This document shows, one piece after another, positions 1 to 64,000 of a stretch of 64,000 nt of DNA. Source of the DNA: Aeromicrobium sp. Root236. GTDB lineage: Bacteria; Actinomycetota; Actinomycetes; Propionibacteriales; Nocardioidaceae. The position numbers were made by a program, and so were the translations under genes. Within the stretch, counting starts at the first letter, position 1; each line of letters opens with the position of its first letter. Under the pieces are notes generated by a model. It was given only the letters and a program-made list of their open reading frames with translations, had not been told where the DNA came from and did no database searches. Where the stretch lies: NCBI RefSeq assembly GCF_001428805.1, contig NZ_LMIS01000001.1:1848976-1912975 (forward strand), in the 5' to 3' direction.

Positions 1-1599
1 CTGCGAGGGCTTGGTCACCGGCTCGCCCGCATCGAGGAACGCGAGGCGGCGAGCCGCACCGAACTCCGCGAGCGCGTCGGCCAGCACCTCGACCGACGGT
101 GACTCGGCGAGGACGTCGACCCGCAGGCCGTGCTCCTCGGCGGTCTTGGCGGTCGCCGGGCCGATGCACGCGATGATCGTCGACGTGTGCGGCTTGCCGG
201 CGATGCCCACGAGGTTGCGCACCGTGGACGACGAGGTGAACATGACCGCGTCGAACTTGCCGGTCTTGATCGCCTCGCGCGTCGGCGCTGGCGGCGGGGC
301 GGCCCGGACGGTGCGGTAGGCCGTGACGTCGTCGACCTCCCAGCCGAGATCGACGAGGCCGGCCACGAGGGTCTCGGTCGCGATGTCGGCGCGCGGCAGG
401 AAGACCCGGTTGATCGGGTCGAGCAGGTCGTCGTACGGCGGCCAGTCGTCGAGCAGCCCACGAGCCGACTGCTCGCCGCTGGGGACGAGGTCGGCGCGGA
501 TGCCCCAGGTCGCGATGGCCTCGGCGGTCTTGTCACCGACGGCGGCGATCTTGAGGCCCGAGAACGCGCGGGCGTCGAGGCCGTACTCCTCGAACTTCTC
601 GCGCACGGCCTTGACGGCGTTGACGCTGGTGAACGCAATCCACTCGTAGCGACCCTCGACCAGACCGCGTACGGCCTTGTCCATCTGCTGCGGGTTGCGC
701 GGCGGCTCGACCGAGATCGTCGGGACCTCCTCGGACAGCGCACCGAAGCCACGCAGGCGAGCGGCCAGGCTGGCGGACTGCTCCTTGGTGCGGGGCACCA
801 GGACGCGCCAGCCGTAGAGCGGCTTGGTCTCGAACCACGAGAGCGCCTCACGCATCGTGACGACCTGGCCGACGACCGTGATGGCCGGCGCGGTCATGCC
901 GGCCGCCTTGGCGTCAGCGGCGATGTCGGCGAGTGTCGAGACGACCGTGGTCTGCTCGGTCGTCGTGCCGACCCGGGTCATGGCGACCGGCGTCTCGGCG
1001 GAGCGACCGGCAGCGACCAGGCCGGCAGCGACCTCGCCGATGCGGGCGACCGCCGACAGCAGGACCAAGGTGTCCTGGCCGGCGTGCTCGGACCAGTTGA
1101 TCGACGCGTCGCCGACGCTGACGACCGAGTACTCGCGGTGCGTGCGGTTGGTCAGCGGCACACCGGCGTACGCGGGCACGGCCGAGACCGACGAGATGCC
1201 GGGCACGATCTCGAAGCCGATGCCGGCCTTGCTGCAGGCCGCGGCCTCCTCGGGCGCCGTCGCGTAGGTGAACGGGTCACCCGCGATCAGGCGTACGACG
1301 TGGGAGCCGGTCTTGGCGTACTTGACGACGAGCCGGGCGCGGGCGGCGTGGGTCAGGGTCTCGCCGTCCTCGCCGACTCCGCCGTCGATGATCTCGGCAC
1401 CGTTGGTGACGAGAGCCTCCTGCTCGGGCAGCTCCGTGATGACGATGTCCGCCTGGGCGAGCAGCTCAGCCGCTCGAACCGTCAGCAGGCTGGCATCGCC
1501 CGGTCCGGCGCCGACGAAGCTCACGTGGCCGCGGACGGCCTTGTGTGCGTTCGGTCGAGCCGTGGACGGTGCTTCTCGCATCGCAGTGGTGATGGTCAC
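1..1599 (-). CDS. CobA-HemD fusion: uroporphyrin-III C-methyltransferase / uroporphyrinogen-III synthase (3' end outside window)
   Basis: Bifunctional tetrapyrrole enzyme. The N-terminal half is a SAM-dependent uroporphyrinogen-III methyltransferase (siroheme/cobalamin branch); the C-terminal half is uroporphyrinogen-III synthase (HemD). The glycine-rich GAGPGD motif is at residues 30-35, and the HemD part starts near residue 262 with YGWRVLVPRTKEQ. 533 codons are visible with no stop, so the gene continues left of the window, probably only briefly because such fusions are usually 510-560 aa. The GTG start is preceded by AAAGGA; an in-frame ATG lies 18 bases downstream. Last visible gene of the rex-hemA-hemC operon, 29 bases after hemC. 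The fusion is common in actinomycetes. Confidence 0.93.
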   Translation of the reverse strand, partial: MTITTAMREAPSTARPNAHKAVRGHVSFVGAGPGDASLLTVRAAELLAQADIVITELPEQEALVTNGAEIIDGGVGEDGETLTHAARARLVVKYAKTGSHVVRLIAGDPFTYATAPEEAAACSKAGIGFEIVPGISSVSAVPAYAGVPLTNRTHREYSVVSVGDASINWSEHAGQDTLVLLSAVARIGEVAAGLVAAGRSAETPVAMTRVGTTTEQTTVVSTLADIAADAKAAGMTAPAITVVGQVVTMREALSWFETKPLYGWRVLVPRTKEQSASLAARLRGFGALSEEVPTISVEPPRNPQQMDKAVRGLVEGRYEWIAFTSVNAVKAVREKFEEYGLDARAFSGLKIAAVGDKTAEAIATWGIRADLVPSGEQSARGLLDDWPPYDDLLDPINRVFLPRADIATETLVAGLVDLGWEVDDVTAYRTVRAAPPPAPTREAIKTGKFDAVMFTSSSTVRNLVGIAGKPHTSTIIACIGPATAKTAEEHGLRVDVLAESPSVEVLADALAEFGAARRLAFLDAGEPVTKPSQ

Positions 1600-1628
1600 G
1601 GTGGTCCTTTTCTCGATCTGCCTGGGGG

Positions 1629-2549
1629 TTATGAGGCGACAGCCACAAGGGTGTCTGCGCCTTCGGCGAGCATCTCGGCAGCGAGACGCTCCCCGACCGC
1701 GGCGGCTTCGGATGGCAAGCCGGTCGCGGACAGTCGGATGGTGGGCGAGCCGGAAATGCTTCCGACCATGGCACGGAGCCAGAGCTCATCGCCGTCGTCG
1801 CCTTGGGCGATCTCGGCCAGCGCTCCCACGGGTGCACTGCAACCTGCCTCGAGGGTGGCGAGGAGGCTGCGCTCGGCGGTGACGGCAGCACGTGTGTCGC
1901 TGTCGTCGAGCCCGCTGAGCAGGTGGATCGTCGCGTCATCATCGGCGCGACACTCGCAGGCAAGTGCTCCCTGCCCGGGGGCGGGAAGCATCTGCAGTGG
2001 ATCAATGACCTCGGTGGCCTCGTCGGCTCGACCGAGGCGGAGCAGGCCGGCACGGGCGACGACGACCGCGTCGCACTCGCCCGAGGCGACCTTGCCGAGC
2101 CGGGTGTCGACGTTGCCGCGGATCGGCACGACCTCGACGCCGAGGCCCAGTGCGTTGAGCTGCGCCTCGCGGCGAAGCGACCCGGTGCCGACGCGAGCAC
2201 CCTGCGGCAGCTCGCCGAGGGTGAGGTTGTCGCGGGCCACCAGCACGTCGCGCGGGTCCTCACGCAGCGGGATCGCGGCGAGGACGAGGCGCGGGTCAGG
2301 CGCCGTCGGCAGGTCCTTGAGCGAGTGGACGGCGAAGTCGACGTCGCCGCGTACGAGCGCCTCGCGCAGCGCCGCGACGAACACGCCCTGACCACCGAAC
2401 TCGGAGACGCGCTGCGTGCTGCGGTCGCCCTCGGTGGAGATCGTGACGAGCTCGACCTCGACGCCGGACGCGCGGAGGCGGTCGGCGATCAGGCCGGACT
2501 GGGTCACGGCGAGCGCCGACGCGCGGGTGCCGAGGCGGAGGGCGGTCAT
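1629..2549 (-). CDS. hemC: Porphobilinogen deaminase (hydroxymethylbilane synthase)
   Basis: Condenses four porphobilinogen molecules into hydroxymethylbilane, the substrate of the HemD domain encoded next. 306 aa, normal for the family. It opens with [15 protein letters not shown], the substrate-binding N-terminus, and keeps the dipyrromethane-cofactor cysteine in AGCSAPVGA (Cys237). Its ATG overlaps the hemA stop as ATGA, so translation is probably coupled. It should follow Rex control of the operon. Confidence 0.97.
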
Positions 2550-3841
2550 GCGGACTCCCCCTTGACCTGCGTCACGGCGTCGACCGTGGACTGGTCGAGC
2601 GCGAACAGGTCGGCGAGCGCCTCGGCGTACGTGAGGTCGGCGCGGCCGTCGATGAGCTGCTGGACCCGGACGGTCGGGGCGTGGATGAGCTTCTCGGCGA
2701 CCCGGTGCAGGGCCTTGCGGACCGCGGCGAGCTCGTCGGCGGTCAGGTCGGGGAGCCGCGTCTCGATGCGTGCGAGCTCGGCGGCGACGACGTCGGTCGC
2801 CATCGTGCGCAGCGCGACGACGGTCGGCGTGATGTGCGATGCGGCCTTGGCGGCGAGGAACGTACGGACCTCGTCCTCGACGATCGCGCGCACCTGCTCC
2901 ACGTCGCCGGCGAGCTCGGTGTTCTCACCGAGTCGCGCGAGCACGACGAGGTCGATCAGGTCGATCCCGTCGACGTCGCGGACGCCGGGATCGATGTCGC
3001 GCGGCAGCGCCAGGTCGATCAGCGCCATCGAACGGCCGGCACTCGCGCGGGCGATGCGCTCACGGTCGAACACGACGCCGGTCGCGCCGGTGCAGCTGAT
3101 CAGCACGTCGGTGGCGGCGAGCTCGACGTCCATGGCCTCCCAGCGGACGGCGCTGACGCCGAACGTGGCGACCAGGGCGTACGCACGCTGGAACGTCCGG
3201 TTGGCAACCATGATGTGGCTCGGCGCGACGCCGCGATTGATCAGCGTGCGGACGGCCAGACTTGCCATCGTGCCGGCGCCGGCGACCAGGAAGCGGGTGT
3301 CCTCGGCGTCGACGACCTCACCGGCGGCGTCGAGGCCGGCCGTGACGATCGACGGGGCGAGCCGGTCGATGCCGGTCTCGGCGTGACCGCGCTTGCCGAT
3401 GCGCAGCGCCTGCTGGAACAGCGCGTTGAGCGCCGAGCCGACGGTCTGCTCGGCCTGGGCGCTGTGCAGCGCGTCGCGGACCTGACCGAGAATCTGGCTC
3501 TCACCGAGGATCATCGAGTCCATGCCGGCGGCGACGCCGAACAGGTGCGCGACCGCGGCCTCGTCGAAGTGGACGTAGACGTGGCGGACGAAGTCGTCGC
3601 GGTCGAGGCCCGAGTGCTCGGCGAGGAGGCGCGACACCTCTTCGACCGCACCGTGGAACCGCTCGGCCTCGACGTAGATCTCGACCCGGTTGCAGGTCGA
3701 GATGACGACCGACTCGGAGACGAACGGGGCCTCGAGGACGAGGTGCGAGAGCTTGACCGCGGCATCGGTGTCGAGCGACGCGCGCTCGAGCACGTCGATC
3801 GGCGCCGACTTGTGCGACATGCCAACCACCAGAACGCTCAT
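2546..3841 (-). CDS. hemA: Glutamyl-tRNA reductase
   Basis: Reduces glutamyl-tRNA(Glu) to glutamate-1-semialdehyde, the first committed step of C5 tetrapyrrole synthesis. 431 aa from the ATG that overlaps the rex stop (ATGA). The open frame extends further upstream but that part is antisense-like noise over rex. The catalytic Cys50 sits in [16 protein letters not shown] follows, and an NADPH-binding Rossmann segment ([15 protein letters not shown]) precedes the helical dimerisation domain. The actinobacterial rex-hemA-hemC-hemD order links heme supply to NADH/NAD+ state. Confidence 0.97.
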
Positions 3842-4521
3842 GCGCCCACCACCTTGTCGTTCCCGGCCTTGCGCTGCTCGTGATAGGCGAGGATCTGCAG
3901 CTCGATCGACAGGTCGACCTTGCGTACGTCGACGCCGTCGGGCACCTGCACGAGAGCCGGTGCGAAGTTGAGGATGCTCGTGACACCGGCCGCGACGAGG
4001 CGGTCGGCGACCTCCTGGGCCGCCGTGCCGGGCGTGGCGATGATGCCGATGGAGATCGCGCGCTCCTCGACGATCGCCGGCAGGTCGTCGAGCGAGGAGA
4101 CCGTGATGCCCGAGATCGTGGTGCCGACACGCTTGGGGTCGGCGTCGACCAGGGCCGCCACGCGGATGCCACGGGTGCTGAAGCCCTGGTAGGCCGACAG
4201 CGCGGACCCGAGGTTGCCGACGCCGACGATGACAACGTCCCAGTCCTGGGTCTGGCCGATCTCGCGGGCGATCTGGTAGCGGAGGTACTCGACGTCGTAG
4301 CCGACACCGCGGGTGCCGTAGGAGCCGAGGTAGGACAGGTCCTTGCGGAGCTTGGCCGGGTTGACTCCGGCATTCTCGGCGAGGTCGTTGGACGAGCACG
4401 TCGAGACGCCCTGCTCGGTCAGCGCGTTGAGCGCGCGCAGGTAGACCGGCAGACGTGCGACGGTGGCATCAGGGATGCCACGAGCGCTGCCGTCCGCGAG
4501 GGGCGTGCGAAGTATGGTCAC
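3838..4521 (-). CDS. rex: Redox-sensing transcriptional repressor Rex
   Basis: Rex binds DNA when NADH is low and releases it when NADH rises. The N-terminal winged helix (residues ~1-80, with LRKDLSYLGSYGTRGVGY) is followed by a Rossmann domain with GVGNLGSAL and a C-terminal swapped helix. I chose the GTG at 4521 because AGGAG lies four bases before it, giving 227 aa. An in-frame ATG at 4539 would add six residues but has no ribosome site. First gene of the heme operon, with its own operator about 75 bases upstream, so autoregulation is likely, as reported for Streptomyces rex. Confidence 0.95.
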   Translation of the reverse strand: MTILRTPLADGSARGIPDATVARLPVYLRALNALTEQGVSTCSSNDLAENAGVNPAKLRKDLSYLGSYGTRGVGYDVEYLRYQIAREIGQTQDWDVVIVGVGNLGSALSAYQGFSTRGIRVAALVDADPKRVGTTISGITVSSLDDLPAIVEERAISIGIIATPGTAAQEVADRLVAAGVTSILNFAPALVQVPDGVDVRKVDLSIELQILAYHEQRKAGNDKVVGA

Positions 4522-4583
4522 GGTGCTCCTGCACTGCACGGCCGGGGATTATCCCTGTCGGGACTGGCGTGCGGTGCGCCCCC

Positions 4584-4612
4584 AGTTTAAGAGTTTGTGA
4601 ACGCGTTAACAA
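4584..4612 (-). promoter_or_regulatory. rex-hem operon promoter overlapped by a Rex operator
   Basis: TTGTGAACGCGTTAACAA at 4595-4612 matches the Rex operator pattern TTGTGAANNNNTTCACAA with one substitution. On the minus strand the same bases supply a -35 TTGTTA (4612-4607), a 17-base spacer and a -10 TAAACT (4589-4584). Bound Rex would cover the -35 and most of the spacer. The inferred start site near 4577 leaves a leader of about 55 bases before the rex GTG. Confidence 0.85.
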
Positions 4613-4620
4613 AATCCGAG

Positions 4621-4695
4621 GACTGAGCGAGCCCTGCGAGCGAACGTCCGAGGAGGTTGAGCGATCCGCGCCGCAGGCGCCAGTCTGTCGAAACC
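4621..4695. repeat. Dispersed repeat, GGTTGAG...TCGAAACC type (family B)
   Basis: Degenerate hairpin-like element between the glutaredoxin gene and the rex promoter. GGTTGAGCGA at 4655 and TCGAAACC at 4688-4695 are near-inverted ends, and a second partial unit (GCGAGCCCTGCGAGCGAAC) precedes them. Related units occur at 9517-9572 and 26221-26261. The gap 4522-4756 otherwise holds only the rex promoter. Confidence 0.5.
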
Positions 4696-4756
4696 ACGCG
4701 AGGCGTGTGACCCACGTCACCACAAACCGATGGCATATCTCACATGCGCTTGCGCT

Positions 4757-5020
4757 TCAGGACGTACGTTCGAGGGCCGCCCGCAGCCGTCCGGCGTCGA
4801 CCCGCCAGAAGTCGTGCTGAGCCCCGTCGACGAACGTCACCGGCACCTGCTCGGTGAACCGCGACGTCAGGTCGGCGTCGCCGGTGATGTCGACCCGCGC
4901 CCACGTGTCACCCGTGTCGGCGCAGATCTCGGCGACCAGCGCTTCGGCCACCTCGCACAGGTGACATCCCGGACGGGAGTAGACGACCACGCGCGCGGCG
5001 TCGGCGTGCGCGACCGTCAC
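4757..5020 (-). CDS. Glutaredoxin-like thiol-disulfide protein (DUF836 type)
   Basis: Small thioredoxin-fold protein, 87 aa, with the redox motif C-H-L-C at residues 19-22 after a beta strand (RVVVYSRPG) and the cis-Pro loop VPVTFVDG. The GTG start overlaps the stop of the acyl-CoA ligase gene (GTGA), so the two are co-translated. A glutaredoxin-like gene occupies the same place near hemA in mycobacteria. Substrate unknown; it lacks the full glutathione-binding signature of classical glutaredoxins, so a mycothiol- or thioredoxin-linked role is equally possible. Confidence 0.85.
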   Translation of the reverse strand: MTVAHADAARVVVYSRPGCHLCEVAEALVAEICADTGDTWARVDITGDADLTSRFTEQVPVTFVDGAQHDFWRVDAGRLRAALERTS

Positions 5021-6588
5021 GACGCGTCGAGGCCGAGCGTCTCGCTGCGGGCCAGGGCGCGCAGCCGGCCCTTGGCGACCTTACCCGTCGCCGAGTGCGG
5101 CAGTCCCTGGACCACGACGACGCGCTTGGGCTGCTTGAACCTGGCGAGGCGCGTACGGCAGTGCGCCTCGACCGACTCGATGATCGTCGCCTCGGGCGTC
5201 TCCGGGCTCTCCGGCACGACGAACGCGACCACGGCCTCGCCCGTCTCCTCATCAGGCAGGCCGACCACGGCGACCTGCACGACGCCGGGCACCTCAGCGA
5301 TGACGTCCTCGACCTCGAACGGGTAGACGTTGAAGCCGGAGACGATCACGAGCTCGCGGAGCCGGTCGACGAGTGTCAGGTCGCCGTCCTCGTCGAGGAA
5401 GCCGATGTCACCGGTGGGGTACCAGCCGTCGTCGCGCGGCCCGTCGACGCCGTCCGGCCAGTAGCCGGAGAAGAGGTTGTCGCCCTTGACCCAGATCTCG
5501 GCGGGGTCACCGGCATGCGCGTCGGCACCGTTGGCCTCGACGATGCGGACGTCGATTCCGGGCAGCGGCCGGCCGACCGAGCCCGCCTTGGGCGCCGTGT
5601 CCGGCTCGCGGGTCGAGCCGAACGTCGTCGCGATGACCGGCGCGGTCTCCGTGAGGCCGTAGCCCTGCTCGATGTGCTTGCCCGAGGACGCGAAGAACGT
5701 CTCGGCGAGCTCGGGGTCGAGGGCTGATGCCCCCGACAGGATCGTGGTGACGCGGGCGAGCTTGTCGCGCAGGTCGTCCCGGCCGGCCCAGGCCGCCACG
5801 ACGGGCGGCGCCAGCGGGATGTTGGTGACGCGCTCCTCGACGATCCGGTCGAGCAGCCCGTCGGGGTCGAAGCCGTCGACCAGGAGCACCCGGGCACCTT
5901 GGCGTACCGCCTGGCCCAGGACGCAGTTGAGGCCGTAGATGTGGAACATCGGCAGCAGGCCGAGACACACGTCATCGGAGGTCATCGCCGGGGGGTCGAG
6001 CCGGGCGATCTGCTCGATGTTGGCGATCAGCGCGCGGTGGGTGAGCATCGCTCCGCGCGGCTTGCCGCTGGTGCCCGAGGTGTAGAGGACGACGGCGAGC
6101 GCCTCGGCGTCGGCCGGGGCTGCCGGATCCGTGCCGGCGGCGCCGGCGAGGAACGCCTCGAACGCCGTCTCGCCCTTCTCGGGCTTGGCACCGTCGACGA
6201 TCACACTGATCTGGTGGTCCTCGGTCACGGCCTCCCGGACCTGGGTCACGCCGGCCTCGTCGCACAGCACGACCCGGGCCATCGAGTCGGCGAGCATGCG
6301 CCCGATCTCACGGGTGGTCGATCGCGGGTTGATCGGCACCGCGACCATGCCGCCGCGCAGGATGCCGAAGTAGGCGATCGGCAGGTCGATGCGGTTGGCC
6401 ATGACGACTGCGACGCGATGGCCGGCCACCAGTCCGCGCGCGGACAGGCCCCGAGCCACGGCGTCGGCCGCGTCGTCGAGCTGACGCCAGGTGACCTCGC
6501 GCCGTTCGGCGCGATGCTCGACCAACGCAACGCCATCTGGATCGGTGGACGCAGCGTCGCGGAGGTAGTCGCTGACATTGACTGTCAC
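5017..6588 (-). CDS. AMP-dependent long-chain acyl-CoA ligase (FadD-like)
   Basis: Activates a carboxylic acid, probably a fatty acid, through an acyl-adenylate to the CoA thioester. 523 aa. The ANL-superfamily motifs appear in order: YTSGTSGKPRGAMLTH (phosphate loop), YGLTET, DGWYPTGDIG with the ATP-ribose aspartate, and C-terminal PHSATGKVAKGRLR carrying the catalytic lysine. The start is GTG with GGAGG just upstream. It is the first gene of a two-gene unit with the glutaredoxin-like gene. The acid substrate cannot be read from the sequence. Confidence 0.9.
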   Translation of the reverse strand: MTVNVSDYLRDAASTDPDGVALVEHRAERREVTWRQLDDAADAVARGLSARGLVAGHRVAVVMANRIDLPIAYFGILRGGMVAVPINPRSTTREIGRMLADSMARVVLCDEAGVTQVREAVTEDHQISVIVDGAKPEKGETAFEAFLAGAAGTDPAAPADAEALAVVLYTSGTSGKPRGAMLTHRALIANIEQIARLDPPAMTSDDVCLGLLPMFHIYGLNCVLGQAVRQGARVLLVDGFDPDGLLDRIVEERVTNIPLAPPVVAAWAGRDDLRDKLARVTTILSGASALDPELAETFFASSGKHIEQGYGLTETAPVIATTFGSTREPDTAPKAGSVGRPLPGIDVRIVEANGADAHAGDPAEIWVKGDNLFSGYWPDGVDGPRDDGWYPTGDIGFLDEDGDLTLVDRLRELVIVSGFNVYPFEVEDVIAEVPGVVQVAVVGLPDEETGEAVVAFVVPESPETPEATIIESVEAHCRTRLARFKQPKRVVVVQGLPHSATGKVAKGRLRALARSETLGLDAS

Positions 6589-6628
6589 GCCTCCGAGTCA
6601 ACCACACGTGGCACGAGCCGGAGGACGT

Positions 6629-6634
6629 TAGTCT
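6629..6634 (+). promoter_or_regulatory. Leaderless -10 element (TAGTCT) of the HAD gene
   Basis: TAGTCT ends seven bases before the ATG at 6642, so transcription should begin at the A of the start codon. No ribosome-binding site precedes the ATG. Confidence 0.6.
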
Positions 6635-6641
6635 CGGTTAC

Positions 6642-7526
6642 ATGTCACGGGACGCACGACCCGATCAGCCCCGCAATCTGCGGGCGAGATCCGTGCTGTC
6701 CGGCCAGGCCGCGGCCTCGGCCGCCGAGATCGAGAGCGCGCTGTCGACCGAGCCCGACACGACGGCGGCGGCGTTCTTCGACGTCGACAACACGATCATG
6801 CAGGGCGCGTCGATCTTCCACCTCGCCCGCGGCCTCCACCGGCGCAAGTTCTTCACGACCAAGGACATCGCCAAGGCGACCTGGCAACAGCTCTACTTCC
6901 GCGTCGCCGGCGTCGAGGATCCTGAGCACATCGCCAAGGCCCGCTCGTCGGCCCTCGCGTTCATCGCCGGCCACAAGGTCTCGGAGCTGGAGGAGATCGG
7001 CGAGGAGATCTTCGACGAGCACATGGCGCACAAGATCTGGCCCGGCACCCGCGCCATCGCCCAGTGGCACCTCGACCGCGGTCAGCGCGTCTGGCTCGTG
7101 ACCGCGGCACCGATCGAGATCGCCAACGTCATCGCGCGGCGCCTCGGCCTGACCGGGGCGCTGGGCACGGTGCCGGCCCACGTCGACGGCGTCTACACCG
7201 GCGAGCTCGTCGGCGAGATGCTGCACGGCGAGGGCAAGGCCACCGCGATCCGCGACCTCGCCGAGCGCGAGGGGCTCGTGCTGGACGACTGCTACGCGTA
7301 CTCCGACTCCAGCAACGACCTGCCGATGCTGTCGCTGGTCGGGCACCCGTGCGCGGTCAACCCCGACTCGACGCTGCGAGCGCACGCCCGGGCCAACGGC
7401 TGGCGCATCCGCGACTACCGCACGGGACGCAAGGTCGCGCTGGTCGGTGGCAAGGGCGTCATGGCCGCCATTGCAGCCGGCGGAGCGTGGCGTGTGCTTC
7501 GTCATAGAAAAAGTCGAACAAACTGA
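6642..7526 (+). CDS. HAD-IB family phosphatase (SerB/CicA-like)
   Basis: 294 aa haloacid-dehalogenase-type phosphatase. Motif I is FFDVDNTIM with the nucleophile and acid/base aspartates near residue 47, motif II is VTAAP, the motif III lysine is in GEGKATAI, and motif IV is YSDSSNDLPML. A helical cap lies between motifs I and II. A C-terminal basic tail (RHRKSRTN) follows a glycine/alanine-rich hydrophobic segment that may touch the membrane. Mycobacteria have a serB-like gene in the same neighbourhood. Phosphoserine or a phospholipid intermediate is a possible substrate, but the true one is unknown. Confidence 0.88.
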   Translation: MSRDARPDQPRNLRARSVLSGQAAASAAEIESALSTEPDTTAAAFFDVDNTIMQGASIFHLARGLHRRKFFTTKDIAKATWQQLYFRVAGVEDPEHIAKARSSALAFIAGHKVSELEEIGEEIFDEHMAHKIWPGTRAIAQWHLDRGQRVWLVTAAPIEIANVIARRLGLTGALGTVPAHVDGVYTGELVGEMLHGEGKATAIRDLAEREGLVLDDCYAYSDSSNDLPMLSLVGHPCAVNPDSTLRAHARANGWRIRDYRTGRKVALVGGKGVMAAIAAGGAWRVLRHRKSRTN

Positions 7527-7551
7527 CAGCGTCTCCCGCCCGGGTTAGTAT
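7523..7551 (+). promoter_or_regulatory. Sigma-70-type promoter of the ECF sigma gene
   Basis: CTGACA (-35) at 7523-7528, a 17-base spacer and TAGTAT (-10) at 7546-7551. The -35 overlaps the stop codon of the HAD gene. Transcription would start near 7558, leaving a short leader with AGGGAGG before the GTG at 7573. Confidence 0.6.
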
Positions 7552-7572
7552 TTCGGGGATCAGGGAGGGCCT

Positions 7573-8274
7573 GTGAGGAACACCACGAGTAGATTGCGCG
7601 TCGCGCTGTCACTCGCCCTTGCGACCCCGGATGACAGATCCCTCCTCGTGGCGCTCGCCGTGGCCGATTCGCCCGCGTACGCGCCGTCGAACGGCTCGTC
7701 CAGCCCGCAGGACGACCACGATCCCGAGGCCACCCGACTGCGCGCCCTCGTCGACCTCGCCAAGGAAGGCGACGCCGAGGCGTTCGGCCAGCTCTACGAC
7801 CACTACGTGTCCGGAGTCTTCCGCTTCGTCTACTACCGCGTCGGCTCCCAGCAGCTCGCCGAGGACCTCACGAGCGAGACGTTCGTGCGCGGACTGCGCG
7901 CCATCCAGCGCTTCAACTGGCAGGGCAAGGACTTCGGCGCCTGGCTGACCACGATCGCCCGCAACCTCGTGGCCGACCACTTCAAGTCCAGCCGGGCCCG
8001 GCTCGAGATCGTCGCCGAGACGATCCCCGAGGGCAAGGTCACGGTCGCCAGTCCCGAGCAGGAGGTCCTCGCGCTCATCTCCAACGAGATGCTGTTCGAG
8101 GCGGTCAACTCGTTGCCCAACGAGCAGCGCGACTGCATCCTCATGCGATTCATCCAGGGCCTGTCGATCGCCCAGACCGCCGCCGCCCTCGGCCGGAGCG
8201 AAGGCGCGATCAAGCAGCTCCAGCTGCGCGCCGTCCGAAGCCTCGCCAAGACGATGCCGGAGGACGCGCGATGA
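7573..8274 (+). CDS. ECF RNA polymerase sigma factor, BldN-like
   Basis: 233 aa. Region 2 runs from about residue 65 (EAFGQLYDHYVSGVFRFVYYRVG, then DLTSETFVRGLRAI), region 4 from about residue 165 (LPNEQRDCILMRF, then SIAQTAAALGRSEGAIKQLQLRAVRSL). A ~50-residue N-terminal extension precedes region 2, as in the Streptomyces developmental sigma factor BldN. GTG start with AGGGAGG four bases upstream. The next gene encodes a membrane protein expected to be its anti-sigma factor, as with BldN-RsbN. Assignment to the BldN group is by recalled similarity. Confidence 0.88.
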   Translation: MRNTTSRLRVALSLALATPDDRSLLVALAVADSPAYAPSNGSSSPQDDHDPEATRLRALVDLAKEGDAEAFGQLYDHYVSGVFRFVYYRVGSQQLAEDLTSETFVRGLRAIQRFNWQGKDFGAWLTTIARNLVADHFKSSRARLEIVAETIPEGKVTVASPEQEVLALISNEMLFEAVNSLPNEQRDCILMRFIQGLSIAQTAAALGRSEGAIKQLQLRAVRSLAKTMPEDAR

Positions 8275-8310
8275 TCGGCAAAAGTGGGACGTTTGTCCTG
8301 TCATTTCCCC

Positions 8311-8339
8311 GTAACTTCAGGGGCCACGAAGTCGTTGTG
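8311..8339 (+). promoter_or_regulatory. Candidate ECF (BldN-type) promoter before the anti-sigma gene
   Basis: CGTAAC at 8311-8316, 17 bases, then CGTTGT at 8334-8339. I recall the Streptomyces BldN promoter consensus as CGTAAC / CGTTGA, so this differs at one base. It sits about 35 bases before the start of the downstream gene, where an autoregulated anti-sigma promoter would be expected. Confidence 0.45.
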
Positions 8340-8374
8340 CTTGCTGGAACATCCACAGCAGTGAGGAACGCATC

Positions 8375-9433
8375 ATGATCGGCCGTCGCTTCCACGACGA
8401 CGCCCAGTCCTTCGAGGAGGCCTGGAGCGGCCGCGCACCCGGCGACGAACACATCGCCGAGCTCGTGCGCTTCGCCGAGCACCTGTGCGAAGCCGCTGTC
8501 GCCGAGCCCTCGCCGATGTTCCGTGAGTCGCTGCGCACCCAGCTCATGACCGAGGCCGAGACGGTCCTCGTCCCGCTGCCGGCCACGGCGCCCACGCCCC
8601 CCGTTCGCACGAGCCGTCCCGTACGCCGTCGCGTCGCAGGTCTCACCGCCGCGATGGTCGCGTCAGCCGGTGTCGTCGGCCTGGTCGCGTCGAGCGCGTC
8701 GGCCGTGCCCGGCGAGATGCTCTACCCGGTCAAGCGCAGCGTCGAGTCGGTTGAGCTCGCCCTGCACCGCGACGACGCGTCGCGCGGCTCGTTCCAGCTG
8801 CGCCAGGCCGCGGAGCGACTGGCCGAGGCGCGTGAGCTGAGCGACAAGGGCGGCTCGGAGGACCTCATCGCCCAGACGCTCGAGGACTTCTCCTCCCAGG
8901 CCGAGTCCGGCTCCGCCGCCCTGTTCAGCGACTTCACCGGCAACGGCGAGAAGAAGTCGATCCGCACGGTCAACGACTTCGCGGTCGAGGCGACCGCCGA
9001 CCTGTCCGCGCTGTCGTCGCAGCTGCCGCCGGGCGCAGACGACTCGTTCGAGGCCGCGACCGCGACGATCACCGACCTGGCCACCCAGGCCTCGTCGCTG
9101 TGCGTCTCCTGCACGACCGGTGACCTCCAGCAGCTCGTCTCGTCGGTCAAGGACCTGTCGGTGACGCCCAGCAGCTCGACCGACAGCACGTCGGACGACA
9201 AGCCGAGCAAGCACGCGACCGACAAGAGCGACTCGAAGGCCCCGGCCACGCCGGACAGCCCCGCACCGAGTGACAAGCCGCTCGTGACGCTGCCGCTGCC
9301 GACCAGCTCGCCCACCACCAAGGCCCCGAGCCTGAGCGACATCACCGACCCGGTCCTCGGCGCCGTCCTCGGTGACGAGAACCAAGAGGGCCTGATCCCC
9401 AGCCTGCTGAACGGGTTGCTGGGCAAGAAGTAG
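8375..9433 (+). CDS. DUF5667-type membrane protein, probable anti-sigma factor (RsbN-like)
   Basis: 352 aa. The cytoplasmic N-terminus (~90 aa) is followed by one membrane helix (GLTAAMVASAGVVGLVA, about residues 90-107). The extracytoplasmic part begins VPGEMLYPVKRSVESVELAL and is helical, which is the DUF5667 signature. A long Ser/Thr/Asp/Pro-rich linker then runs to a Gly/Leu tail. GAGGAA precedes the ATG. In Streptomyces the equivalent gene after bldN encodes the anti-sigma factor RsbN; the anti-sigma role here is inferred from position and topology. Confidence 0.75.
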   Translation: MIGRRFHDDAQSFEEAWSGRAPGDEHIAELVRFAEHLCEAAVAEPSPMFRESLRTQLMTEAETVLVPLPATAPTPPVRTSRPVRRRVAGLTAAMVASAGVVGLVASSASAVPGEMLYPVKRSVESVELALHRDDASRGSFQLRQAAERLAEARELSDKGGSEDLIAQTLEDFSSQAESGSAALFSDFTGNGEKKSIRTVNDFAVEATADLSALSSQLPPGADDSFEAATATITDLATQASSLCVSCTTGDLQQLVSSVKDLSVTPSSSTDSTSDDKPSKHATDKSDSKAPATPDSPAPSDKPLVTLPLPTSSPTTKAPSLSDITDPVLGAVLGDENQEGLIPSLLNGLLGKK

Positions 9434-9516
9434 GGCGCACGGCTCAGTCGGGACGTGACTCCCAGACCTGCGGAGTCGCCTCACCGCGTTTCGTCATCTG
9501 ATGCCTTCGGCATGGC

Positions 9517-9572
9517 GCGCTCAACCTGCCTCGAGCGCTCGCTCGCAGAGCTCGCATCGACTCGAGACCTCA
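9517..9572. repeat. Dispersed repeat, family B copy
   Basis: CTCAACCTGCCTCGAG at one end and ACTCGAGACC near the other flank a GCTCGCTCGCAGAGCTCGC core. It lies between the ends of the anti-sigma and acyltransferase genes, which converge here, and could fold in both transcripts. The rest of the gap (9434-9516) shows nothing recognisable. Confidence 0.45.
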
Positions 9573-10847
9573 GAAGAACGCGTTGCCTCGGTCCACCAGC
9601 AGGCCGTAGAGGGTCTGCTGGATCGTCTCGCGGACCTGGTCCGTGACGTTGAACAGCAGCATCGGGTCGTCTGCGGACTCCGGGTCGTACGCATCGGTGC
9701 GAATCGGCTCGCCGAACTCGATGATCCACTTGCTCGGCAGCGGGATCATGCCCAGCGGGCCGAGCAGCGGGAAGAACGGCGTGATCGGCAGGTAGGGCAG
9801 GCCGAGCAGGCGCGCCAGTGACGGGACGTTGCCGACGAGCGGATAGATCTCCTCGGCGCCCACGATCGAGACCGGCACGATCGGCACCTGGGCCCGCATC
9901 GCCGACGACACGAAGCCACCGCGACCGAACCGCTGGAGCTTGTAGCGCTCGGCGAACGGCTTGCCGATCCCCTTGAACCCCTCGGGCCACACGCCGGCGA
10001 GCTCGCCGGTCGTGAGCAGCCGCTCGGCGTCCTCGGTGCAGGCGAGGGTCGCGCCGACCTTGCGGGCGATCTGGCCCACGAACGGCAGCGAGAACACCAG
10101 GTCGGCACCGAGCGGTCTCAGGTTGCGGCCGGAGTACTTCTTGACGGCGTAGCCCGTGATGAGGCCGTCGATCGGGACGGTGCCCGAGTGGTTGGCGACC
10201 AGCAGGGCGCCACCCTCGGCGGGGATGTTCTCGACCCCTCGGACCTCGAGGCGGAACCACTTCTCGGCGAGCGGCTCGATCGCCGCGGTCAGGACCTCGG
10301 TGATCTGCGGGTCGAAGCCGAACTCGTCGACCTCGTAGTCGCCGCTCATGCGCTTGCGGATCGTCGCGAGCAACGTCGCGACGCGGGCCTCCCAGTCGGT
10401 GCCGAGGACCCGCTGCGCGGCCTGGATCAGTGCGACGACGATCTCGTCCAGCGGGATGCCGGCGGACAACGGGGCGGCGCCGGCCGTGCGCGTACGCTTC
10501 GCGGCTTCCTCCGCGGCCGCGGCCGCGGCAGCAGCTGCGTCCTCGTCGGTGACCGCGCGAAGGCGAGGCTTCGGCTGGGACGGCGGGGGCGTCGCCTTCT
10601 TGGCCGTGCTCTTCTTGGCAGCAGGCTTGGCCGTCTTCTTGGCCGCGGGCTCGCCGACCGGCTGCTTGCTCTTGGCAGCAGCGGGAGGACCTGCCGGCGG
10701 CTTCGCTGTGGCAATGGACTTCTTGGCGACCGGCTTCTTGGCCGCCGGCGCGCCGGCCAGTGCCCGGGCCGCAGCCGAGGGCGAGGTCTGCCGGTTGCCG
10801 CGGCCGGCCTTGCCGGCCGACCCGATCGTCTTGCGCTCGTCGGTCAT
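9570..10847 (-). CDS. Lysophospholipid acyltransferase (PlsC-like) with basic N-terminal extension
   Basis: 425 aa. The C-terminal ~270 residues form the acyltransferase domain: ANHSGTVPIDG (the H...D motif, with wider spacing than the classical HX4D), WPEGFKGIGKP and PIVPVSIVGAEEIYP. The first ~130 residues are Lys/Ala/Pro-rich, with repeated AKK and PAAKK units like histone H1 or HupB tails, and are absent from minimal PlsC proteins. The ATG overlaps the SDR stop (ATGA). It corresponds in order to mycobacterial Rv0502, and probably acylates a lysophospholipid or phosphatidyl-myo-inositol mannoside type acceptor; the acceptor is uncertain. Confidence 0.85.
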   Translation of the reverse strand: MTDERKTIGSAGKAGRGNRQTSPSAAARALAGAPAAKKPVAKKSIATAKPPAGPPAAAKSKQPVGEPAAKKTAKPAAKKSTAKKATPPPSQPKPRLRAVTDEDAAAAAAAAAEEAAKRTRTAGAAPLSAGIPLDEIVVALIQAAQRVLGTDWEARVATLLATIRKRMSGDYEVDEFGFDPQITEVLTAAIEPLAEKWFRLEVRGVENIPAEGGALLVANHSGTVPIDGLITGYAVKKYSGRNLRPLGADLVFSLPFVGQIARKVGATLACTEDAERLLTTGELAGVWPEGFKGIGKPFAERYKLQRFGRGGFVSSAMRAQVPIVPVSIVGAEEIYPLVGNVPSLARLLGLPYLPITPFFPLLGPLGMIPLPSKWIIEFGEPIRTDAYDPESADDPMLLFNVTDQVRETIQQTLYGLLVDRGNAFF

Positions 10848-11827
10848 GCTCGTCCCCCCACGGCCGACATGATGCCGGGCCTCAGTGATGTGCGGAACTC
10901 GTCGAACGTGTCCATCGAGGTGCGGGTCAGCTCGTAGCCGAAGATGTCCCGCAGCGCCGAGGTGTCGACGACCCGGCCATAGGTCAGCAGCCGGTGCAGG
11001 TCGGGCGGGATGTCGGACCCGGCGGCTCGCAGGACACGCCGGGCGGCGGTGGCGAAGCCGACCGGCGGCAGCGGGATGATCGGCCGGCCGACCCGGCGAG
11101 CAGCCTGGCTCAGCAGCACCACGCCGTCACCGGCGACGTTGAACGTGCCCGGCCGGTCCTTGAGGATTGCCTGCTCGAGGACGGCGACCGCGTCCTGGAG
11201 GTCCGTGAACTGCAGCCGAGGGTCGAAGCCCATCACGGCCGGCAGGACGGGGCTGGAGAAGTAGGTCGCCAGAGGAGTCTCGATCGACGGGTGCAGGATC
11301 TGAGCCGCACGCAACGTCGTGATGAGCACCTCGGGCCGGCGCCGCGCGAACCCTCGGACGTACGACTCGACCTCGACGATGTCCTTGGGGAACCCGCTGC
11401 GTACGCCGTCACGGGCCAGCAGCGACTCGGTGAACATCGCCGGGTCGCGCGGGGACGAGCCGTAGACCGCGGTCGACGAGCCGAGGATGAACTTGCTGAC
11501 GGTCGCCGATCGCTGGCAGGCCGCCAGGAGCTGCATCGTGCCGATGACGTTGAGCTCCTTGGCGCCGCCGGAGCGTCCCCGCTTGGGCGGGTTGACGTCG
11601 AGGTGGACGACCGTGTCGACGTCCTCGACGGCGATGACCTTGCCGACCACAGGGGTGCGGATGTCGGCGCGGACGAACTTCACGCCACCGAGGTCACCTG
11701 GCGGCAGCATCGTGTCGATGCCGACGACCTTGCCGATGCCCGCGTCCTCGCCAAGGTCTGCGAGTCGGCGCGCGAACAGCGACGCAAACGAACCCGCAAC
11801 ACCGGTGACGAGGACAGACCGGGCCAT
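10844..11827 (-). CDS. NAD-dependent epimerase/dehydratase-like SDR lacking the catalytic Tyr-Lys pair
   Basis: 327 aa extended SDR fold. The nucleotide-binding loop is VTGVAGSFAS rather than the strict TGxxGxxG, and acidic IDT and ADIR follow the second and third strands. At the catalytic position the usual YxxxK reads FPKDI in FPKDIVEVESYV, so both Tyr and Lys appear lost. It corresponds by order to Rv0501 (annotated galE2/galE3). Six bases after bS22 and overlapping the acyltransferase gene, so it is in one operon with both. It may bind a cofactor without classical catalysis. Confidence 0.82.
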   Translation of the reverse strand: MARSVLVTGVAGSFASLFARRLADLGEDAGIGKVVGIDTMLPPGDLGGVKFVRADIRTPVVGKVIAVEDVDTVVHLDVNPPKRGRSGGAKELNVIGTMQLLAACQRSATVSKFILGSSTAVYGSSPRDPAMFTESLLARDGVRSGFPKDIVEVESYVRGFARRRPEVLITTLRAAQILHPSIETPLATYFSSPVLPAVMGFDPRLQFTDLQDAVAVLEQAILKDRPGTFNVAGDGVVLLSQAARRVGRPIIPLPPVGFATAARRVLRAAGSDIPPDLHRLLTYGRVVDTSALRDIFGYELTRTSMDTFDEFRTSLRPGIMSAVGGRA

Positions 11828-11833
11828 GGAGGA

Positions 11834-11935
11834 CTACTTGCCCAGACGACGACGCTGTACTCGGGTGCGCTTGAGCATCTTGCGGTGCTTCTTCTTCGAC
11901 ATCCGCTTGCGACGCTTCTTGATGACTGAACCCAC
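11834..11935 (-). CDS. Small ribosomal protein bS22 (AURKAIP1/COX24 domain), 33 aa
   Basis: Encodes a 33-residue, extremely basic peptide beginning [19 protein letters not shown] and ending RRRLGK. This is the actinobacterial extra small-subunit protein (Rv0500B type). The GTG start has no strong ribosome site; an in-frame TGA lies just upstream. It sits six bases before the SDR gene in the same operon. The gap 11936-12134 on its 5' side contains nothing else I recognise. Confidence 0.85.
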
Positions 11936-12134
11936 GGGTCACGACTCAATTCTTGTTGGCCACGAAGTGTGGCTGGTGCCTGAGATTGGTGGCCATTGCG
12001 GTGATCGCAGACCCTCGCGTGGCGCGGCTGCGGTCGCCCGTACTGGCTGCGAACAGCCTACACGTCAGCATCGGCCGGGAATTTCCCCGACCATGCCTGC
12101 GATGGGAACCGCGAACGTACGGTCTCGCGCCGGG

Positions 12135-12320
12135 TCAGCCGGCCTGGAAGTAGGACTTGCCGAGGAACTCCTCGACGGCGTGCTCAGGCACCCGGAAGGA
12201 GCGCCCCACCCGTACGGCTTCGAGCTCACCGGAGTGCACGAGACGGTAGACCGTCATCTTGGAGACGCGCATCTGCGCCGCCACTTCCGCGACGGTCAAG
12301 AACGTCGGTCCGGATGCCAT
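12135..12320 (-). CDS. BldC-type helix-turn-helix protein (excisionase-family fold)
   Basis: 61 aa from the ATG at 12320, which has AGGTGG five bases upstream. An upstream in-frame ATG at 12368 would give 77 aa but would put coding sequence through a strong hairpin. The core TVAEVAAQMRVSKMTVYRL then VGRSFRVPEHAVEEFL is a MerR-like winged helix as in BldC and Rv0500A. It probably binds direct repeats as a small regulator. It precedes bS22 and the SDR gene as in mycobacteria. Targets are unknown. Confidence 0.87.
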   Translation of the reverse strand: MASGPTFLTVAEVAAQMRVSKMTVYRLVHSGELEAVRVGRSFRVPEHAVEEFLGKSYFQAG

Positions 12321-12341
12321 GTCACCACCTGCTTCCTGAGG

Positions 12342-12389
12342 GGCACGCGCGCTCTCCGGCTTCCCCACCGGAGAAACAGCGCGCGTGCC
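12342..12389 (-). promoter_or_regulatory. Strong stem-loop in the 5' region of the BldC-type gene
   Basis: GGCACGCGCGCT (12342-12353) pairs perfectly with AGCGCGCGTGCC (12378-12389), and inside it CTCCGG (12354-12359) pairs with CCGGAG (12368-12373), leaving an eight-base loop and a four-base bulge. No U-tract follows on the minus strand. It could be a terminator for the upstream deacetylase gene or a structured leader of the HTH gene. Confidence 0.6.
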
Positions 12390-12476
12390 TTGGTTGAGAC
12401 TAGTGCCTCGTGAGGCCTCCGGGACAGTAGTTGCCGAAAACTCCTGTGTGGAGTGCGATGGCCGCGAATCCGGGCG

Positions 12477-13652
12477 TCAGGGCTGTGGATCGAGGCCGTT
12501 CAACGGGAACGCCGCCGTGCGCGTGGCCTGGATGGAGCGATCGAGCCAGCTCGCGGGGTCGTAGCCCTGCTCCCAGGCGCGATAGCCGACGGCCCGGCCG
12601 TCGGTCATGCGGAGCGCCGCGGGCGAGCCGCGCATCTCCTCGATGCGCGCGCGCCAGCGGTCGGGAGTCAGCGTCGAGGGGTCCAGGGGCGATCCGGCGA
12701 CGATCGCCAGCAGGTGCGCCCAGGCCCGCGGCACGACGTCCATGACGGCGTAGCCGCCGCCGCCCGTCGCGACCCACTTGCCGCCGCACACCTCCTCGGC
12801 GAGGTCGCGGAGGGCGAGATACGAAGCGCGCTGACCGTCGACGCTGAGCATCAGGTTGGTCAGCGGGTCGTCCATGTGCGAGTCGCAGCCGTGCTGAGTC
12901 ACCAGGATGTCGGGCTTGAACTCGCGAACCAGCGCGGGCACGACGGCATGGAACGCCCGGAGCCAGCCGGCGTCGGACGTACCGGGTGGCAGCGGCATGT
13001 TGACGGCGGACCCTTCGGCCCCCTCACCACCGGTCTCCGTGGAGAAGCCGGTGCCGGGGAACAGCGTCTGCGGGCCCTCGTGGATCGAGATCGTCAGGAC
13101 ACGCGGGTCGTTCCAGAACATCTGCTGCACGCCGTCGCCGTGGTGGGCGTCGACGTCGACGTACGCCACGCGCTGCGCACCGTTGTCGAGCAGCCAACGG
13201 ATCGCGAGGGCGACGTCGTTGTAGATGCAGAAGCCACTCGCCGTGCCGGGCATCGCGTGGTGCAGGCCACCGCTGACGTTGACCGCGCGCGGGGCGGCAC
13301 CGGTCCACACCCGGCGGGCCGCCTCGACGCTGGCGCCGGCGATCAGGGCGCTGGCTTCGTGCATGTGGGCGAACACCGGGTTGTCCTCAGTGCCGAGCCC
13401 GATGCTGGGGTCGGTGTACGTCGGATGGTCACTGAGCTTGTGGACCTTCTCGATGTAGGTCGCGGAGTGGACGAGGCTGAGCTCGTCGTCCGTCGCCGGG
13501 ACGGCGCCGACGACGTCGAGCTCGTCGACGATGCCGATCTCGCGGGCGAGCGCCATCGTGAGGTCGATCCGGACCGGCGCCATGGGGTGCGACAGACCGA
13601 AGTTGTACTCGGTCAGGTGCTGGTCGAAGACGACGCACGCGCGCTCGGTCAT
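12477..13652 (-). CDS. Histone-deacetylase-family protein (AcuC-like)
   Basis: 391 aa zinc-dependent deacetylase fold. It shows GGLHHAMPGTASGFCIYND, the metal/catalytic segment DVDAHHGDGVQQMFW, GTGFSTETG and the tail GGGGYAV, matching acetoin-utilisation protein AcuC and class I-like deacetylases. It may remove acetyl groups from protein lysines (for example acetyl-CoA synthetase) or a small amide; the substrate is not visible. A leaderless -10 precedes it. Its product is not part of the conserved proC-to-galE order, so it looks like an insertion there. Confidence 0.9.
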   Translation of the reverse strand: MTERACVVFDQHLTEYNFGLSHPMAPVRIDLTMALAREIGIVDELDVVGAVPATDDELSLVHSATYIEKVHKLSDHPTYTDPSIGLGTEDNPVFAHMHEASALIAGASVEAARRVWTGAAPRAVNVSGGLHHAMPGTASGFCIYNDVALAIRWLLDNGAQRVAYVDVDAHHGDGVQQMFWNDPRVLTISIHEGPQTLFPGTGFSTETGGEGAEGSAVNMPLPPGTSDAGWLRAFHAVVPALVREFKPDILVTQHGCDSHMDDPLTNLMLSVDGQRASYLALRDLAEEVCGGKWVATGGGGYAVMDVVPRAWAHLLAIVAGSPLDPSTLTPDRWRARIEEMRGSPAALRMTDGRAVGYRAWEQGYDPASWLDRSIQATRTAAFPLNGLDPQP

Positions 13653-13658
13653 GCCTTC

Positions 13659-13664
13659 ACCTTA
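13659..13664 (-). promoter_or_regulatory. Leaderless -10 element (TAAGGT) of the deacetylase gene
   Basis: On the minus strand TAAGGT ends six bases before the ATG at 13652, and there is no ribosome-binding site between them. Confidence 0.55.
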
Positions 13665-13832
13665 GGCCGGGCGCCCGCAACGGCGGCGGCACCTGCCTGC
13701 CGGACGTCTCCCCCAACGTACGGACATGAGTCCCGCGTTGTCCTTCCCAAGCGCCGTGCCATTGGGTAGGGTCGACGAATTGTTGGAGTCACCCCAAGAT
13801 TTGGAATGCGCTCCGGGACGGGGAACGTGGCG

Positions 13833-15155
13833 ATGACCGAGCTGAGTGCGGCCCTCGACGGCGAGGTCCTGACCAGCGGCGACCCGGGCTACGACGAGGC
13901 CCGGACGGTCTGGAACGCGATGGTCGACCGGCGTCCCAGGATGATCGTCCGCTGCCGCAGCGTCAGCGACGTCGTCGCGGCGATCGCCGCCGCGCGGGCC
14001 GACGGCCTCGAGATCGGCGTGCGGTGCGGCGGCCACAGCGTCGTCGGTCATGCCGTGCCGGACGACGGCATGATGATCGACCTGACTCCGATGGGCGAGG
14101 TCGTCGTCGACGCGGAGCGGCGGCGGGCCCGCGTGCAGGGTGGTGCGCTCCTCGGCGCACTCGACATCGCGGCGCAGCAGCACGGCCTCGCCACGACGGC
14201 CGGCAACGTCTCGCACACCGGGGTCGGCGGGCTCACCCTCGGCGGTGGCATGGGCTGGCTGGCCCGCCAGCACGGCCTGAGCTGCGACAACGTCGTCTCG
14301 TTCGAGCTCGTGACGGCCGCCGGCGAGGTGCTGCGCGCGAGCGAGACCGAGAACCCTGAGCTGTTCTGGGGTCTTCGCGGCGGCGGCGGCAACTTCGGGA
14401 TCGTCACGGAGTTCGAGTTCAGGCTGCATCCGGTCGGCACGCAGGCGCTGGTCGTCGAGCACGACTTCCCTGCCGACGAGAGCGGATCGGCCCTGCGGGC
14501 CTGGCGCGACCTGAGCGCGACCGCACCCAGGCCTGCGACGTTCACCGCCTTCGTGCTCAACGGCCTCGTCACCCTCGGCTATGTGTGGGTCGGCGATCCG
14601 GCGGAGGGCCGCGCACTCCTCTCCTCCTTCGACTCGATCGGCACGCCCACCGAGACGCGGGTCCTCGACATGTCGTACGTCGAGCTGCAGCAGCGGGACG
14701 ACACCGTCGACGGCCACGAGTTCCGGCGCTACTGGAAGGGGCACTACTTCACCGAGCTCTCGGACGAGCTGATCGACGTCATGCTGGAGGGCTCGAGGGG
14801 ACCTGGCCTCGTGCCGGCTGCGAGCCTGCAGGCGTACGGCGGCGCGATCGCCGACGTGCCCGACGACGCGACCGCCTTCAGCCAGCGCGGCACCGCGTTC
14901 GAGTTCGTGACGGCGGCCCGATGGACCGATCCGGCGGAGGACGTCGAGCGGATCGCCGCCGCTCGCGCCTTCGCGGGCACGCTCGACGCGTATGCGAGCG
15001 GGGCGTACGTCAACGCACTCAACGACGAGGGCCTCGTCGGCGTACGACGGGCCTACCCCGCGGAGAAGCTGGCCCGGTTGATCGCGCTCAAGGACACGTA
15101 CGACCCCGACAACGTCTTCCGGCTCAACCAGAACATCCCACCGTCCGGCGCCTAG
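13833..15155 (+). CDS. FAD-binding oxidoreductase, berberine-bridge-enzyme type
   Basis: 440 aa from the ATG with GGGGAA upstream; an in-frame ATG at 13806 would add nine residues but has no ribosome site. The N-terminal PCMH-type FAD domain has RCGGHSVVGH, whose His is the expected 8-alpha FAD linkage. The second covalent position (Cys in berberine bridge enzyme) is Val in GNVSHTGVGG, so single attachment is expected. The C-terminal BBE segment is YDPDNVFRLNQNIPP. Cytosolic, without a signal peptide. Oxidises an unknown alcohol, sugar or aromatic. Its last four bases overlap convergent proC. Confidence 0.88.
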   Translation: MTELSAALDGEVLTSGDPGYDEARTVWNAMVDRRPRMIVRCRSVSDVVAAIAAARADGLEIGVRCGGHSVVGHAVPDDGMMIDLTPMGEVVVDAERRRARVQGGALLGALDIAAQQHGLATTAGNVSHTGVGGLTLGGGMGWLARQHGLSCDNVVSFELVTAAGEVLRASETENPELFWGLRGGGGNFGIVTEFEFRLHPVGTQALVVEHDFPADESGSALRAWRDLSATAPRPATFTAFVLNGLVTLGYVWVGDPAEGRALLSSFDSIGTPTETRVLDMSYVELQQRDDTVDGHEFRRYWKGHYFTELSDELIDVMLEGSRGPGLVPAASLQAYGGAIADVPDDATAFSQRGTAFEFVTAARWTDPAEDVERIAAARAFAGTLDAYASGAYVNALNDEGLVGVRRAYPAEKLARLIALKDTYDPDNVFRLNQNIPPSGA

Positions 15156-15958
15156 GACGGGCCCGAGAGCTCCGCAGACCTGGCACCAGCGGCGGCGACA
15201 CCGGCGATCAGCGCGTCCTTGACGCCGTGCTCGTCGAACGTCGTGATCGCCGCATGGGTCGTGCCGTTGGGCGACGTGACCCGGCGCCTGAGCTCGTCAG
15301 CGGTCGCGTCGGACTCGGCGAGCAGCTTGGCGGCTCCCACCAGCGTCTGGGCGGTGAGGGTGCGGGCGGTGTCCTCGTCGAGTCCGGCGTCGATGCCGCC
15401 GGCGATCATCGCCTCGGCGAGGTAAAAGACGTACGCCGGGCCCGAGCCGGAGACCGCGGTCACCGCATCCTGCTGCGCCTCGTCGACCACGACGACCTTG
15501 CCGCCGGACTCGAGCAGGCTCACCACGACGCCGAGCTGGTCGTCGGAGCACGAGGCGCCGGGCGAGATGCCGAACATGCCTTCGCCGACGAGCGCGGGCG
15601 TGTTGGGCATGGCACGGACCACCGCGACACCGCTGGGGAGCGCGGACTCGATCGTGCCGATCGTGATGCCCGCGGCGAGGGAGACGATCGTGGCCTGGGG
15701 GCGTACGGACCCGGCGATCTCGTCGAGCAGCGCCGTCACGTCCTGCGGCTTGACCACGACCAGGACCACGTCGGCGTCCGCGACGGCCTCGGCGTTGCCG
15801 GTCACCGTCACGCCGTACGCCTCGCGGAGCTCGGTGGCCCGTTCCTCACGCTTCTCCGAGATCACCACGTCGGTGGCGGCGTGGCCGGCTCGCAGGATCG
15901 CCGAGAGCAACGTCTCGCCCATCACGCCGGCACCGAGGATCGCGATCCGTTGAGTCAT
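15152..15958 (-). CDS. proC: Pyrroline-5-carboxylate reductase
   Basis: Last step of proline synthesis: reduces pyrroline-5-carboxylate with NAD(P)H. 268 aa, standard length. The N-terminal Rossmann motif ILGAGVMGETLL, the VVKPQD segment, RAMPNTPALVGEG, and the C-terminal SGSGPAYVFYLAEAM through TSPNGTT signature are all intact. A leaderless -10 precedes the ATG. In mycobacteria proC directly precedes the Rv0500A-type HTH gene; here two genes separate them. Confidence 0.97.
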   Translation of the reverse strand: MTQRIAILGAGVMGETLLSAILRAGHAATDVVISEKREERATELREAYGVTVTGNAEAVADADVVLVVVKPQDVTALLDEIAGSVRPQATIVSLAAGITIGTIESALPSGVAVVRAMPNTPALVGEGMFGISPGASCSDDQLGVVVSLLESGGKVVVVDEAQQDAVTAVSGSGPAYVFYLAEAMIAGGIDAGLDEDTARTLTAQTLVGAAKLLAESDATADELRRRVTSPNGTTHAAITTFDEHGVKDALIAGVAAAGARSAELSGPS

Positions 15959-15965
15959 ACGGCCA

Positions 15966-15971
15966 AGGCTA
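15966..15971 (-). promoter_or_regulatory. Leaderless -10 element (TAGCCT) of proC
   Basis: On the minus strand TAGCCT ends seven bases before the proC ATG at 15958. The intervening bases hold no ribosome-binding site. Confidence 0.55.
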
Positions 15972-15981
15972 CTGTCGCTGG

Positions 15982-16929
15982 GTGCGCCTCCGCCCCGACC
16001 CGTTCATCGTCGCCCTGCTGCTCTCGGCGATCGTGGCGTCGTTCGTGCCCGCGACGGGTTCGAGCCTCGAGGTGCTCAAGAACGTCTCGCTGGTGGCGAT
16101 CGGCCTGCTGTTCTTCCTGTACGGCGCCCGGCTCTCGACCGCTGAGACGGTCGCCGGGCTCAAGCACTGGCGGCTGCACGCCGCGATCCTCTCGACGACG
16201 TTCGTCGCTTTCCCGCTGGTGGGGCTGAGCGCGCACCTCCTCGAGCCCGGCCTGCTGACGCCGACCCTCGCGAACGGGGTGCTGCTGCTGTGCCTCGTGC
16301 CGTCGACCGTGCAGTCGTGCGTCGTCTACACCCGCATCGCGCGGGGCAACGTGGCCGGCGCGGTCGTCAGCGCCTCGCTGTCCAACCTCATCGGCGTCTT
16401 CCTCACGCCCGCACTCGTCGCGCTCCTGATGACGTCGGATGCGCACGTCGACGCCGGTGCCGTCGTCAGGATCGTCCTCCAGCTGTTCGTCCCGTTCGTG
16501 CTCGGTCAGCTGCTGCGACCAGTGATCGGCGGGTTCATCGCCCGCTACGACTCCCGGCTCACCCTCTACGACCGCAGCAGCATCCTGCTCGTGGTCTTCG
16601 TCGCGTTCAGCGAGGGCGCCGAGGCCCACATCTGGTCGACCCTGGAGGTCTGGGACGTCATCGCCGTCGTGGGCGTGTGCGCCGTCCTGCTAGCGATCGC
16701 GATGGTCTGGACCGTGCTGCTGGGACGCCTCCTCGGCTTCGCGCGCGCCGATCGGATCCCGTTGCTGTTCTGCGGCTGCAACAAGAGCCTGGCCAGCGGC
16801 CTGCCGATCGCGTCGGTCCTGTTCGCCGGCCCGGACGTCGCACTGATCGTGCTGCCGCTGATGTTCTACCACCAGCTGCAGATCATCACAGGCGCCGTCG
16901 TCGCCGGACGGCTGGCGCGTACGCCCTAG
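15982..16929 (+). CDS. Bile acid:sodium symporter-family transporter (SBF-like, YfeH type)
   Basis: 315 aa and almost wholly hydrophobic, with about nine or ten membrane helices. VPSTVQSCVVYTRIARGNVAGAV and the later GCNKSLASGLPIAS are the two family hallmarks that form the substrate/ion crossing. GTG start, 23 bases from divergent proC. A solute:Na+ symporter by family; the solute is unknown. The 3' end overlaps the convergent lysE-type gene by four bases. Confidence 0.85.
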   Translation: MRLRPDPFIVALLLSAIVASFVPATGSSLEVLKNVSLVAIGLLFFLYGARLSTAETVAGLKHWRLHAAILSTTFVAFPLVGLSAHLLEPGLLTPTLANGVLLLCLVPSTVQSCVVYTRIARGNVAGAVVSASLSNLIGVFLTPALVALLMTSDAHVDAGAVVRIVLQLFVPFVLGQLLRPVIGGFIARYDSRLTLYDRSSILLVVFVAFSEGAEAHIWSTLEVWDVIAVVGVCAVLLAIAMVWTVLLGRLLGFARADRIPLLFCGCNKSLASGLPIASVLFAGPDVALIVLPLMFYHQLQIITGAVVAGRLARTP

Positions 16930-17570
16930 TGGTGGTTGCCGGAGACGGCCAGGCCGACGCCGAGGCCGATCATCGAGGTGCCGCCGACGGCGCCCATCGC
17001 CTCACCACGCCGGGGTGACGCGTTGAACCACGTGCGGAGCTGGCTGGCGATGACGGCCCACAGACTGTCGGAGAGCAGGCCGATCACGACGGCGATGAGA
17101 CCCAGCAGCAGCATCTGCGCCTGCACATGGCCGTTGCCGCGGTCGATGAACTGCGGCAGCACGGCGCCGACGATCATGAACGCCTTGGGGTTGGAGACGC
17201 CGACGATGTAGCCCTGACGAATGACCTTGGGCCAGCTGAGCACCGGGTGGCCGCCGGCGCCGGCATTCTTCACGCTGAACGCCTTGCGGTGCCGGATGGC
17301 CTGGACGCCGAGCCACACCAGATAGGCGGCGCCGGCGAACTTGAGCACCATGAAGACGACGATCGACTCCTCGACGATGACACCGAGCCCGAACGCCACG
17401 AGCACCACGATCGTCAGCAGGCCGAGGGTGTTGCCCAGGACCGTCGCGAGCGCGACCCCTCGCCCGTACGCCAGGGCGCGACCGATGACGAACACGACGC
17501 TCGGGCCGGGGATCGCGATGAGGATGAACGCCGCGAGCCCGAAGGCGAGGAACTGGTCGACCGTGATCAT
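16926..17570 (-). CDS. LysE-family amino-acid exporter / translocator
   Basis: 214 aa, about six membrane helices. It opens with the family signature FLAFGLAAFILIAIPGPSVV and has GAAYLVWLGVQAIRHRKAF. I used the ATG at 17570 because GAGG lies nine bases upstream; an ATG nine bases earlier directly abuts that GAGG. LysE-type proteins export basic amino acids or homoserine-lactone-like solutes; the substrate cannot be assigned. Tail-to-tail with the SBF transporter. Confidence 0.86.
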   Translation of the reverse strand: MITVDQFLAFGLAAFILIAIPGPSVVFVIGRALAYGRGVALATVLGNTLGLLTIVVLVAFGLGVIVEESIVVFMVLKFAGAAYLVWLGVQAIRHRKAFSVKNAGAGGHPVLSWPKVIRQGYIVGVSNPKAFMIVGAVLPQFIDRGNGHVQAQMLLLGLIAVVIGLLSDSLWAVIASQLRTWFNASPRRGEAMGAVGGTSMIGLGVGLAVSGNHH

Positions 17571-17599
17571 GGCTGCCATCCTCGCAGAATCGCGCGTCC

Positions 17600-18385
17600 T
17601 CAGACAGTGGCGTGGAGGCGGGTGAACGCCAGTGCCTCGAGGAGATCGGCCTCGCGGTCGCTCTGGTCCTTGGCCTTGCGGGTGTTGATCTCCACGACGA
17701 CCTCGCCGTCATAGCCCGAGGCCGCGACGAGCTCGAGGAACTCCTGGCACGGCTGCGTCCCGCGGCCGGGGATCAGGTGCTCGTCCTTGGCCGAGCCGGA
17801 ACCGTCGGCGATGTGCACGTGGGCGAGCCGGCTGCCGAGCGCCTTGGCCATCTCGACGGGGTCCTCGCCGGCGGTCGAGCTGTGGGACAGGTCGACCGTG
17901 ACGTGGGCGTAGTCGTGCTGCAGCGGGTCCCACCCCGGCGCGTACGCCTGGAACTCCCGTTTGCCGGTGCGCCACGGATACATGTTCTCGACGGCGTACG
18001 TGATGCCGTGCTCGGCCTCGAGGTCGGCGATGCCCTCGACGAAGCCCCGGGCGTAGTCACGTTGCCACCGGAACGGCGGGTGCACGACGATCACCGAGGC
18101 ACCGACCTCGTGTGCCATCTCGGCGCTGCGGTGCAGCTTGCCCCACGGGTCGTTGCCCCACACCCGCTGCGTCACGAGCAGGCACGGCGCGTGGATCGAG
18201 ACCACGGGGATCTCGTGGAACGCGCTGAGCGCCTTGATCGCGGTGATGTCGGCGCTGACGTCGTCGATGCCGACCATGACCTCGACCCCGTCGTAGCCGA
18301 GCCGCGCGGCCGACTCGAACCCGCTGGCCGTCGACCCCGGGTAGACCGAGGAGGTCGACAACGAGACGCGGATGGGATCGGGCAC
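17600..18385 (-). CDS. Sugar phosphate isomerase/epimerase-type TIM barrel
   Basis: 261 aa xylose-isomerase-like barrel (AP endonuclease 2 superfamily). Metal-site residues are recognisable in [43 protein letters not shown] and VVVEINTR at strand ends. It matches Rv0498 by position between proC and the Ppx/GppA gene. GTG start with a leaderless -10 (TAGCCT, 18393-18398) seven bases upstream. The chemistry is not predictable beyond metal-dependent isomerase or endonuclease-like. Confidence 0.85.
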
Positions 18386-18392
18386 GAGTTCA

Positions 18393-18398
18393 AGGCTA
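18393..18398 (-). promoter_or_regulatory. Leaderless -10 element (TAGCCT) of the TIM-barrel gene
   Basis: Minus-strand TAGCCT lies seven bases before the GTG at 18385 and supports that GTG as the start. Confidence 0.55.
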
Positions 18399-18457
18399 GA
18401 CCGGGGGTCCAGTCGATCGGACGGGGATGGCCGGGAATCTCAGAAGCGGGCTGAGAC

Positions 18458-19369
18458 CTAGAGGCCGTCGAGGTGCTCCAGCAGGATGCCCTCGCGCAGG
18501 GCCCACGGGCAGATCTCTAGCTGGGTGAGGTCGAACAGATCCATCGTGGCCTCGGCGACGAGTGCGCCCGCGCGCATCTGGTGCGCGCGGTCCGGCGACA
18601 CCCCCGGCATGCCGGCGATGTCCTCGGTCGGCTTCGTCGCCAGCTGCTCGACGAGGTGCGACAGGTCCGGCTTGCTGAGCACCCGGCGTACGTACTGGCC
18701 CTCGCTCGACGACGCGGCGCCGCAGATGCGCGCCAGTGAACGGAACGTCTTGCTGGTCGCGACGGCCCGGTCGAACGAGCCACCGCGCAGGATCGCCCCG
18801 GCCTCGTCGGCGATCGTCGAACGGATGTGCAGGCGCAGCTCGGAGTGCGTACGACCGGCATCGAGCCACTCGCGCGTCAGGCGTCCGGCGCCGAGGGCCA
18901 TCGACTGGGCGACGTCGGGGGTCTCGTCGGACCCGGCGGCGATCTCGAGCGACCCGCCGCCGATGTCGAAGACGCCGAGGCGGCCGGCGGACCAGCCGAA
19001 CCAACGGCGTACGGCGAGGAACGTCAGACGAGCCTCGTCCTCACCGCCCAGGACCTGGAGGTCGAGCCCGCTGGCGGCGTTGACCCGGGCGATGACGTCG
19101 TCGGCGTTGACCGCGTCACGTACGGCGGACGTCGCGAACGCCAGGATCGTGGTGCAGCCCTTGTCCTCGGCCTCGGCGCGGGCGTCGACGACGTACTTGG
19201 TCAGCCGGGAGATGCCCTCCTCTGTGACGGCGTTGTCGGCGTCGAGGTGCTCGGCGAGCCGAAGCGGCTCCTTGTAGCTGTGGGCCGGGACGGGCGGGCC
19301 GCCGCGGAAGGCGTCGACGACGAGCAGGTGGCCGGTGTTGGACCCGATGTCGAGGACGCCCATGCGCAT
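18458..19369 (-). CDS. Ppx/GppA-family phosphatase (exopolyphosphatase-like)
   Basis: 303 aa, the short one-module form found in actinomycetes (Rv0496/PPX1 type). The actin-like ATPase fold shows VLDIGSNTGHLLVVD at the N-terminus and FDIGGGSLEIAAG near residue 135, with ALGAGRLTREW after it. It hydrolyses polyphosphate or pppGpp and so may tune the stringent response. The start ATG follows GAGAGG; a second ATG two codons later is possible. Divergent from the Cys-rich gene, the same arrangement as Rv0496/Rv0495c. Confidence 0.93.
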   Translation of the reverse strand: MRMGVLDIGSNTGHLLVVDAFRGGPPVPAHSYKEPLRLAEHLDADNAVTEEGISRLTKYVVDARAEAEDKGCTTILAFATSAVRDAVNADDVIARVNAASGLDLQVLGGEDEARLTFLAVRRWFGWSAGRLGVFDIGGGSLEIAAGSDETPDVAQSMALGAGRLTREWLDAGRTHSELRLHIRSTIADEAGAILRGGSFDRAVATSKTFRSLARICGAASSSEGQYVRRVLSKPDLSHLVEQLATKPTEDIAGMPGVSPDRAHQMRAGALVAEATMDLFDLTQLEICPWALREGILLEHLDGL

Positions 19370-19413
19370 GTGTCCATCCTCTCACTGGCGGTGGCACGTC
19401 AGGGGCGACGCCC

Positions 19414-19419
19414 TAGCAT
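19414..19419 (+). promoter_or_regulatory. Leaderless -10 element (TAGCAT) of the Cys-rich protein gene
   Basis: TAGCAT ends seven bases before the ATG at 19427. The upstream in-frame ATG at 19418 overlaps the -10 itself, so 19427 is the better start. Confidence 0.6.
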
Positions 19420-19426
19420 GAGGGGG

Positions 19427-20170
19427 ATGCCAGAAGTCGAGCTCGGATTCCCCCGTACGTTTGTGGAGTTCGCCAATCCCGCGGACCCGACCGAGGTCTT
19501 TCGCTGCGACCTGACGTGGCTCACGTCGCGGTGGACCTGCATCTTCGGCGCCGGCTGCCCCGGGATCTACGAGACGAGCCCCGAGGCGGGCTGCTGCACG
19601 TTGGGCGCCCACTTCGCCGATGACGACGACGCGAAGCGGGTCGGCGCGATCGTCGACCAGCTGACCCCGGCCCACTGGGAGCGGCACGACGAAGGCCGTC
19701 GCGGCGGCTGGACCGAGAAGGACGACGAGGGCGAGCTCAAGACGCGTGCCTTCGAGGGCGCCTGCGTCTTCCACAACTCACGCGGCTTCGAGGGCGGCTA
19801 CGGGTGCGCCCTGCACGGCTACGCGCTGGAGAACGACCTCAAGCCGCACACGACCAAGCCCGACGTGTGCTGGCAGCTGCCGCTGCGGCGACAGTTCCGC
19901 GACGTCGACCGTGGCGACGGCACGACGTACACCGAGACGCAGATCGGCGAGTACACCCGCGCGGGCTGGGGACCGGGCGGTGCCGACCTCGACTGGTACT
20001 GCTCCTCCAACACCGAGGCCCATGTCGGGCTGGAGCCGGTCTACGTCACCAACCGGGACGAGCTGACCGAGCTGATGGGTGAGGCCGGATATGCCGAGCT
20101 GGCCCGCTATTGCAGGGAGCACGAGGCCGGAGGCACCAATACACCACACCCGGCCGACCCCCACCGCTGA
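19427..20170 (+). CDS. Conserved Cys-rich protein, Rv0495c-like
   Basis: 247 aa, no signal peptide or membrane helix. Cysteines cluster in RCDLTWLTSRWTC, FGAGCPGIYE and GCCTLG, with later ones in GACVFHN, GYGCALHGYAL, KPDVCWQLPLRRQ and DWYCSS. The pattern resembles small Fe-S or zinc cluster proteins (YkgJ/DUF3109-like). A homologue stands divergently beside the Ppx/GppA gene in M. tuberculosis, so the pairing is old. The function is unknown; metal binding is inference from the cysteines. Confidence 0.82.
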   Translation: MPEVELGFPRTFVEFANPADPTEVFRCDLTWLTSRWTCIFGAGCPGIYETSPEAGCCTLGAHFADDDDAKRVGAIVDQLTPAHWERHDEGRRGGWTEKDDEGELKTRAFEGACVFHNSRGFEGGYGCALHGYALENDLKPHTTKPDVCWQLPLRRQFRDVDRGDGTTYTETQIGEYTRAGWGPGGADLDWYCSSNTEAHVGLEPVYVTNRDELTELMGEAGYAELARYCREHEAGGTNTPHPADPHR

Positions 20171-20212
20171 CCCCCTGCACCACCGTGATCCGGGGTCAGG
20201 CAACAATGCCGT

Positions 20213-20851
20213 ATGCACCTCGACCACGTCTCGTTCGCCGTTGGCCCTGACGGCCTCGCCGGTACGACCGCAGAGCTCGGCCGGCTGCTGAATGCCACGT
20301 TCATCGACGGCGGTGCCCACCCCCGGTTCGGCACCCGCAACATGATCCTGCCTCTCAAGAACCGCCAGTACCTCGAGGTCGTCGAAGTCCTCGACCACCC
20401 GGCCGCCGACAAGGCCGCCTTCGGGCAGGCCGTCCGCGCCCGCCGCGACGCCGGCGGAGGATGGCTCGGCTGGGTCGTCTCGGTCGACGACATCACCGAG
20501 GTCGAGCACCGCATGGGTCGGCACGCCGTGCCCGGCAACCGCCGCCGCCCCGACGGCTACAACCTCGAGTGGAAGCAGATCGGCACGAGCGGCATGAAGG
20601 CCGACCCGCAGCTGCCGTTCGTCATCAAGTGGGAGAAGGACCCGGCCCAGCACCCGTCGCAGATGGCCGACTCCCAGATCGCGCTGACCGCTCTCGAGAT
20701 CGCCGGCGACCCCAAGCGGCTGGCCGACTACCTCGGCGAGCCCGCGGTCGAGGCGCTCGAGGAGATCGAGGTCCGTTGGGTCGCACCGCACGGCACCCCC
20801 GGCATCCTCGCCGCCGAGTTCAGCACCCCGGACGGCGTCGTCCGGATCTGA
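20213..20851 (+). CDS. Glyoxalase-like VOC-family protein
   Basis: 212 aa. The N-terminus LDHVSFAVG begins a VOC (glyoxalase/bleomycin-resistance) module, with QYLEVVEVLDHP as a likely metal-strand Glu. The C-terminal half repeats the fold less clearly, as in the single-chain Glyoxalase_3 group. The ATG is preceded by AACAAT five bases upstream, a poor leaderless -10, and by no ribosome site. No substrate can be proposed; its neighbours are not functionally linked. Confidence 0.78.
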   Translation: MHLDHVSFAVGPDGLAGTTAELGRLLNATFIDGGAHPRFGTRNMILPLKNRQYLEVVEVLDHPAADKAAFGQAVRARRDAGGGWLGWVVSVDDITEVEHRMGRHAVPGNRRRPDGYNLEWKQIGTSGMKADPQLPFVIKWEKDPAQHPSQMADSQIALTALEIAGDPKRLADYLGEPAVEALEEIEVRWVAPHGTPGILAAEFSTPDGVVRI

Positions 20852-20890
20852 CCTGTGGGCGCGGCGCCCCCGACTGTCACACGGCGCGCC

Positions 20891-20896
20891 TAGGCT
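20891..20896 (+). promoter_or_regulatory. Leaderless -10 element (TAGGCT) of radA
   Basis: TAGGCT ends seven bases before the radA ATG at 20904. Confidence 0.6.
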
Positions 20897-20903
20897 GACG
20901 GCC

Positions 20904-22280
20904 ATGGCAGCCACCAAGACCGCCCGGCCCGCATACGTCTGCGCGGACTGCGGCTGGACGACCAGCAAGTGGGTCGGCCGCTGCGGCGAGTGCCAGGCCT
21001 GGGGCACGGTCGACGTCGCCGCCCCCGTCCGCACCGGCCGCACGCAGGCAGCCCCTGTCGCCGCGCCTGCCGTCCCAATCAGCCAGGTCACGATCGAGTC
21101 GGCACGGTCGACGACGTCCGGCATCGGCGAGCTCGACCGGGTGCTGGGCGGCGGCGTCGTCCCCGGCGCGGTGCTGCTGCTCGCCGGCGAGCCCGGCGTC
21201 GGCAAGTCGACGCTGTTGCTCGAGGTCGCCGCGCGGTGGGCACGAGCCGGCCGCCGCACGCTCTACGTCTCCGGCGAGGAGTCCGCCGCCCAGGTACGCC
21301 TACGGGCCGAGCGCACCGGCGCGGTCGACGACAACCTCTACCTCGCGGCCGAGACCGACCTCGGCGCTGTGCTGACGCACGTCGAGACGGTCAAGCCCGG
21401 GCTGCTGATCGTCGACTCGGTGCAGACCATCGGCTCGGCCGACGTCGACGGCGTGCCGGGTGGCGTCACCCAGGTGCGCGAGGTCGCGTCGGCGGTCATC
21501 CAGCGGGCCAAGCGCGACAACATCGCCACCCTGCTCGTCGGCCACGTCACCAAGGACGGCTCGGTCGCCGGACCGCGCGTCCTCGAGCACCTCGTCGACG
21601 TCGTCCTGCAGTTCGAGGGCGACCGCAGCTCGCGGCTGCGCCTGCTCCGCGCGGTCAAGAACCGCTTCGGCCCGGTCGACGAGATCGGCTGCTTCGACCT
21701 CGTCGACGACGGCATCGTCGAGGTCCCCGACCCGACCGGGCTGTTCGTGTCCCGCCACGAGCAACCGGTCCCGGGCACGTGCGTCACGGTCACGATGGAG
21801 GGCCGGCGGCCGCTGCTGGCCGAGGTGCAGGCACTGACGGTCAAGTCGTCGACGCCGTCCCCCAGGCGTACGTCCAGCGGGCTCGACTCCTCACGGGTGG
21901 CGATGATCCTCGCCGTGCTCACCAAGCACTGCAAGGTCAACCTCTCCGAGCTCGACGTCTACACCGCGACCGTCGGCGGCGCGCGCCTCGTCGAGCCGTC
22001 GGTCGACCTCGCCCTCGCGATCGCCACGGTCTCGGCCCAGCGCGAGTCCGCCGTGCCGGCCAACCTCGTCGCGATCGGCGAGGTCGGGCTCGCCGGCGAG
22101 GTCCGCAAGGTCAGCAACCTGGTCGCCCGGCTCCGCGAGGCGGAGCGGATCGGCTTCCGCCGGGCGGTCGTCCCTGCCGGCTCGGAGGGCCTCGAGGGCC
22201 TCCGCACGTCGATGACGATCACGGCGGTCAGCAACATCCAGGCCGCGATGGCCTGTCTCGATGTCACAGCGCCCTATTGA
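20904..22280 (+). CDS. radA: DNA repair protein RadA
   Basis: Branch-migration motor acting with RecA in recombination. 458 aa. The zinc ribbon has Cys13, Cys16, Cys27 and Cys30, the RecA-like ATPase has Walker A GEPGVGKST near residue 96, the RadA-specific KNRFG motif is near residue 252, and a C-terminal Lon-protease-like domain runs from about residue 320 (YTATVGGARLVEPSVDLAL). All domains are intact. disA follows 41 bases later in the same direction, the conserved radA-disA pairing. Confidence 0.98.
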   Translation: MAATKTARPAYVCADCGWTTSKWVGRCGECQAWGTVDVAAPVRTGRTQAAPVAAPAVPISQVTIESARSTTSGIGELDRVLGGGVVPGAVLLLAGEPGVGKSTLLLEVAARWARAGRRTLYVSGEESAAQVRLRAERTGAVDDNLYLAAETDLGAVLTHVETVKPGLLIVDSVQTIGSADVDGVPGGVTQVREVASAVIQRAKRDNIATLLVGHVTKDGSVAGPRVLEHLVDVVLQFEGDRSSRLRLLRAVKNRFGPVDEIGCFDLVDDGIVEVPDPTGLFVSRHEQPVPGTCVTVTMEGRRPLLAEVQALTVKSSTPSPRRTSSGLDSSRVAMILAVLTKHCKVNLSELDVYTATVGGARLVEPSVDLALAIATVSAQRESAVPANLVAIGEVGLAGEVRKVSNLVARLREAERIGFRRAVVPAGSEGLEGLRTSMTITAVSNIQAAMACLDVTAPY

Positions 22281-22321
22281 TGCCGCATACACTGTGTGCG
22301 ACCTGAGTGAGGTGAGTGACC

Positions 22322-23422
22322 ATGGCGTCAGCAGCAGAGCGTGCCGCGGCGGCAGCAGAGGCTTCCGCGCGCCTGCGCGCAACCTTGGCCACCGTCGCGC
22401 CCGGCACATCGCTGCGTGAGGGCCTCGAGCGCATCCTGAGGGGCCGCACCGGCGCGTTGGTCGTCGTCGGCCACGACCGCCAGATCGAGGCAATCTCGAC
22501 CGGCGGCTTCGCCCTCGACGTGCCGTTCACGGCCACGGGCCTGCGCGAGCTCGCCAAAATGGACGGCGCGATCATCCTCGACCGTGACGCGACGCGCATC
22601 CTGATGGCCGGCGTCCACCTGATGCCAGATCCGTCGATCGTCACGCAGGAGACCGGCACGCGTCACCGCACCGCCGACCGCGTCGCCCGCCAGACCGGCG
22701 TCCCCGTCATCTCGGTCTCGGCGTCGATGCACATCATCGCGCTCTACCTCGAGGACCTGCGTCACGTGCTCGAGGAGACCGGCGCCGTGCTGGGCCGCGC
22801 CAACCAGGCGCTCCAGACCCTCGAGCGCTACCGCAACCGCCTCGACGAGGTCTCCGACGCGCTGTCGGCCCTCGAGATCGAGGACCTCGTCACGGTCCGC
22901 GACGTGTCAGCCGTGGCCCAGCGGCTCGAGATGGTCAGCCGCATCGCCGGCGAGATCGACACCTACGTCCTCGAGCTCGGCACCGACGGCCGCCTGCTCG
23001 CCCTGCAGCTCGAGGAGCTCATCAGCGGCGTCGACGCCGAGCGCGAGCTGATCATCCGCGACTACATGCCGAGCGGTCGCCGTGGCCGTACGCCCGAGGC
23101 CGTGCTCGCCGAGCTCGCCGCGATCGAGTCGACCGATCTCGTCGACCTGGGCTCGGTCGCCCGCGCCTTGCGCATCGGCACCGAGGAGACGCTCGACAGC
23201 CCGTTGGCGCCCCGTGGCTACCGACTGCTGGCGCGCATCCCCCGGCTGCCCATCACGGTGGTCGAGCGTCTCATCGAGCACTTCGGCTCGCTCCAGAAGC
23301 TGCTCGCCGCGAGCATCGAGGACCTCCAGACCGTCGAGGGCGTCGGCGACCTGCGGGCCCGTGGCGTGCGCGAGGGCCTCTCCCGGCTCGCCGAGTCCAG
23401 CATCCTCGAGCGCTACGTCTAG
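22322..23422 (+). CDS. disA: DNA integrity scanning protein / diadenylate cyclase DisA
   Basis: Makes c-di-AMP from two ATP while scanning DNA, and stops at branched structures. 366 aa. The N-terminal DAC domain has the catalytic DGA at residues 81-83 and RHRTA at 114-118. A helical linker and a C-terminal helix-hairpin-helix domain (LLAASIEDLQTVEGVGDLRA) follow. I chose the ATG with AGGTGA six bases upstream over a GTG two codons earlier. RadA and DisA interact in other bacteria, so the linkage fits a shared role at recombination intermediates. Confidence 0.97.
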   Translation: MASAAERAAAAAEASARLRATLATVAPGTSLREGLERILRGRTGALVVVGHDRQIEAISTGGFALDVPFTATGLRELAKMDGAIILDRDATRILMAGVHLMPDPSIVTQETGTRHRTADRVARQTGVPVISVSASMHIIALYLEDLRHVLEETGAVLGRANQALQTLERYRNRLDEVSDALSALEIEDLVTVRDVSAVAQRLEMVSRIAGEIDTYVLELGTDGRLLALQLEELISGVDAERELIIRDYMPSGRRGRTPEAVLAELAAIESTDLVDLGSVARALRIGTEETLDSPLAPRGYRLLARIPRLPITVVERLIEHFGSLQKLLAASIEDLQTVEGVGDLRARGVREGLSRLAESSILERYV

Positions 23423-23467
23423 CCGGACCATCGAACTAGCCGCGCCGGCCCGGACCATCGGACTAGC
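23423..23467. repeat. Short tandem-like direct repeat after disA
   Basis: An 18-base unit CCGGACCATCGAACTAGC at 23423-23440 recurs at 23450-23467 with one change. It lies in the gap between the convergent disA and the membrane-anchored gene. No terminator is visible in the rest of the gap. Confidence 0.5.
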
Positions 23468-23564
23468 AAGGCTCGCGTCGCGAGGTGGGCCATCCGTCAC
23501 TCACGCGCCAACGGCGTTAGCCGCCGACATCAGGCGACCTGAGGCTCGCTCTCCAGTCTGTGAT

Positions 23565-24266
23565 TCAGTCGTCGGCGGGCTTCGTCGTGTTCTTGGCCGA
23601 CGGCGTCGGCTTCGTCGGCGTCGGCTTCGTGGTCGGCGTGGTCTTGGGCACGGGCCTGCGCTCGAGGGTGAACGTCGCCTTGCCCGGTTCGCCGCCGAGC
23701 GTGCCGACCTGCACCGCATAGGTGCCAGGCGTCGCGAAGCCCTCCTTGGCCGAGCACTTGGCGCCCGAGCCGCGGCCCGACCAGGTGGCGGTCACGAGCG
23801 AGGCCCACTGCGGCGAGATCGCGACCGGGTCGTCGAGGAGCGAGGTCTTGCAGACCGTGGAGTCCCAGATCGCCGTCTTGTTGGCGCTGATGACGGCCAC
23901 CATCTCGGCGTCGGAGGGCGTCAGCGTGCAGGCCGTCTGCTCCGTCGAGCTGACGACGAGGCCGATCTTGACCGGGCCCTTGGTGAACTGCCCCGCCTCG
24001 ACCGTCGGAGTGATGCGCACCTTCTCGGGGTCGCACGCGCGGCTCGCACTCACCAGCGTCACGTCGACGACGCCGTTGACCGGAGCGGCCACCGTCGGAG
24101 CCGTGGTCGTGGCCGTCACGGCCGGGGTCTTGGCTGCCGGCTTGCCGTCGGGCTTGTCGTCGCCGCCGACGAACCTGAGTGCCAGCCAGACCAGCGCGAT
24201 CACGGCTGCGAGGGCGAGCAGCCGACGACGCCAGTAGACCTCCGCAGGCAACCGTCGCTGGCTCAC
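23565..24266 (-). CDS. Membrane-anchored secreted protein of unknown function
   Basis: 233 aa. A basic N-terminus and one membrane helix (LLALAAVIALVWLALRFVG) are followed by a Thr/Ala/Pro linker, a ~130-residue extracytoplasmic beta-rich domain with four cysteines that probably form two disulfides, and a Pro/Thr/Lys tail. A gene of this description (Rv3587c) follows disA in M. tuberculosis, so it may be the positional equivalent. GTG start with a leaderless -10. The domain loosely resembles DUF4232 cell-envelope domains; no function is assigned. Confidence 0.75.
   Translation of the reverse strand: MSQRRLPAEVYWRRRLLALAAVIALVWLALRFVGGDDKPDGKPAAKTPAVTATTTAPTVAAPVNGVVDVTLVSASRACDPEKVRITPTVEAGQFTKGPVKIGLVVSSTEQTACTLTPSDAEMVAVISANKTAIWDSTVCKTSLLDDPVAISPQWASLVTATWSGRGSGAKCSAKEGFATPGTYAVQVGTLGGEPGKATFTLERRPVPKTTPTTKPTPTKPTPSAKNTTKPADD
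24073..24078 (-). other. Interior of the membrane-anchored protein gene (no separate signal)
   Basis: Within the extracytoplasmic domain coding region; no independent regulatory signal is seen here. The gene's own -10 element is the TAGCGT described at 24273-24278. Confidence 0.05.
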
Positions 24267-24272
24267 GAACCC

Positions 24273-24278
24273 ACGCTA
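24273..24278 (-). promoter_or_regulatory. Leaderless -10 element (TAGCGT) of the membrane-anchored protein gene
   Basis: Minus-strand TAGCGT ends six bases before the GTG at 24266. Confidence 0.55.
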
Positions 24279-24346
24279 TCCGCGCGCCACCCGCTGAGGC
24301 GTCCCGACGCGCCCTCGTGTGGGCTGCGTGCGAGGATCGACGCGTC

Positions 24347-25243
24347 ATGACGACCCGATCCGCCCCGCTGCCTGTCGCCGACCTGGCACGGTTGCACGAC
24401 GAGCTCCTCGACTGGTTCGCCCGCACGGCCCGCGACCTGCCGTGGCGCCGCGACGCATCACCGTGGGCCGTCATGGTCTCGGAGTTCATGCTGCAGCAGA
24501 CACCGGTCTCCCGCGTGCTCCCGGTGTACGAAGCGTGGGTCCAGCGGTGGCCCACACCGGCGGCACTGGCCGCGGAGTCACCGGGCGAGGCGGTGCGCGC
24601 GTGGGGCCGCCTCGGCTATCCCCGCCGCGCCCTTCGCCTGCACGCCGCCGCCACGGCGATCGTCGAGCGGCACGACGGGGAGGTGCCGTCGTCGCTCGAC
24701 GACCTGTTGGCGCTGCCCGGCGTCGGCGCCTACACCGCGGCTGCGGTCTCGTCGTTCGCGTTCGCCGGCCGCGAGGCGGTCCTCGACACCAACGTCCGGC
24801 GCGTGTTCGCCCGTGTCGTCGGCGGTGAGCAGTTCCCGCCAGCCGCGGTCACGGCCGCCGAGCGCGACCTGGCCACGGCCCTGCTGCCCGTACGCGATGC
24901 GCACCGTTGGGCGGCCGCCACGATGGAGCTCGGCGCCCTGGTCTGCACCGCGCGGTCACCCCGCTGCCACGAGTGCCCGGTCGCCGACCTGTGTCGCTGG
25001 CGGGCGGCGGGCTATCCGGCGTACGACGGCCCGGTCCGCCGCGGCCAGGCGTGGCACGGCACGGACCGGCAGTGCCGCGGGCGACTCATGGCGGTGCTCC
25101 GCGAGGCGGTCGGACCGGTGCCGAAGCCCGCGCTCGACATCGTGTGGCCCGACGCCCTGCAGCGCGAGCGAGCCCTCGACGGCCTGGTCGCCGACGGCCT
25201 GGTCGAGCCCCTGCCGGACGGCACCTACGCCCTGCCGAGCTGA
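24347..25243 (+). CDS. mutY: A/G-specific adenine DNA glycosylase
   Basis: Removes adenine mispaired with 8-oxoguanine. 298 aa, the short actinobacterial form without a full C-terminal NUDIX-like domain. The catalytic Glu is in SEFMLQQTPVSRV, helix-hairpin-helix in LPGVGAYTAAAV, and the active-site Asp in VLDTNVRRVFAR. The 4Fe-4S loop is C-x6-C-x2-C-x5-C in CTARSPRCHECPVADLC. The open frame extends upstream, but the family start is this ATG. It sits near radA/disA as in mycobacteria. Confidence 0.96.
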   Translation: MTTRSAPLPVADLARLHDELLDWFARTARDLPWRRDASPWAVMVSEFMLQQTPVSRVLPVYEAWVQRWPTPAALAAESPGEAVRAWGRLGYPRRALRLHAAATAIVERHDGEVPSSLDDLLALPGVGAYTAAAVSSFAFAGREAVLDTNVRRVFARVVGGEQFPPAAVTAAERDLATALLPVRDAHRWAAATMELGALVCTARSPRCHECPVADLCRWRAAGYPAYDGPVRRGQAWHGTDRQCRGRLMAVLREAVGPVPKPALDIVWPDALQRERALDGLVADGLVEPLPDGTYALPS

Positions 25244-25247
25244 GGGC

Positions 25248-25787
25248 TCAGTCGAGGGCCTGCGCCAGGTCCTCGATGATCTGCCGCGACTCGGCCTCGT
25301 CGTCGAGCGGCCGGTCGAGGAACACCCCGTTGAACGTCGCATCGATCAGGTTGGCCATGCCCGGCGCCCGCTTGGCGGTGACCCCGGAGCGTTGGAGGTA
25401 CGCGGCGACTGCCCGGATCCACAACGCGTTGGAGGCCTTGATCGACGAGGCGTACGGTTCACGGCCGAGCAGACCGAGTGCCGCCGCCTCGACGTACATG
25501 CGCTGGCAGCGCTGCACCTGCTCGTCCTCGGTGTACGTCGTCCAGAGGGCGAGCACCGCCTCGCGCAGCGACCCGGCGGGCGCCATGGCGTCGATGTGGG
25601 CCATCGAGCGGGTGTTGGACGCCTCGAGCACCGCGGCGACCAGCTCGTCCTTGGAGCCGAAGTGATAGATCAGCATGCGGTCGCTCGTGCCCAGCTCCGC
25701 GGCGAGCGGACGCAGGCTGAGCCCGATCAGCCCATGGGCCAGGGCGTAGTCGGTGGCTGCCTCGGTGAGGTCGTCGCGCTTGTTCAT
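25248..25787 (-). CDS. TetR/AcrR-family repressor
   Basis: 179 aa from the ATG at 25787. The N-terminal HTH reads SLRPLAAELGTSDRMLIYHFGSKDELVAAVLEA; the C-terminal ligand domain is divergent. An in-frame ATG at 25805 falls inside an operator palindrome and is less likely. Divergent from an SMR efflux pump gene with two identical-type operators between them, so it is almost certainly the local repressor of that pump, probably induced by a cationic drug or metabolite. Confidence 0.9.
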   Translation of the reverse strand: MNKRDDLTEAATDYALAHGLIGLSLRPLAAELGTSDRMLIYHFGSKDELVAAVLEASNTRSMAHIDAMAPAGSLREAVLALWTTYTEDEQVQRCQRMYVEAAALGLLGREPYASSIKASNALWIRAVAAYLQRSGVTAKRAPGMANLIDATFNGVFLDRPLDDEAESRQIIEDLAQALD

Positions 25788-25798
25788 CGACGCCAAAC

Positions 25799-25836
25799 GT
25801 AGCATCTGCTACAGTCGGCAATGTAGCAAGTGCTAC
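25799..25836. promoter_or_regulatory. Twin TetR operators between repressor and SMR pump
   Basis: GTAGCATCTGCTAC (25799-25812) and GTAGCAAGTGCTAC (25823-25836) are two copies of the palindrome GTAGCA-NN-TGCTAC, 24 bases centre to centre, a little over two helical turns. The second lies 18 bases before the pump ATG, where binding would block transcription of both genes. Confidence 0.85.
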
Positions 25837-25854
25837 AGGAAGCCAGGAAGACCC

Positions 25855-26181
25855 ATGTTCGTCGCAGCCGCCCTGCTGATGGTCGCGATCGCGACCGAGG
25901 TGTTCGCCACCGCCGCGCTCCCCCGCGCGCAGGGATTCACCAACCCCGGCTGGGCCGCGATCGTCGTCGCCGGCTACGCCCTGTCGATCTGGCTGCTGAC
26001 CGTCGTGGTCAAGGAGATCCCGGTGTCGGTCACGTACGCGATCTGGGCCGGACTCGGCACCGCCGCGATCGCGGTCGTCGGCGTCGTGTTCCTCGACGAG
26101 CCGGTCAGCCTCGCCAAGGTCACTGCGATCGCGCTGATCATCGCCGGGGTCGTCCTGCTCAACACCCAGACCTCACACTGA
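25855..26181 (+). CDS. Small multidrug resistance (SMR) efflux protein
   Basis: 108 aa with four membrane helices, the EmrE/QacE fold, working as a dimer in the membrane to expel cationic compounds in exchange for protons. The essential membrane glutamate is Glu15 in AIATEVFATAAL, and the family motif AIWAGLGTAAIAVVG forms the third helix. AGGAAG precedes the ATG. Under the divergent TetR repressor. Confidence 0.93.
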   Translation: MFVAAALLMVAIATEVFATAALPRAQGFTNPGWAAIVVAGYALSIWLLTVVVKEIPVSVTYAIWAGLGTAAIAVVGVVFLDEPVSLAKVTAIALIIAGVVLLNTQTSH

Positions 26182-26220
26182 GCGGGGCCCGAGCGCGCTC
26201 CGCGCGCGACCGGTCGAGCT

Positions 26221-26261
26221 GGTTGAGGTGCGAACGAGCTCTGCGAGGGAGCCTCGAAACC
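26221..26261. repeat. Dispersed repeat, family B copy
   Basis: GGTTGAGGTGCGAACGAG at the left and GCCTCGAAACC at the right enclose GCTCTGCGAGGGA. It abuts the -10 element of the phosphatase gene (TAGCCT begins three bases after it). Occupies most of the gap after the SMR gene. Confidence 0.5.
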
Positions 26262-26263
26262 CC

Positions 26264-26269
26264 TAGCCT
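26264..26269 (+). promoter_or_regulatory. Leaderless -10 element (TAGCCT) of the phosphatase gene
   Basis: TAGCCT ends six bases before the ATG at 26276. Confidence 0.55.
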
Positions 26270-26275
26270 TCTGGC

Positions 26276-26701
26276 ATGAGCAGCTGGGACGCGTCCGCGA
26301 CCGGGGTGATGAGGCTGCCGTCAGGGCTGGGCGTACGAGGCCGTGGTCTGCGCCACGGGTTGCCGCCGGGACCGGAGCCCGAGCTCGGGGTCTACCTCCT
26401 CGGTGGCGATCCGCCCTCGGTCGACTGGGAGTCGCACTGGGTGCGCTGGCCGGACTTCCGGCTGCCGAGTGAACCGGAGGCGTTGCGTCGGGCACTCCTC
26501 GACGTCCGGGAACGCGCCGCGGAGGAACGGGTCGAGATCGCGTGCGCGGGCGGCCGAGGGCGTACCGGCACGGCACTCGCCTGCCTGGCCGTGCTCGACG
26601 GCGTACCTGCCGGAGACGCCGTGGCGTACGTGCGCGAGCACTACGACCCCAAGGCGGTCGAGACGCCGTGGCAGCGGCGCTTCGTGAGGCGCTTCGCCTG
26701 A
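26276..26701 (+). CDS. Protein-tyrosine-phosphatase-like protein
   Basis: 141 aa. The Cys-x5-Arg phosphatase loop appears as CAGGRGRTGTALA near residues 91-99, preceded by a beta strand (VEIA). The general-acid region is probably in VRWPDFRLPSE. A small dual-specificity-type phosphatase by fold; the substrate is unknown and a kinase partner is not in the window. Ends at a strong bidirectional terminator shared with clpC. Confidence 0.82.
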   Translation: MSSWDASATGVMRLPSGLGVRGRGLRHGLPPGPEPELGVYLLGGDPPSVDWESHWVRWPDFRLPSEPEALRRALLDVRERAAEERVEIACAGGRGRTGTALACLAVLDGVPAGDAVAYVREHYDPKAVETPWQRRFVRRFA

Positions 26702-26707
26702 GACACG

Positions 26708-26742
26708 ACGAAGCCCCCGCAGCCAGGCTGCGGGGGCTTCGT
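26708..26742. terminator. Bidirectional hairpin terminator between the phosphatase gene and clpC
   Basis: GAAGCCCCCGCAGCC pairs with GGCTGCGGGGGCTTC around a one-base centre; with the flanking AC and GT the symmetric region is 35 bases. It lies 7 bases after the phosphatase stop and 13 bases after the clpC stop on the other strand. There is no U-tract, which is normal for high-GC actinomycetes. Confidence 0.85.
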
Positions 26743-26754
26743 ACGTATGCGCTG

Positions 26755-29268
<2,514 letters not shown>

Positions 29269-29408
29269 GGCGTCCCCCTCTGCTGGACTATCAGTTCAGT
29301 TTAGTCGGGTATGGAAATCCGCACGCAGTGATGTCCATATGTGTAACCCAACCTTCACCGGCGACCCGGTGTTCCGGAGTTCGCTGTCGGCAGAACCGGC
29401 TCCGGTGA

Positions 29409-29498
29409 CGGTTTACCAAGAGGTCATGGTGAACAGCCACTCCTCAGGGCGCGCGCACCTTGTGGAGTGGCACCTTGCCCTGACCTCTTGGTAAACCG
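29409..29498. repeat. Nested inverted-repeat element between lysS and clpC
   Basis: CGGTTTACCAAGAGGTCA (29409-29426) is the exact reverse complement of 29481-29498. Inside it GCCACTCC (29436-29443) pairs exactly with GGAGTGGC (29464-29471). The outer arm begins three bases after the lysS stop codon. It may be a large lysS terminator, a MITE-like remnant or a regulator site for clpC. The other part of this gap (29269-29408) holds the clpC leader. Confidence 0.75.
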
Positions 29499-29501
29499 CG
29501 G

Positions 29502-31010
29502 CTACTCGGCGCGCGACAGCGGGAACAGGATGGCCTCGCGGATGCCGATGCCCTGCAGCAGCATGACGAGCCGGTCGACGCCGAGACCCATGCCACCGGC
29601 CGGCGGCATGCCGAACTCGAGCGCGCGCAGGAAGTCCTCGTCGACGTCCATGGCTTCCGGGTCACCGGCTGCGGCGAGCCGCGACTGCTCCTCGAGCCGC
29701 TCACGCTGGATGACGGGGTCGTTGAGCTCGGAGTAGGCGACGCCGAGCTCGACACCGTTGATCACGATGTCCCAGGCCTCGACGAGCCCGGGCTTGGTCC
29801 GGTGCCGCTTGGCCAGCGGACGTACGGACTCGGGATAGTCGCGCACGAACGTCGGCTGGATCAGGGTGTGCTCGACGAGCTTCTCGAACAGCTCGAGGAC
29901 GATCTCGCCGGCATCCCAGTGCGGCTGGAGCGCAACCTCGTGCTTGGCGGCCAGCGCGACCAACGTCTCCACGGTCGTCGCGTCGTCGACGTCGGTGCCG
30001 GTGGCCTCGGCGACGAGCTCGTGGATCGACGCACTGCGCCACGGCTTCTCGAGGTCGATCTCGCTGCCGTCGCGTGCGGTGACGACGGTCCTGCCGACGG
30101 CGCGCGCGGCGTTGACCACGAGGTCGCGCATCGTGTCGGCCATCGTGTCGTACGAGCCATAGGCCTCGTACGCCTCGAGCATCATGAACTCGGGGTTGTG
30201 CGTGTTGTCGACGCCCTCGTTGCGGAACGTCTTGCCGATCTCGTAGACCCGGTCGACGCCGCCGACCAGCGCACGCTTGAGGTCGAGCTCGATCGCGATG
30301 CGCAGGTACATGTCCTCGTCGAACGCGTTGGTGTGCGTCGTGAACGGGCGGGCCGCCGCGCCACCGTTGGTGTGCTGCAGCACCGGGGTGTCGACCTCGA
30401 CGAACTCCTTGCCGTCGAGCGTCGCGCGCAGCGACTGCAGGACCTTGGCCTTCACCCGTACGTTGTCGCGAGCCTCGGGCCGCACGATCAGGTCGACGTA
30501 GCGCATCCGGCTGCGAGCCTCGTCGGACAGCGGGTTGTGCTCGTTGGGCAGCGGGCGGACGGTCTTGGCGGCGATCTGCCACGAGCTCGCCATGACGGAG
30601 AGCTCACCGCGCTTGCTCGTGATGACCTCGCCGGTGACCGCGAGGTGGTCGCCGATGTCGATCGTCGACTTGAACGCCGCGAGCTGGTCCTCGCCGACAC
30701 CGTCGAGGGAGATCATGGCCTGCAGCGGGGTGCCGTCGCCCTCGCGGAGCGCGGCGAACACGAGCTTGCCGGTGCCGCGCACGAAGATGACCCGGCCGGC
30801 GACCGTGACGATGTCGCCGGTCTGCGCGCCCGCACCGAGCGCCTCGGCGTCGTACGTGTCGACGATCTGCTTGAGCGTGTGGGTGCGGCCGACGACGACG
30901 GGATAGGGCTCCACGCCGCGGTCGATGAGCTGCTGGCGCTTGTCGAGGCGCACGCGCATCTGCTCGGGGAGATCGTCCTCGGGGGCAGGGGTGCTGGTCG
31001 CGTCGCTCAC
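29502..31010 (-). CDS. lysS: Lysyl-tRNA synthetase, class II
   Basis: Charges tRNA(Lys). 502 aa with an N-terminal OB-fold anticodon domain (VTVAGRVIFVRGTGKLVFAA). The class II catalytic domain contains motif 2 FRNEGVDNTHNPEFMMLE and motif 3 GGMGLGVDRLVMLLQG. The GTG start has a TAGGAT element eight bases upstream (31019-31024), compatible with a leaderless or near-leaderless transcript. Confidence 0.97.
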   Translation of the reverse strand: MSDATSTPAPEDDLPEQMRVRLDKRQQLIDRGVEPYPVVVGRTHTLKQIVDTYDAEALGAGAQTGDIVTVAGRVIFVRGTGKLVFAALREGDGTPLQAMISLDGVGEDQLAAFKSTIDIGDHLAVTGEVITSKRGELSVMASSWQIAAKTVRPLPNEHNPLSDEARSRMRYVDLIVRPEARDNVRVKAKVLQSLRATLDGKEFVEVDTPVLQHTNGGAAARPFTTHTNAFDEDMYLRIAIELDLKRALVGGVDRVYEIGKTFRNEGVDNTHNPEFMMLEAYEAYGSYDTMADTMRDLVVNAARAVGRTVVTARDGSEIDLEKPWRSASIHELVAEATGTDVDDATTVETLVALAAKHEVALQPHWDAGEIVLELFEKLVEHTLIQPTFVRDYPESVRPLAKRHRTKPGLVEAWDIVINGVELGVAYSELNDPVIQRERLEEQSRLAAAGDPEAMDVDEDFLRALEFGMPPAGGMGLGVDRLVMLLQGIGIREAILFPLSRAE

Positions 31011-31018
31011 GAGGGTCG

Positions 31019-31024
31019 ATCCTA
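31019..31024 (-). promoter_or_regulatory. -10 element (TAGGAT) of lysS
   Basis: Minus-strand TAGGAT ends eight bases before the lysS GTG, one base more than the other leaderless genes here. Confidence 0.45.
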
Positions 31025-31104
31025 TCGGTCAGGGCTCGTCGGCTTCGCCGCCGGTCGGCACCACGTCCCGCCCCACGATCTCGCGTCAGATCAACCGTTT
31101 TGAG

Positions 31105-31135
31105 GGCGCGTCCAGCCCAGATGCGTTGACGCGCC
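31105..31135 (-). terminator. Possible terminator hairpin after the lipoprotein gene
   Basis: GGCGCGTC and GACGCGCC form a perfect 8-base stem with a 15-base loop, about 60 bases past the lipoprotein stop. No U-tract follows. The remaining bases between the two genes show nothing else. Confidence 0.35.
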
Positions 31136-31194
31136 GCCACATCACTTGGGGCCTTGGGGTGGGGTCCGCCGGTGGCCGGCTGTGCCAGTCTCTG

Positions 31195-32112
31195 TCAGAG
31201 ACGGGCGGCGGCGCAGAACTTGGGGTCGCTGTCCGACGATCGAGGGGCGCTCATCAGCTGGTCTGAGCGCGGCCGCGGGACCTTGACCTCGCCGTACGCG
31301 TATGTCGTGATCTGGTCCCCGGTGATGTACTTCTTGAACGACTTCCAGATCCGCGCATCCGATGCGCCCACGTAGTCGGCCGTGGCCCTCACCGTGGCGA
31401 GGACATCCACGCCGTCCTTCTCGAGAGCGTGCACGGCATCCTGCACCCGGAATCGCATGGAGGCGATGCGCCCGCCATCCAGCGCGATCCACGCTGTGAC
31501 AGGCACGGCGTGATCCGTCAGTTGATCGGACATGTCGTCCATGAACCGCCACATCGCGATGCCGAGGAGCTTGCGGGCGGAAATCTCGACAACGATGGTG
31601 CTGGGCTCGTCGTTGGAGATGCCCAGCGGAACCGGATCAAGGACCGCGGCGAGAGCCGGTGGCATCCATGGAAGACCGCTGTCGCCCGACGGAGCGCTGT
31701 TCGGGCCGTAGTCCACCCAGCACGGATCGAGTTGTCCAGACACCGGGCTCGCGTACAGCCGTCGACCGCGAATGCGCTCCTCCAGGGGCTCGTCGCCCGC
31801 CATCGTCGTGGCGGCGGGCCCATCGAGCTTCGTCACGTATGTTGCGACCTCCCGCACCGGATCGACGCCGCCGCTGACCGCGATCCTGCTACCCCCGAGC
31901 TTCGCCACCGACCTGTACGTGAGCGACTTGAGCGACAAGCTCTCGGCCGCCTTGTCGAGCATCAACGCTGCCTTCGACTTCGTGGTGGGGTCGTATCCGA
32001 GGTTGCTCCTTGTCGTCGCCTGACCGTCGGCGTCGTTGCTCGAACCGGTCGCACATGCAGTGAGAGGGAGGAGACATGAGAGCACCACAACAGTCGCTCG
32101 CCGTGAGATCAC
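31195..32112 (-). CDS. Lipoprotein of unknown function
   Basis: 305 aa. A type II signal peptide ends in LLPLTAC with the lipidated Cys at residue 20, followed by a Ser/Asp/Gly-rich linker, so it is an outer-leaflet lipoprotein. The mature part alternates beta strands and helices (KSLTYRSVAKLGGSRIAVSG, then MRFRVQDAVHALEKDG), loosely like LppX/LprG-type lipid-carrier domains, but I cannot confirm it. GTG start with a leaderless -10. It interrupts lysS and the pantothenate genes, and its base composition is slightly less GC-rich than theirs by eye. Confidence 0.75.
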   Translation of the reverse strand: MISRRATVVVLSCLLPLTACATGSSNDADGQATTRSNLGYDPTTKSKAALMLDKAAESLSLKSLTYRSVAKLGGSRIAVSGGVDPVREVATYVTKLDGPAATTMAGDEPLEERIRGRRLYASPVSGQLDPCWVDYGPNSAPSGDSGLPWMPPALAAVLDPVPLGISNDEPSTIVVEISARKLLGIAMWRFMDDMSDQLTDHAVPVTAWIALDGGRIASMRFRVQDAVHALEKDGVDVLATVRATADYVGASDARIWKSFKKYITGDQITTYAYGEVKVPRPRSDQLMSAPRSSDSDPKFCAAARL

Positions 32113-32118
32113 AGCGGC

Positions 32119-32124
32119 AGCCTA
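32119..32124 (-). promoter_or_regulatory. Leaderless -10 element (TAGGCT) of the lipoprotein gene
   Basis: Minus-strand TAGGCT ends six bases before the GTG at 32112, supporting that start and hence a signal peptide of normal length. Confidence 0.55.
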
Positions 32125-32168
32125 GGTGAGCCGACTGGTCCGCGATGCCAGTTCACCGGATCGGAGCC

Positions 32169-32948
<780 letters not shown>

Positions 32949-32952
32949 GTCG

Positions 32953-33387
32953 TCACCTGGAGGCCACGAGCGGGTTGTCGATCACGTCTCCGCGTACGAG
33001 GCCCGAGCCGGCCAGCACCTCGGCCGGGTCGCTGCCCGTGCCGACGACCCGGTTGTCGGCGTCGACGAACACGACGCTCGGCTCGAACGTACGCGCCTCG
33101 GCGTCGTCCATCTGCGCGTACGCGATGAGGATGACGAGGTCGCCGGGGTGGACGAGGTGGGCTGCGGCGCCGTTGATGCCGATGACACCGCTGCCGCGCT
33201 CGCCGGCGATCGTGTAGGTCTCGAGGCGGGCACCGTTGTCGATGTCGACGATGTGCACCAGCTCACCGGGCAGCAGGTCGGCGGCGTCGAGCAGGTCCTG
33301 GTCGACCGTCACCGAGCCGACGTAGTGCAGGTCGGCCTGCGTCACGGTCGCGCGGTGGATCTTGGACTTCATCATGGTGCGGATCAA
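32953..33387 (-). CDS. panD: Aspartate 1-decarboxylase (pyruvoyl enzyme precursor)
   Basis: Makes beta-alanine for pantothenate. 144 aa, self-cleaving between Gly24 and Ser25 in HYVGSVTVD to form the pyruvoyl group. The start is a rare TTG: GGAG lies eight bases before it, and [15 protein letters not shown] then aligns with the recalled mycobacterial N-terminus [18 protein letters not shown] codons four and five codons later lack a ribosome site. Two bases after the panC stop. Confidence 0.95.
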
Positions 33388-33389
33388 CG

Positions 33390-34223
33390 TCAGGCTCCTA
33401 GCGTGAGGGCGGTGTTGTCGAGGAGTCGTGGCGTGCCGACCTTGGCGGCCACGAGCAGGCGGGCGTCTGCGCCGGGCCGCGGCTCGCCCATGTCGGGATC
33501 GGTCAGCACGAGGTAGTCGGGCGTGATGCCGGCGGACTCGAGCACCGCGTGGGCTCCGGCGAGCACGGCGTCCGCCCCGTCCGGACCCGCGGCCACGCCG
33601 GCCCGCAGGGCGGCGGAGATGGAGGCAGCCTGCTGGCGCTCGTCGGCCGAGAGGTAGCGGTTGCGCGAGCTCATCGCGAGGCCGTCGTGCTCGCGTACGG
33701 TCGGGCAGCCGACGATCTCGACGCCGAGCGCGAGCTCGCGCGCCATGTGCCGGATGAGCGTGAGCTGCTGGTAGTCCTTCTCGCCGAACACCGCGACGTC
33801 GGGACGTACGAGCCCGAACAGCTTGGCCACGACGGTCAGCACCCCGCGGAAGTGCGTCGGTCGGACAGCACCCTCGAGAACCGTGCCGAGCGGGCCGGGG
33901 TCGACGGTGACCGTGTCGACCAGACCGGTCGGGTACATCGTCTCGACGGTCGGCGCGAACACGACGTCGACGCCGGCCTCGGCGCAGCGCTCGAGGTCGT
34001 CGTCGAACGTACGGGGATAGGCGTCGAAGTCCTCGCCGGGCGCGAACTGGGTCGGGTTGACGAAGATCGACGCGACGAGCGCGTCGCCGAGCGGCCGGGC
34101 GTGCTTGAGCAGCTGGAGGTGACCGTCGTGCAGCGCGCCCATGGTGGGCACGAACGAGACGGTCGAGTCACCCCGCCCGGCGTCGAGCTCCGCACGCGTA
34201 CGCGCGACGGTCGGCGTTGCCAC
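33390..34223 (-). CDS. panC: Pantoate-beta-alanine ligase (pantothenate synthetase)
   Basis: Joins pantoate and beta-alanine using ATP. 277 aa nucleotidyltransferase fold with [11 protein letters not shown] (HxGH-type motif), [20 protein letters not shown] and the KMSKS-equivalent [11 protein letters not shown] start, three bases after the DUF2520 gene stop. Followed directly by panD and coaX, so pantothenate and its phosphorylation are encoded as one unit. Confidence 0.96.
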
Positions 34224-34226
34224 GAG

Positions 34227-35129
34227 TCAGATCCCGGCGGCGATCTCGGCGAGCGTGTCCCAGTCGGCCTCGTCGAGCACCTGGCGGATCGTGCTGGCCT
34301 GGACCGGAGCGAGGCGACCGTCGGCCTCCGCGCGACCGGCGGTCGCGCGAGCCATCTCGAGGTAGGCGTCGACCGTCGCGTCGTCGACGTCGGCCGCGGC
34401 GAGCGCGTCCACGTGGGCCCGGATCGTCGTGACGTCGCCGCGTACGACCGGACCCGTGAGGGCTGCGTCGCCGTAGGCGAGGGCGTTGTCGAGGGCGGCG
34501 GTCAGCAGGGGGCGGAGCACCGCGGCCGGGTCGGCGGCGCCGGCCGTGCGGAGCAGGTCCATCGACTGGGCGACGAGGGTCACGAGGTGGTTGGCGCCGT
34601 GCGCGAGGGCTGCGTGATAGAGCACGCGGTCGGCCTCGTCGACCCACATCGGGGTGCCGCCGAGCGCGGCGACGAGCTCCTCGGCGAGCGGGCGCTCGGC
34701 AGCTGCCGCGGTCAGGCCGAAGACCGGCGCGCGGTCGAGGTCGACCGGTGTGCCGGTGAACGTCATGGCTGGGTGGAACGCGATCGGGCGTGCGCCCAGG
34801 CGGGTCAACGAGGCGAGCGCGTCGAGCCCGTGGCGGCCGCTCGTGTGCAGGACGTACTGGCCGGGGCGGACGGCGCCTGAGGAGGCAAGCTCCTCGGCGA
34901 TGGCGATGAGGTCGTCGTCAGGGACGGCGAGCACGAGGATGTCGCTGGCTGCGGCGAGCTCGGCGGGCGTGCGCACGGCGACGCCGGGCAGCAGCGTCGT
35001 GATGCGGAGCTGCGAAGCCTCGGACCGGCCGGACACGCCCACGAGGGGGTAGCCGGCGGAACGGAATCGTGAAGCGAGAACGGCGCCGACCCTGCCGGCT
35101 CCGATGACGCCCATGGAGAGACGCTGCAT
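34227..35129 (-). CDS. Rossmann/DUF2520 protein, candidate ketopantoate reductase
   Basis: 300 aa. The N-terminal NAD(P) domain has MGVIGAGRVGAVLASRF, and the C-terminal all-helical DUF2520 domain begins near residue 145 (YHAALAHGANHLVTLVAQS). It heads the panC-panD-coaX unit, as Rv3603c does in mycobacteria. PanG, an alternative ketopantoate reductase described in Francisella, belongs to this architecture as I recall, so reduction of ketopantoate is a reasonable inference. No panE or panB is in the window. AAAGG precedes the ATG. Confidence 0.82.
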   Translation of the reverse strand: MQRLSMGVIGAGRVGAVLASRFRSAGYPLVGVSGRSEASQLRITTLLPGVAVRTPAELAAASDILVLAVPDDDLIAIAEELASSGAVRPGQYVLHTSGRHGLDALASLTRLGARPIAFHPAMTFTGTPVDLDRAPVFGLTAAAAERPLAEELVAALGGTPMWVDEADRVLYHAALAHGANHLVTLVAQSMDLLRTAGAADPAAVLRPLLTAALDNALAYGDAALTGPVVRGDVTTIRAHVDALAAADVDDATVDAYLEMARATAGRAEADGRLAPVQASTIRQVLDEADWDTLAEIAAGI

Positions 35130-35259
35130 GCGTGGTGCCTTTCGTTCCAGTCCCGCGAGCGGGTACCAGACAAACTGACGACCTCAGTCTACCTTCGGGG
35201 CGCCGTGGCGACAGGGCTACGACCTATGCCATGAGTCACACGGGGAGCGCTTGTCGGAG

Positions 35260-35283
35260 GTCCTTTCGACAGGCTCAAGGAGC
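35260..35283. repeat. Dispersed repeat, TTTCGACAGGCTCAAGG type (family A)
   Basis: CCTTTCGACAGGCTCAAGG lies immediately downstream of the glycosyltransferase stop codon, sharing its last base. Only one arm is present here. Other copies are at 51471-51531, 59514-59534 and 60126-60192. Confidence 0.6.
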
Positions 35284-36746
35284 TACCCGGGCACCTTGGC
35301 GGTGGCGGTGCCTTCGAGAGGGCCGTCCTGCAGCGTCACCGTGATGGTCCGGGGCGCCCGTCGAGCGGCGCCGCGCAGCGTGACGGCCCAGCCGGACCCC
35401 GGGTAGACCCGTTCGCTGCCCATGCGGGACCGGAACACCGCCGGCTCCCCCGCATGCTCCACGTCGGCGACGTCGCCGTCGGTCTTGACCTCGATCACCG
35501 GATCGACCGGATCGACGTTCGGGAACCACGCAGCCACGTCGAGCACCAGGTCCGCCCCGTCGGCGTGCGAGCCGCGGACCTGGACCTTCGCCGCGGTCTG
35601 CTCCGCCGTCAGCACGTACGCCTCGGGCGGCACCGGGTCGCTCTGCCAGCCCGGCAGGTACGACGTGAGGCCAGCCGGCTCGACGCCCGAGGGATGCATC
35701 TCGGACTGCATGCCCTCAGCGCGTACGTAGCGCCAGATCGCCTCGCGGTCACCGTTGGCGAACAGCGCGTAGAGCACGCGGTACTGCGCCGGCACCTCAC
35801 GCGCGTACCGATCGGCCGGTGCGGCCTCCACGATGCGAGGCACCCGGTCGACGAGGGCATCGAGGTACGCATCGTCGGCCCGTTCGAGCTTGAGCACCGA
35901 GTTGGGGATGTTGTAGCGGAGGTACTGCAGGGCCCGCTCGGCTCGTACGTCCGGCAGCGGCGCGAGCACGTCGAGCACGGCGTCGATCGCGTCCTGCCGG
36001 GCGTGCACGGCCTCGGCGGTCACCTGACCCTGCGAGATCGACGACTCCTGGCGACGCCACGTGTAGCCCATGACCCCGGAGATGTCGATGCCGTCGGCGT
36101 CGCGGTACGCGGTCGCCGTGACGATCTGGTCGCCGGCGAGCAGCACCGTGGGAAACGACAGCTGCGTCGCGTCCCAGAACGTACGGCGGAAGATCTTGGC
36201 GCACGCGACGGCGTTGACGAGGACGTCGGGACGCTCGGCGAGAGTCGTGTGCCGGGCGGGCCGGGCGTGGAGGCTGCGGATCCAGGCCGCCGGCGGACGG
36301 ATCGCCGTGCCCTCTTGGCGCTGATAGGGCATCACGGCGACGTCCGAACCGGTCTCCTCGAGCGCGTCCATCGCCGCCCGCAGGCCACCGCGGGTCAGCC
36401 AGTCGTCGGCGTCGAGGAACGTCAGGAACTCCCCCGTCGCCACCGCGACGGCCGCCCGCCGGGCCTCGCCGACACCGGCGTTGGCCTGGCTCAGCACCGT
36501 CACGCGGGCGTCTGCCTTGGCGTGCCGCTGGGCGATCGCGAGGCTGCCGTCGGTCGAGCCGTCGTCGATCACGACGATCTCGACGCGCCGGTAGTCCTGC
36601 TTGCGCGCGGAGGCCAGGCACTCGTCGAGGAAGGCCTCGCCGTTGAAGACCGGCACGACGACGCTCAGCAGCGGGCGCGAGCGCTCGCGCCACCGGTCCA
36701 GCGGCATCGTCACGGCTCGCCGCAGACGCCTCCGAAGTCGAGCCAC
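35283..36746 (-). CDS. Family 2 glycosyltransferase
   Basis: 487 aa. The GT-A domain begins LLSVVVPVFNGEAFLDECL, with VVIDDGSTDGSL and the DXD-type FLDADDWL. The C-terminal ~230 residues are beta-rich and shared with teichoic-acid-type or capsule transferases. I chose the GTG at 36746 because TATGCT lies six bases upstream; an ATG at 36707 is an alternative. Cytosolic face enzyme transferring an activated sugar to a surface polymer precursor. Divergent from the methyltransferase operon that contains a pyruvyl transferase, which suggests joint work on a cell-surface glycan. Confidence 0.85.
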   Translation of the reverse strand: MARLRRRLRRAVTMPLDRWRERSRPLLSVVVPVFNGEAFLDECLASARKQDYRRVEIVVIDDGSTDGSLAIAQRHAKADARVTVLSQANAGVGEARRAAVAVATGEFLTFLDADDWLTRGGLRAAMDALEETGSDVAVMPYQRQEGTAIRPPAAWIRSLHARPARHTTLAERPDVLVNAVACAKIFRRTFWDATQLSFPTVLLAGDQIVTATAYRDADGIDISGVMGYTWRRQESSISQGQVTAEAVHARQDAIDAVLDVLAPLPDVRAERALQYLRYNIPNSVLKLERADDAYLDALVDRVPRIVEAAPADRYAREVPAQYRVLYALFANGDREAIWRYVRAEGMQSEMHPSGVEPAGLTSYLPGWQSDPVPPEAYVLTAEQTAAKVQVRGSHADGADLVLDVAAWFPNVDPVDPVIEVKTDGDVADVEHAGEPAVFRSRMGSERVYPGSGWAVTLRGAARRAPRTITVTLQDGPLEGTATAKVPG

Positions 36747-36752
36747 GCGCCG

Positions 36753-36776
36753 AGCATAGCGACGAGTGCGTACCGT
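36753..36776. promoter_or_regulatory. Divergent leaderless -10 pair (glycosyltransferase / MidA operon)
   Basis: TATGCT on the minus strand (36758-36753) ends six bases before the GTG of the glycosyltransferase. TACCGT on the plus strand (36771-36776) ends six bases before the ATG at 36783. The two starts are only 36 bases apart, so the two promoters share upstream DNA. Confidence 0.6.
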
Positions 36777-36782
36777 GATCGC

Positions 36783-37712
36783 ATGACGAGAGGGCCGCTC
36801 CCGTGGCGTGAGGCGTGGGAGCGGGCGCTGTACGCCGAGGGCGGGTTCTTCCGGACCTCGAAGCCCGCCGAGCACTTCCGCACCAACGTGCACGTCCCCG
36901 CGTTCGCCGGCGCGATCGCCGAGCTCGTCCGGCGGACAGGGGCGCGAACGGTCGTCGACCTCGCCGCCGGAAGCGGTGAGCTGCTGACCGCACTCCGCCC
37001 GCTGGTCGACGACGTCGAGCTGGTCGGCGTCGAGCTGGCCACCAGGCCTGATGACCTGCACGCGTCGATCGACTGGCTGCCCGTGTTGCCGGACGAGGTC
37101 GACGGCCTGCTGATCGCGAACGAGTGGCTCGACAACGTCCCGTGCGACGTCGTGGAGCTCGGCGACGACGGCGTCGTACGTGAGGTGCTCGTCGACACGG
37201 CGACCGGCGAGGAGACGCTCGGCGATGCGTACGACTCGGCGTGGCTGCGCGAGTGGTGGCCGCTGGCGGAGCCCGGCGACCGGGCCGAGGTGGGCGAGAC
37301 CCGCGACGCTGCCTGGGCCGACGCCGTCTCACGGGTCAGCGGCATGGCCATCGCGATCGACTACGGCCACACCCGCGACGACCGGCCGCCGTTCGGCAGC
37401 CTGCGGTCGTACGCCGACGGGCGTGAGGTCGACGTCGTGCCGGACGGCAGCCGCGACGTCACCGCCCACGTCGCCGTCGACTCGGCCGCCTCGACCGCGG
37501 GAGCGACCCTGTTCAGGCAGCGCGACGCACTCGCTCACCTCGGCCTCGACGCGTCGCGCCCTCCGCTCGACCTCGCGCACGCCGATCCGGGTGCGTACGT
37601 CCGGGCGTTGTCCGCGGCGGGCGAGACCGGCGAGCTCACGGCCGTTGGCGGGCTCGGTGACTTCTGGTGGCTCGTCACGGACACCCTCGGCCATGGAAGA
37701 CTGAACCCATGA
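36783..37712 (+). CDS. MidA/NDUFAF7-family SAM-dependent methyltransferase
   Basis: 309 aa COG1565-type protein. The SAM-binding strand-loop is VVDLAAGSGELL, followed by ELVGVELA, and the family-typical LLIANEWLDNVPCDVVEL and AIDYGHTRDDR. N-terminal PWREAWERALYAEGGFF fits the family. Mitochondrial NDUFAF7 dimethylates one arginine of NDUFS2 (the NuoD homologue) during complex I assembly. A NuoD-like gene ends this same three-gene operon, making that protein the natural candidate substrate. Overlaps the next gene as ATGA. Confidence 0.85.
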   Translation: MTRGPLPWREAWERALYAEGGFFRTSKPAEHFRTNVHVPAFAGAIAELVRRTGARTVVDLAAGSGELLTALRPLVDDVELVGVELATRPDDLHASIDWLPVLPDEVDGLLIANEWLDNVPCDVVELGDDGVVREVLVDTATGEETLGDAYDSAWLREWWPLAEPGDRAEVGETRDAAWADAVSRVSGMAIAIDYGHTRDDRPPFGSLRSYADGREVDVVPDGSRDVTAHVAVDSAASTAGATLFRQRDALAHLGLDASRPPLDLAHADPGAYVRALSAAGETGELTAVGGLGDFWWLVTDTLGHGRLNP

Positions 37713-39190
37713 CACGGCGGCTGCTGATCCGATCCGGCAAGGACCCGTTCACCCCCGTGGTCGCCGAGTCGACGTTGACGCAGGACGTGTTCAACAGCAA
37801 CAGCGGCAACTACCTGTTCCAGCACTCGGTCTGGAAGGCGCTCGCGACCGACGCGGCCGAGCTCGTCTCCAACAGCACGCTGTCGGAGCGCGTGCCTCCG
37901 GCTCACGGTGACGCCCGGCGCATCAACGACGAGTTCGACCACTTCGTCATCCCGATGGCCAACGCGTTCCGCCCCGAGTTCGCACCGCGCCTCGACCGGC
38001 TCAGCGAGCTGCTGGAAGACCTCACGATCCCGGTCACGGTCGTCGGCATCGGAGCGCAGGCCGCTCACGGCCAAGGGGTCGAGTCGCTCGAGCCCGTCGC
38101 CAGGACGGTCAAGAAGTTCGTCGGCCTCGTCCTGGACCGGTCGGCCTCGATCGGCGTACGCGGCGAGTTCACCAAGTCGTACCTGCTCGGGCTCGGCTTC
38201 CCCGAGGCATCCGTCGAGGTCATCGGCTGCCCGTCACTGTTCCTCCATGGCCGCGACTTCCGGGTCGACAAGAAGGTCGACTCGATCTCGGTCGACAGCC
38301 CGCTCGCGCTCAACCTGACTCCCGAGGTCGCCGGCATCGGGGCGTTCGCCACGGCGCAGGCCGCACGGCACCCCAACCTCACCTACATCGGCCAGGACGC
38401 GCACGACCTGCGCATGCTGCTGTGGGGCACGCCGTTCCCGCACGTCCACGACCCGCTCGTGCCGGTCCACCTCGACCACCCGCTCTACCAGTCCGACCGC
38501 ATCAGGCTCTTCCTCGACACCTGGACCTGGTACGACTTCCTGGCGACGCAGGACTTCGCGTACGGCACCCGGTTCCACGGCAACGTCGCGGCGCTCCTGG
38601 GGCGTACGCCGGCGCTGCTGCTGGCCCACGACTCGCGCACGCTGGAGCTCGCCGAGTACCACCGCATGCCCTACACGCTCATGCCGGAGTTCACCGCCGA
38701 GCTCAAGGCCGAGGACCTCTACGAGTCGACCGACATGGCCGAGTTCAACGCCGCCCTCCCGGAGGGGTTCGACCGCTACACCGCGTTCCTCGAGCGCAAC
38801 GGACTCGAGCACATCTGGACCGAGGGCAACGGCACGGGCGACTTCGACGAGCGCCTCGCCGCCGCGAAGTTCCCGCCGCCCGTGCACCCCTTGATCGCCT
38901 CCGACGGTCACGAGGTCGCCTCGCGGCTCAAGTGGCTGCGCGACGGCATGGTCCTCGACATCACGCGCCACCCCCAGGCGTACGAGCACCCGTTCCCGCA
39001 CCCGCCGTGGAGCGGCGCGGGCAGCCGGCACGCCCGCATCCAGGCGACGACGGCCGAGAAGCTCGCGACGCAGAAGCGGCAGATCGACGAGCTGTACGCC
39101 CGGCTCGAACGGGTCGAGCGCAACTCGCCGCGTGGCCTCACCAAGCGATTCATCCGATGGGTGCAGAGGCTCTTCGGGCGGCACCCATGA
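37709..39190 (+). CDS. Polysaccharide pyruvyl transferase-family protein
   Basis: 493 aa. It has the CsaB/WcaK-like two-lobed fold: an N-terminal [14 protein letters not shown] region, a central [11 protein letters not shown] and [13 protein letters not shown], and a late [29 protein letters not shown]. This last motif marks the family (G-x-R-x-H-x-N). The C-terminal ~60 residues form a coiled coil ([21 protein letters not shown]) and a basic amphipathic tail that could bind membrane. It would attach ketal pyruvate to a surface sugar. Overlaps midA and the NuoD-like gene by four bases each. Confidence 0.85.
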
Positions 39191-40329
39191 CCGAGGTCAC
39201 CGCGAGCGTCGGCACGGGCTTCGCCACGACCGACATGGTGCTCAACATCGGCCCGCAGCACCCGGCGACCCATGGCGTCCTGCGCCTGCGCCTGACACTC
39301 GACGGCGAGCGCGTCGTGGCGTGCGAGCCGATCATCGGCTACATGCACCGCGGCGCCGAGAAGCTGTTCGAGGTGCGCGACTACCGGCAGATCATCATGC
39401 TGGCCAACCGGCACGACTGGCTCAGCGCGTTCTCCAACGAGCTGGGCGTCGTGCTCGCGGTCGAGGACATGCTGGGCATGGAGGTGCCCGAGCGAGCGAC
39501 CTGGATCCGTACGCTGCTCGCCGAGCTCAACCGGGTGCTCAACCACCTGATGTTCCTCGGCTCCTACCCGCTCGAGCTCGGCGCCATCACGCCGATCTTC
39601 TACGCGTTCCGCGAGCGCGAGACGATCCAGGAGGTCATGGAGGAGGTCTCCGGCGGGCGGATGCACTACATGTTCAACCGCGTCGGCGGCCTCAAGGAGG
39701 ACATCCCGGCCGGCTGGACCGGGCGGGCGTCGGCGGCGATCGCGACCGTGCGCACCAGGCTGCAGGAGCTCGAGGACCTGATCTTCGGCAATGAGATCTT
39801 CCGGGCCCGCACCCGTGGGGTCGGCGTGCTCTCGACCGAGCTCGTCGAGGCGTACGGGGTGTCCGGTCCGATCGCCCGTGCGTCAGGACTCGACATGGAC
39901 CTGCGGCGCGACGAGCCCTACCTCGCGTACGGCGAGCTGCAGGACGTGCTGCGCGTGCCGGTGCGCACCGACGGTGACTGCTACGCCCGGTTCGCCGTGC
40001 TGCTGGAGCAGACCAAGGTGTCGCTCGACCTCGCCGACGCCTGTCTGGCCCGGCTCGCCGACATCGCACCCGGACCGGTCAACGTGCGGCTGCCCAAGAT
40101 CCTCAAGGCCCCCGAGGGCTCGACGTACGTGTGGACCGAGAACCCGTTGGGGCTCAACGGCTACTACCTCGTGTCGCGCGGCGAGAAGACCCCGTGGCGG
40201 CTCAAGCTGCGCACGGCGTCGTTCAACAACGTCGCGGTGCTGCCCGAGATCGTGGGTGGCGCCGTCGTGGCCGACCTCGTCGCGATCCTCGGCTCGACGT
40301 TCTTCGTGGTCGGCGACGTCGACAAGTAA
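39187..40329 (+). CDS. Stand-alone NuoD-like protein (NADH-quinone oxidoreductase 49-kDa subunit family)
   Basis: 380 aa, homologous to the complex I subunit next to the quinone site. [15 protein letters not shown] and HRGAEKLFE are conserved, including Arg55, equivalent to the NDUFS2 arginine methylated by NDUFAF7. The universal quinone-site Tyr in the D-Y motif is Trp (NRHDWLSAF), the C-terminal GEVDR is GDVDK, and the loop before YLVS differs from canonical NuoD. No other nuo gene is in the window. Either a paralogue with altered quinone chemistry or a subunit of another redox complex. Confidence 0.85.
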
Positions 40330-40447
40330 GCGATCGTGCTGGCGCCCTGAGGTCGCTTCGATATCGAGTGCTCAGGCTCTCGCACACGGGACGTTGCGCT
40401 GGGCTCGTTGCGGGACCGCCCAAGCCTCCTGCGTCAACCACCTGACG

Positions 40448-40735
40448 TCAGACCTGCGTCACCCTCGTGATCTCGGTGCGGGCCACGGAGCGGTCGCGGA
40501 GCGGGGCGGCGGCCAGCCGGCGGGGGTCGGCCATGTACGCCTCGAGGGCCGCGTCGTCGGGCAGCTCGATGATCTGCACCTCGTAGGGGCCGTCGCCGCG
40601 CTCGACGCTGCGTACGCGTTGGAGCAGGCGCGCACCGTGATCGCCGAGCAGGCTCAGGACATCGTCCTCGTACGTCGCCAGGAGTCCTTCGTTGCCCGGC
40701 ACCGCCCAGAGCTGCACACAGAGCGTGAGTGACAT
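40448..40735 (-). CDS. Small ferredoxin-fold (DUF1330-like) protein
   Basis: 95 aa from the ATG at 40735; the frame is open further upstream but overlaps the divergent gene. The pattern beta-alpha-beta-beta-alpha-beta (LTLCVQLWAVPG, then LATYEDDVLSLLGDHGARLLQRV, then YEVQIIELPDDAALEAYM) is that of dimeric alpha/beta-barrel proteins. The activity is unknown. The 118 bases between its stop and the NuoD-like gene show only a weak AAGCGA/TCGCTT stem and nothing else. Confidence 0.7.
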   Translation of the reverse strand: MSLTLCVQLWAVPGNEGLLATYEDDVLSLLGDHGARLLQRVRSVERGDGPYEVQIIELPDDAALEAYMADPRRLAAAPLRDRSVARTEITRVTQV

Positions 40736-40741
40736 GGGGTC

Positions 40742-40751
40742 ATCGTAGGGT
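40742..40751. promoter_or_regulatory. Overlapping back-to-back -10 elements in a 22-base divergent gap
   Basis: Plus-strand TAGGGT (40746-40751) ends six bases before the ATG at 40758. Minus-strand TACGAT (40747-40742) ends six bases before the ATG at 40735. The two hexamers share the bases T40746 and A40747, so only one open complex can form at a time. Confidence 0.65.
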
Positions 40752-40757
40752 CGGATC

Positions 40758-42410
40758 ATGCCCGACTCCACGCCCCGCACCCCGACCCTGATCGACACCC
40801 TCGCCGAGGAATGGCTCGACACCATGCTCGACCTCGAGCCCGAGCTCCACATCCACCTCGGCCGCCCGGGCCGCGAGGCCGACTACGCCGACCGGTCGCC
40901 CGACGGCGCGGCGGCGGCCGCCGAGGCGGCCAAGGCGATGCTGGCGCGCGTACGCTCGGCAACCCCCGTGGACCAGGTCGACCGCGTCACCCAGGCCGAG
41001 CTCATCCGCACCTTGAGCCTCGATGTCGAGAAGCACGACGCCGGGTTCTGGCAGCGCGACCTCAACGTCATCGCCTCGCCGGGCCAGGACCTCCGCGACA
41101 TCTTCGACCTCATGAGCACCGACACCGACGACGGCTGGGCGCACGTGGCCCGCCGCATGCACAACGTCCCCGGCGCCATGGCCGGCTACCTCGACTCGCT
41201 GCGGGCCGGCATCGCAGCCGGCAACGTCCCGGCGATCCGCCAGGTGCGCGAGGTCGCCGACCAGGCCCGCAAGCAGGCCGGCGCCGACAGCTTCTTCCTC
41301 TCGCTGGCCGCCCGCGCCGACGTGCCCGCCTCGCTCAAGGGCGAGCTCGAGGCCGGAGCCCGGGCAGCGACCGAGGCGTACGCCGGCATGGCGGAGTTCC
41401 TCGACCGCGAGCTCGCGCCGCACGCGCCCGAGGCGGACGGTGTCGGCCGCGAGCACTACGCCCTCGCGTCGCGCTACTTCGTCGGCGTCGAGATCGACCT
41501 CGACGAGACCTACGAGTGGGGCATCGAGGAGCTCGCCCGCATGGTCGAGGAGCAGGAGCGCATCGCCGACCAGATCCTGCCCGGGGCCACGGTCGCCGAG
41601 GCGATCCAGCACCTCGACGCCGACCCGGCGCGCAAGCTGCACGGCACCGACGCGCTGCAGGCGTGGATGCAGGAGACCAGCGACCGGGCCGTCGCCGACC
41701 TCGGGCGTACGCACTTCGACATCCCCGAGCCGATGCGCCGCCTCGAGTGCATGATCGCGCCGACCCAGGAAGGCGGCATCTACTACACGCCGCCGAGCGA
41801 GGACTTCGAGCGCGCGGGCCGGATGTGGTGGAGCGTGCCCGAGGGCATCACCGAGTTCGACACGTGGCGCGAGCTGACGACGGTCTATCACGAGGGTGTG
41901 CCGGGCCATCACCTCCAGTGCGGCCTCGCGGTCCACAACAGCGCCGAGCTCAACGGCTGGCGGCGCTTCAACTGGAACTCCGGGCACGGCGAGGGCTGGG
42001 CGCTCTACGCCGAGCGGCTCATGTCGGACCTCGGCTACCTCGACGACCCGGCCGACCGGCTCGGCATGCTCGACGGCCAGCGCATGCGTGCCGCCCGCGT
42101 CGTCATCGACCTCGGCGTGCACCTCGGCAAGCCCAAGCCCGACGGCAGCGGCACGTGGACCGGCGACGACGCGTTCCCGTTCCTGTCCCAGCACGTCAAC
42201 ATGAATGAGCCGTTCATCCGCTTCGAGTCCAACCGCTACCTCGGCTGGCCCGGGCAGGCACCGTCCTACAAGGTGGGCCAGCGCAAGTGGGAGCAGCTCC
42301 GCGACGAGTGGGTCGCCGCCAACGGCACCGACCTCAAGGAGTTCCACCGCCAGGCACTGGCCGTCGGCAGCGTCGGGCTCGGCACGCTCCGCGACACCCT
42401 GCTGAGCTGA
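40758..42410 (+). CDS. DUF885 metallohydrolase/peptidase-like protein
   Basis: 550 aa, mostly helical. The DUF885 hallmark is YHEGVPGHHLQ near residue 380, a HExxxxH-like zinc site, followed by the downstream glutamate in GHGEGWALYAERLM. No signal peptide, so cytosolic. Members are annotated as uncharacterised zinc peptidases of the M3/thermolysin-like fold; the substrate is unknown. Leaderless ATG shared with a divergent small gene. Confidence 0.85.
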   Translation: MPDSTPRTPTLIDTLAEEWLDTMLDLEPELHIHLGRPGREADYADRSPDGAAAAAEAAKAMLARVRSATPVDQVDRVTQAELIRTLSLDVEKHDAGFWQRDLNVIASPGQDLRDIFDLMSTDTDDGWAHVARRMHNVPGAMAGYLDSLRAGIAAGNVPAIRQVREVADQARKQAGADSFFLSLAARADVPASLKGELEAGARAATEAYAGMAEFLDRELAPHAPEADGVGREHYALASRYFVGVEIDLDETYEWGIEELARMVEEQERIADQILPGATVAEAIQHLDADPARKLHGTDALQAWMQETSDRAVADLGRTHFDIPEPMRRLECMIAPTQEGGIYYTPPSEDFERAGRMWWSVPEGITEFDTWRELTTVYHEGVPGHHLQCGLAVHNSAELNGWRRFNWNSGHGEGWALYAERLMSDLGYLDDPADRLGMLDGQRMRAARVVIDLGVHLGKPKPDGSGTWTGDDAFPFLSQHVNMNEPFIRFESNRYLGWPGQAPSYKVGQRKWEQLRDEWVAANGTDLKEFHRQALAVGSVGLGTLRDTLLS

Positions 42411-42411
42411 G

Positions 42412-42918
42412 TCAGGCGGGGGTGGGGTCGGGGCGGCCGTTCTTGGCCTTGCCGCCGCTCTCGCCCTCGTCGTCGTCGCCCGGCAGGCGGCAGGCGCGCT
42501 CCAGCAGGAGTGCCGCGGTCAGCAGCAGCAGGCTCGCGATCGCCGCGGCGCCACCGCGGACGAAACGCTCCTTGCCGAGCGGCGAGTCCGTCGCGTCGAT
42601 GTAGGCCAGTGCGAAGCCGCCGTAGAGGCCGGCGACCAGGGCACCGACGACGATGCACGACTTGGCGATCGCGAGCATCCTGATGCCGTAGTCGGCGGTC
42701 ATGCGCTCGTGCTTCTTGTGCAGCGACTGCCAGGTGTTCCACGCGAACGTGCCGACGAGGATCGCCGCAAGCACCAGCGTCACCGGCGCCGCCCAGCCGA
42801 GCCGCGGCACGCTGCCGTCGAGCCGGGTGATCAGCGGCGGGATGAGCCGACCGACGACCAGGCCGGAGCCGACCAACGCGACGACCAGAAGCGCCGAGGT
42901 GAGCCGGACCCGGTTCAT
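42412..42918 (-). CDS. DUF3180 membrane protein
   Basis: 168 aa with four membrane helices (TSALLVVALVGSGLVVGRLI, APVTLVLAAILVGTFAW, SCIVVGALVAGLYGGFAL, GAAAIASLLLLTAALLL). RMLAIAKSC between the second pair and an acidic, then basic C-terminus (GDDDEGESGGKAKNGRPD) complete it. It always seems to follow folK in actinomycetes (Rv3605c position). 13 bases after folK, so last gene of the ftsH-fol operon. Function unknown. Confidence 0.85.
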   Translation of the reverse strand: MNRVRLTSALLVVALVGSGLVVGRLIPPLITRLDGSVPRLGWAAPVTLVLAAILVGTFAWNTWQSLHKKHERMTADYGIRMLAIAKSCIVVGALVAGLYGGFALAYIDATDSPLGKERFVRGGAAAIASLLLLTAALLLERACRLPGDDDEGESGGKAKNGRPDPTPA

Positions 42919-42931
42919 GCGTGAGCCGAGA

Positions 42932-43495
42932 TCACAGGATGATCTCGAGGTCCTCGCGCTTGTGGACGCCGCTGGTGTCGACACCCTCGAGCAGGTCGGC
43001 GACGAAGCCGCGGCCGGGGATCTCGCCCTCGGGGTCGATCTCAAGCCACGGCACGAGCACGAAGCCGCGTTCATGGGCCCGCGGGTGCGGCAGCTTGAGG
43101 GACTCGTCGTCGGCGACGCGCGGGCCGACGACGATCAGGTCGACGTCGAGCGTGCGGGGCGCGCCGGGCTCCGAGCGCTCGCGGCCGAAGGCATCCTCGA
43201 TCGCCAGGGCCCGGTCGAGCAGCGTGTGGACGGTCAGCGTCGTGTCGATCAGCACCACGGCGTTGAGGAACTTGCCGGACTCCTCGGGAGCGTCGACCGG
43301 ATCGGTCTCGTAGACCGATGAGATCGCGACGACCGTGACCTCAGGGGTGTCCTCGAGAGCCGAGACGGCGCCCTGAAGCTTGCCGTGCCGATCGCCCAGG
43401 TTGGAGCCGAGGGACAGGACGGCCTGGCGGATGGGACGCATCCCGCCGGTCATCGTGTCGGCGTCCAGGACGTACGGGGTGGGCGCTTCGGTCAC
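42932..43495 (-). CDS. folK: 2-amino-4-hydroxy-6-hydroxymethyldihydropteridine pyrophosphokinase
   Basis: Transfers pyrophosphate from ATP to 6-hydroxymethyl-dihydropterin. 187 aa. It has SLGSNLGDRHGKL, YETDPVDAPEESGKFLNAV, GRERSEPGAPRTLDVDL and PHPRAHERGFVLVPWLEI, covering both substrate loops. About 20 residues precede the usual start. The GTG overlaps the folB stop (GTGA). It acts between FolB and FolP. Confidence 0.95.
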   Translation of the reverse strand: MTEAPTPYVLDADTMTGGMRPIRQAVLSLGSNLGDRHGKLQGAVSALEDTPEVTVVAISSVYETDPVDAPEESGKFLNAVVLIDTTLTVHTLLDRALAIEDAFGRERSEPGAPRTLDVDLIVVGPRVADDESLKLPHPRAHERGFVLVPWLEIDPEGEIPGRGFVADLLEGVDTSGVHKREDLEIIL

Positions 43496-43866
43496 AGTTT
43501 GCTCCGCTCTATCGTGACGGCGACATCTTCGAACGTCACCTCGATGGGCGCTTCCGGCTTGTGCACCGTCACGCTAACCCATTGGACCGACTCTTCGGCC
43601 AGGCACAAGTCCACCATACGGAGCGCGAGCGTCTCAATCAGGTCGACCGGCTCCCCCACGATGGCATCGTGTATCTGTTGGGCGAGGATGCCGTAGTGGA
43701 CCGTCTTGGTCAGGTCGCCCTCGCGAGCCGCCGGGCCGAGGTCGAGACCGAGGCTGACGTCGGCGATGAAGGTCTGGCCGTTCTGGCGCTCCTCGGCGAA
43801 GACACCGTGGTGGCCGTGTGCCGCGATGCCGCGCAGGTCGATGCGGTCAAGGCCGTTGGGGATCAT
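43492..43866 (-). CDS. folB: Dihydroneopterin aldolase
   Basis: Cleaves 7,8-dihydroneopterin to 6-hydroxymethyl-dihydropterin plus glycolaldehyde. 124 aa, one tunnelling-fold unit (octamer). It has AAHGHHGVFAEERQNGQTF, VHYGILAQQIHDAI, LIETLALRM with the pterin-binding Glu, and the lysine in VTVHKPEAPI. The ATG shares one base with the stop of the NTF2-like gene (TGATG). Confidence 0.96.
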   Translation of the reverse strand: MIPNGLDRIDLRGIAAHGHHGVFAEERQNGQTFIADVSLGLDLGPAAREGDLTKTVHYGILAQQIHDAIVGEPVDLIETLALRMVDLCLAEESVQWVSVTVHKPEAPIEVTFEDVAVTIERSKL

Positions 43867-44297
43867 CAGGAGTCCTCGTCATCGATGTGCAGCTCGGCGA
43901 TCGGGGAGGCGTGGCGCGACCAGAACTTCCAGCCCCCCGGTTCCTTGACCAAGATACTGGTGCACACCGCCTTGCCCCCGGCGAAGGCCTCGGCCGACGA
44001 CAGCCCCTCGCCCGACAGGATGTTCTCGGTGCACGTGATCACGGCCGTGGTCGGCTCGGCGTCGCCGCGCGGGAACGTCGTCACCTCGACGTCGGTGAGG
44101 AAGAACTGGATGTAGCCGACGTTGGCCATCAGCACGGTCCAAGACCTCAGCACCTGGGCGGTGCCCCGGAGCGGGAGGGCGCCCGGGTGCACGCACGAGG
44201 TGTCCGCATCGTCGACCCACAGCGAGGCCATGAGGTCGACGTCGCCGGTCTCGACCGCGTCGTAGAACAGCCGGTGAGCTCCCAGGTAGTCCGTCAT
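43866..44297 (-). CDS. NTF2/SnoaL-like protein embedded in the folate operon
   Basis: 143 aa cone-shaped NTF2-like fold: an N-terminal helix (AHRLFYDAVETGDVDLMASLW), VHPGALPLRGTAQVLRSW, then four long strands (YIQFFLTDVEVTTF, TTAVITCTENIL, GKAVCTSILVKEPGGWKFWSRHAS). The family binds or isomerises small molecules. It overlaps folP (ATGA) and folB (TGATG), so it is translated with them. M. tuberculosis, as I recall, has folP directly before folB, making this an extra gene. A pterin role is only contextual inference. Confidence 0.82.
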   Translation of the reverse strand: MTDYLGAHRLFYDAVETGDVDLMASLWVDDADTSCVHPGALPLRGTAQVLRSWTVLMANVGYIQFFLTDVEVTTFPRGDAEPTTAVITCTENILSGEGLSSAEAFAGGKAVCTSILVKEPGGWKFWSRHASPIAELHIDDEDS

Positions 44298-45151
44298 CGA
44301 GCTTCCTCCGAGACCTGCGGAGACAGCTCTCGTTGCAGCCGGGCCACCACGCGTACGGCATCGGCGGAGGCCGCCGGCTCGTGCACGCGTACGCACCAGG
44401 CGCCGGCCTGCGCGGCGATCGTGGTGATCGCCGCCGTCGCGTCGTCGCGGCCGTCGGTCGGGCGCAGGTCCGCATCGGTGGCCAGCAGCTCACCGAGGAA
44501 CCGCTTGCGCGACGCGGCGACCAGCACGGGGTGGCGCAGCTCCACGAACGCGTCGAGGTGCGCCAGCACGGTCCAGTTCTGCTCGCCCGTCTTGGAGAAG
44601 CCCAAGCCTGGGTCGAGGACGATCCGCTCCGGATCGACCCCGGCGTGCACGGCGGCGTTGAGCTGCACCATCAGCTCACGGACGATGTCGTCGACGAGGT
44701 CGTCGTAGTGCGTGTGGTGCTGCATGAGCGCCGAGTGCGCGCGCCAGTGCATCAGGACGATCGGCGCGTGTGCCCGCGCCGCGAGGCGCATCATCTCGGG
44801 ATCGGCTCGGCCGCCCGAGACGTCGTTGATCAGCACCGCGCCGGCGTCGAGCGCCTGCTCGGCCGTCGAGGCCCGCATCGTGTCGACCGAGACCGTGATG
44901 CCCTCGGCGACGAGCCCCTCGATGACGGGGATGACCCGACGGAGCTCCTCGTCACCGTCGATGCGGTTGGCACCGGGCCGGGTGGACTCGCCGCCGACGT
45001 CGACCAGGTCCGCGCCACCGCGTACGAGGTCGATGCCGTGCTGGACCGCGGTCGGCGCGTCGAGCCACTTGCCACCGTCGGAGAACGAGTCGGGCGTGAC
45101 GTTGATGACGCCCATCACGAGGCAGCGGTCCTCGGGGAGTCCGGGCAGCAT
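44294..45151 (-). CDS. folP: Dihydropteroate synthase
   Basis: Condenses hydroxymethyl-dihydropterin pyrophosphate with p-aminobenzoate; the sulfonamide target. 285 aa TIM barrel with MGVINVTPDSFSDGGKW, DVGGESTRPGA, ISVDT-like TVSVDTMRAS, LINDVSGG, LDPGLGFSKTGEQNW and the C-terminal VRVHEP. Seven bases after folE. Confidence 0.97.
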   Translation of the reverse strand: MLPGLPEDRCLVMGVINVTPDSFSDGGKWLDAPTAVQHGIDLVRGGADLVDVGGESTRPGANRIDGDEELRRVIPVIEGLVAEGITVSVDTMRASTAEQALDAGAVLINDVSGGRADPEMMRLAARAHAPIVLMHWRAHSALMQHHTHYDDLVDDIVRELMVQLNAAVHAGVDPERIVLDPGLGFSKTGEQNWTVLAHLDAFVELRHPVLVAASRKRFLGELLATDADLRPTDGRDDATAAITTIAAQAGAWCVRVHEPAASADAVRVVARLQRELSPQVSEEAR

Positions 45152-45158
45152 GACGGGG

Positions 45159-45725
45159 CTAGCGCGCCGTGATGAGGCCCATGGCCTCGGCCCTGGTCGC
45201 CGGGTCGCGCAGCTGGCCGCGTACGGCGCTCGTGATCGTCTTGGCCCCGCCCTTGCGGACGCCGCGCATCGTCATGCACAGGTGCTCGGCCTCGATCACG
45301 ACGATGACGCCGCGAGGGTTGAGGTGCTCGATGAGCGCGTCGGCGATCTGGGTCGTGAGCCGCTCCTGCACCTGCGGGCGGCGGGCGAACACGTCGACGA
45401 CGCGGGCGAGCTTGGACAACCCGGTGACCCGGCCGCCGTCGGTCGGGATGTAGCCGACGTGGGCGACGCCGAAGAACGGCACCAGGTGGTGCTCGCACAT
45501 CGACCACATCTCGATGTCCTTGACCAGGACCAGCTCGTCGTGGCCGACGTCGAAGACCGCCGTCAGGACCTCTTCGGGGTCCTGGTCGAGCCCGGCCAGC
45601 AGCTCCTCGTACGACTTGGCGACCCGCGCCGGCGTGTCCCGCAGACCGTCGCGGTCCGGGTCCTCGCCGACCGCGATCAACAGCTCGCGAATGGCCGCCT
45701 CGGCGCGCGGACGGTCAACCGTCAT
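45159..45725 (-). CDS. folE: GTP cyclohydrolase I
   Basis: Converts GTP to dihydroneopterin triphosphate, opening the pterin pathway. 188 aa. Zinc ligands appear in [15 protein letters not shown] and in [11 protein letters not shown], and [22 protein letters not shown] is the family signature. The ATG overlaps the ftsH stop (ATGA), so folate genes are translationally tied to ftsH, the usual actinobacterial arrangement. Confidence 0.97.
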
Positions 45726-47740
45726 GGCAGCTCGGTGTCGCCGTGCACGTCGCCGGCGGCGGGGGTCGGGGCGTCGGTGCCGCTGTCGGGTCCGATCACG
45801 ACCGGGGTCCCGTTGGTGCCGTTGGTGCCGCTGTAGGACTTGCCCGGGATCGTGGCGACCGGCGGACGCGTCGAGGGCACGCGGGTCTCGGAACCGGTCC
45901 AGGCCGGGCGCACCTCGCGCCGGCGGAGCGGCTTGAAGATCTCGGCGACCTGCGACTTGTCGAGCGTCTCCTTCTCGAGCAGCTCGGTGACCAGCGCGTC
46001 GAGGACGTCGCGGTTCTCGTTGAGGATGTCGAACGCCTCCTGGTGGGCGTAGGAGATCAGCTTGTTGATCTCCTCGTCCACGACCGCGGCGACGGCCTCG
46101 GAGTAGTTGCGCGCGTGGCCGATGTCGCGGCCCAGGAACGGCTGCGACTCGTTCTCGCCGAGGCGTACGGCGCCGAGGCGCTCGGTCATGCCGTACTGGG
46201 TGACCATGGCGCGAGCCAGGCCCGTGGCCTTCTCGATGTCGTTGCCGGCACCGGTGGTCGGGTCGTGGAACACGAGCTCCTCGGCCGCCCGGCCGCCCAT
46301 CATGTAGGCGAGCTTGTCGAGCAGCTCGGCACGCGTCTGCGAGTACTTGTCCTCGTCGGGCAGCACCATCGTGTAGCCCAGCGCCCGGCCGCGCGGCAGG
46401 ATCGTGATCTTGTGGACGGGGTCGCTCTGCGGCAGGGCCGCGGCGACGAGCGCGTGGCCGCCCTCGTGGTAGGCCGTGATGCGCCGCTCGTCCTCGTTCA
46501 TCAGGCGGCTGCGCTTCTGCGGGCCGGAGATGACGCGGTCGATCGCCTCGTCGAGGGACGTGTTGGTGATCGTCTTCTCGTTGTTGCGGGCGGTGAGCAG
46601 CGCGGCCTCGTTGAGCACGTTGGCCAGGTCGGCACCGCTGAAGCCGGGGGTGCGTCGGCCGATCGCCTCGAGGTCGACGCCGGGCGCGATGGGCTTGCCA
46701 CGCGAGTGCACCTTGAGGATCTGCGTACGCCCGGCGAGGTCGGGCGCCTCGACGCCGATCTGCCGGTCGAAGCGGCCCGGGCGCAGCAGCGCCGGGTCGA
46801 GCACGTCGGGCCGGTTGGTCGCGGCGATCAGGATGACGCCGCCGCGTACGTCGAAGCCGTCCATCTCGACCAGCAGCTGGTTGAGGGTCTGCTCGCGCTC
46901 GTCGTGGCCGCCGCCCATGCCGGTGCCGCGGTGGCGTCCGACCGCGTCGATCTCGTCGATGAAGACGATCGCCGGGGCGTTCTCCTTGGCCTGCTCGAAC
47001 AGGTCGCGGACGCGGCTGGCGCCGACACCCACGAACATCTCGACGAAGTCGGAGCCGGAGATCGAGTAGAACGGGACGCCCGCCTCACCCGCGACCGCGC
47101 GGGCGAGCAGCGTCTTGCCGGTGCCGGGCGGGCCGTAGAGCAGCACACCCTTGGGGATCTTGGCGCCGACCGCCTGGAACTTGGCCGGCTCCTGGAGGAA
47201 CTCCTTGATCTCGCCGAGCTCCTCGATCGCCTCGGTGACACCCGCGACGTCGGCGAACGTGGTCTTGGGGGTGTCCTTGGTCATGAGCTTGGCCTTGGAC
47301 TTGGCGAACTGCATGACCCGGCCGCCACCGCCGGCGGCGTTGTTCATCATGTAGATGATCAGCAGGAAGATCAGGATGATCGGCAGGAGGCTGAACAGCA
47401 CCGACAGCACGGGGTTGGACTTGGGCACCTTGACGTCGAACGTCTTGAGCTTCTTGTCGGCGTGGGCCTTCTCGGCCTGCTCCACGAGGCGTACGCCCTG
47501 GTCGCCGAGGTACTTGGCCTTGACCTTCTTGCCGTCGTCGAGGGTCGCCTGGATCTCCTGGTCGCCGTCGACGAACGTGACGTCCTTGACCTTGCCGTCG
47601 TCGAGATAGCTGACCATCGTGGCGGTCTTGACGGACTTGTAGCCGTCAGCGTTGGAGGACAGGCTGATGATCGCGATGACAGCGATCGTGATCAGGATGA
47701 TCCAGAGCCAAGGGCCCTTGAAGAGGCGTTTGAAATTCAT
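45722..47740 (-). CDS. ftsH: Membrane-bound ATP-dependent zinc metalloprotease FtsH
   Basis: Degrades misassembled membrane and short-lived proteins. 672 aa. Two membrane helices ([17 protein letters not shown] and [18 protein letters not shown]) flank a periplasm-side domain. The AAA module has Walker A GPPGTGKT near residue 200 and the second region of homology [21 protein letters not shown]; the zinc motif HEGGH is near residue 425. The C-terminal ~60 residues are low-complexity. The strong AGGAGGA ribosome site is 22 bases before the ATG, separated by a small hairpin. Confidence 0.97.
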
Positions 47741-47769
47741 GTACGGCGTGGAGCGGGTCCACTCCTCCT
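47741..47769 (-). promoter_or_regulatory. ftsH ribosome site bridged to the start codon by a hairpin
   Basis: On the mRNA, AGGAGGA (47769-47763) is directly followed by GUGGA-CCCGC-UCCAC (47762-47748), a five-base-pair hairpin, then GCCGUAC and the AUG. Folding cuts the effective spacing from 22 to 7 bases. No other in-frame start lies closer to the ribosome site. Confidence 0.5.
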
Positions 47770-47876
47770 GGTGTGCTGGTCGGTAATGAGACGGTACACG
47801 CAGCACCATCCATCATTGGAACGCGTTCGCTCCCGGCGAAGGTTCCCAATCAGGCCCCAGCACCCTGCGATGCCGC

Positions 47877-47882
47877 TACGGT
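47877..47882 (+). promoter_or_regulatory. Leaderless -10 element (TACGGT) of the ATP-grasp gene
   Basis: TACGGT ends six bases before the GTG at 47889. The gap to divergent ftsH (47741-47888) also holds a palindrome GAACGCGTTC near 47819. Confidence 0.55.
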
Positions 47883-47888
47883 TGGGCC

Positions 47889-48881
47889 GTGAAAATTCTA
47901 CCGGTAGCGCGGTTGTTCCGCCGCGACCGCCGGTCCGCACCACCACCGCCGAGCCCCGCGCCGGTCGTGCCACTCGTCGGCAAGCCCGAGCTGCCACCTG
48001 ACGATCTGCTCGTCCGCCCGTCGTTCCGGGCACATTCGTACGCCCGTCGGCGCTTCTACACGATCGCGCACGACAAGGGCGTCCCCGCCTCGCTCAACTC
48101 GATGGGCAAGCTGGAGGTCGGCCGCCTGCTGCAGTCCCACGGCATCGACGTGCCGGAGGTCCTCGGCGTCTGGGACACGATCGAGGAGATCCCCTGGGAT
48201 GACCTGCCGGACCGGGTCGTCCTGAAGTCGGCGCACGGCCACAACAGCAACGGTGTCCTCCCGCTCCGGCGGGACCCAGACGGCTGGCGCCTGGTGACCC
48301 GACCCGACGTCGAGTCCGTCGACCAGCTCATGGAACGCATGCGGACGCCCGCGGAGCGCGGCGTCACGGCGCCGCCGTACTTCGCCGAGGAGTTCATCGG
48401 TCCCGACGGCTCTGACGGCGACCTGCTGCCGGTCGAGGTCAAGATCTACGCGTTCTACGGCGAGGTGCCGCTGGTGCTGCTGCGCCGCGTCGACCGGCAC
48501 TGGTCGGCGACGGGCATGGCGTTCCGCGTCATCGACCCTGTGTCGGGCCGCGACCTCTCCCAGACGTACAGCAAGAAGACGATCGACCCCACGCTCGAGC
48601 CCCCGGAGCGGCTGCAGGAGGCCGTCGAGATCGGCGCCCTGGTCTCGCGCATCGCCCGCACCGCGTTCATGCGCTCCGACATCTACATGTCGGGCGATCG
48701 CGTCGTGGTCGGCGAGGTGTCGCCGTCACCGGGCGGTGGTCAGTGGTTCGGCGAGGAGGTCGACCTGATGCTCGGCGAGGCCTGGGAGCAGGCCGAGGTG
48801 CGGGTGTGGCGCGACTTCATGGCCGCTGCTCCCGACGCCGTGCTGCCGGCTCGACCCGAGAGCCTGCCGCGCTACGAGTAG
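47889..48881 (+). CDS. ATP-grasp-fold protein, TupA-like
   Basis: 330 aa. After a Pro-rich N-terminus, the protein has YTIAHDKGVPASLNSMGKLEVGRLL, VVLKSAHGHNSNGVLPL, YFAEEFIG and the late metal-binding RSDIYMSGDRVVVGEVSPSPGGG. This matches the TupA-type ATP-grasp group (teichuronopeptide and capsule amidoligases). It probably ligates an amino acid or peptide to a surface polymer or forms a similar amide; the acceptor is unknown. Leaderless GTG start. Its end overlaps convergent hpt by ten bases. Confidence 0.8.
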   Translation: MKILPVARLFRRDRRSAPPPPSPAPVVPLVGKPELPPDDLLVRPSFRAHSYARRRFYTIAHDKGVPASLNSMGKLEVGRLLQSHGIDVPEVLGVWDTIEEIPWDDLPDRVVLKSAHGHNSNGVLPLRRDPDGWRLVTRPDVESVDQLMERMRTPAERGVTAPPYFAEEFIGPDGSDGDLLPVEVKIYAFYGEVPLVLLRRVDRHWSATGMAFRVIDPVSGRDLSQTYSKKTIDPTLEPPERLQEAVEIGALVSRIARTAFMRSDIYMSGDRVVVGEVSPSPGGGQWFGEEVDLMLGEAWEQAEVRVWRDFMAAAPDAVLPARPESLPRYE

Positions 48882-49429
48882 ACGTGCGGCGACAGCGTGC
48901 CGATGCACCGCAGGTTGCGGTACTTCTCGTTGTAGTCGAGCCCGTAGCCGACCACGAAGGCGTTGGGGATGTCGAAGCCGACGTACTTGACCTCGACGTC
49001 CATCTGCTGGGCCTCGGGCTTGCGCAGGAGCGTCGCGATCTCGACCGACTCCGGTCCGCGTGAGCGGAGGTTGGTGATGAGCCACGACAGCGTCAGGCCC
49101 GTGTCGATGATGTCCTCGACGATCAGCACGTGCCGGCCCTGCAGGTCGGTGTCGAGGTCCTTGAGGATCCGGACGACGCCGGACGACTTGGTGCCCGAGC
49201 CGTAGGACGACACCGCCATCCAGTCCATCTCGACGTGCCGGTCGAGGCTGCGCGCCAGGTCGGCCATGACCATGACCGCGCCCTTGAGCACGCCGACGAG
49301 CAGGATGTCCTTGCCCTCGTAGTCGCGCTCGATGTCCGCGGCCATCTCCTTGAGCCGGGTCACGATCTGCTCTTCGGTGAACAGGGTCTGGTCGAGCTCG
49401 AGGTCGTCTTCGACATGCGTCAGGTCCAC
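48872..49429 (-). CDS. hpt: Hypoxanthine phosphoribosyltransferase
   Basis: Purine salvage: hypoxanthine or guanine plus PRPP to IMP/GMP. 185 aa with VGVLKGAVMVMADL, the MAVSSYG flexible loop, PRPP-binding HVLIVEDIIDTGLTL, and the base-binding KYVGFDIPNAFVVGYGLDY. The GTG start follows GGAGG located at the tilS end. Gene order hpt-tilS-ftsH is an old actinobacterial and Bacillus neighbourhood. Confidence 0.97.
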   Translation of the reverse strand: MDLTHVEDDLELDQTLFTEEQIVTRLKEMAADIERDYEGKDILLVGVLKGAVMVMADLARSLDRHVEMDWMAVSSYGSGTKSSGVVRILKDLDTDLQGRHVLIVEDIIDTGLTLSWLITNLRSRGPESVEIATLLRKPEAQQMDVEVKYVGFDIPNAFVVGYGLDYNEKYRNLRCIGTLSPHVYS

Positions 49430-49433
49430 GGGA

Positions 49434-50387
49434 TCAGCCTCCCACAGGCGTCCTGACGTACGACAGGGAATCCCCCTCCCGTACGCACGCGATCCCTCCC
49501 GGGAGCTCGATCCGCACCTGGCCGTGCCAGTCGGTGACGAGGCGGTCGAGCTCGAGGAGGTGCGCGGCCGTCAACGCCGACCCGTCGGCGCCGGCGTCGA
49601 GGGCCCCGCGACGCAGCACGCGCGAGCGCACCGCCGGCGCGAGACCACGCAAGGTGTCGACACTGAGTGGGTACTCGACTGTGGCTGCGACATCGTCGAG
49701 GTAGGCGGAGTCGCTTCGCACCTGGTCGGCCGTACGAGCGAGGGCCTCGGCGACCCCCCCACCGAGCACGTCCTCCAGCAACGGCATCACGTCGGCACGC
49801 AGCCGCGAGCGGCGATAGGCCGAGTCGCTGTTGTGCGGGTCGGTCCACCACTCCAGCCCGTACGCCCGGCAGATCCGTTCGGTGTCGGCCCGGCGGAGCG
49901 CGAGGAACGGCCGGCGGAGCACACCGTCCACCAATGACATGCCGGCGATCGAGCGGGGACCGGATCCCCGGCCGAGCCCCAGCAGGACCGTCTCGGCCTG
50001 GTCGTCGAGCGTGTGGGCGAGCAGGATCGCGTCGGCGCCGGTGCGACCAAGGGCCTCGTAGCGGGCCCGTCTCGCCGCCGCCTCCGGGCCGCCCGCCGTC
50101 CCGACGTCGACCGCGACGACCTCGGCGGTGATCCCGAGGCCGTCGAGCTGCACGGCGGCTCGTGCGGCGACCTTCGCGGAGTCGTCCTGCAGCTGGTGGT
50201 CGACGACCAGGGCGGACAGCTCGTACGTCGCACGGTCGGCCACGAATGCCGTCACCGCCGCGAGGGCCAGCGAGTCGGCTCCGCCGGAGACGCCGACGAC
50301 GACCCGGCTGCCGGGACCGAGGTCGGACAGCGCGGCGCGGACGAGGTTGCGACCCGTCGCGACCGCCGGGTCGAGTGCGCCGCCCAT
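49434..50387 (-). CDS. tilS: tRNA(Ile)-lysidine synthase
   Basis: Modifies C34 of the CAU tRNA(Ile) to lysidine so that it reads AUA. 317 aa, the short actinobacterial form. The PP-loop SGGADS is at residues 34-39, with DHQLQDDS, AHTLDDQAETVLLGLGRGSG and RRPFLALRR following. The ATG at 50387 is used; the frame remains open upstream over the metalloprotease gene. Ten bases after that gene and four before hpt. Confidence 0.94.
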   Translation of the reverse strand: MGGALDPAVATGRNLVRAALSDLGPGSRVVVGVSGGADSLALAAVTAFVADRATYELSALVVDHQLQDDSAKVAARAAVQLDGLGITAEVVAVDVGTAGGPEAAARRARYEALGRTGADAILLAHTLDDQAETVLLGLGRGSGPRSIAGMSLVDGVLRRPFLALRRADTERICRAYGLEWWTDPHNSDSAYRRSRLRADVMPLLEDVLGGGVAEALARTADQVRSDSAYLDDVAATVEYPLSVDTLRGLAPAVRSRVLRRGALDAGADGSALTAAHLLELDRLVTDWHGQVRIELPGGIACVREGDSLSYVRTPVGG

Positions 50388-50397
50388 GTCGCTGCGC

Positions 50398-51444
50398 TCA
50401 GCCGTGCACGCGGGTGACCCACGACGCCGGGTCGAGGATCTCGGACTTGGTGGGCAGGTTGGCCGGCTCCGCCCACACCGCGTTGAAGCCGGAGAGCCCG
50501 ACCTTGGCGTTGACCTCGCGGACGAACTCGGCACCGTCGCGGTACTGGCGCATCTTGGCGTCGAGGCCGAGCAACCGTCGCAGCAACCGGTCGAACGTAC
50601 CCGCGCCCTTGCGCCGCTGGGTGAACTTGCGGCGGATCTCGGCGACGGTCGGGATGACCTCCGGACCCACACCGTCCATCACGACGTCGGCGTGACCTTC
50701 GAGCAGCGACATGATGCCGGTGAGCCGGTCGACGATCTCCCGCTGCCGCTCGTTCTGGAACAGGTCGGCGAGCGACGCCTCGGAGTCACCGCGCGCGATG
50801 CGGATCGCCTCGCCGAGCCCGTCGGTCACGAGGGAGGAGAGCGCTGACGAGTCGAGGTCCGTCGCGTCGACGAACTCGTCGAGCAGCGAGCGCATGTGGG
50901 CGCGCATCCAGTCGACCGCGGTGAACTGCACGCGGTGCGTCTCCTCGTGCAGGCACACCCACAGGCGGAAGTCGTGCGGGTCGACGTCGAGCTGGCGCTC
51001 GGCCTGGACGATGTTGGGCGCGACCAGCAGGAGCCGACCGCCCTCGCCGTTGGGCCCGTCCCAGAAGGGGTCGAACTGGCCCAGCACCTTGGTCGACATG
51101 AACGACATGAGGGCGCCGAGCTCGGCGCCGCTGATCTTCTCGCCCACGACGCGGCCGACACCCGACGGCATCTTGTTGGAGGCCGCGAGCTTGGCCATGA
51201 CGGGATCCATCATGACCTTGAACGTGTCGAGGTTGGCCTCGATCCAGCGGGGCCGGTCGACCACGAGCACCGGCGCGGTGGCCGACCGGGCGTGCAGGTC
51301 GCTGAACTCGCGGACCGGGCCCTCGGAGCGAGCCGCGCCCTCGCGCAGCTCCGCCACGGCCTCGGCCACCTCGGCGGCCGAGAGGTCGGGGCCGGGCTTC
51401 GACAGCTTCGTCGCCGTCGAGAGCGCGAGCTTCCAATCGATCAT
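50398..51444 (-). CDS. Zinc-dependent metalloprotease, DUF2342 family
   Basis: 348 aa, mostly helical. The zincin motif H-E-E-T-H ([15 protein letters not shown]) lies near residue 165, with a downstream Glu candidate in [12 protein letters not shown]. It matches Rv3626c by position between tilS and the PBP4-type gene. No signal peptide. Some family members are annotated as F420-biosynthesis-associated, which nothing here supports. The substrate is unknown. Confidence 0.87.
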
Positions 51445-51470
51445 GTGGCTACGTTACGCGGAGGGTCCCG

Positions 51471-51531
51471 GTCGTTGAGCCTGTCGAAAGGACTTGCTTC
51501 AGCTGGACGTCGTTTCGACGGGCTCAACGAC
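51471..51531. repeat. Family A repeat pair forming a hairpin
   Basis: GTCGTTGAGCCTGTCGAAA (51471-51489) and TTTCGACGGGCTCAACGAC (51513-51531) are inverted with one mismatch around a 23-base loop. It fills the gap between the PBP4-type gene and the metalloprotease gene and ends six bases from the former's stop. Confidence 0.75.
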
Positions 51532-51537
51532 CGATCC

Positions 51538-52947
51538 TCACGAACCACACCGACAGGCGGCGATCGCGGCAGCGACCTTGTCGAGGGCGGCCTGCGCCTC
51601 GGCCGGCGCGACCTTGCTCGTGCGATCGGCCATGACGGCGAACACGACCGGTCGGCCGTCGGCGTCCAGGGCGTACCCCGCGAGCGAGTGCACCCCCGTG
51701 AGCGTCCCGGTCTTGGCACGCACCGTCCCGAGCGACGACGTCAGCTTGGCGAAGCGGTCGACCAGGGTGCCGGTGAACCCACTGATCGGGAGGTCCGCGA
51801 CGAGCTGGGCCGTACGAGGCGTCGAGGCCGCGACGTTGACGGTCTGCGCCAGGGTCAGCGGCGCGATCCGGTTGCGGCGAGAGAGCCCGCTGCCATCGGT
51901 GAGGACGAGCCCTTGCGTGTCGATGTCGGCCTTGGCGAGGACGTCGGCCACCGCCTCCGTGCCACCCTCGAACGACGCCGGCTTGTCAGCGGCGATCGCC
52001 AGCTGCCGGAGCATGACCTCGGCCGCCTGGTTGTCGCTGACCCGGATCAGCGTGGCGACGATGCGGGCGACCGTGGCGCTCTGGACGGCGGCCAGGGTCG
52101 TGGCGCCGGTTGCGGCCTTGGTCGGCTCGGGCTCTCCGCTGACCGTGATCCCGCGCGCCTCGAGGAGACCCACGAACGTACGCGCGGCATCCGCGGCGGG
52201 GTCCTTCGCGCGTACGCCGTTGCGCTCGCCCTGGTCGGCCCACAATGCGCTGACCGGCGTGACGATGTTCTGGCTGACGTACGTGGACTCCCACGCAGGG
52301 CTGGCGTCCGGGCCGCTGAACAGCGATGCGTCGAAGCCGACCCGGACACTGGTCGTCCCGGTCTTGTCGAGCGCGGCAGCCGTGCGGGCGGCAAGGGTCG
52401 TCAGGTCGGCGCGGATCACCGGGTCACCGGACTTCGAGCGCTTGACCGCGAGGTAGGGGTCGCCGCCTCCGACGAGCACGATCCGGTCGCCCGAGCCGAC
52501 GACGCGCGTCGTGAACCGGTGCTGCGAGTCGATCAGCGACAAGGCGGCGAAGCTCGTCAGCACCTTGGTCGTCGACGCCGGCACGTACGCCCCGGCGCCC
52601 GACGACACCAGCTCGGTGCCGTTGGCCGGGGCGACCGCCGAGAAGCCGACCCGGGGTCCCAGGACCGTTGCGTCGAGAGCGGGACGGACCGCGGCCTTGA
52701 GCTTGGCCGGATCGACGTCACCGGGCTTCGGCAGCCGCGGCGCGCGCTCGGCGGGCTGCGTGTCGGACGTCAGCGAGCGGGGCGGGATGACGTTGGCCGG
52801 CCCGCAGTCGCCGTCACAGATCAGGCCGTTGAGGTCGCCGCGGGACCACAGCGCGATGCCGAGGGCGACGACGATCGCGAGGACCAGCGCTGGGATGACG
52901 ATCGCACCGCGAGGCTTCGAGACCCTGGTTTCCCCGTGAGACGGCAC
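51538..52947 (-). CDS. dacB: D-alanyl-D-alanine carboxypeptidase / endopeptidase (PBP4, DacB type)
   Basis: Trims peptidoglycan cross-links outside the cell. 469 aa. An N-terminal membrane anchor ([19 protein letters not shown]) is followed by a Pro-rich spacer and the S13 penicillin-binding domain. That domain has SxxK in PASTTKVLT near residue 125, SDN in RVSDNQAAE and KTG in [10 protein letters not shown]. The GTG start at 52947 has TAGTCT seven bases upstream. Long extensions of the open frame further upstream overlap other genes and are not used. Equivalent to Rv3627c beside ppa. Confidence 0.93.
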
Positions 52948-52954
52948 ATGCGCC

Positions 52955-52960
52955 AGACTA
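52955..52960 (-). promoter_or_regulatory. Leaderless -10 element (TAGTCT) of the PBP4-type gene
   Basis: Minus-strand TAGTCT ends seven bases before the GTG at 52947 and decides that start. Confidence 0.6.
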
Positions 52961-53022
52961 TAGAAACCCGTTGCGCGGCATTCACGGCCCGCGCCCCCCA
53001 CATTCAACAGCCGGAGGCACCA

Positions 53023-53514
53023 GTGATTTTCGACGTCACCGTGGAGATCCCCAAGGGCAGCCGCAACAAGTACGAGGTCGACCACGCGACGCATCGCATC
53101 CGCCTCGACCGCACGCTGTTCACCGCTACGCAGTACCCGGCTGACTACGGCTTCATCGACGACACGCTCGGCCTCGACAGCGATCCGCTCGACGCCCTCG
53201 TGCTGCTGTCGGAGCCGACGTTCCCCGGCTGCGTCATCTCGTGCCGCACGATCGGCATGTTCCGCATGACCGACGAGGCCGGCGGTGACGACAAGGTCCT
53301 GTGCGTGCCGGCCAAGGATCCGCGCCAGGAGCACCTGCGCGACATCCACCACGTGCCCGAGTTCGACCGGCTCGAGATCGAGCACTTCTTCACGGTCTAC
53401 AAGGACCTCGAGCCGGGCAAGTCGGTCGAGGGCTCCACGTGGACCGGCCGGGTCGAGGCCGAGGCCGAGATCCAGGCGAGCTACGACCGCTTCAAGGCCA
53501 ACGGCGGCTACTGA
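53023..53514 (+). CDS. ppa: Inorganic pyrophosphatase
   Basis: Hydrolyses pyrophosphate, pulling biosynthetic reactions forward. 163 aa family I enzyme with [39 protein letters not shown] (metal aspartates) and [12 protein letters not shown]. The GTG start has GGAGG five bases upstream. Divergent from the PBP4-type gene, as in mycobacteria. Confidence 0.97.
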
Positions 53515-53553
53515 GCGGTCGCGCCTGGCCCTTCCCGGGCACACACTGGAGCG

Positions 53554-54708
53554 ATGAAGCGCTGGTGTCTCGCGGCCCTCGTCGTCGCCCTGCTGTCCGG
53601 CCCATTCACGTCTGCCTCCGCAGCCACGCCCCGGCCGGCGCTCCACGTCACCGTGGTGAGGTCGGGACTCTCCATCCCATGGGACCTGGCGTTCCTGCCG
53701 GACGGGTCGATGCTCTACACCGAACGCTCCCTCAAGCGGCTGACCCTGCGTGAGCCCGACGGATCCGAGCGCGTCCTGCTCAGCTCGCCCCCGGGCATGT
53801 GGGCCTCCGGAGAGACCGGGCTGATGTCGGTCGAGGTCGCGGCCGACTTCGCCACGACGCACGACATCATCACGTGCCACGGCTACAAGTCCGGCACGAC
53901 GCAGGACGTCCGCGTCGTCCGGTGGCACCTCGACGCCACGTTCTCGACCGCGACGCTCAAACGTACGCTCGTCCGCGGCCTGCCCTCGACGAGCGGCCGT
54001 CACGGCGGCTGCGCCTTGGTCAAGGGCTCGGGCAACATGCTCTACATCGGCACCGGCGACGCCGCGACGGGTCGCAACCCCCAGAACCTCTACTCCGGCG
54101 GCGGCAAAGTCCTGCGGGTCGATGCCACGACGGGTGGCACCCTCGCGGGCAACCCGTTCCGGCACAGCGCCGACATGATGACGCGCAAGATCTACACGTA
54201 CGGGCACCGCAACGTGCAGGGCCTGGCGCGCCGGGCCGACGGCCGCATCTGGTCGGTCGAGCAGGGCAGCTACCGGGACGACGAGGTCAACCTGCTCAGC
54301 AACCGCGGCAACTACGGCTGGAATCCCGTGCCGCGCACCGCCGGCGACCCGTCGTACAACGAGGGCGCCAACTCGCCCATGACCGACCACAGCCTGCCCG
54401 GCGCCCAGGTCTACGCCCGCTGGCGCTCCGGCGCCACGACCAAGGCGACCAGCGGCGCCACGTTCGTCACCAGCAGTGGCTGGGGCGGCTGGCGCGGCGC
54501 CCTCGCGGTGACGGCGCTCAAGGACTCGTCGCTGCGGCTGATGCGGTTCAGCTCGTCCGCAACACTGCTCGAGACCTGGATCCCGGCCGAGCTCGACGGC
54601 ACGTACGGCCGGCTGCGCGGTGCGGTGCAGGGGCCCGACGGCGCGCTCTACGTGACGACCTCGAACGGGACCAACGACCAGATCCTCAGGGTCACCGCCG
54701 GCCCCTGA
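53554..54708 (+). CDS. Secreted PQQ-dependent sugar dehydrogenase-like beta-propeller
   Basis: 384 aa. A Sec signal peptide (LAALVVALLSGPFTSASA) is followed by a six-bladed propeller of the soluble glucose dehydrogenase (GSDH/YliI) type: IPWDLAFLPDGSMLYTER, then RHGGCALVKGSGNMLYIGTGD, YTYGHRNVQGLARR with the catalytic-type His, and NYGWNPV. It probably oxidises aldoses outside the cell using PQQ, if PQQ is available. No pqq genes are in the window, so the enzyme may be apo or use external cofactor. Confidence 0.85.
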   Translation: MKRWCLAALVVALLSGPFTSASAATPRPALHVTVVRSGLSIPWDLAFLPDGSMLYTERSLKRLTLREPDGSERVLLSSPPGMWASGETGLMSVEVAADFATTHDIITCHGYKSGTTQDVRVVRWHLDATFSTATLKRTLVRGLPSTSGRHGGCALVKGSGNMLYIGTGDAATGRNPQNLYSGGGKVLRVDATTGGTLAGNPFRHSADMMTRKIYTYGHRNVQGLARRADGRIWSVEQGSYRDDEVNLLSNRGNYGWNPVPRTAGDPSYNEGANSPMTDHSLPGAQVYARWRSGATTKATSGATFVTSSGWGGWRGALAVTALKDSSLRLMRFSSSATLLETWIPAELDGTYGRLRGAVQGPDGALYVTTSNGTNDQILRVTAGP

Positions 54709-54725
54709 TCCTCTCCTCGTCCGAC

Positions 54726-54731
54726 TACGGT
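54726..54731 (+). promoter_or_regulatory. Leaderless -10 element (TACGGT) of the M20 peptidase gene
   Basis: TACGGT ends six bases before the GTG at 54738. Confidence 0.55.
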
Positions 54732-54737
54732 TGACGG

Positions 54738-56087
54738 GTGACTCCACGAACCCCTGCCGACGTGCGCGCCGCGCTCTCCTCAGTCCTTCCCTCCGTCCGC
54801 ACCGACCTCGAGCACCTGGTCCGGATCCCGTCCGTCAGCGCCGCTCCGGAGCACGTCGCCGACGTCGAGCGGTCCGCCGAGGCGACGCGCGACCTGTTCG
54901 CCGCCGAGGGCTTCGAGACCCAGATCCTCCGCAGCGGCGACGGTGCACCCGCGCTGCTCGCCACCAAGCCCGGTCCTCCCGGCAGCCCCACGGTCCTGCT
55001 GTACGCCCACCACGACGTCCAGCCCGAGGGCGACCACGCGGCCTGGGACTCGGCGCCGTTCGAGCCCACCGAGCGCGACGGTCGCCTGTACGGCCGCGGC
55101 GCAGCCGACGACAAGGCCGGCATCGCGGTGCACCTCGCCGCCGTACGCGCCCTCGGCGACCCGTTGCCGGTCGGCGTCAAGGTCTTCGTCGAGGGCGAGG
55201 AGGAGATCGGCTCGCCGACGCTCGAGGCGTTCATCGGCGAGCACGGCGCGCTGCTCGAGGCCGACGTCATCGTGATCGCCGACTCGGGCAACTGGGACAT
55301 CGGCGAGCCGGCGCTCACCACGAGCCTGCGGGGCCTCGTACGGGCGACGGTCGAGGTCCGCACGCTGCGCCACGGGGTGCACTCCGGGATGTTCGGCGGC
55401 GTCGTGCCCGACGCGTTGATGGCGCTGACCCGGATCCTGGCGTCGCTCCACGACGACGACGGCACGGTCGCGGTGCCCGGGCTGGTCACCGGCGATGCGG
55501 CCGACGTCGACTACCCGCACGACCGCCTCGTGGCCGAGTCCGGCCTCGCCGACGGCGTGCAGCTGATCGGCACGGGCTCGTCCGTCGAGCGGATGTGGAC
55601 CAAGCCGTCCCTCACGGTGACCGGCATCGACGCCCCGACGGTCGAGGCCGCGAGCAACACGCTCGTCCCGGCGGCCCGGGCGATGATCTCGATGCGGATC
55701 GCTCCCGGCGACAGCTGCGCGGCGGCGTACGAGCGACTGCGCGAGCACGTCCTGGCGAACGTGCCGTGGGGCGCCGAGGTCACCCTGACGTACGCCGACG
55801 GCGGCGAGCCGACGGCGCTCGATGCGACCGGCCCTGCGTACGATGCCGCTCGCGAGGCGATGCGCGAGGCGTGGGACGGGGTCGCCCCGATCGACATGGG
55901 TGTCGGCGGGTCGATCCCGTTCATCGCGACGTTCGCCGAGGCGTTCCCGCAGGCGTCCGTGCTGGTGGTCGGCGTGGAGGACCCCGACACCCGCGCCCAC
56001 GGCACGAACGAGGGCCTGCACCTGGCAGAGTGGGAGCGCGCGTGCCTCGCGGAGGCGCTGCTGCTCGCGCGGCTCGGTGAGGGCTAG
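54738..56087 (+). CDS. M20-family dipeptidase
   Basis: 449 aa di-zinc peptidase. Metal motifs are LLYAHHDVQPEGD, GRGAADDKAGIAVHLAA and EGEEEIGSP (general-base Glu). The late His is in RAHGTNEGLHLAEWERA. The central dimerisation domain contains LRHGVHSGMFGG. Cytosolic. It cleaves dipeptides or similar amides, likely for nutrient peptides; the exact specificity is unknown. It overlaps the convergent next gene by four bases. Confidence 0.92.
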   Translation: MTPRTPADVRAALSSVLPSVRTDLEHLVRIPSVSAAPEHVADVERSAEATRDLFAAEGFETQILRSGDGAPALLATKPGPPGSPTVLLYAHHDVQPEGDHAAWDSAPFEPTERDGRLYGRGAADDKAGIAVHLAAVRALGDPLPVGVKVFVEGEEEIGSPTLEAFIGEHGALLEADVIVIADSGNWDIGEPALTTSLRGLVRATVEVRTLRHGVHSGMFGGVVPDALMALTRILASLHDDDGTVAVPGLVTGDAADVDYPHDRLVAESGLADGVQLIGTGSSVERMWTKPSLTVTGIDAPTVEAASNTLVPAARAMISMRIAPGDSCAAAYERLREHVLANVPWGAEVTLTYADGGEPTALDATGPAYDAAREAMREAWDGVAPIDMGVGGSIPFIATFAEAFPQASVLVVGVEDPDTRAHGTNEGLHLAEWERACLAEALLLARLGEG

Positions 56088-56644
56088 CGCCGCAGCGGAT
56101 CGCGGCCGATGAACGCCAGCATGCGCGTCTGCACGTCGGCGTCGGCGGGCACCTCGACACGGGGCCCGTACTGGCCACTGGAACGGATGGCGTCCTCCAT
56201 GGGCTCCATGCCCGCGAGCAGTTGGGCACACTTGGCGGGATCGAGTGCTTCGTCCTGACCGGTGGCCCGTGCCAGGTCCCACGTGTGCATGAAGACGTCG
56301 CCGGTGTAGAACCGGTCGACCGCCTGGTCGAGAGGTATGTCGCCCACGTGCCGGTTGGTGAGGATCCGGTCAGCCGTGCTCGCATCGTCGAGCAACGCCT
56401 GCACGGCGTCGCTGTGCACCTGCCAAGCCGCGACCGGATCGTCGTCCACCGAAGGACCACGGTCCAGCGTCACCCCGGCGCCGCTCTCGAGGAACGCCGG
56501 GAACCACTCGACGAGGTGCCGGACGACGTCACGTGCTGTCCAACCCTCGACCGGAGCGGGGCTGTCCCACCGATCCAGAGGTGTGCCGACGACCTTGGCG
56601 GTGAACCCGGCGGCGATCCGGCGGTGCTCGTCAGCGGGACTCAT
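56084..56644 (-). CDS. TIGR03086-type metal-binding protein (maleylpyruvate isomerase N-terminal/DinB fold)
   Basis: 186 aa four-helix DinB-like protein. WDSPAPVEGWTARDVVRHLVEW is the family hallmark with a metal-ligand His, and later HTWDLARATG supplies the second metal His. Such proteins are mycothiol-dependent metalloenzymes or DinB-type transferases in actinomycetes. The substrate is unknown. The ATG start follows a GATGAT element six bases upstream, which is a weak leaderless signal. Confidence 0.83.
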   Translation of the reverse strand: MSPADEHRRIAAGFTAKVVGTPLDRWDSPAPVEGWTARDVVRHLVEWFPAFLESGAGVTLDRGPSVDDDPVAAWQVHSDAVQALLDDASTADRILTNRHVGDIPLDQAVDRFYTGDVFMHTWDLARATGQDEALDPAKCAQLLAGMEPMEDAIRSSGQYGPRVEVPADADVQTRMLAFIGRDPLRR

Positions 56645-56674
56645 CCCGCCATCATCCCGACGTAGCCGCGAGCG

Positions 56675-57283
56675 TCAAGCCTTGGCGGTCCTGAGCAGGG
56701 CGCGCATCGTGTCGGCGAACACCCCGACGTCGATCGTGCTGTCGAGCGACCGCAGGGTGCCGAGGCCGATGCCGAGGCTCAGCAGCGTCGTCGCGGCCTG
56801 GTCGGCGTCGACGGCGTCGCCGAGGCCGGCCTCGGCCGTCACCTGACGGACCAGCTCGGCGATCGCGGCGCGGATCTCGCGGTGCCGCTTGACCAGCTCG
56901 GTCGCGACGTAGGGGCTCTGGCGCGCGATCGCGCCGAACTCGACCTCGAGGGCGGTCCAGCGGGGCTGGCCGAGTCCCTCGCGGGCCCACGTGGCGAACG
57001 CCTCGATGCGGCCGTCGAGGTCGGTGTCCTGCGAGAAGGCCGTGACGACGCCCTCGATCTGCTCCTCGTGGATGCTGTCGAGCACCGCCATGCAGAGCTG
57101 TTCCTTGCCGGCGAAGTTGGAGTAGACAGCCCCCTTGGAGAACCCGGCGCGTACGGCGACCTTGTCGAGGGACGTCGCGGCATAGCCGTCGGACAGGAAC
57201 ATCTCGCGGGCGACCTCGATCAGCCGCTCACGGGTCTGCGCCTGACGCTCGGCCCTCGTGACCCGCGTGCTGGTGACTGCCAC
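56675..57283 (-). CDS. TetR-family repressor of the monooxygenase-P450 operon
   Basis: 202 aa from the GTG at 57283, which has GAGGGAG five bases upstream; an ATG at 57307 has no ribosome site. The HTH is ATSLDKVAVRAGFSKGAVYSNFAGKEQL, and the C-terminal domain is of the TetR_C type. Divergent from the monooxygenase gene with a perfect operator between them, like EthR and EthA in mycobacteria, so it is the probable repressor of that operon and of itself. Confidence 0.9.
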   Translation of the reverse strand: MAVTSTRVTRAERQAQTRERLIEVAREMFLSDGYAATSLDKVAVRAGFSKGAVYSNFAGKEQLCMAVLDSIHEEQIEGVVTAFSQDTDLDGRIEAFATWAREGLGQPRWTALEVEFGAIARQSPYVATELVKRHREIRAAIAELVRQVTAEAGLGDAVDADQAATTLLSLGIGLGTLRSLDSTIDVGVFADTMRALLRTAKA

Positions 57284-57312
57284 AAGCTCTCCCTCGTCTC
57301 TTTTCATCGTAC

Positions 57313-57333
57313 TCAGATACCGATAGTATCTGA
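57313..57333. promoter_or_regulatory. TetR operator covering the -10 of the monooxygenase gene
   Basis: TCAGATAC (57313-57320), CGATA, GTATCTGA (57326-57333): a perfect 8-5-8 palindrome. Within it TAGTAT (57324-57329) is the -10 of the monooxygenase gene, ending seven bases before its ATG. Repressor binding would cover that -10 and the upstream region of the repressor's own transcript. Confidence 0.85.
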
Positions 57334-57336
57334 AAA

Positions 57337-58803
57337 ATGATCAAAAAGGACGTCGTCATCATCGGTACGGGCTTCTCCGGCATGGGTGCGGCCATGAAGC
57401 TGCGCGAGTCCGGCCGCGAGGACTTCGTGGTCCTCGAGAAGGCGCACGACGTCGGCGGCACCTGGCGCGACAACACCTACCCCGGCTGCGAGTGCGACAT
57501 CCCGAGCCACATGTACTCGTTCTCCTACGAGCTCAACGCCGAGTGGAGCAAGAGCTTCTCGGGCCAGGAGGAGATCTGGGCCTACATGCGCAAGGTCGCC
57601 GACGAGCAGGGCATCCGCCCCTACATCCACTTCGGCGTCGAGGTCACCGGGGCCGAGTGGGACGAGGACCGCGCCGTCTGGACCGTGCGCACGCGCTCCG
57701 GCGAGGACTACGAGGCGCGCGTCGTGGTCGCCGGCGTCGGCGGGCTGCACATCCCCAACATCCCCGAGATCGCCGGCGCCGACTCCTTCGAGGGGCCACG
57801 CTTCCACTCCGCGCAGTGGGACCACACGGTCGACCTCAAGGGCAAGAAGGTCGTGGTCATCGGCACCGGCGCCAGCGCGATCCAGTTCATCCCGATCATC
57901 GCGCAGGAGACCGAGCACCTCACGGTGTTCCAGCGCACGCCGGCATGGGTGCTGCCCAAGAAGGACAAGCCGACGCCGGAGTGGCGCAAGAAGCTGTTCG
58001 CGACGGTGCCCGGCGCCACGCGGGCCTATCGCAACGCCCTCTACTGGTCGCTCGAGGTGCGGGCGATCGCGTTCAACGGCCACGTCAACTTCCTGCCGAT
58101 CGCCGAGAAGATCGTCAAGCGCTACATCGACAAGACGATCCCGGACGCCGAGCTGCGGGCGAAGCTGACGCCGGACTACCGGCTCGGCTGCAAGCGCGTG
58201 CTGCAGTCCAACACCTACTACAAGACGTACCTGCGCGATGACGTCGAGCTCAGCACCGACGGCGTTGCGGAGATCGTCGCGGACGGCGTGATCGACGGCA
58301 ACGGCGTCAAGCACGAGGCCGACATCATCATCTACGGCACCGGCTTCCACGTCATCGACGCGTTCGACTACCTCGACGTCAAGGGCCGCAACGGGGTCAA
58401 CCTCGCCGAGCAGTTCCGTGAGCACGGGGTCGAGACCTACATGGGGATGACGATCCACGGCTTCCCCAACCTCTACTTCATGCTCGGCCCCAACACCGCG
58501 CTCGGCCACAACTCCGTGGTGTTCATGATCGAGCAGCAGACCAAGTTCATCATCCGGATGCTCGACGAGATGGATCGCCGCGGTGCGGTCGCCGCCGAGC
58601 CGACGCAGGCCGCGCAGGACGACTTCAACGAGGAGATCCAGCGGCTCGTCGAGAAGGGCATCTGGACCCAGGGCGGCTGCACGTCGTGGTATCTCGACAG
58701 CAAGGGCAAGAACCGCACGATCTGGCCCAAGTTCACGTTCCAGTACTGGTGGGAGACGCGCAAGGTCAACGACGCCGACTTCGTCTGGGAGAAGGCGGCA
58801 TGA
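57337..58803 (+). CDS. Flavin-dependent (Baeyer-Villiger type) monooxygenase
   Basis: 488 aa. The FAD motif GTGFSG is at residues 10-15, the NADPH motif is GTGASA near 177, and the fingerprint reads FEGPRFHSAQWDH, the FxGxxxHxxxW pattern with Asp in place of Pro. GTWRDNTYPGCECDIPSHMYS is typical of the EthA/MymA-like branch. It inserts oxygen next to a ketone or oxidises a sulfide. It is leaderless, TetR-controlled and overlaps the P450 gene, so both probably act on one hydrophobic substrate, for example a terpenoid, steroid or alkyl ketone. Confidence 0.92.
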   Translation: MIKKDVVIIGTGFSGMGAAMKLRESGREDFVVLEKAHDVGGTWRDNTYPGCECDIPSHMYSFSYELNAEWSKSFSGQEEIWAYMRKVADEQGIRPYIHFGVEVTGAEWDEDRAVWTVRTRSGEDYEARVVVAGVGGLHIPNIPEIAGADSFEGPRFHSAQWDHTVDLKGKKVVVIGTGASAIQFIPIIAQETEHLTVFQRTPAWVLPKKDKPTPEWRKKLFATVPGATRAYRNALYWSLEVRAIAFNGHVNFLPIAEKIVKRYIDKTIPDAELRAKLTPDYRLGCKRVLQSNTYYKTYLRDDVELSTDGVAEIVADGVIDGNGVKHEADIIIYGTGFHVIDAFDYLDVKGRNGVNLAEQFREHGVETYMGMTIHGFPNLYFMLGPNTALGHNSVVFMIEQQTKFIIRMLDEMDRRGAVAAEPTQAAQDDFNEEIQRLVEKGIWTQGGCTSWYLDSKGKNRTIWPKFTFQYWWETRKVNDADFVWEKAA

Positions 58804-60119
58804 CGGAGTACGACATCCCGGCGGGGCCCAAGATCTCGCCCGGGCGGATGACCTGGAAGTTCCTTCGTGACCGTGCCGGGACCATCCCGGCGTACCACCA
58901 GGAGTTCGGCGACACGTTCACCCTGAGGATCCTGCCAGGCCCTCGTACGCTCGTCGTGTTCAGCGACCCGGCGGACATCAAGGAGATCTTCGCCGCCGAC
59001 CCGTCGCAGTTCCACGCCGGCAAGGGCAACGAGATCCTCAAGCCCGTGATGGGCAAGCACTCGGTGCTCCTGACCGACGACATGGAGCACCAGCGCGCCC
59101 GCAAGCTGCTGATGCCGGCGTTCACCGGACCCTCGATGCGGGCCTACCAGCCGCTGGTCGAGGCGATCGCCAAGGTCGAGGTCGACTCGTGGCACGACGG
59201 CGACACCCTCGTGACCCTCGACCGGATGAACGCGATCACGCTCGACGTGATCCTGCAGGTCGTCTTCGGCGTCACCGACGAGTCACGCCTCGCGGTGCTG
59301 CGGCCCAAGGTCAACCGCATGGTCAACATCGACGCCAAGATGCTGCTCGCCTGGTCCTACCCGCGACTGTTCAAGCTGCCGCCCTGGCGCGGCTACTTCA
59401 AGAACCAGCAGGCGGTCGACGAGCTCCTCTACGCCGAGATCGCAGAGCGGCGTGAGGCGCACGACCTCGAGGGCCGCGACGACGTGCTGTCCCGGCTGCT
59501 GCGGGTCGGCGACCCTTCGACAGGCTCAGGGAGCGGCGACGAGGAGATCCCATTGAGCGACGTGGAGATGCGCGACCAGCTCGTCACGCTGCTGCTCGCG
59601 GGGCACGAGACGACGGCGTCGGCGCTGTCGTGGACCCTGCACGAGCTGGGCCGCAACCCCGAGATCCACGCGCGCGCGCTCGCCGCAGCCGACACGGGCG
59701 ACGACGCCTACCTCGAGGCCTGCCTCAAGGAGTCGATGCGCCTGCACCCGATCATCGACTTCGTCGCCCGGACGTTGCAGAGCGACCAGGTCGTCGCCGG
59801 CCGGCGCCTGCCACGCGGCACGACGGTCACGCCGTCGATCATGCTGTCGCACAGCCGCGAGGCGAGCTTCGCCGACTCGCACCTGTTCAAGCCCGAGCGC
59901 TTCACGGTCGACAAGGTCGCGCCCAACACGTGGATCCCGTTCGGCGGTGGCGTACGCCGCTGCATCGGCGCGGCGTTCTCGCTGATGGAGGGCACCGTCG
60001 TGCTGCGCGAAGTGCTGCAGCGCTACGAGGTGACCGCCGACGAGGCGTCACCCAACAAGCTGCGCAACATCACGAACGTCCCCAGCGACAAGGCCCCGCT
60101 GCGGTTGACCAGCCGTTGA
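58800..60119 (+). CDS. Cytochrome P450 monooxygenase
   Basis: 439 aa soluble class I-type P450. The I-helix oxygen motif AGHETTAS is near residue 266, ExxR (ESMR) near 311, and the heme loop FGGGVRRCIG puts the thiolate Cys near 388. The ATG overlaps the monooxygenase stop (ATGA). A short Pro/Ser/Thr/Gly/Ser/Gly stretch near residues 239-246 is encoded by a family A intergenic repeat. No ferredoxin or reductase gene is adjacent, so electrons must come from elsewhere. Confidence 0.95.
   Translation: MTEYDIPAGPKISPGRMTWKFLRDRAGTIPAYHQEFGDTFTLRILPGPRTLVVFSDPADIKEIFAADPSQFHAGKGNEILKPVMGKHSVLLTDDMEHQRARKLLMPAFTGPSMRAYQPLVEAIAKVEVDSWHDGDTLVTLDRMNAITLDVILQVVFGVTDESRLAVLRPKVNRMVNIDAKMLLAWSYPRLFKLPPWRGYFKNQQAVDELLYAEIAERREAHDLEGRDDVLSRLLRVGDPSTGSGSGDEEIPLSDVEMRDQLVTLLLAGHETTASALSWTLHELGRNPEIHARALAAADTGDDAYLEACLKESMRLHPIIDFVARTLQSDQVVAGRRLPRGTTVTPSIMLSHSREASFADSHLFKPERFTVDKVAPNTWIPFGGGVRRCIGAAFSLMEGTVVLREVLQRYEVTADEASPNKLRNITNVPSDKAPLRLTSR
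59514..59534 (+). repeat. Family A repeat copy inside the P450 coding sequence
   Basis: CCTTCGACAGGCTCAGGGAG matches the intergenic repeat core and is read in frame as a Pro-Ser-Thr-Gly-Ser-Gly-Ser loop. It lies before the I-helix, in a region where P450s tolerate length changes. Confidence 0.7.
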
Positions 60120-60125
60120 TCCAGC

Positions 60126-60192
60126 GTCCTTTCGACAAGCTCAAGGACCTGTGGCCGGGCGAGCACACGATCCTTGAGCTTGTCGAAAGGAC
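60126..60192. terminator. Perfect 22-base inverted family A repeat between convergent genes
   Basis: Positions 60126-60147 are the exact reverse complement of 60171-60192, with a 23-base loop. The arms contain CTTTCGACAAGCTCAAGG. It starts seven bases after the P450 stop and ends three bases before the helicase stop, so it can act as a shared terminator for both. Confidence 0.7.
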
Positions 60193-60194
60193 TT

Positions 60195-62714
60195 TCAGCG
60201 AGGGCCGACGTCGAGGATCGTGACGGCGGCTTCGCCGATCTCGTCGCTCTCGGCGAGGTCGACCTGGGCGGTGATGCCCCAGTCGCGGTCGCCCTCCGGG
60301 TCGTCGAACGTCTGGCGCACCTGCCACGTCGTCGAGCCCTCCTCGACCATGAACAGGTCGGGGCCACGAGCGGCCGGTCCCGTGCCGAGCGAGTCGTACT
60401 CCTCGCGGTAGGCCGCCATCGCCTCCATCCACGCCGCGGCGTCCCAGCCGTCCTCGCCGTCGAGGTCGCCCAAAGCACTCCAGCGGCCGAGTGCCGCGAG
60501 CTCGACGCGGCGGAACAGCGCATTGCGTACGAGCACCCGGAACGCCCGCGCGTTGCCCGTGACGGGTCGTGGCGGCGCGCTACCCTCGGCCTTCGCCCGC
60601 ACCTCGACCGGGTCCGTGTCGGGATTGATCAGCTGCTCCCACTCGTCGAGCAGGCTCGAGTCGGTCTGCCGCACGAGCTCGCCGAGCCACTCCGTGAGGT
60701 CGATGAGCTCCTCGTTGCGCAGCTGCTCCGGCACGGTGCGCAGCAGCGTCTTGTAGACGTCGGAGAGGTAGCGCAGGACGAGGCCCTCGGACCGGGCGAG
60801 CTGGTAGTCGCCGATCAGCTCCGAGAACGTCATCGCCCGCTCCCACATCTCGCGGACGACCGACTTGGGGCGCAGCTCGTGGTCGGCGACCCACGGGTGA
60901 CCCTTGCGATAGGACTCGTACGCCGCGGTGAGCAGCTCCTCCAACGGCTTGGGGTGCGTGATCTCCTCGAGCAGCTCCATCCGCTCGTCGTACTCGATGC
61001 CGTCCATCTTCATCTCGTTGATGGCCTCGCCGCGAGCGCGATGACGCTGCGCGTTGATGATCGGCCGGGGGTCGTCGAGCGTCGCCTCGACGACCGAGAC
61101 CATGTCGAGCGCGTACGCCGGGTCGTCGCGGTCGAGCAGCTCGAACGCGGCGACGGCGAACGGGGACAGCGGCTGGTTGAGGGCGAAGTTGGCCTGCAGG
61201 TCGACGGTCAGCCGGAGCGTACGACCGTCGGCGTCCGGCGGGTCGACCTGCTCGACGACGCCACCCGTGAGCAGGGCGTCGATGATCTCGTCGACCTCGG
61301 CGAGGAGCTTGTCCTGCGACTCCTCGGTCTCGTCGCTCTCCCGCAGCAGCCGCTCGAGGGACGCGCGCGCATCGCCGGGCCGGGAGATGACGTCGAGCAC
61401 CATCGCGTGGCTGACCCGCATGCGCGAGACGAGCGGCTCCGGGGTGCCGGTCGAGAGCTTGGTGAACGTGCCCTCGCCCCACGACACGAAGCCCTCGGGC
61501 GCCTTCTTGCGCTGGATCTTGCGCTGCTTCTTGACGTCGTCACCGGCCTTGCGGACCAGTCGTGCGTTCTCGATGTCGTGCTCGGGCGCCTCGACGATCA
61601 CGTGGCCGACGGTGTCGAAGCCGGCGCGGCCCGCGCGCCCCGCGATCTGCTGGAACTCGCGCACCTGCAGCTGCCGCTGGCGCACCCCGTCGTACTTCGA
61701 CAGCCCGCTGAACAGCACGGTGCGGATCGGCACGTTGATGCCGACGCCGAGCGTGTCGGTGCCGCAGACGACCTTGAGGAGTCCGGCCTGCGTGAGGGTC
61801 TCGACGAGCCGGCGGTAGCGCGGCAGCATCCCGGCGTGGTGCACGCCGACGCCCATGCGGATGAGTCGCGAGAGCGTCTTGCCGAACGCCGAGGAGAACC
61901 TGAAGTCGCCGAGGTGCTCGGCTATGACGTCGCGCTCCTCGCGGGTGGCGACCTTGATGCTGGTCAACGCCTGCGCCCGCTCGAGCGCCGAGACCTGGGT
62001 GAAGTGCACGACGTACACCGGGGTCTGGTGCGTCTCGATCAGCTGCTCGAGCGTCTCCTGGATCGGCGTCGAGACGTACTCGGAGATCAGCGGGACGGGG
62101 CGCTCGGACGTCGTGACGAGCGTGGTCTCCCGGCCGGTGCGCCGGGAGAGGTCGGCCTCGAACCGCGTCGTGTCGCCGAGCGTCGCCGACATCAGCAGGA
62201 ACTGTGCCTTGGGCAGCTCGATCAGCGGCACCTGCCACGCCCAGCCGCGATCGGGATCGGCGTAGAAGTGGAACTCGTCCATCACGACCAGTCCGATGTC
62301 GGCACCGGCGCCCTCGCGGAGCGCCATGTTGGCGAGGATCTCGGCCGTCGCGGCGATGATCGGGGCATCGGCGTTGACCGCAGCGTCGCCGGTCACCATG
62401 CCGACGTTGTCGGCGCCGAAGATCTCGCAGAGGTCGAAGAACTTCTCACTGACGAGGGCCTTGATCGGCGCGGTGTAGACGCTGCACTCACCACGCGCCA
62501 GCGCCGCCGCCATCGCGCCGGTGGCGACGAGGCTCTTGCCGGAGCCGGTCGGCGTCGCGAGGATCACGTTGGACCCGGCGACGCACTCGAGGATCGCCTC
62601 GTCCTGCGCCGGGTAGAGCGTCAGGCCGCGGTGCTCGACCCATTGCGTGATCGCGTCGTAGACGACGTCCTCATCGTCCGTCACGCCCTTGGGCAGCAGG
62701 TCGATGAGTCGCAC
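60195..62714 (-). CDS. Ski2-like DEAD/DEAH-box helicase with DUF3516
   Basis: 839 aa. Helicase core: Walker A TPTGSGKS near residue 55, DEFH (VVMDEFHFYADPDRGW), the SAT motif LLMSATLGDT, and motif VI QIAGRAGRAGFDTVG. The C-terminal half is the actinobacterial DUF3516 region (QRKKAPEGFVSWGEGTFTKL onwards). Likely an RNA or DNA helicase in RNA turnover or repair; the role is unproven. GTG start with GACAAT six bases upstream, a possible leaderless -10. Confidence 0.9.
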   Translation of the reverse strand: MRLIDLLPKGVTDDEDVVYDAITQWVEHRGLTLYPAQDEAILECVAGSNVILATPTGSGKSLVATGAMAAALARGECSVYTAPIKALVSEKFFDLCEIFGADNVGMVTGDAAVNADAPIIAATAEILANMALREGAGADIGLVVMDEFHFYADPDRGWAWQVPLIELPKAQFLLMSATLGDTTRFEADLSRRTGRETTLVTTSERPVPLISEYVSTPIQETLEQLIETHQTPVYVVHFTQVSALERAQALTSIKVATREERDVIAEHLGDFRFSSAFGKTLSRLIRMGVGVHHAGMLPRYRRLVETLTQAGLLKVVCGTDTLGVGINVPIRTVLFSGLSKYDGVRQRQLQVREFQQIAGRAGRAGFDTVGHVIVEAPEHDIENARLVRKAGDDVKKQRKIQRKKAPEGFVSWGEGTFTKLSTGTPEPLVSRMRVSHAMVLDVISRPGDARASLERLLRESDETEESQDKLLAEVDEIIDALLTGGVVEQVDPPDADGRTLRLTVDLQANFALNQPLSPFAVAAFELLDRDDPAYALDMVSVVEATLDDPRPIINAQRHRARGEAINEMKMDGIEYDERMELLEEITHPKPLEELLTAAYESYRKGHPWVADHELRPKSVVREMWERAMTFSELIGDYQLARSEGLVLRYLSDVYKTLLRTVPEQLRNEELIDLTEWLGELVRQTDSSLLDEWEQLINPDTDPVEVRAKAEGSAPPRPVTGNARAFRVLVRNALFRRVELAALGRWSALGDLDGEDGWDAAAWMEAMAAYREEYDSLGTGPAARGPDLFMVEEGSTTWQVRQTFDDPEGDRDWGITAQVDLAESDEIGEAAVTILDVGPR

Positions 62715-62765
62715 ACGAGCATTGTCTCCCGCGTACGCCCGGCCGGGGCGGGCGGCACCGAAGGG

Positions 62766-63302
62766 TCAGCTCAGGCGTACGCGCTTGAGCAGCAGCATCA
62801 TGCCGGCGGTGATGCCGACACCGAGCGCCCAGCCGACCAGCACGTCGGACAGCCAGTGGCCGCCGAGGTAGATCATCGCGACGCCGGCGACGACGCAGCC
62901 GACCGCGCCGAGCACCGCGGCGACGACCTGCAGGCGACGCGACGTCCACCACGGCCCCATCACGACCGCGACCACCAGGGTCGAGGTGAAGATCGCGTGG
63001 GACGACGGCATCGCGGGCCCCGAGAGGTGGGTGATCGCCAGGTCGTACGGCGGCCGCGGCCGATCGATCCACGTCTTGAGCGGGCCGGTCACCGACAGTG
63101 TCACGCTCACGGCGATGACCGCGCGCATGAGTCCCGAGCGGATGCGGAGCAGCAGCACGAGCGCCACGGCGACGATCCCGCAGGCGACGAAGAACCACAG
63201 TGACTCCCCGACGTCCTCGAGCCGCTGGAAGACCTCCGTGGCGGTGTCGCTGCGATGCTCGGCGCACCAGCGCGCAACCTCGATGTCCACGGATCCGCGC
63301 AT
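62766..63302 (-). CDS. PAP2-family membrane phosphatase
   Basis: 178 aa with about five membrane helices. The phosphatase signature is split as KTWIDRPRP, PSSHA (PSGH variant) and YLGGHWLSDVLVG, which contains the catalytic His/Asp pair but lacks the usual SR before it. It dephosphorylates a lipid phosphate such as undecaprenyl pyrophosphate or phosphatidate at the membrane. Leaderless ATG; divergent from the quinone oxidoreductase. Confidence 0.88.
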   Translation of the reverse strand: MRGSVDIEVARWCAEHRSDTATEVFQRLEDVGESLWFFVACGIVAVALVLLLRIRSGLMRAVIAVSVTLSVTGPLKTWIDRPRPPYDLAITHLSGPAMPSSHAIFTSTLVVAVVMGPWWTSRRLQVVAAVLGAVGCVVAGVAMIYLGGHWLSDVLVGWALGVGITAGMMLLLKRVRLS

Positions 63303-63309
63303 GGGGTCC

Positions 63310-63315
63310 AGCGTA
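63310..63315 (-). promoter_or_regulatory. Leaderless -10 element (TACGCT) of the PAP2 gene
   Basis: Minus-strand TACGCT ends seven bases before the ATG at 63302. Confidence 0.5.
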
Positions 63316-63320
63316 CGAGC

Positions 63321-63352
63321 ACTAAGCGCTCGCTTAGTCGGTGCGCTAGGGT
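63321..63352 (+). promoter_or_regulatory. Palindromic operator plus -10 of the quinone oxidoreductase gene
   Basis: ACTAAGCGCTCGCTTAGT (63321-63338) is a perfect 8-2-8 palindrome of the TetR type. TAGGGT (63347-63352) is the -10, six bases before the ATG, so the palindrome covers the -35 region. No regulator gene lies between the two divergent genes; it may be elsewhere or to the right of the window. Confidence 0.65.
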
Positions 63353-63358
63353 CGCGGC

Positions 63359-64000
63359 ATGAAAGCCGTACAGATCACGACCCTCGACGGCCCCGAAGCG
63401 GTCGAGCTGGTCGAGCTCCCCAGCCCCGTGCCCGGCCCCGACCAGGTCCTGATCCGCGTGCACGCGGCCGGCGTCGCGTTCCCCGAGGTGTTGCAGAGCC
63501 GCGGGCTCTACCAGCTCAAGCCCGACCTGCCGTTCACCCCGGGCGCCGAGATCGCCGGCGAGGTCATCAGCGCCCCCGACGGCTCGGGCTTCTCCCCCGG
63601 CGACCGGGTCGCGGCGCTGTGCCTGCTCGGCGGCTTCGCCGAGGAGGCCGTCGCCAACCTCGACCTCACGTTCCCGATCCCCGACAGCATCTCGTACGAG
63701 CAGGGTGCCGCGATCGTCTTCAACTACGGCACCGCCTACTTCGCCCTGGTCGAGCGCGGCCGGCTCGCTGCCGGTGAGTCGGTGCTGGTCCACGGAGCGG
63801 CCGGCGGCGTCGGCACCGCGGCGATCCAGGTCGCCAAGGCGTTCGGCGCGGGACGGGTCATCGCCGTCACCTCGACCGCCGAGAAGGGCGCGATCGCGCT
63901 TGAGGCCGGCGCCGACGCGTTCGTCCTGCCCGACGGGTTCAGGGACGCGGTCAAGGAGCAGGGCGGGGTCGACATCGTGGTCGATCCGGTGGGCGGCGAG
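63359..64000 (+). CDS. NADPH:quinone oxidoreductase-family MDR protein (3' end outside window)
   Basis: 214 codons visible. The medium-chain dehydrogenase N-terminal domain has FTPGAEIAGEVISAPDGSGF and GDRVAALCLLGGFAEE. The Rossmann motif is LVHGAAGGVGTAAIQVAKAFG near residue 142. Zinc-ligand residues of alcohol dehydrogenases are absent, as in the quinone oxidoreductase/crotonyl-CoA reductase-like group. The leaderless ATG lies under a palindromic operator. Substrate unknown; the frame is open to the window edge. Confidence 0.9.
   Translation, partial: MKAVQITTLDGPEAVELVELPSPVPGPDQVLIRVHAAGVAFPEVLQSRGLYQLKPDLPFTPGAEIAGEVISAPDGSGFSPGDRVAALCLLGGFAEEAVANLDLTFPIPDSISYEQGAAIVFNYGTAYFALVERGRLAAGESVLVHGAAGGVGTAAIQVAKAFGAGRVIAVTSTAEKGAIALEAGADAFVLPDGFRDAVKEQGGVDIVVDPVGGE

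Follow-up and report, generated by a model that had tools for sequence, protein, structure and literature searches.

We propose that the NuoD-like protein encoded in the window (the whole 64,000-nucleotide stretch of DNA analysed here, from Aeromicrobium sp. Root236) serves as the D subunit, NuoD2, in a second complex I whose genes (nuo2) are split between two sites, that the MidA-type methyltransferase encoded beside it methylates Arg55 of NuoD2, and that the polysaccharide pyruvyl transferase (PPT) gene between the two is an inserted cassette. We consider this reading likely as a whole. Two operons, a residue switch and a conserved linkage support it at the level of sequence, and from these we infer an active MidA, with Arg55 as its substrate, and the assembly of NuoD2 with the nuo2 products.

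A three-gene operon and a second complex I

The midA gene (36783..37712, plus strand) encodes a 309 aa SAM-dependent methyltransferase of the MidA type (COG1565/DUF185). It is followed on the same strand by the PPT family gene (37709..39190, 493 aa, PF04230) and by nuoD2 (39187..40329, 380 aa, PF00346), which encodes a 49-kDa/NuoD subunit. Each of the two gene pairs, midA/PPT and PPT/nuoD2, overlaps by 4 bases with a shared ATGA, and all three products exceed their Pfam cut-offs (PF02636, 52.4 bits against a cut-off of 23.3; PF04230, 63.4 bits; PF00346, 243 bits). Coordinates, junctions and Pfam matches thus confirm the arrangement given in the preliminary description, which had also correctly placed a target-type Arg in the NuoD-like protein (Arg55, within HRGAEKL). 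The first protein carries the motifs DLAAGSGEL, ANEWLDNVP and IDYGH, has profile matches to 4f3n, 1zkd and 5ztz, and has the MidA fold; the third aligns over its full length with 49-kDa chains in the PDB (best E 1.8e-83). The PPT protein belongs to its Pfam family, with a CsaB equivalog score of 15.8 vs. a cut-off of 213.1 bits, and no match to solved structures was seen at E <= 1.

A leaderless promoter ahead of midA is plausible. The candidate is a −10-like hexamer, TACCGT (36771..36776, plus strand), 12 bases 5′ of the midA ATG. Among the six midA starts inspected (the window, L078 and L196-L199), a TANNNT was found by eye at −12 or −13 in four of the five relatives (L078, L196, L197 and L199, the last only if the ATG at 3616 is the start and not the called GTG) and was absent from these positions in L198. 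As background, TANNNT occurs at −13 to −11 of 9/617 plus-strand ATGs in the window. On the other side of this candidate promoter lies a divergent gene of the glycosyltransferase-2 type (35283..36707, minus strand, with a predicted start), a neighbour outside the module whose homologue in L078 is a PF00535 protein. Downstream of nuoD2 is a gene for a DUF885 protein (40758-42410; PF05960, 520 bits), and L078 has a similar protein in that place.

The source genome is a single contig of 3.92 Mb, and the closest named relatives of the window NuoD are from Aeromicrobium. Besides the window gene, the genome has one canonical nuoD; it has one PF02636 gene and two nuoB genes. The second nuoB sits in the operon nuoA2-B2-C2-H2-I2-J2-K2-L2-M2-N2 (about C1:1774180-1782656, minus strand), roughly 105 kb from nuoD2. 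This operon is compact, with C2 running directly into H2; subunits A, B, C and H-N are encoded together, as in an 11-subunit nuo2, and D, E, F and G are absent from its ten genes. The window NuoD is therefore the sole other D subunit available in the genome. Judged from this gene complement, the NuoD-like gene very probably supplies the D subunit missing from a second complex I of 11 subunits (A2, B2, C2, D2 and H2-N2), and the protein earlier called an orphan has a home in the same genome. The same reading also accounts for solitary genes that carry the annotation 'NADH-quinone oxidoreductase subunit D'.

Linkage of midA and nuoD2 across genomes

Within the order, D2 (at least 515 bits) and NuoH2 (at least 459 bits) were each found in 51/147 genomes, and these were the identical 51; the next D2-like scores, at 384 bits or less, belong to a family, f2, that is considered below. 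MidA is present in each of the 51. Its distance from D2 is 1474-14473 bp (median 1986) in 51/51, on the same strand in 50, and the separation of D2 from H2 is 87-273 kb in the 40 genomes that have both on one contig. In the genus itself, D2, NuoH2 and MidA are all present in 2/14 genomes and none of the three is found in the other 12. These genomes are related, so that 51/51 does not represent 51 independent events and kinship inflates the counts for the order; a Fisher value for the association presupposes independence and is not to be read as a probability. MidA occurs in 64/147 order genomes in total: 51 with D2, nine of f2 and four without D2. Among the matches listed, the latter are four of the 66 order genomes that have neither D2 nor its divergent f2 form, D2*; one is a 20-bit match and three are decayed. 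MidA remnants of about 250 aa, with the SAM-binding glycine motif lost, are seen at L105-L107 (G041, G082 and G014), which have no D2. Because the gene caller missed some MidA ORFs, loci were placed by their tblastn and HMM matches.

Across the phylum, we surveyed 198 genomes, leaving out our own, and counted as D2-type only NuoD matches of at least 348 bits. D2-type NuoD was present in 78/198, and in 49 of these 78 nuoH2 lies within 2 kb of D2, which provides direct support for the subunit assignment. In the remaining 29, where D2 is away from nuoH2, MidA is at most 10 kb from D2 in 24; the five exceptions (G281, G295, G306, G170 and G291) are all assemblies of at least 80 contigs. Of the 49 genomes with D2 in the operon, 13 have MidA at a distance of up to 30 kb, 17 have it elsewhere and 19 gave no match. 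Ten of the 13 have MidA 7.7-8.4 kb from D2, a spacing that would be compatible with midA lying at the distal end of the nuo2 operon. PF02636 was unmatched in 22 of the 78 genomes with D2-type NuoD, and nine phylum genomes have PF02636 with no D2-type NuoD at the 348-bit cut-off. The 22/78, and the 17/49 with MidA elsewhere, indicate that D2 can dispense with MidA or that MidA is not always linked to it. MidA is thus associated with nuo2 in a considerable share of the phylum, and a D2 that lies outside the operon usually comes with MidA.

A tree of 92 sequences separates all D2, including those of f2, from canonical NuoD (support 0.93) and nests f2 within the D2 clade of the class (support 1.0). 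The rooting left canonical NuoD as a non-clade, and only the split of D2 from the rest and the inner clades were used. The D2 of the class are not joined with those of the f16/f51/f55 group in a single clade, suggesting that MidA may have been paired with a D2 outside the operon early, or more than once.

The PPT gene behaves differently from the genes that flank it. It is next to D2 in three of 80 named loci, all from Aeromicrobium, plus G064 and the window; it is present in L078 and L197-L199 and absent from L196 and from 76 named loci outside Aeromicrobium. Elsewhere the gap between midA and nuoD2 holds bPH_2, peptidase/AMP-ligase or glycosyltransferase genes, or nothing, and in the Aeromicrobium MAG RYN_203 midA directly overlaps nuoD2. 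PPT therefore looks like a lineage-specific insert, a late passenger by the evidence of gene order, and as a functional partner it was rejected on the same grounds. The preliminary description had named non-conserved gene order in related genomes as the observation that would count against its module. The linkage of MidA and NuoD2 is conserved; the order including PPT is not.

The arginine switch and the probable target of MidA

By alignment with Thermus Nqo4, Arg55 of NuoD2 (codon 39349..39351, plus strand) corresponds to Thr64 and Trp78 (codon 39418..39420, plus strand) to Tyr87. Arg and Trp were read in 40/40 phylum D2 rows, and Thr and Tyr in 20/20 canonical NuoD rows; the canonical NuoD of the source genome itself has Thr and Tyr, and all D2 and f2 rows of an additional alignment have Arg and Trp. 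The opposite position in NuoB, checked against Thermus R83 in an alignment to 2fug_6, is Arg in 19/19 canonical rows and Thr in 23/23 NuoB2 rows (21 genomes, two of them read twice). All 21 genomes that gave NuoB2 rows were read for D2 or D2* as well; for canonical NuoD and NuoB, rows of both proteins from one genome cover G000 and G041 only. D2 with Arg and NuoB2 with Thr are the reverse of the canonical pair, and D2 thus fits NuoB2. To judge from these alignments, the switch is the strongest argument for pairing D2 with nuo2, and for Arg55 as the sole probable target of the NDUFAF7 type among the NuoD proteins of the genome.

NuoD2 departs from the textbook quinone site: the His is kept and Tyr87 (Thermus numbers) is replaced by Trp78. 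We take this His, His38 in Thermus NuoD numbering, to be a quinone-site residue beside Tyr87. With Trp78 in every D2 row read, the acceptor or the quinone chemistry of nuo2 may differ.

The activity expected of a MidA/NDUFAF7 enzyme is symmetric dimethylation of the HRG Arg of NuoD. In mitochondria, NDUFAF7 dimethylates Arg85 of NDUFS2, within HRG beside cluster N2 (PMC3829151, PMC8042128), and Arg55 of NuoD2 is by homology the same residue. The corresponding Arg of E. coli is described as unmethylated (PMC8042128), and a PF02636 search of the control genomes of E. coli and Thermus gave no match. The role of prokaryotic MidA is given in PMC12455994 as inferred only in silico as of 2025. We propose that the D2 Arg lies next to the N2 iron-sulfur cluster where D meets B, with the Thr of NuoB2 opposite, and that MidA would methylate Arg55 during assembly of D2 with B2, as NDUFAF7 does in mitochondria; encoding the two side by side would bring MidA and nascent NuoD2 together, and the PPT cassette would have entered between midA and nuoD2. 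Covariation of the Arg with MidA was considered and rejected, as the Arg is present in 20/20 D2 proteins from genomes without and 20/20 from genomes with a MidA match (a chosen set of 40 of the 78 D2, comprising 20 of the 22 without MidA and 20 of the 56 with it). The Arg alone is thus weak evidence for MidA action. The earlier suggestion that MidA acts on this NuoD stands as a probable reading, carried by a linkage that is conserved independently of PPT and by NuoD2 being the sole NuoD of the genome with the target Arg.

Three other explanations were weighed. NuoD2 might be an exchangeable isoform that replaces canonical NuoD in the 14-subunit complex I, a view favored by the location of its gene outside nuo2 in the 51 D2 genomes of the order and nine others of the same class, and by the presence of canonical nuoD and nuoB in its own genome. 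Such an exchange would, however, make two Arg meet at N2, given the Arg of canonical NuoB in 19/19, and the converse pair, canonical NuoD with NuoB2, would leave no Arg there at all; with D2 and NuoH2 also confined to exactly the same 51 order genomes, we regard the isoform as very improbable. A surface-glycan role shared by MidA, PPT and the NuoD-like protein, as first suggested for this operon, could appeal to the 4-base overlaps in the window and in G064, to the same gene order in L197 and L199 and to the adjoining glycosyltransferase gene. It is scarcely credible with PPT beside D2 in its own genus only, missing from L196 and the 76 named loci outside Aeromicrobium, and with other inserts in its place elsewhere.

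MidA might also modify another protein or a nucleic acid, its position beside nuoD2 being inherited synteny. Genes of similar sizes flank the pair in many loci of the order; we take these to be folate genes, panC and clpC. The Arg, as noted, does not covary with MidA, and expression of Wolbachia MidA in E. coli is reported to result in DNA methylation (PMC12455994). On the other side, 10 genomes of other families have MidA near D2 in a different setting, at 7.7-8.4 kb and with D2 inside nuo2, and the few MidA matches listed for order genomes that lack D2 and D2* (4/66) are the weak one and the three decayed ones described above. We judge another target to be unlikely, and NuoD2 remains the substrate that we favor.

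Reduced forms of nuo2 and comparison with known systems

Divergent D2* was found in at least 30 of the 49 f2 genomes; the closest named matches of the L101 D2* are from Tessaracoccus, followed at lower rank by Arachnia and other Propionibacteriaceae. A second, shortened NuoB is present in 15/15 D2*-bearing f2 genomes tested, and G012, which lacks D2*, has one NuoB. A second NuoA was absent from these same 15 genomes (15/15), vs. two NuoA in five controls with intact nuo2. The D2-less genome G041 gave a second NuoA match (84.7 bits), so the NuoA count is not specific by itself; G208 gave three. No f2 genome has a match of NuoH2 grade. At 14 f2 loci around the second NuoB, nuoB2* was called in 13, nuoC2* as well in 12 and nuoI2* as well in 11, and no nuo2 membrane subunit was called at any of them. 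The full nuoB2*-C2*-I2* loci are L178-L182, L184, L186, L188, L189, L191 and L192; L185 is without I*, L187 without C* and I*, and L183 gave no call. The cluster cysteines of B* (CC..C..C) are kept in all 13 f2 sequences aligned, and both ferredoxin-like motifs of I* in the 8/11 that have a complete called start. D2* keeps the HRG-type Arg, but the His and Tyr of the quinone site are gone. It lies away from the nuoB2*-C2*-I2* cluster, with MidA 91-250 bp from it in 9/30 f2 genomes (among the matches listed).

These data, with loss of the membrane arm judged from A, H and the gene neighbourhood, raise the idea that nuo2 of f2 (Propionibacteriaceae-like) is a soluble, quinone-free Fe-S module, NuoB2*-C2*-D2*-I2*, perhaps serving as a ferredoxin relay. 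In our judgement the chances for and against it are about even; if true, this would be a complex I core without a membrane. In G208, which belongs to a family other than f2, D2 and MidA are encoded elsewhere and an eroded nuo2 is found at L190 (G208:C1:443000-462900): H2 is 123 aa and A2 93 aa, B2, C2 and I2 are of normal size, and J-N are uncalled in 20 kb (four NuoH matches are listed, of which the best was inspected). This genome is a halfway case of nuo2 reduction. Together with the f2 genomes that lack a second NuoA (15/15), it led us to reject the view that D2 occurs only where nuo2 is complete.

Genes for the alpha and beta subunits of a 2-oxoacid:ferredoxin oxidoreductase (KorAB) are divergent to nuoB2* at L178:8112-11110. 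As a candidate electron donor of nuo2, KorAB was set aside with little in its support: by eye, korA is about 4-16 kb from nuoH2 in six genomes (G004, G006, G008, G018, G085 and G088), against which G064 has nuo2 and no KorA, KorA is some 300 kb away in G000, and KorA occurs in 133/147 genomes, many of them without nuo2.

In the open-licence PMC literature we found no description of a link between MidA and nuoD2, and this conserved partner is apparently undescribed; a detached nuoD2 is already known from Streptomyces. Actinomycetes would offer a clean test of MidA action: of two complexes I in one cell, only one has the target Arg, and it is to this one that the sole MidA gene is tied. The system resembles Streptomyces nuo2 (nuoA2, B2, D2 and H2-N2) in lacking E, F and G and in being contiguous apart from its detached nuoD2, and differs from it, as described in PMC3765725 and PMC8388888, in having nuoC2, an inserted PPT and MidA by nuoD2. 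With NDUFAF7/MidA of human and Dictyostelium it shares the MidA fold and motifs and a substrate-type Arg in HRG by N2; unlike these, our MidA is bacterial, is encoded with its presumed substrate and is shorter (309 aa vs. 414 in the Dictyostelium PDB chain). In Thermus, the Thr of Nqo4 is compensated by Arg83 of Nqo6 (NuoB), which fills the same space (PMC8042128). The two states of the Arg switch between Thermus and Yarrowia described there, D-Thr/B-Arg and D-Arg/B-Thr, are the same two seen here, with the difference that here both coexist in one genome, in two complexes.
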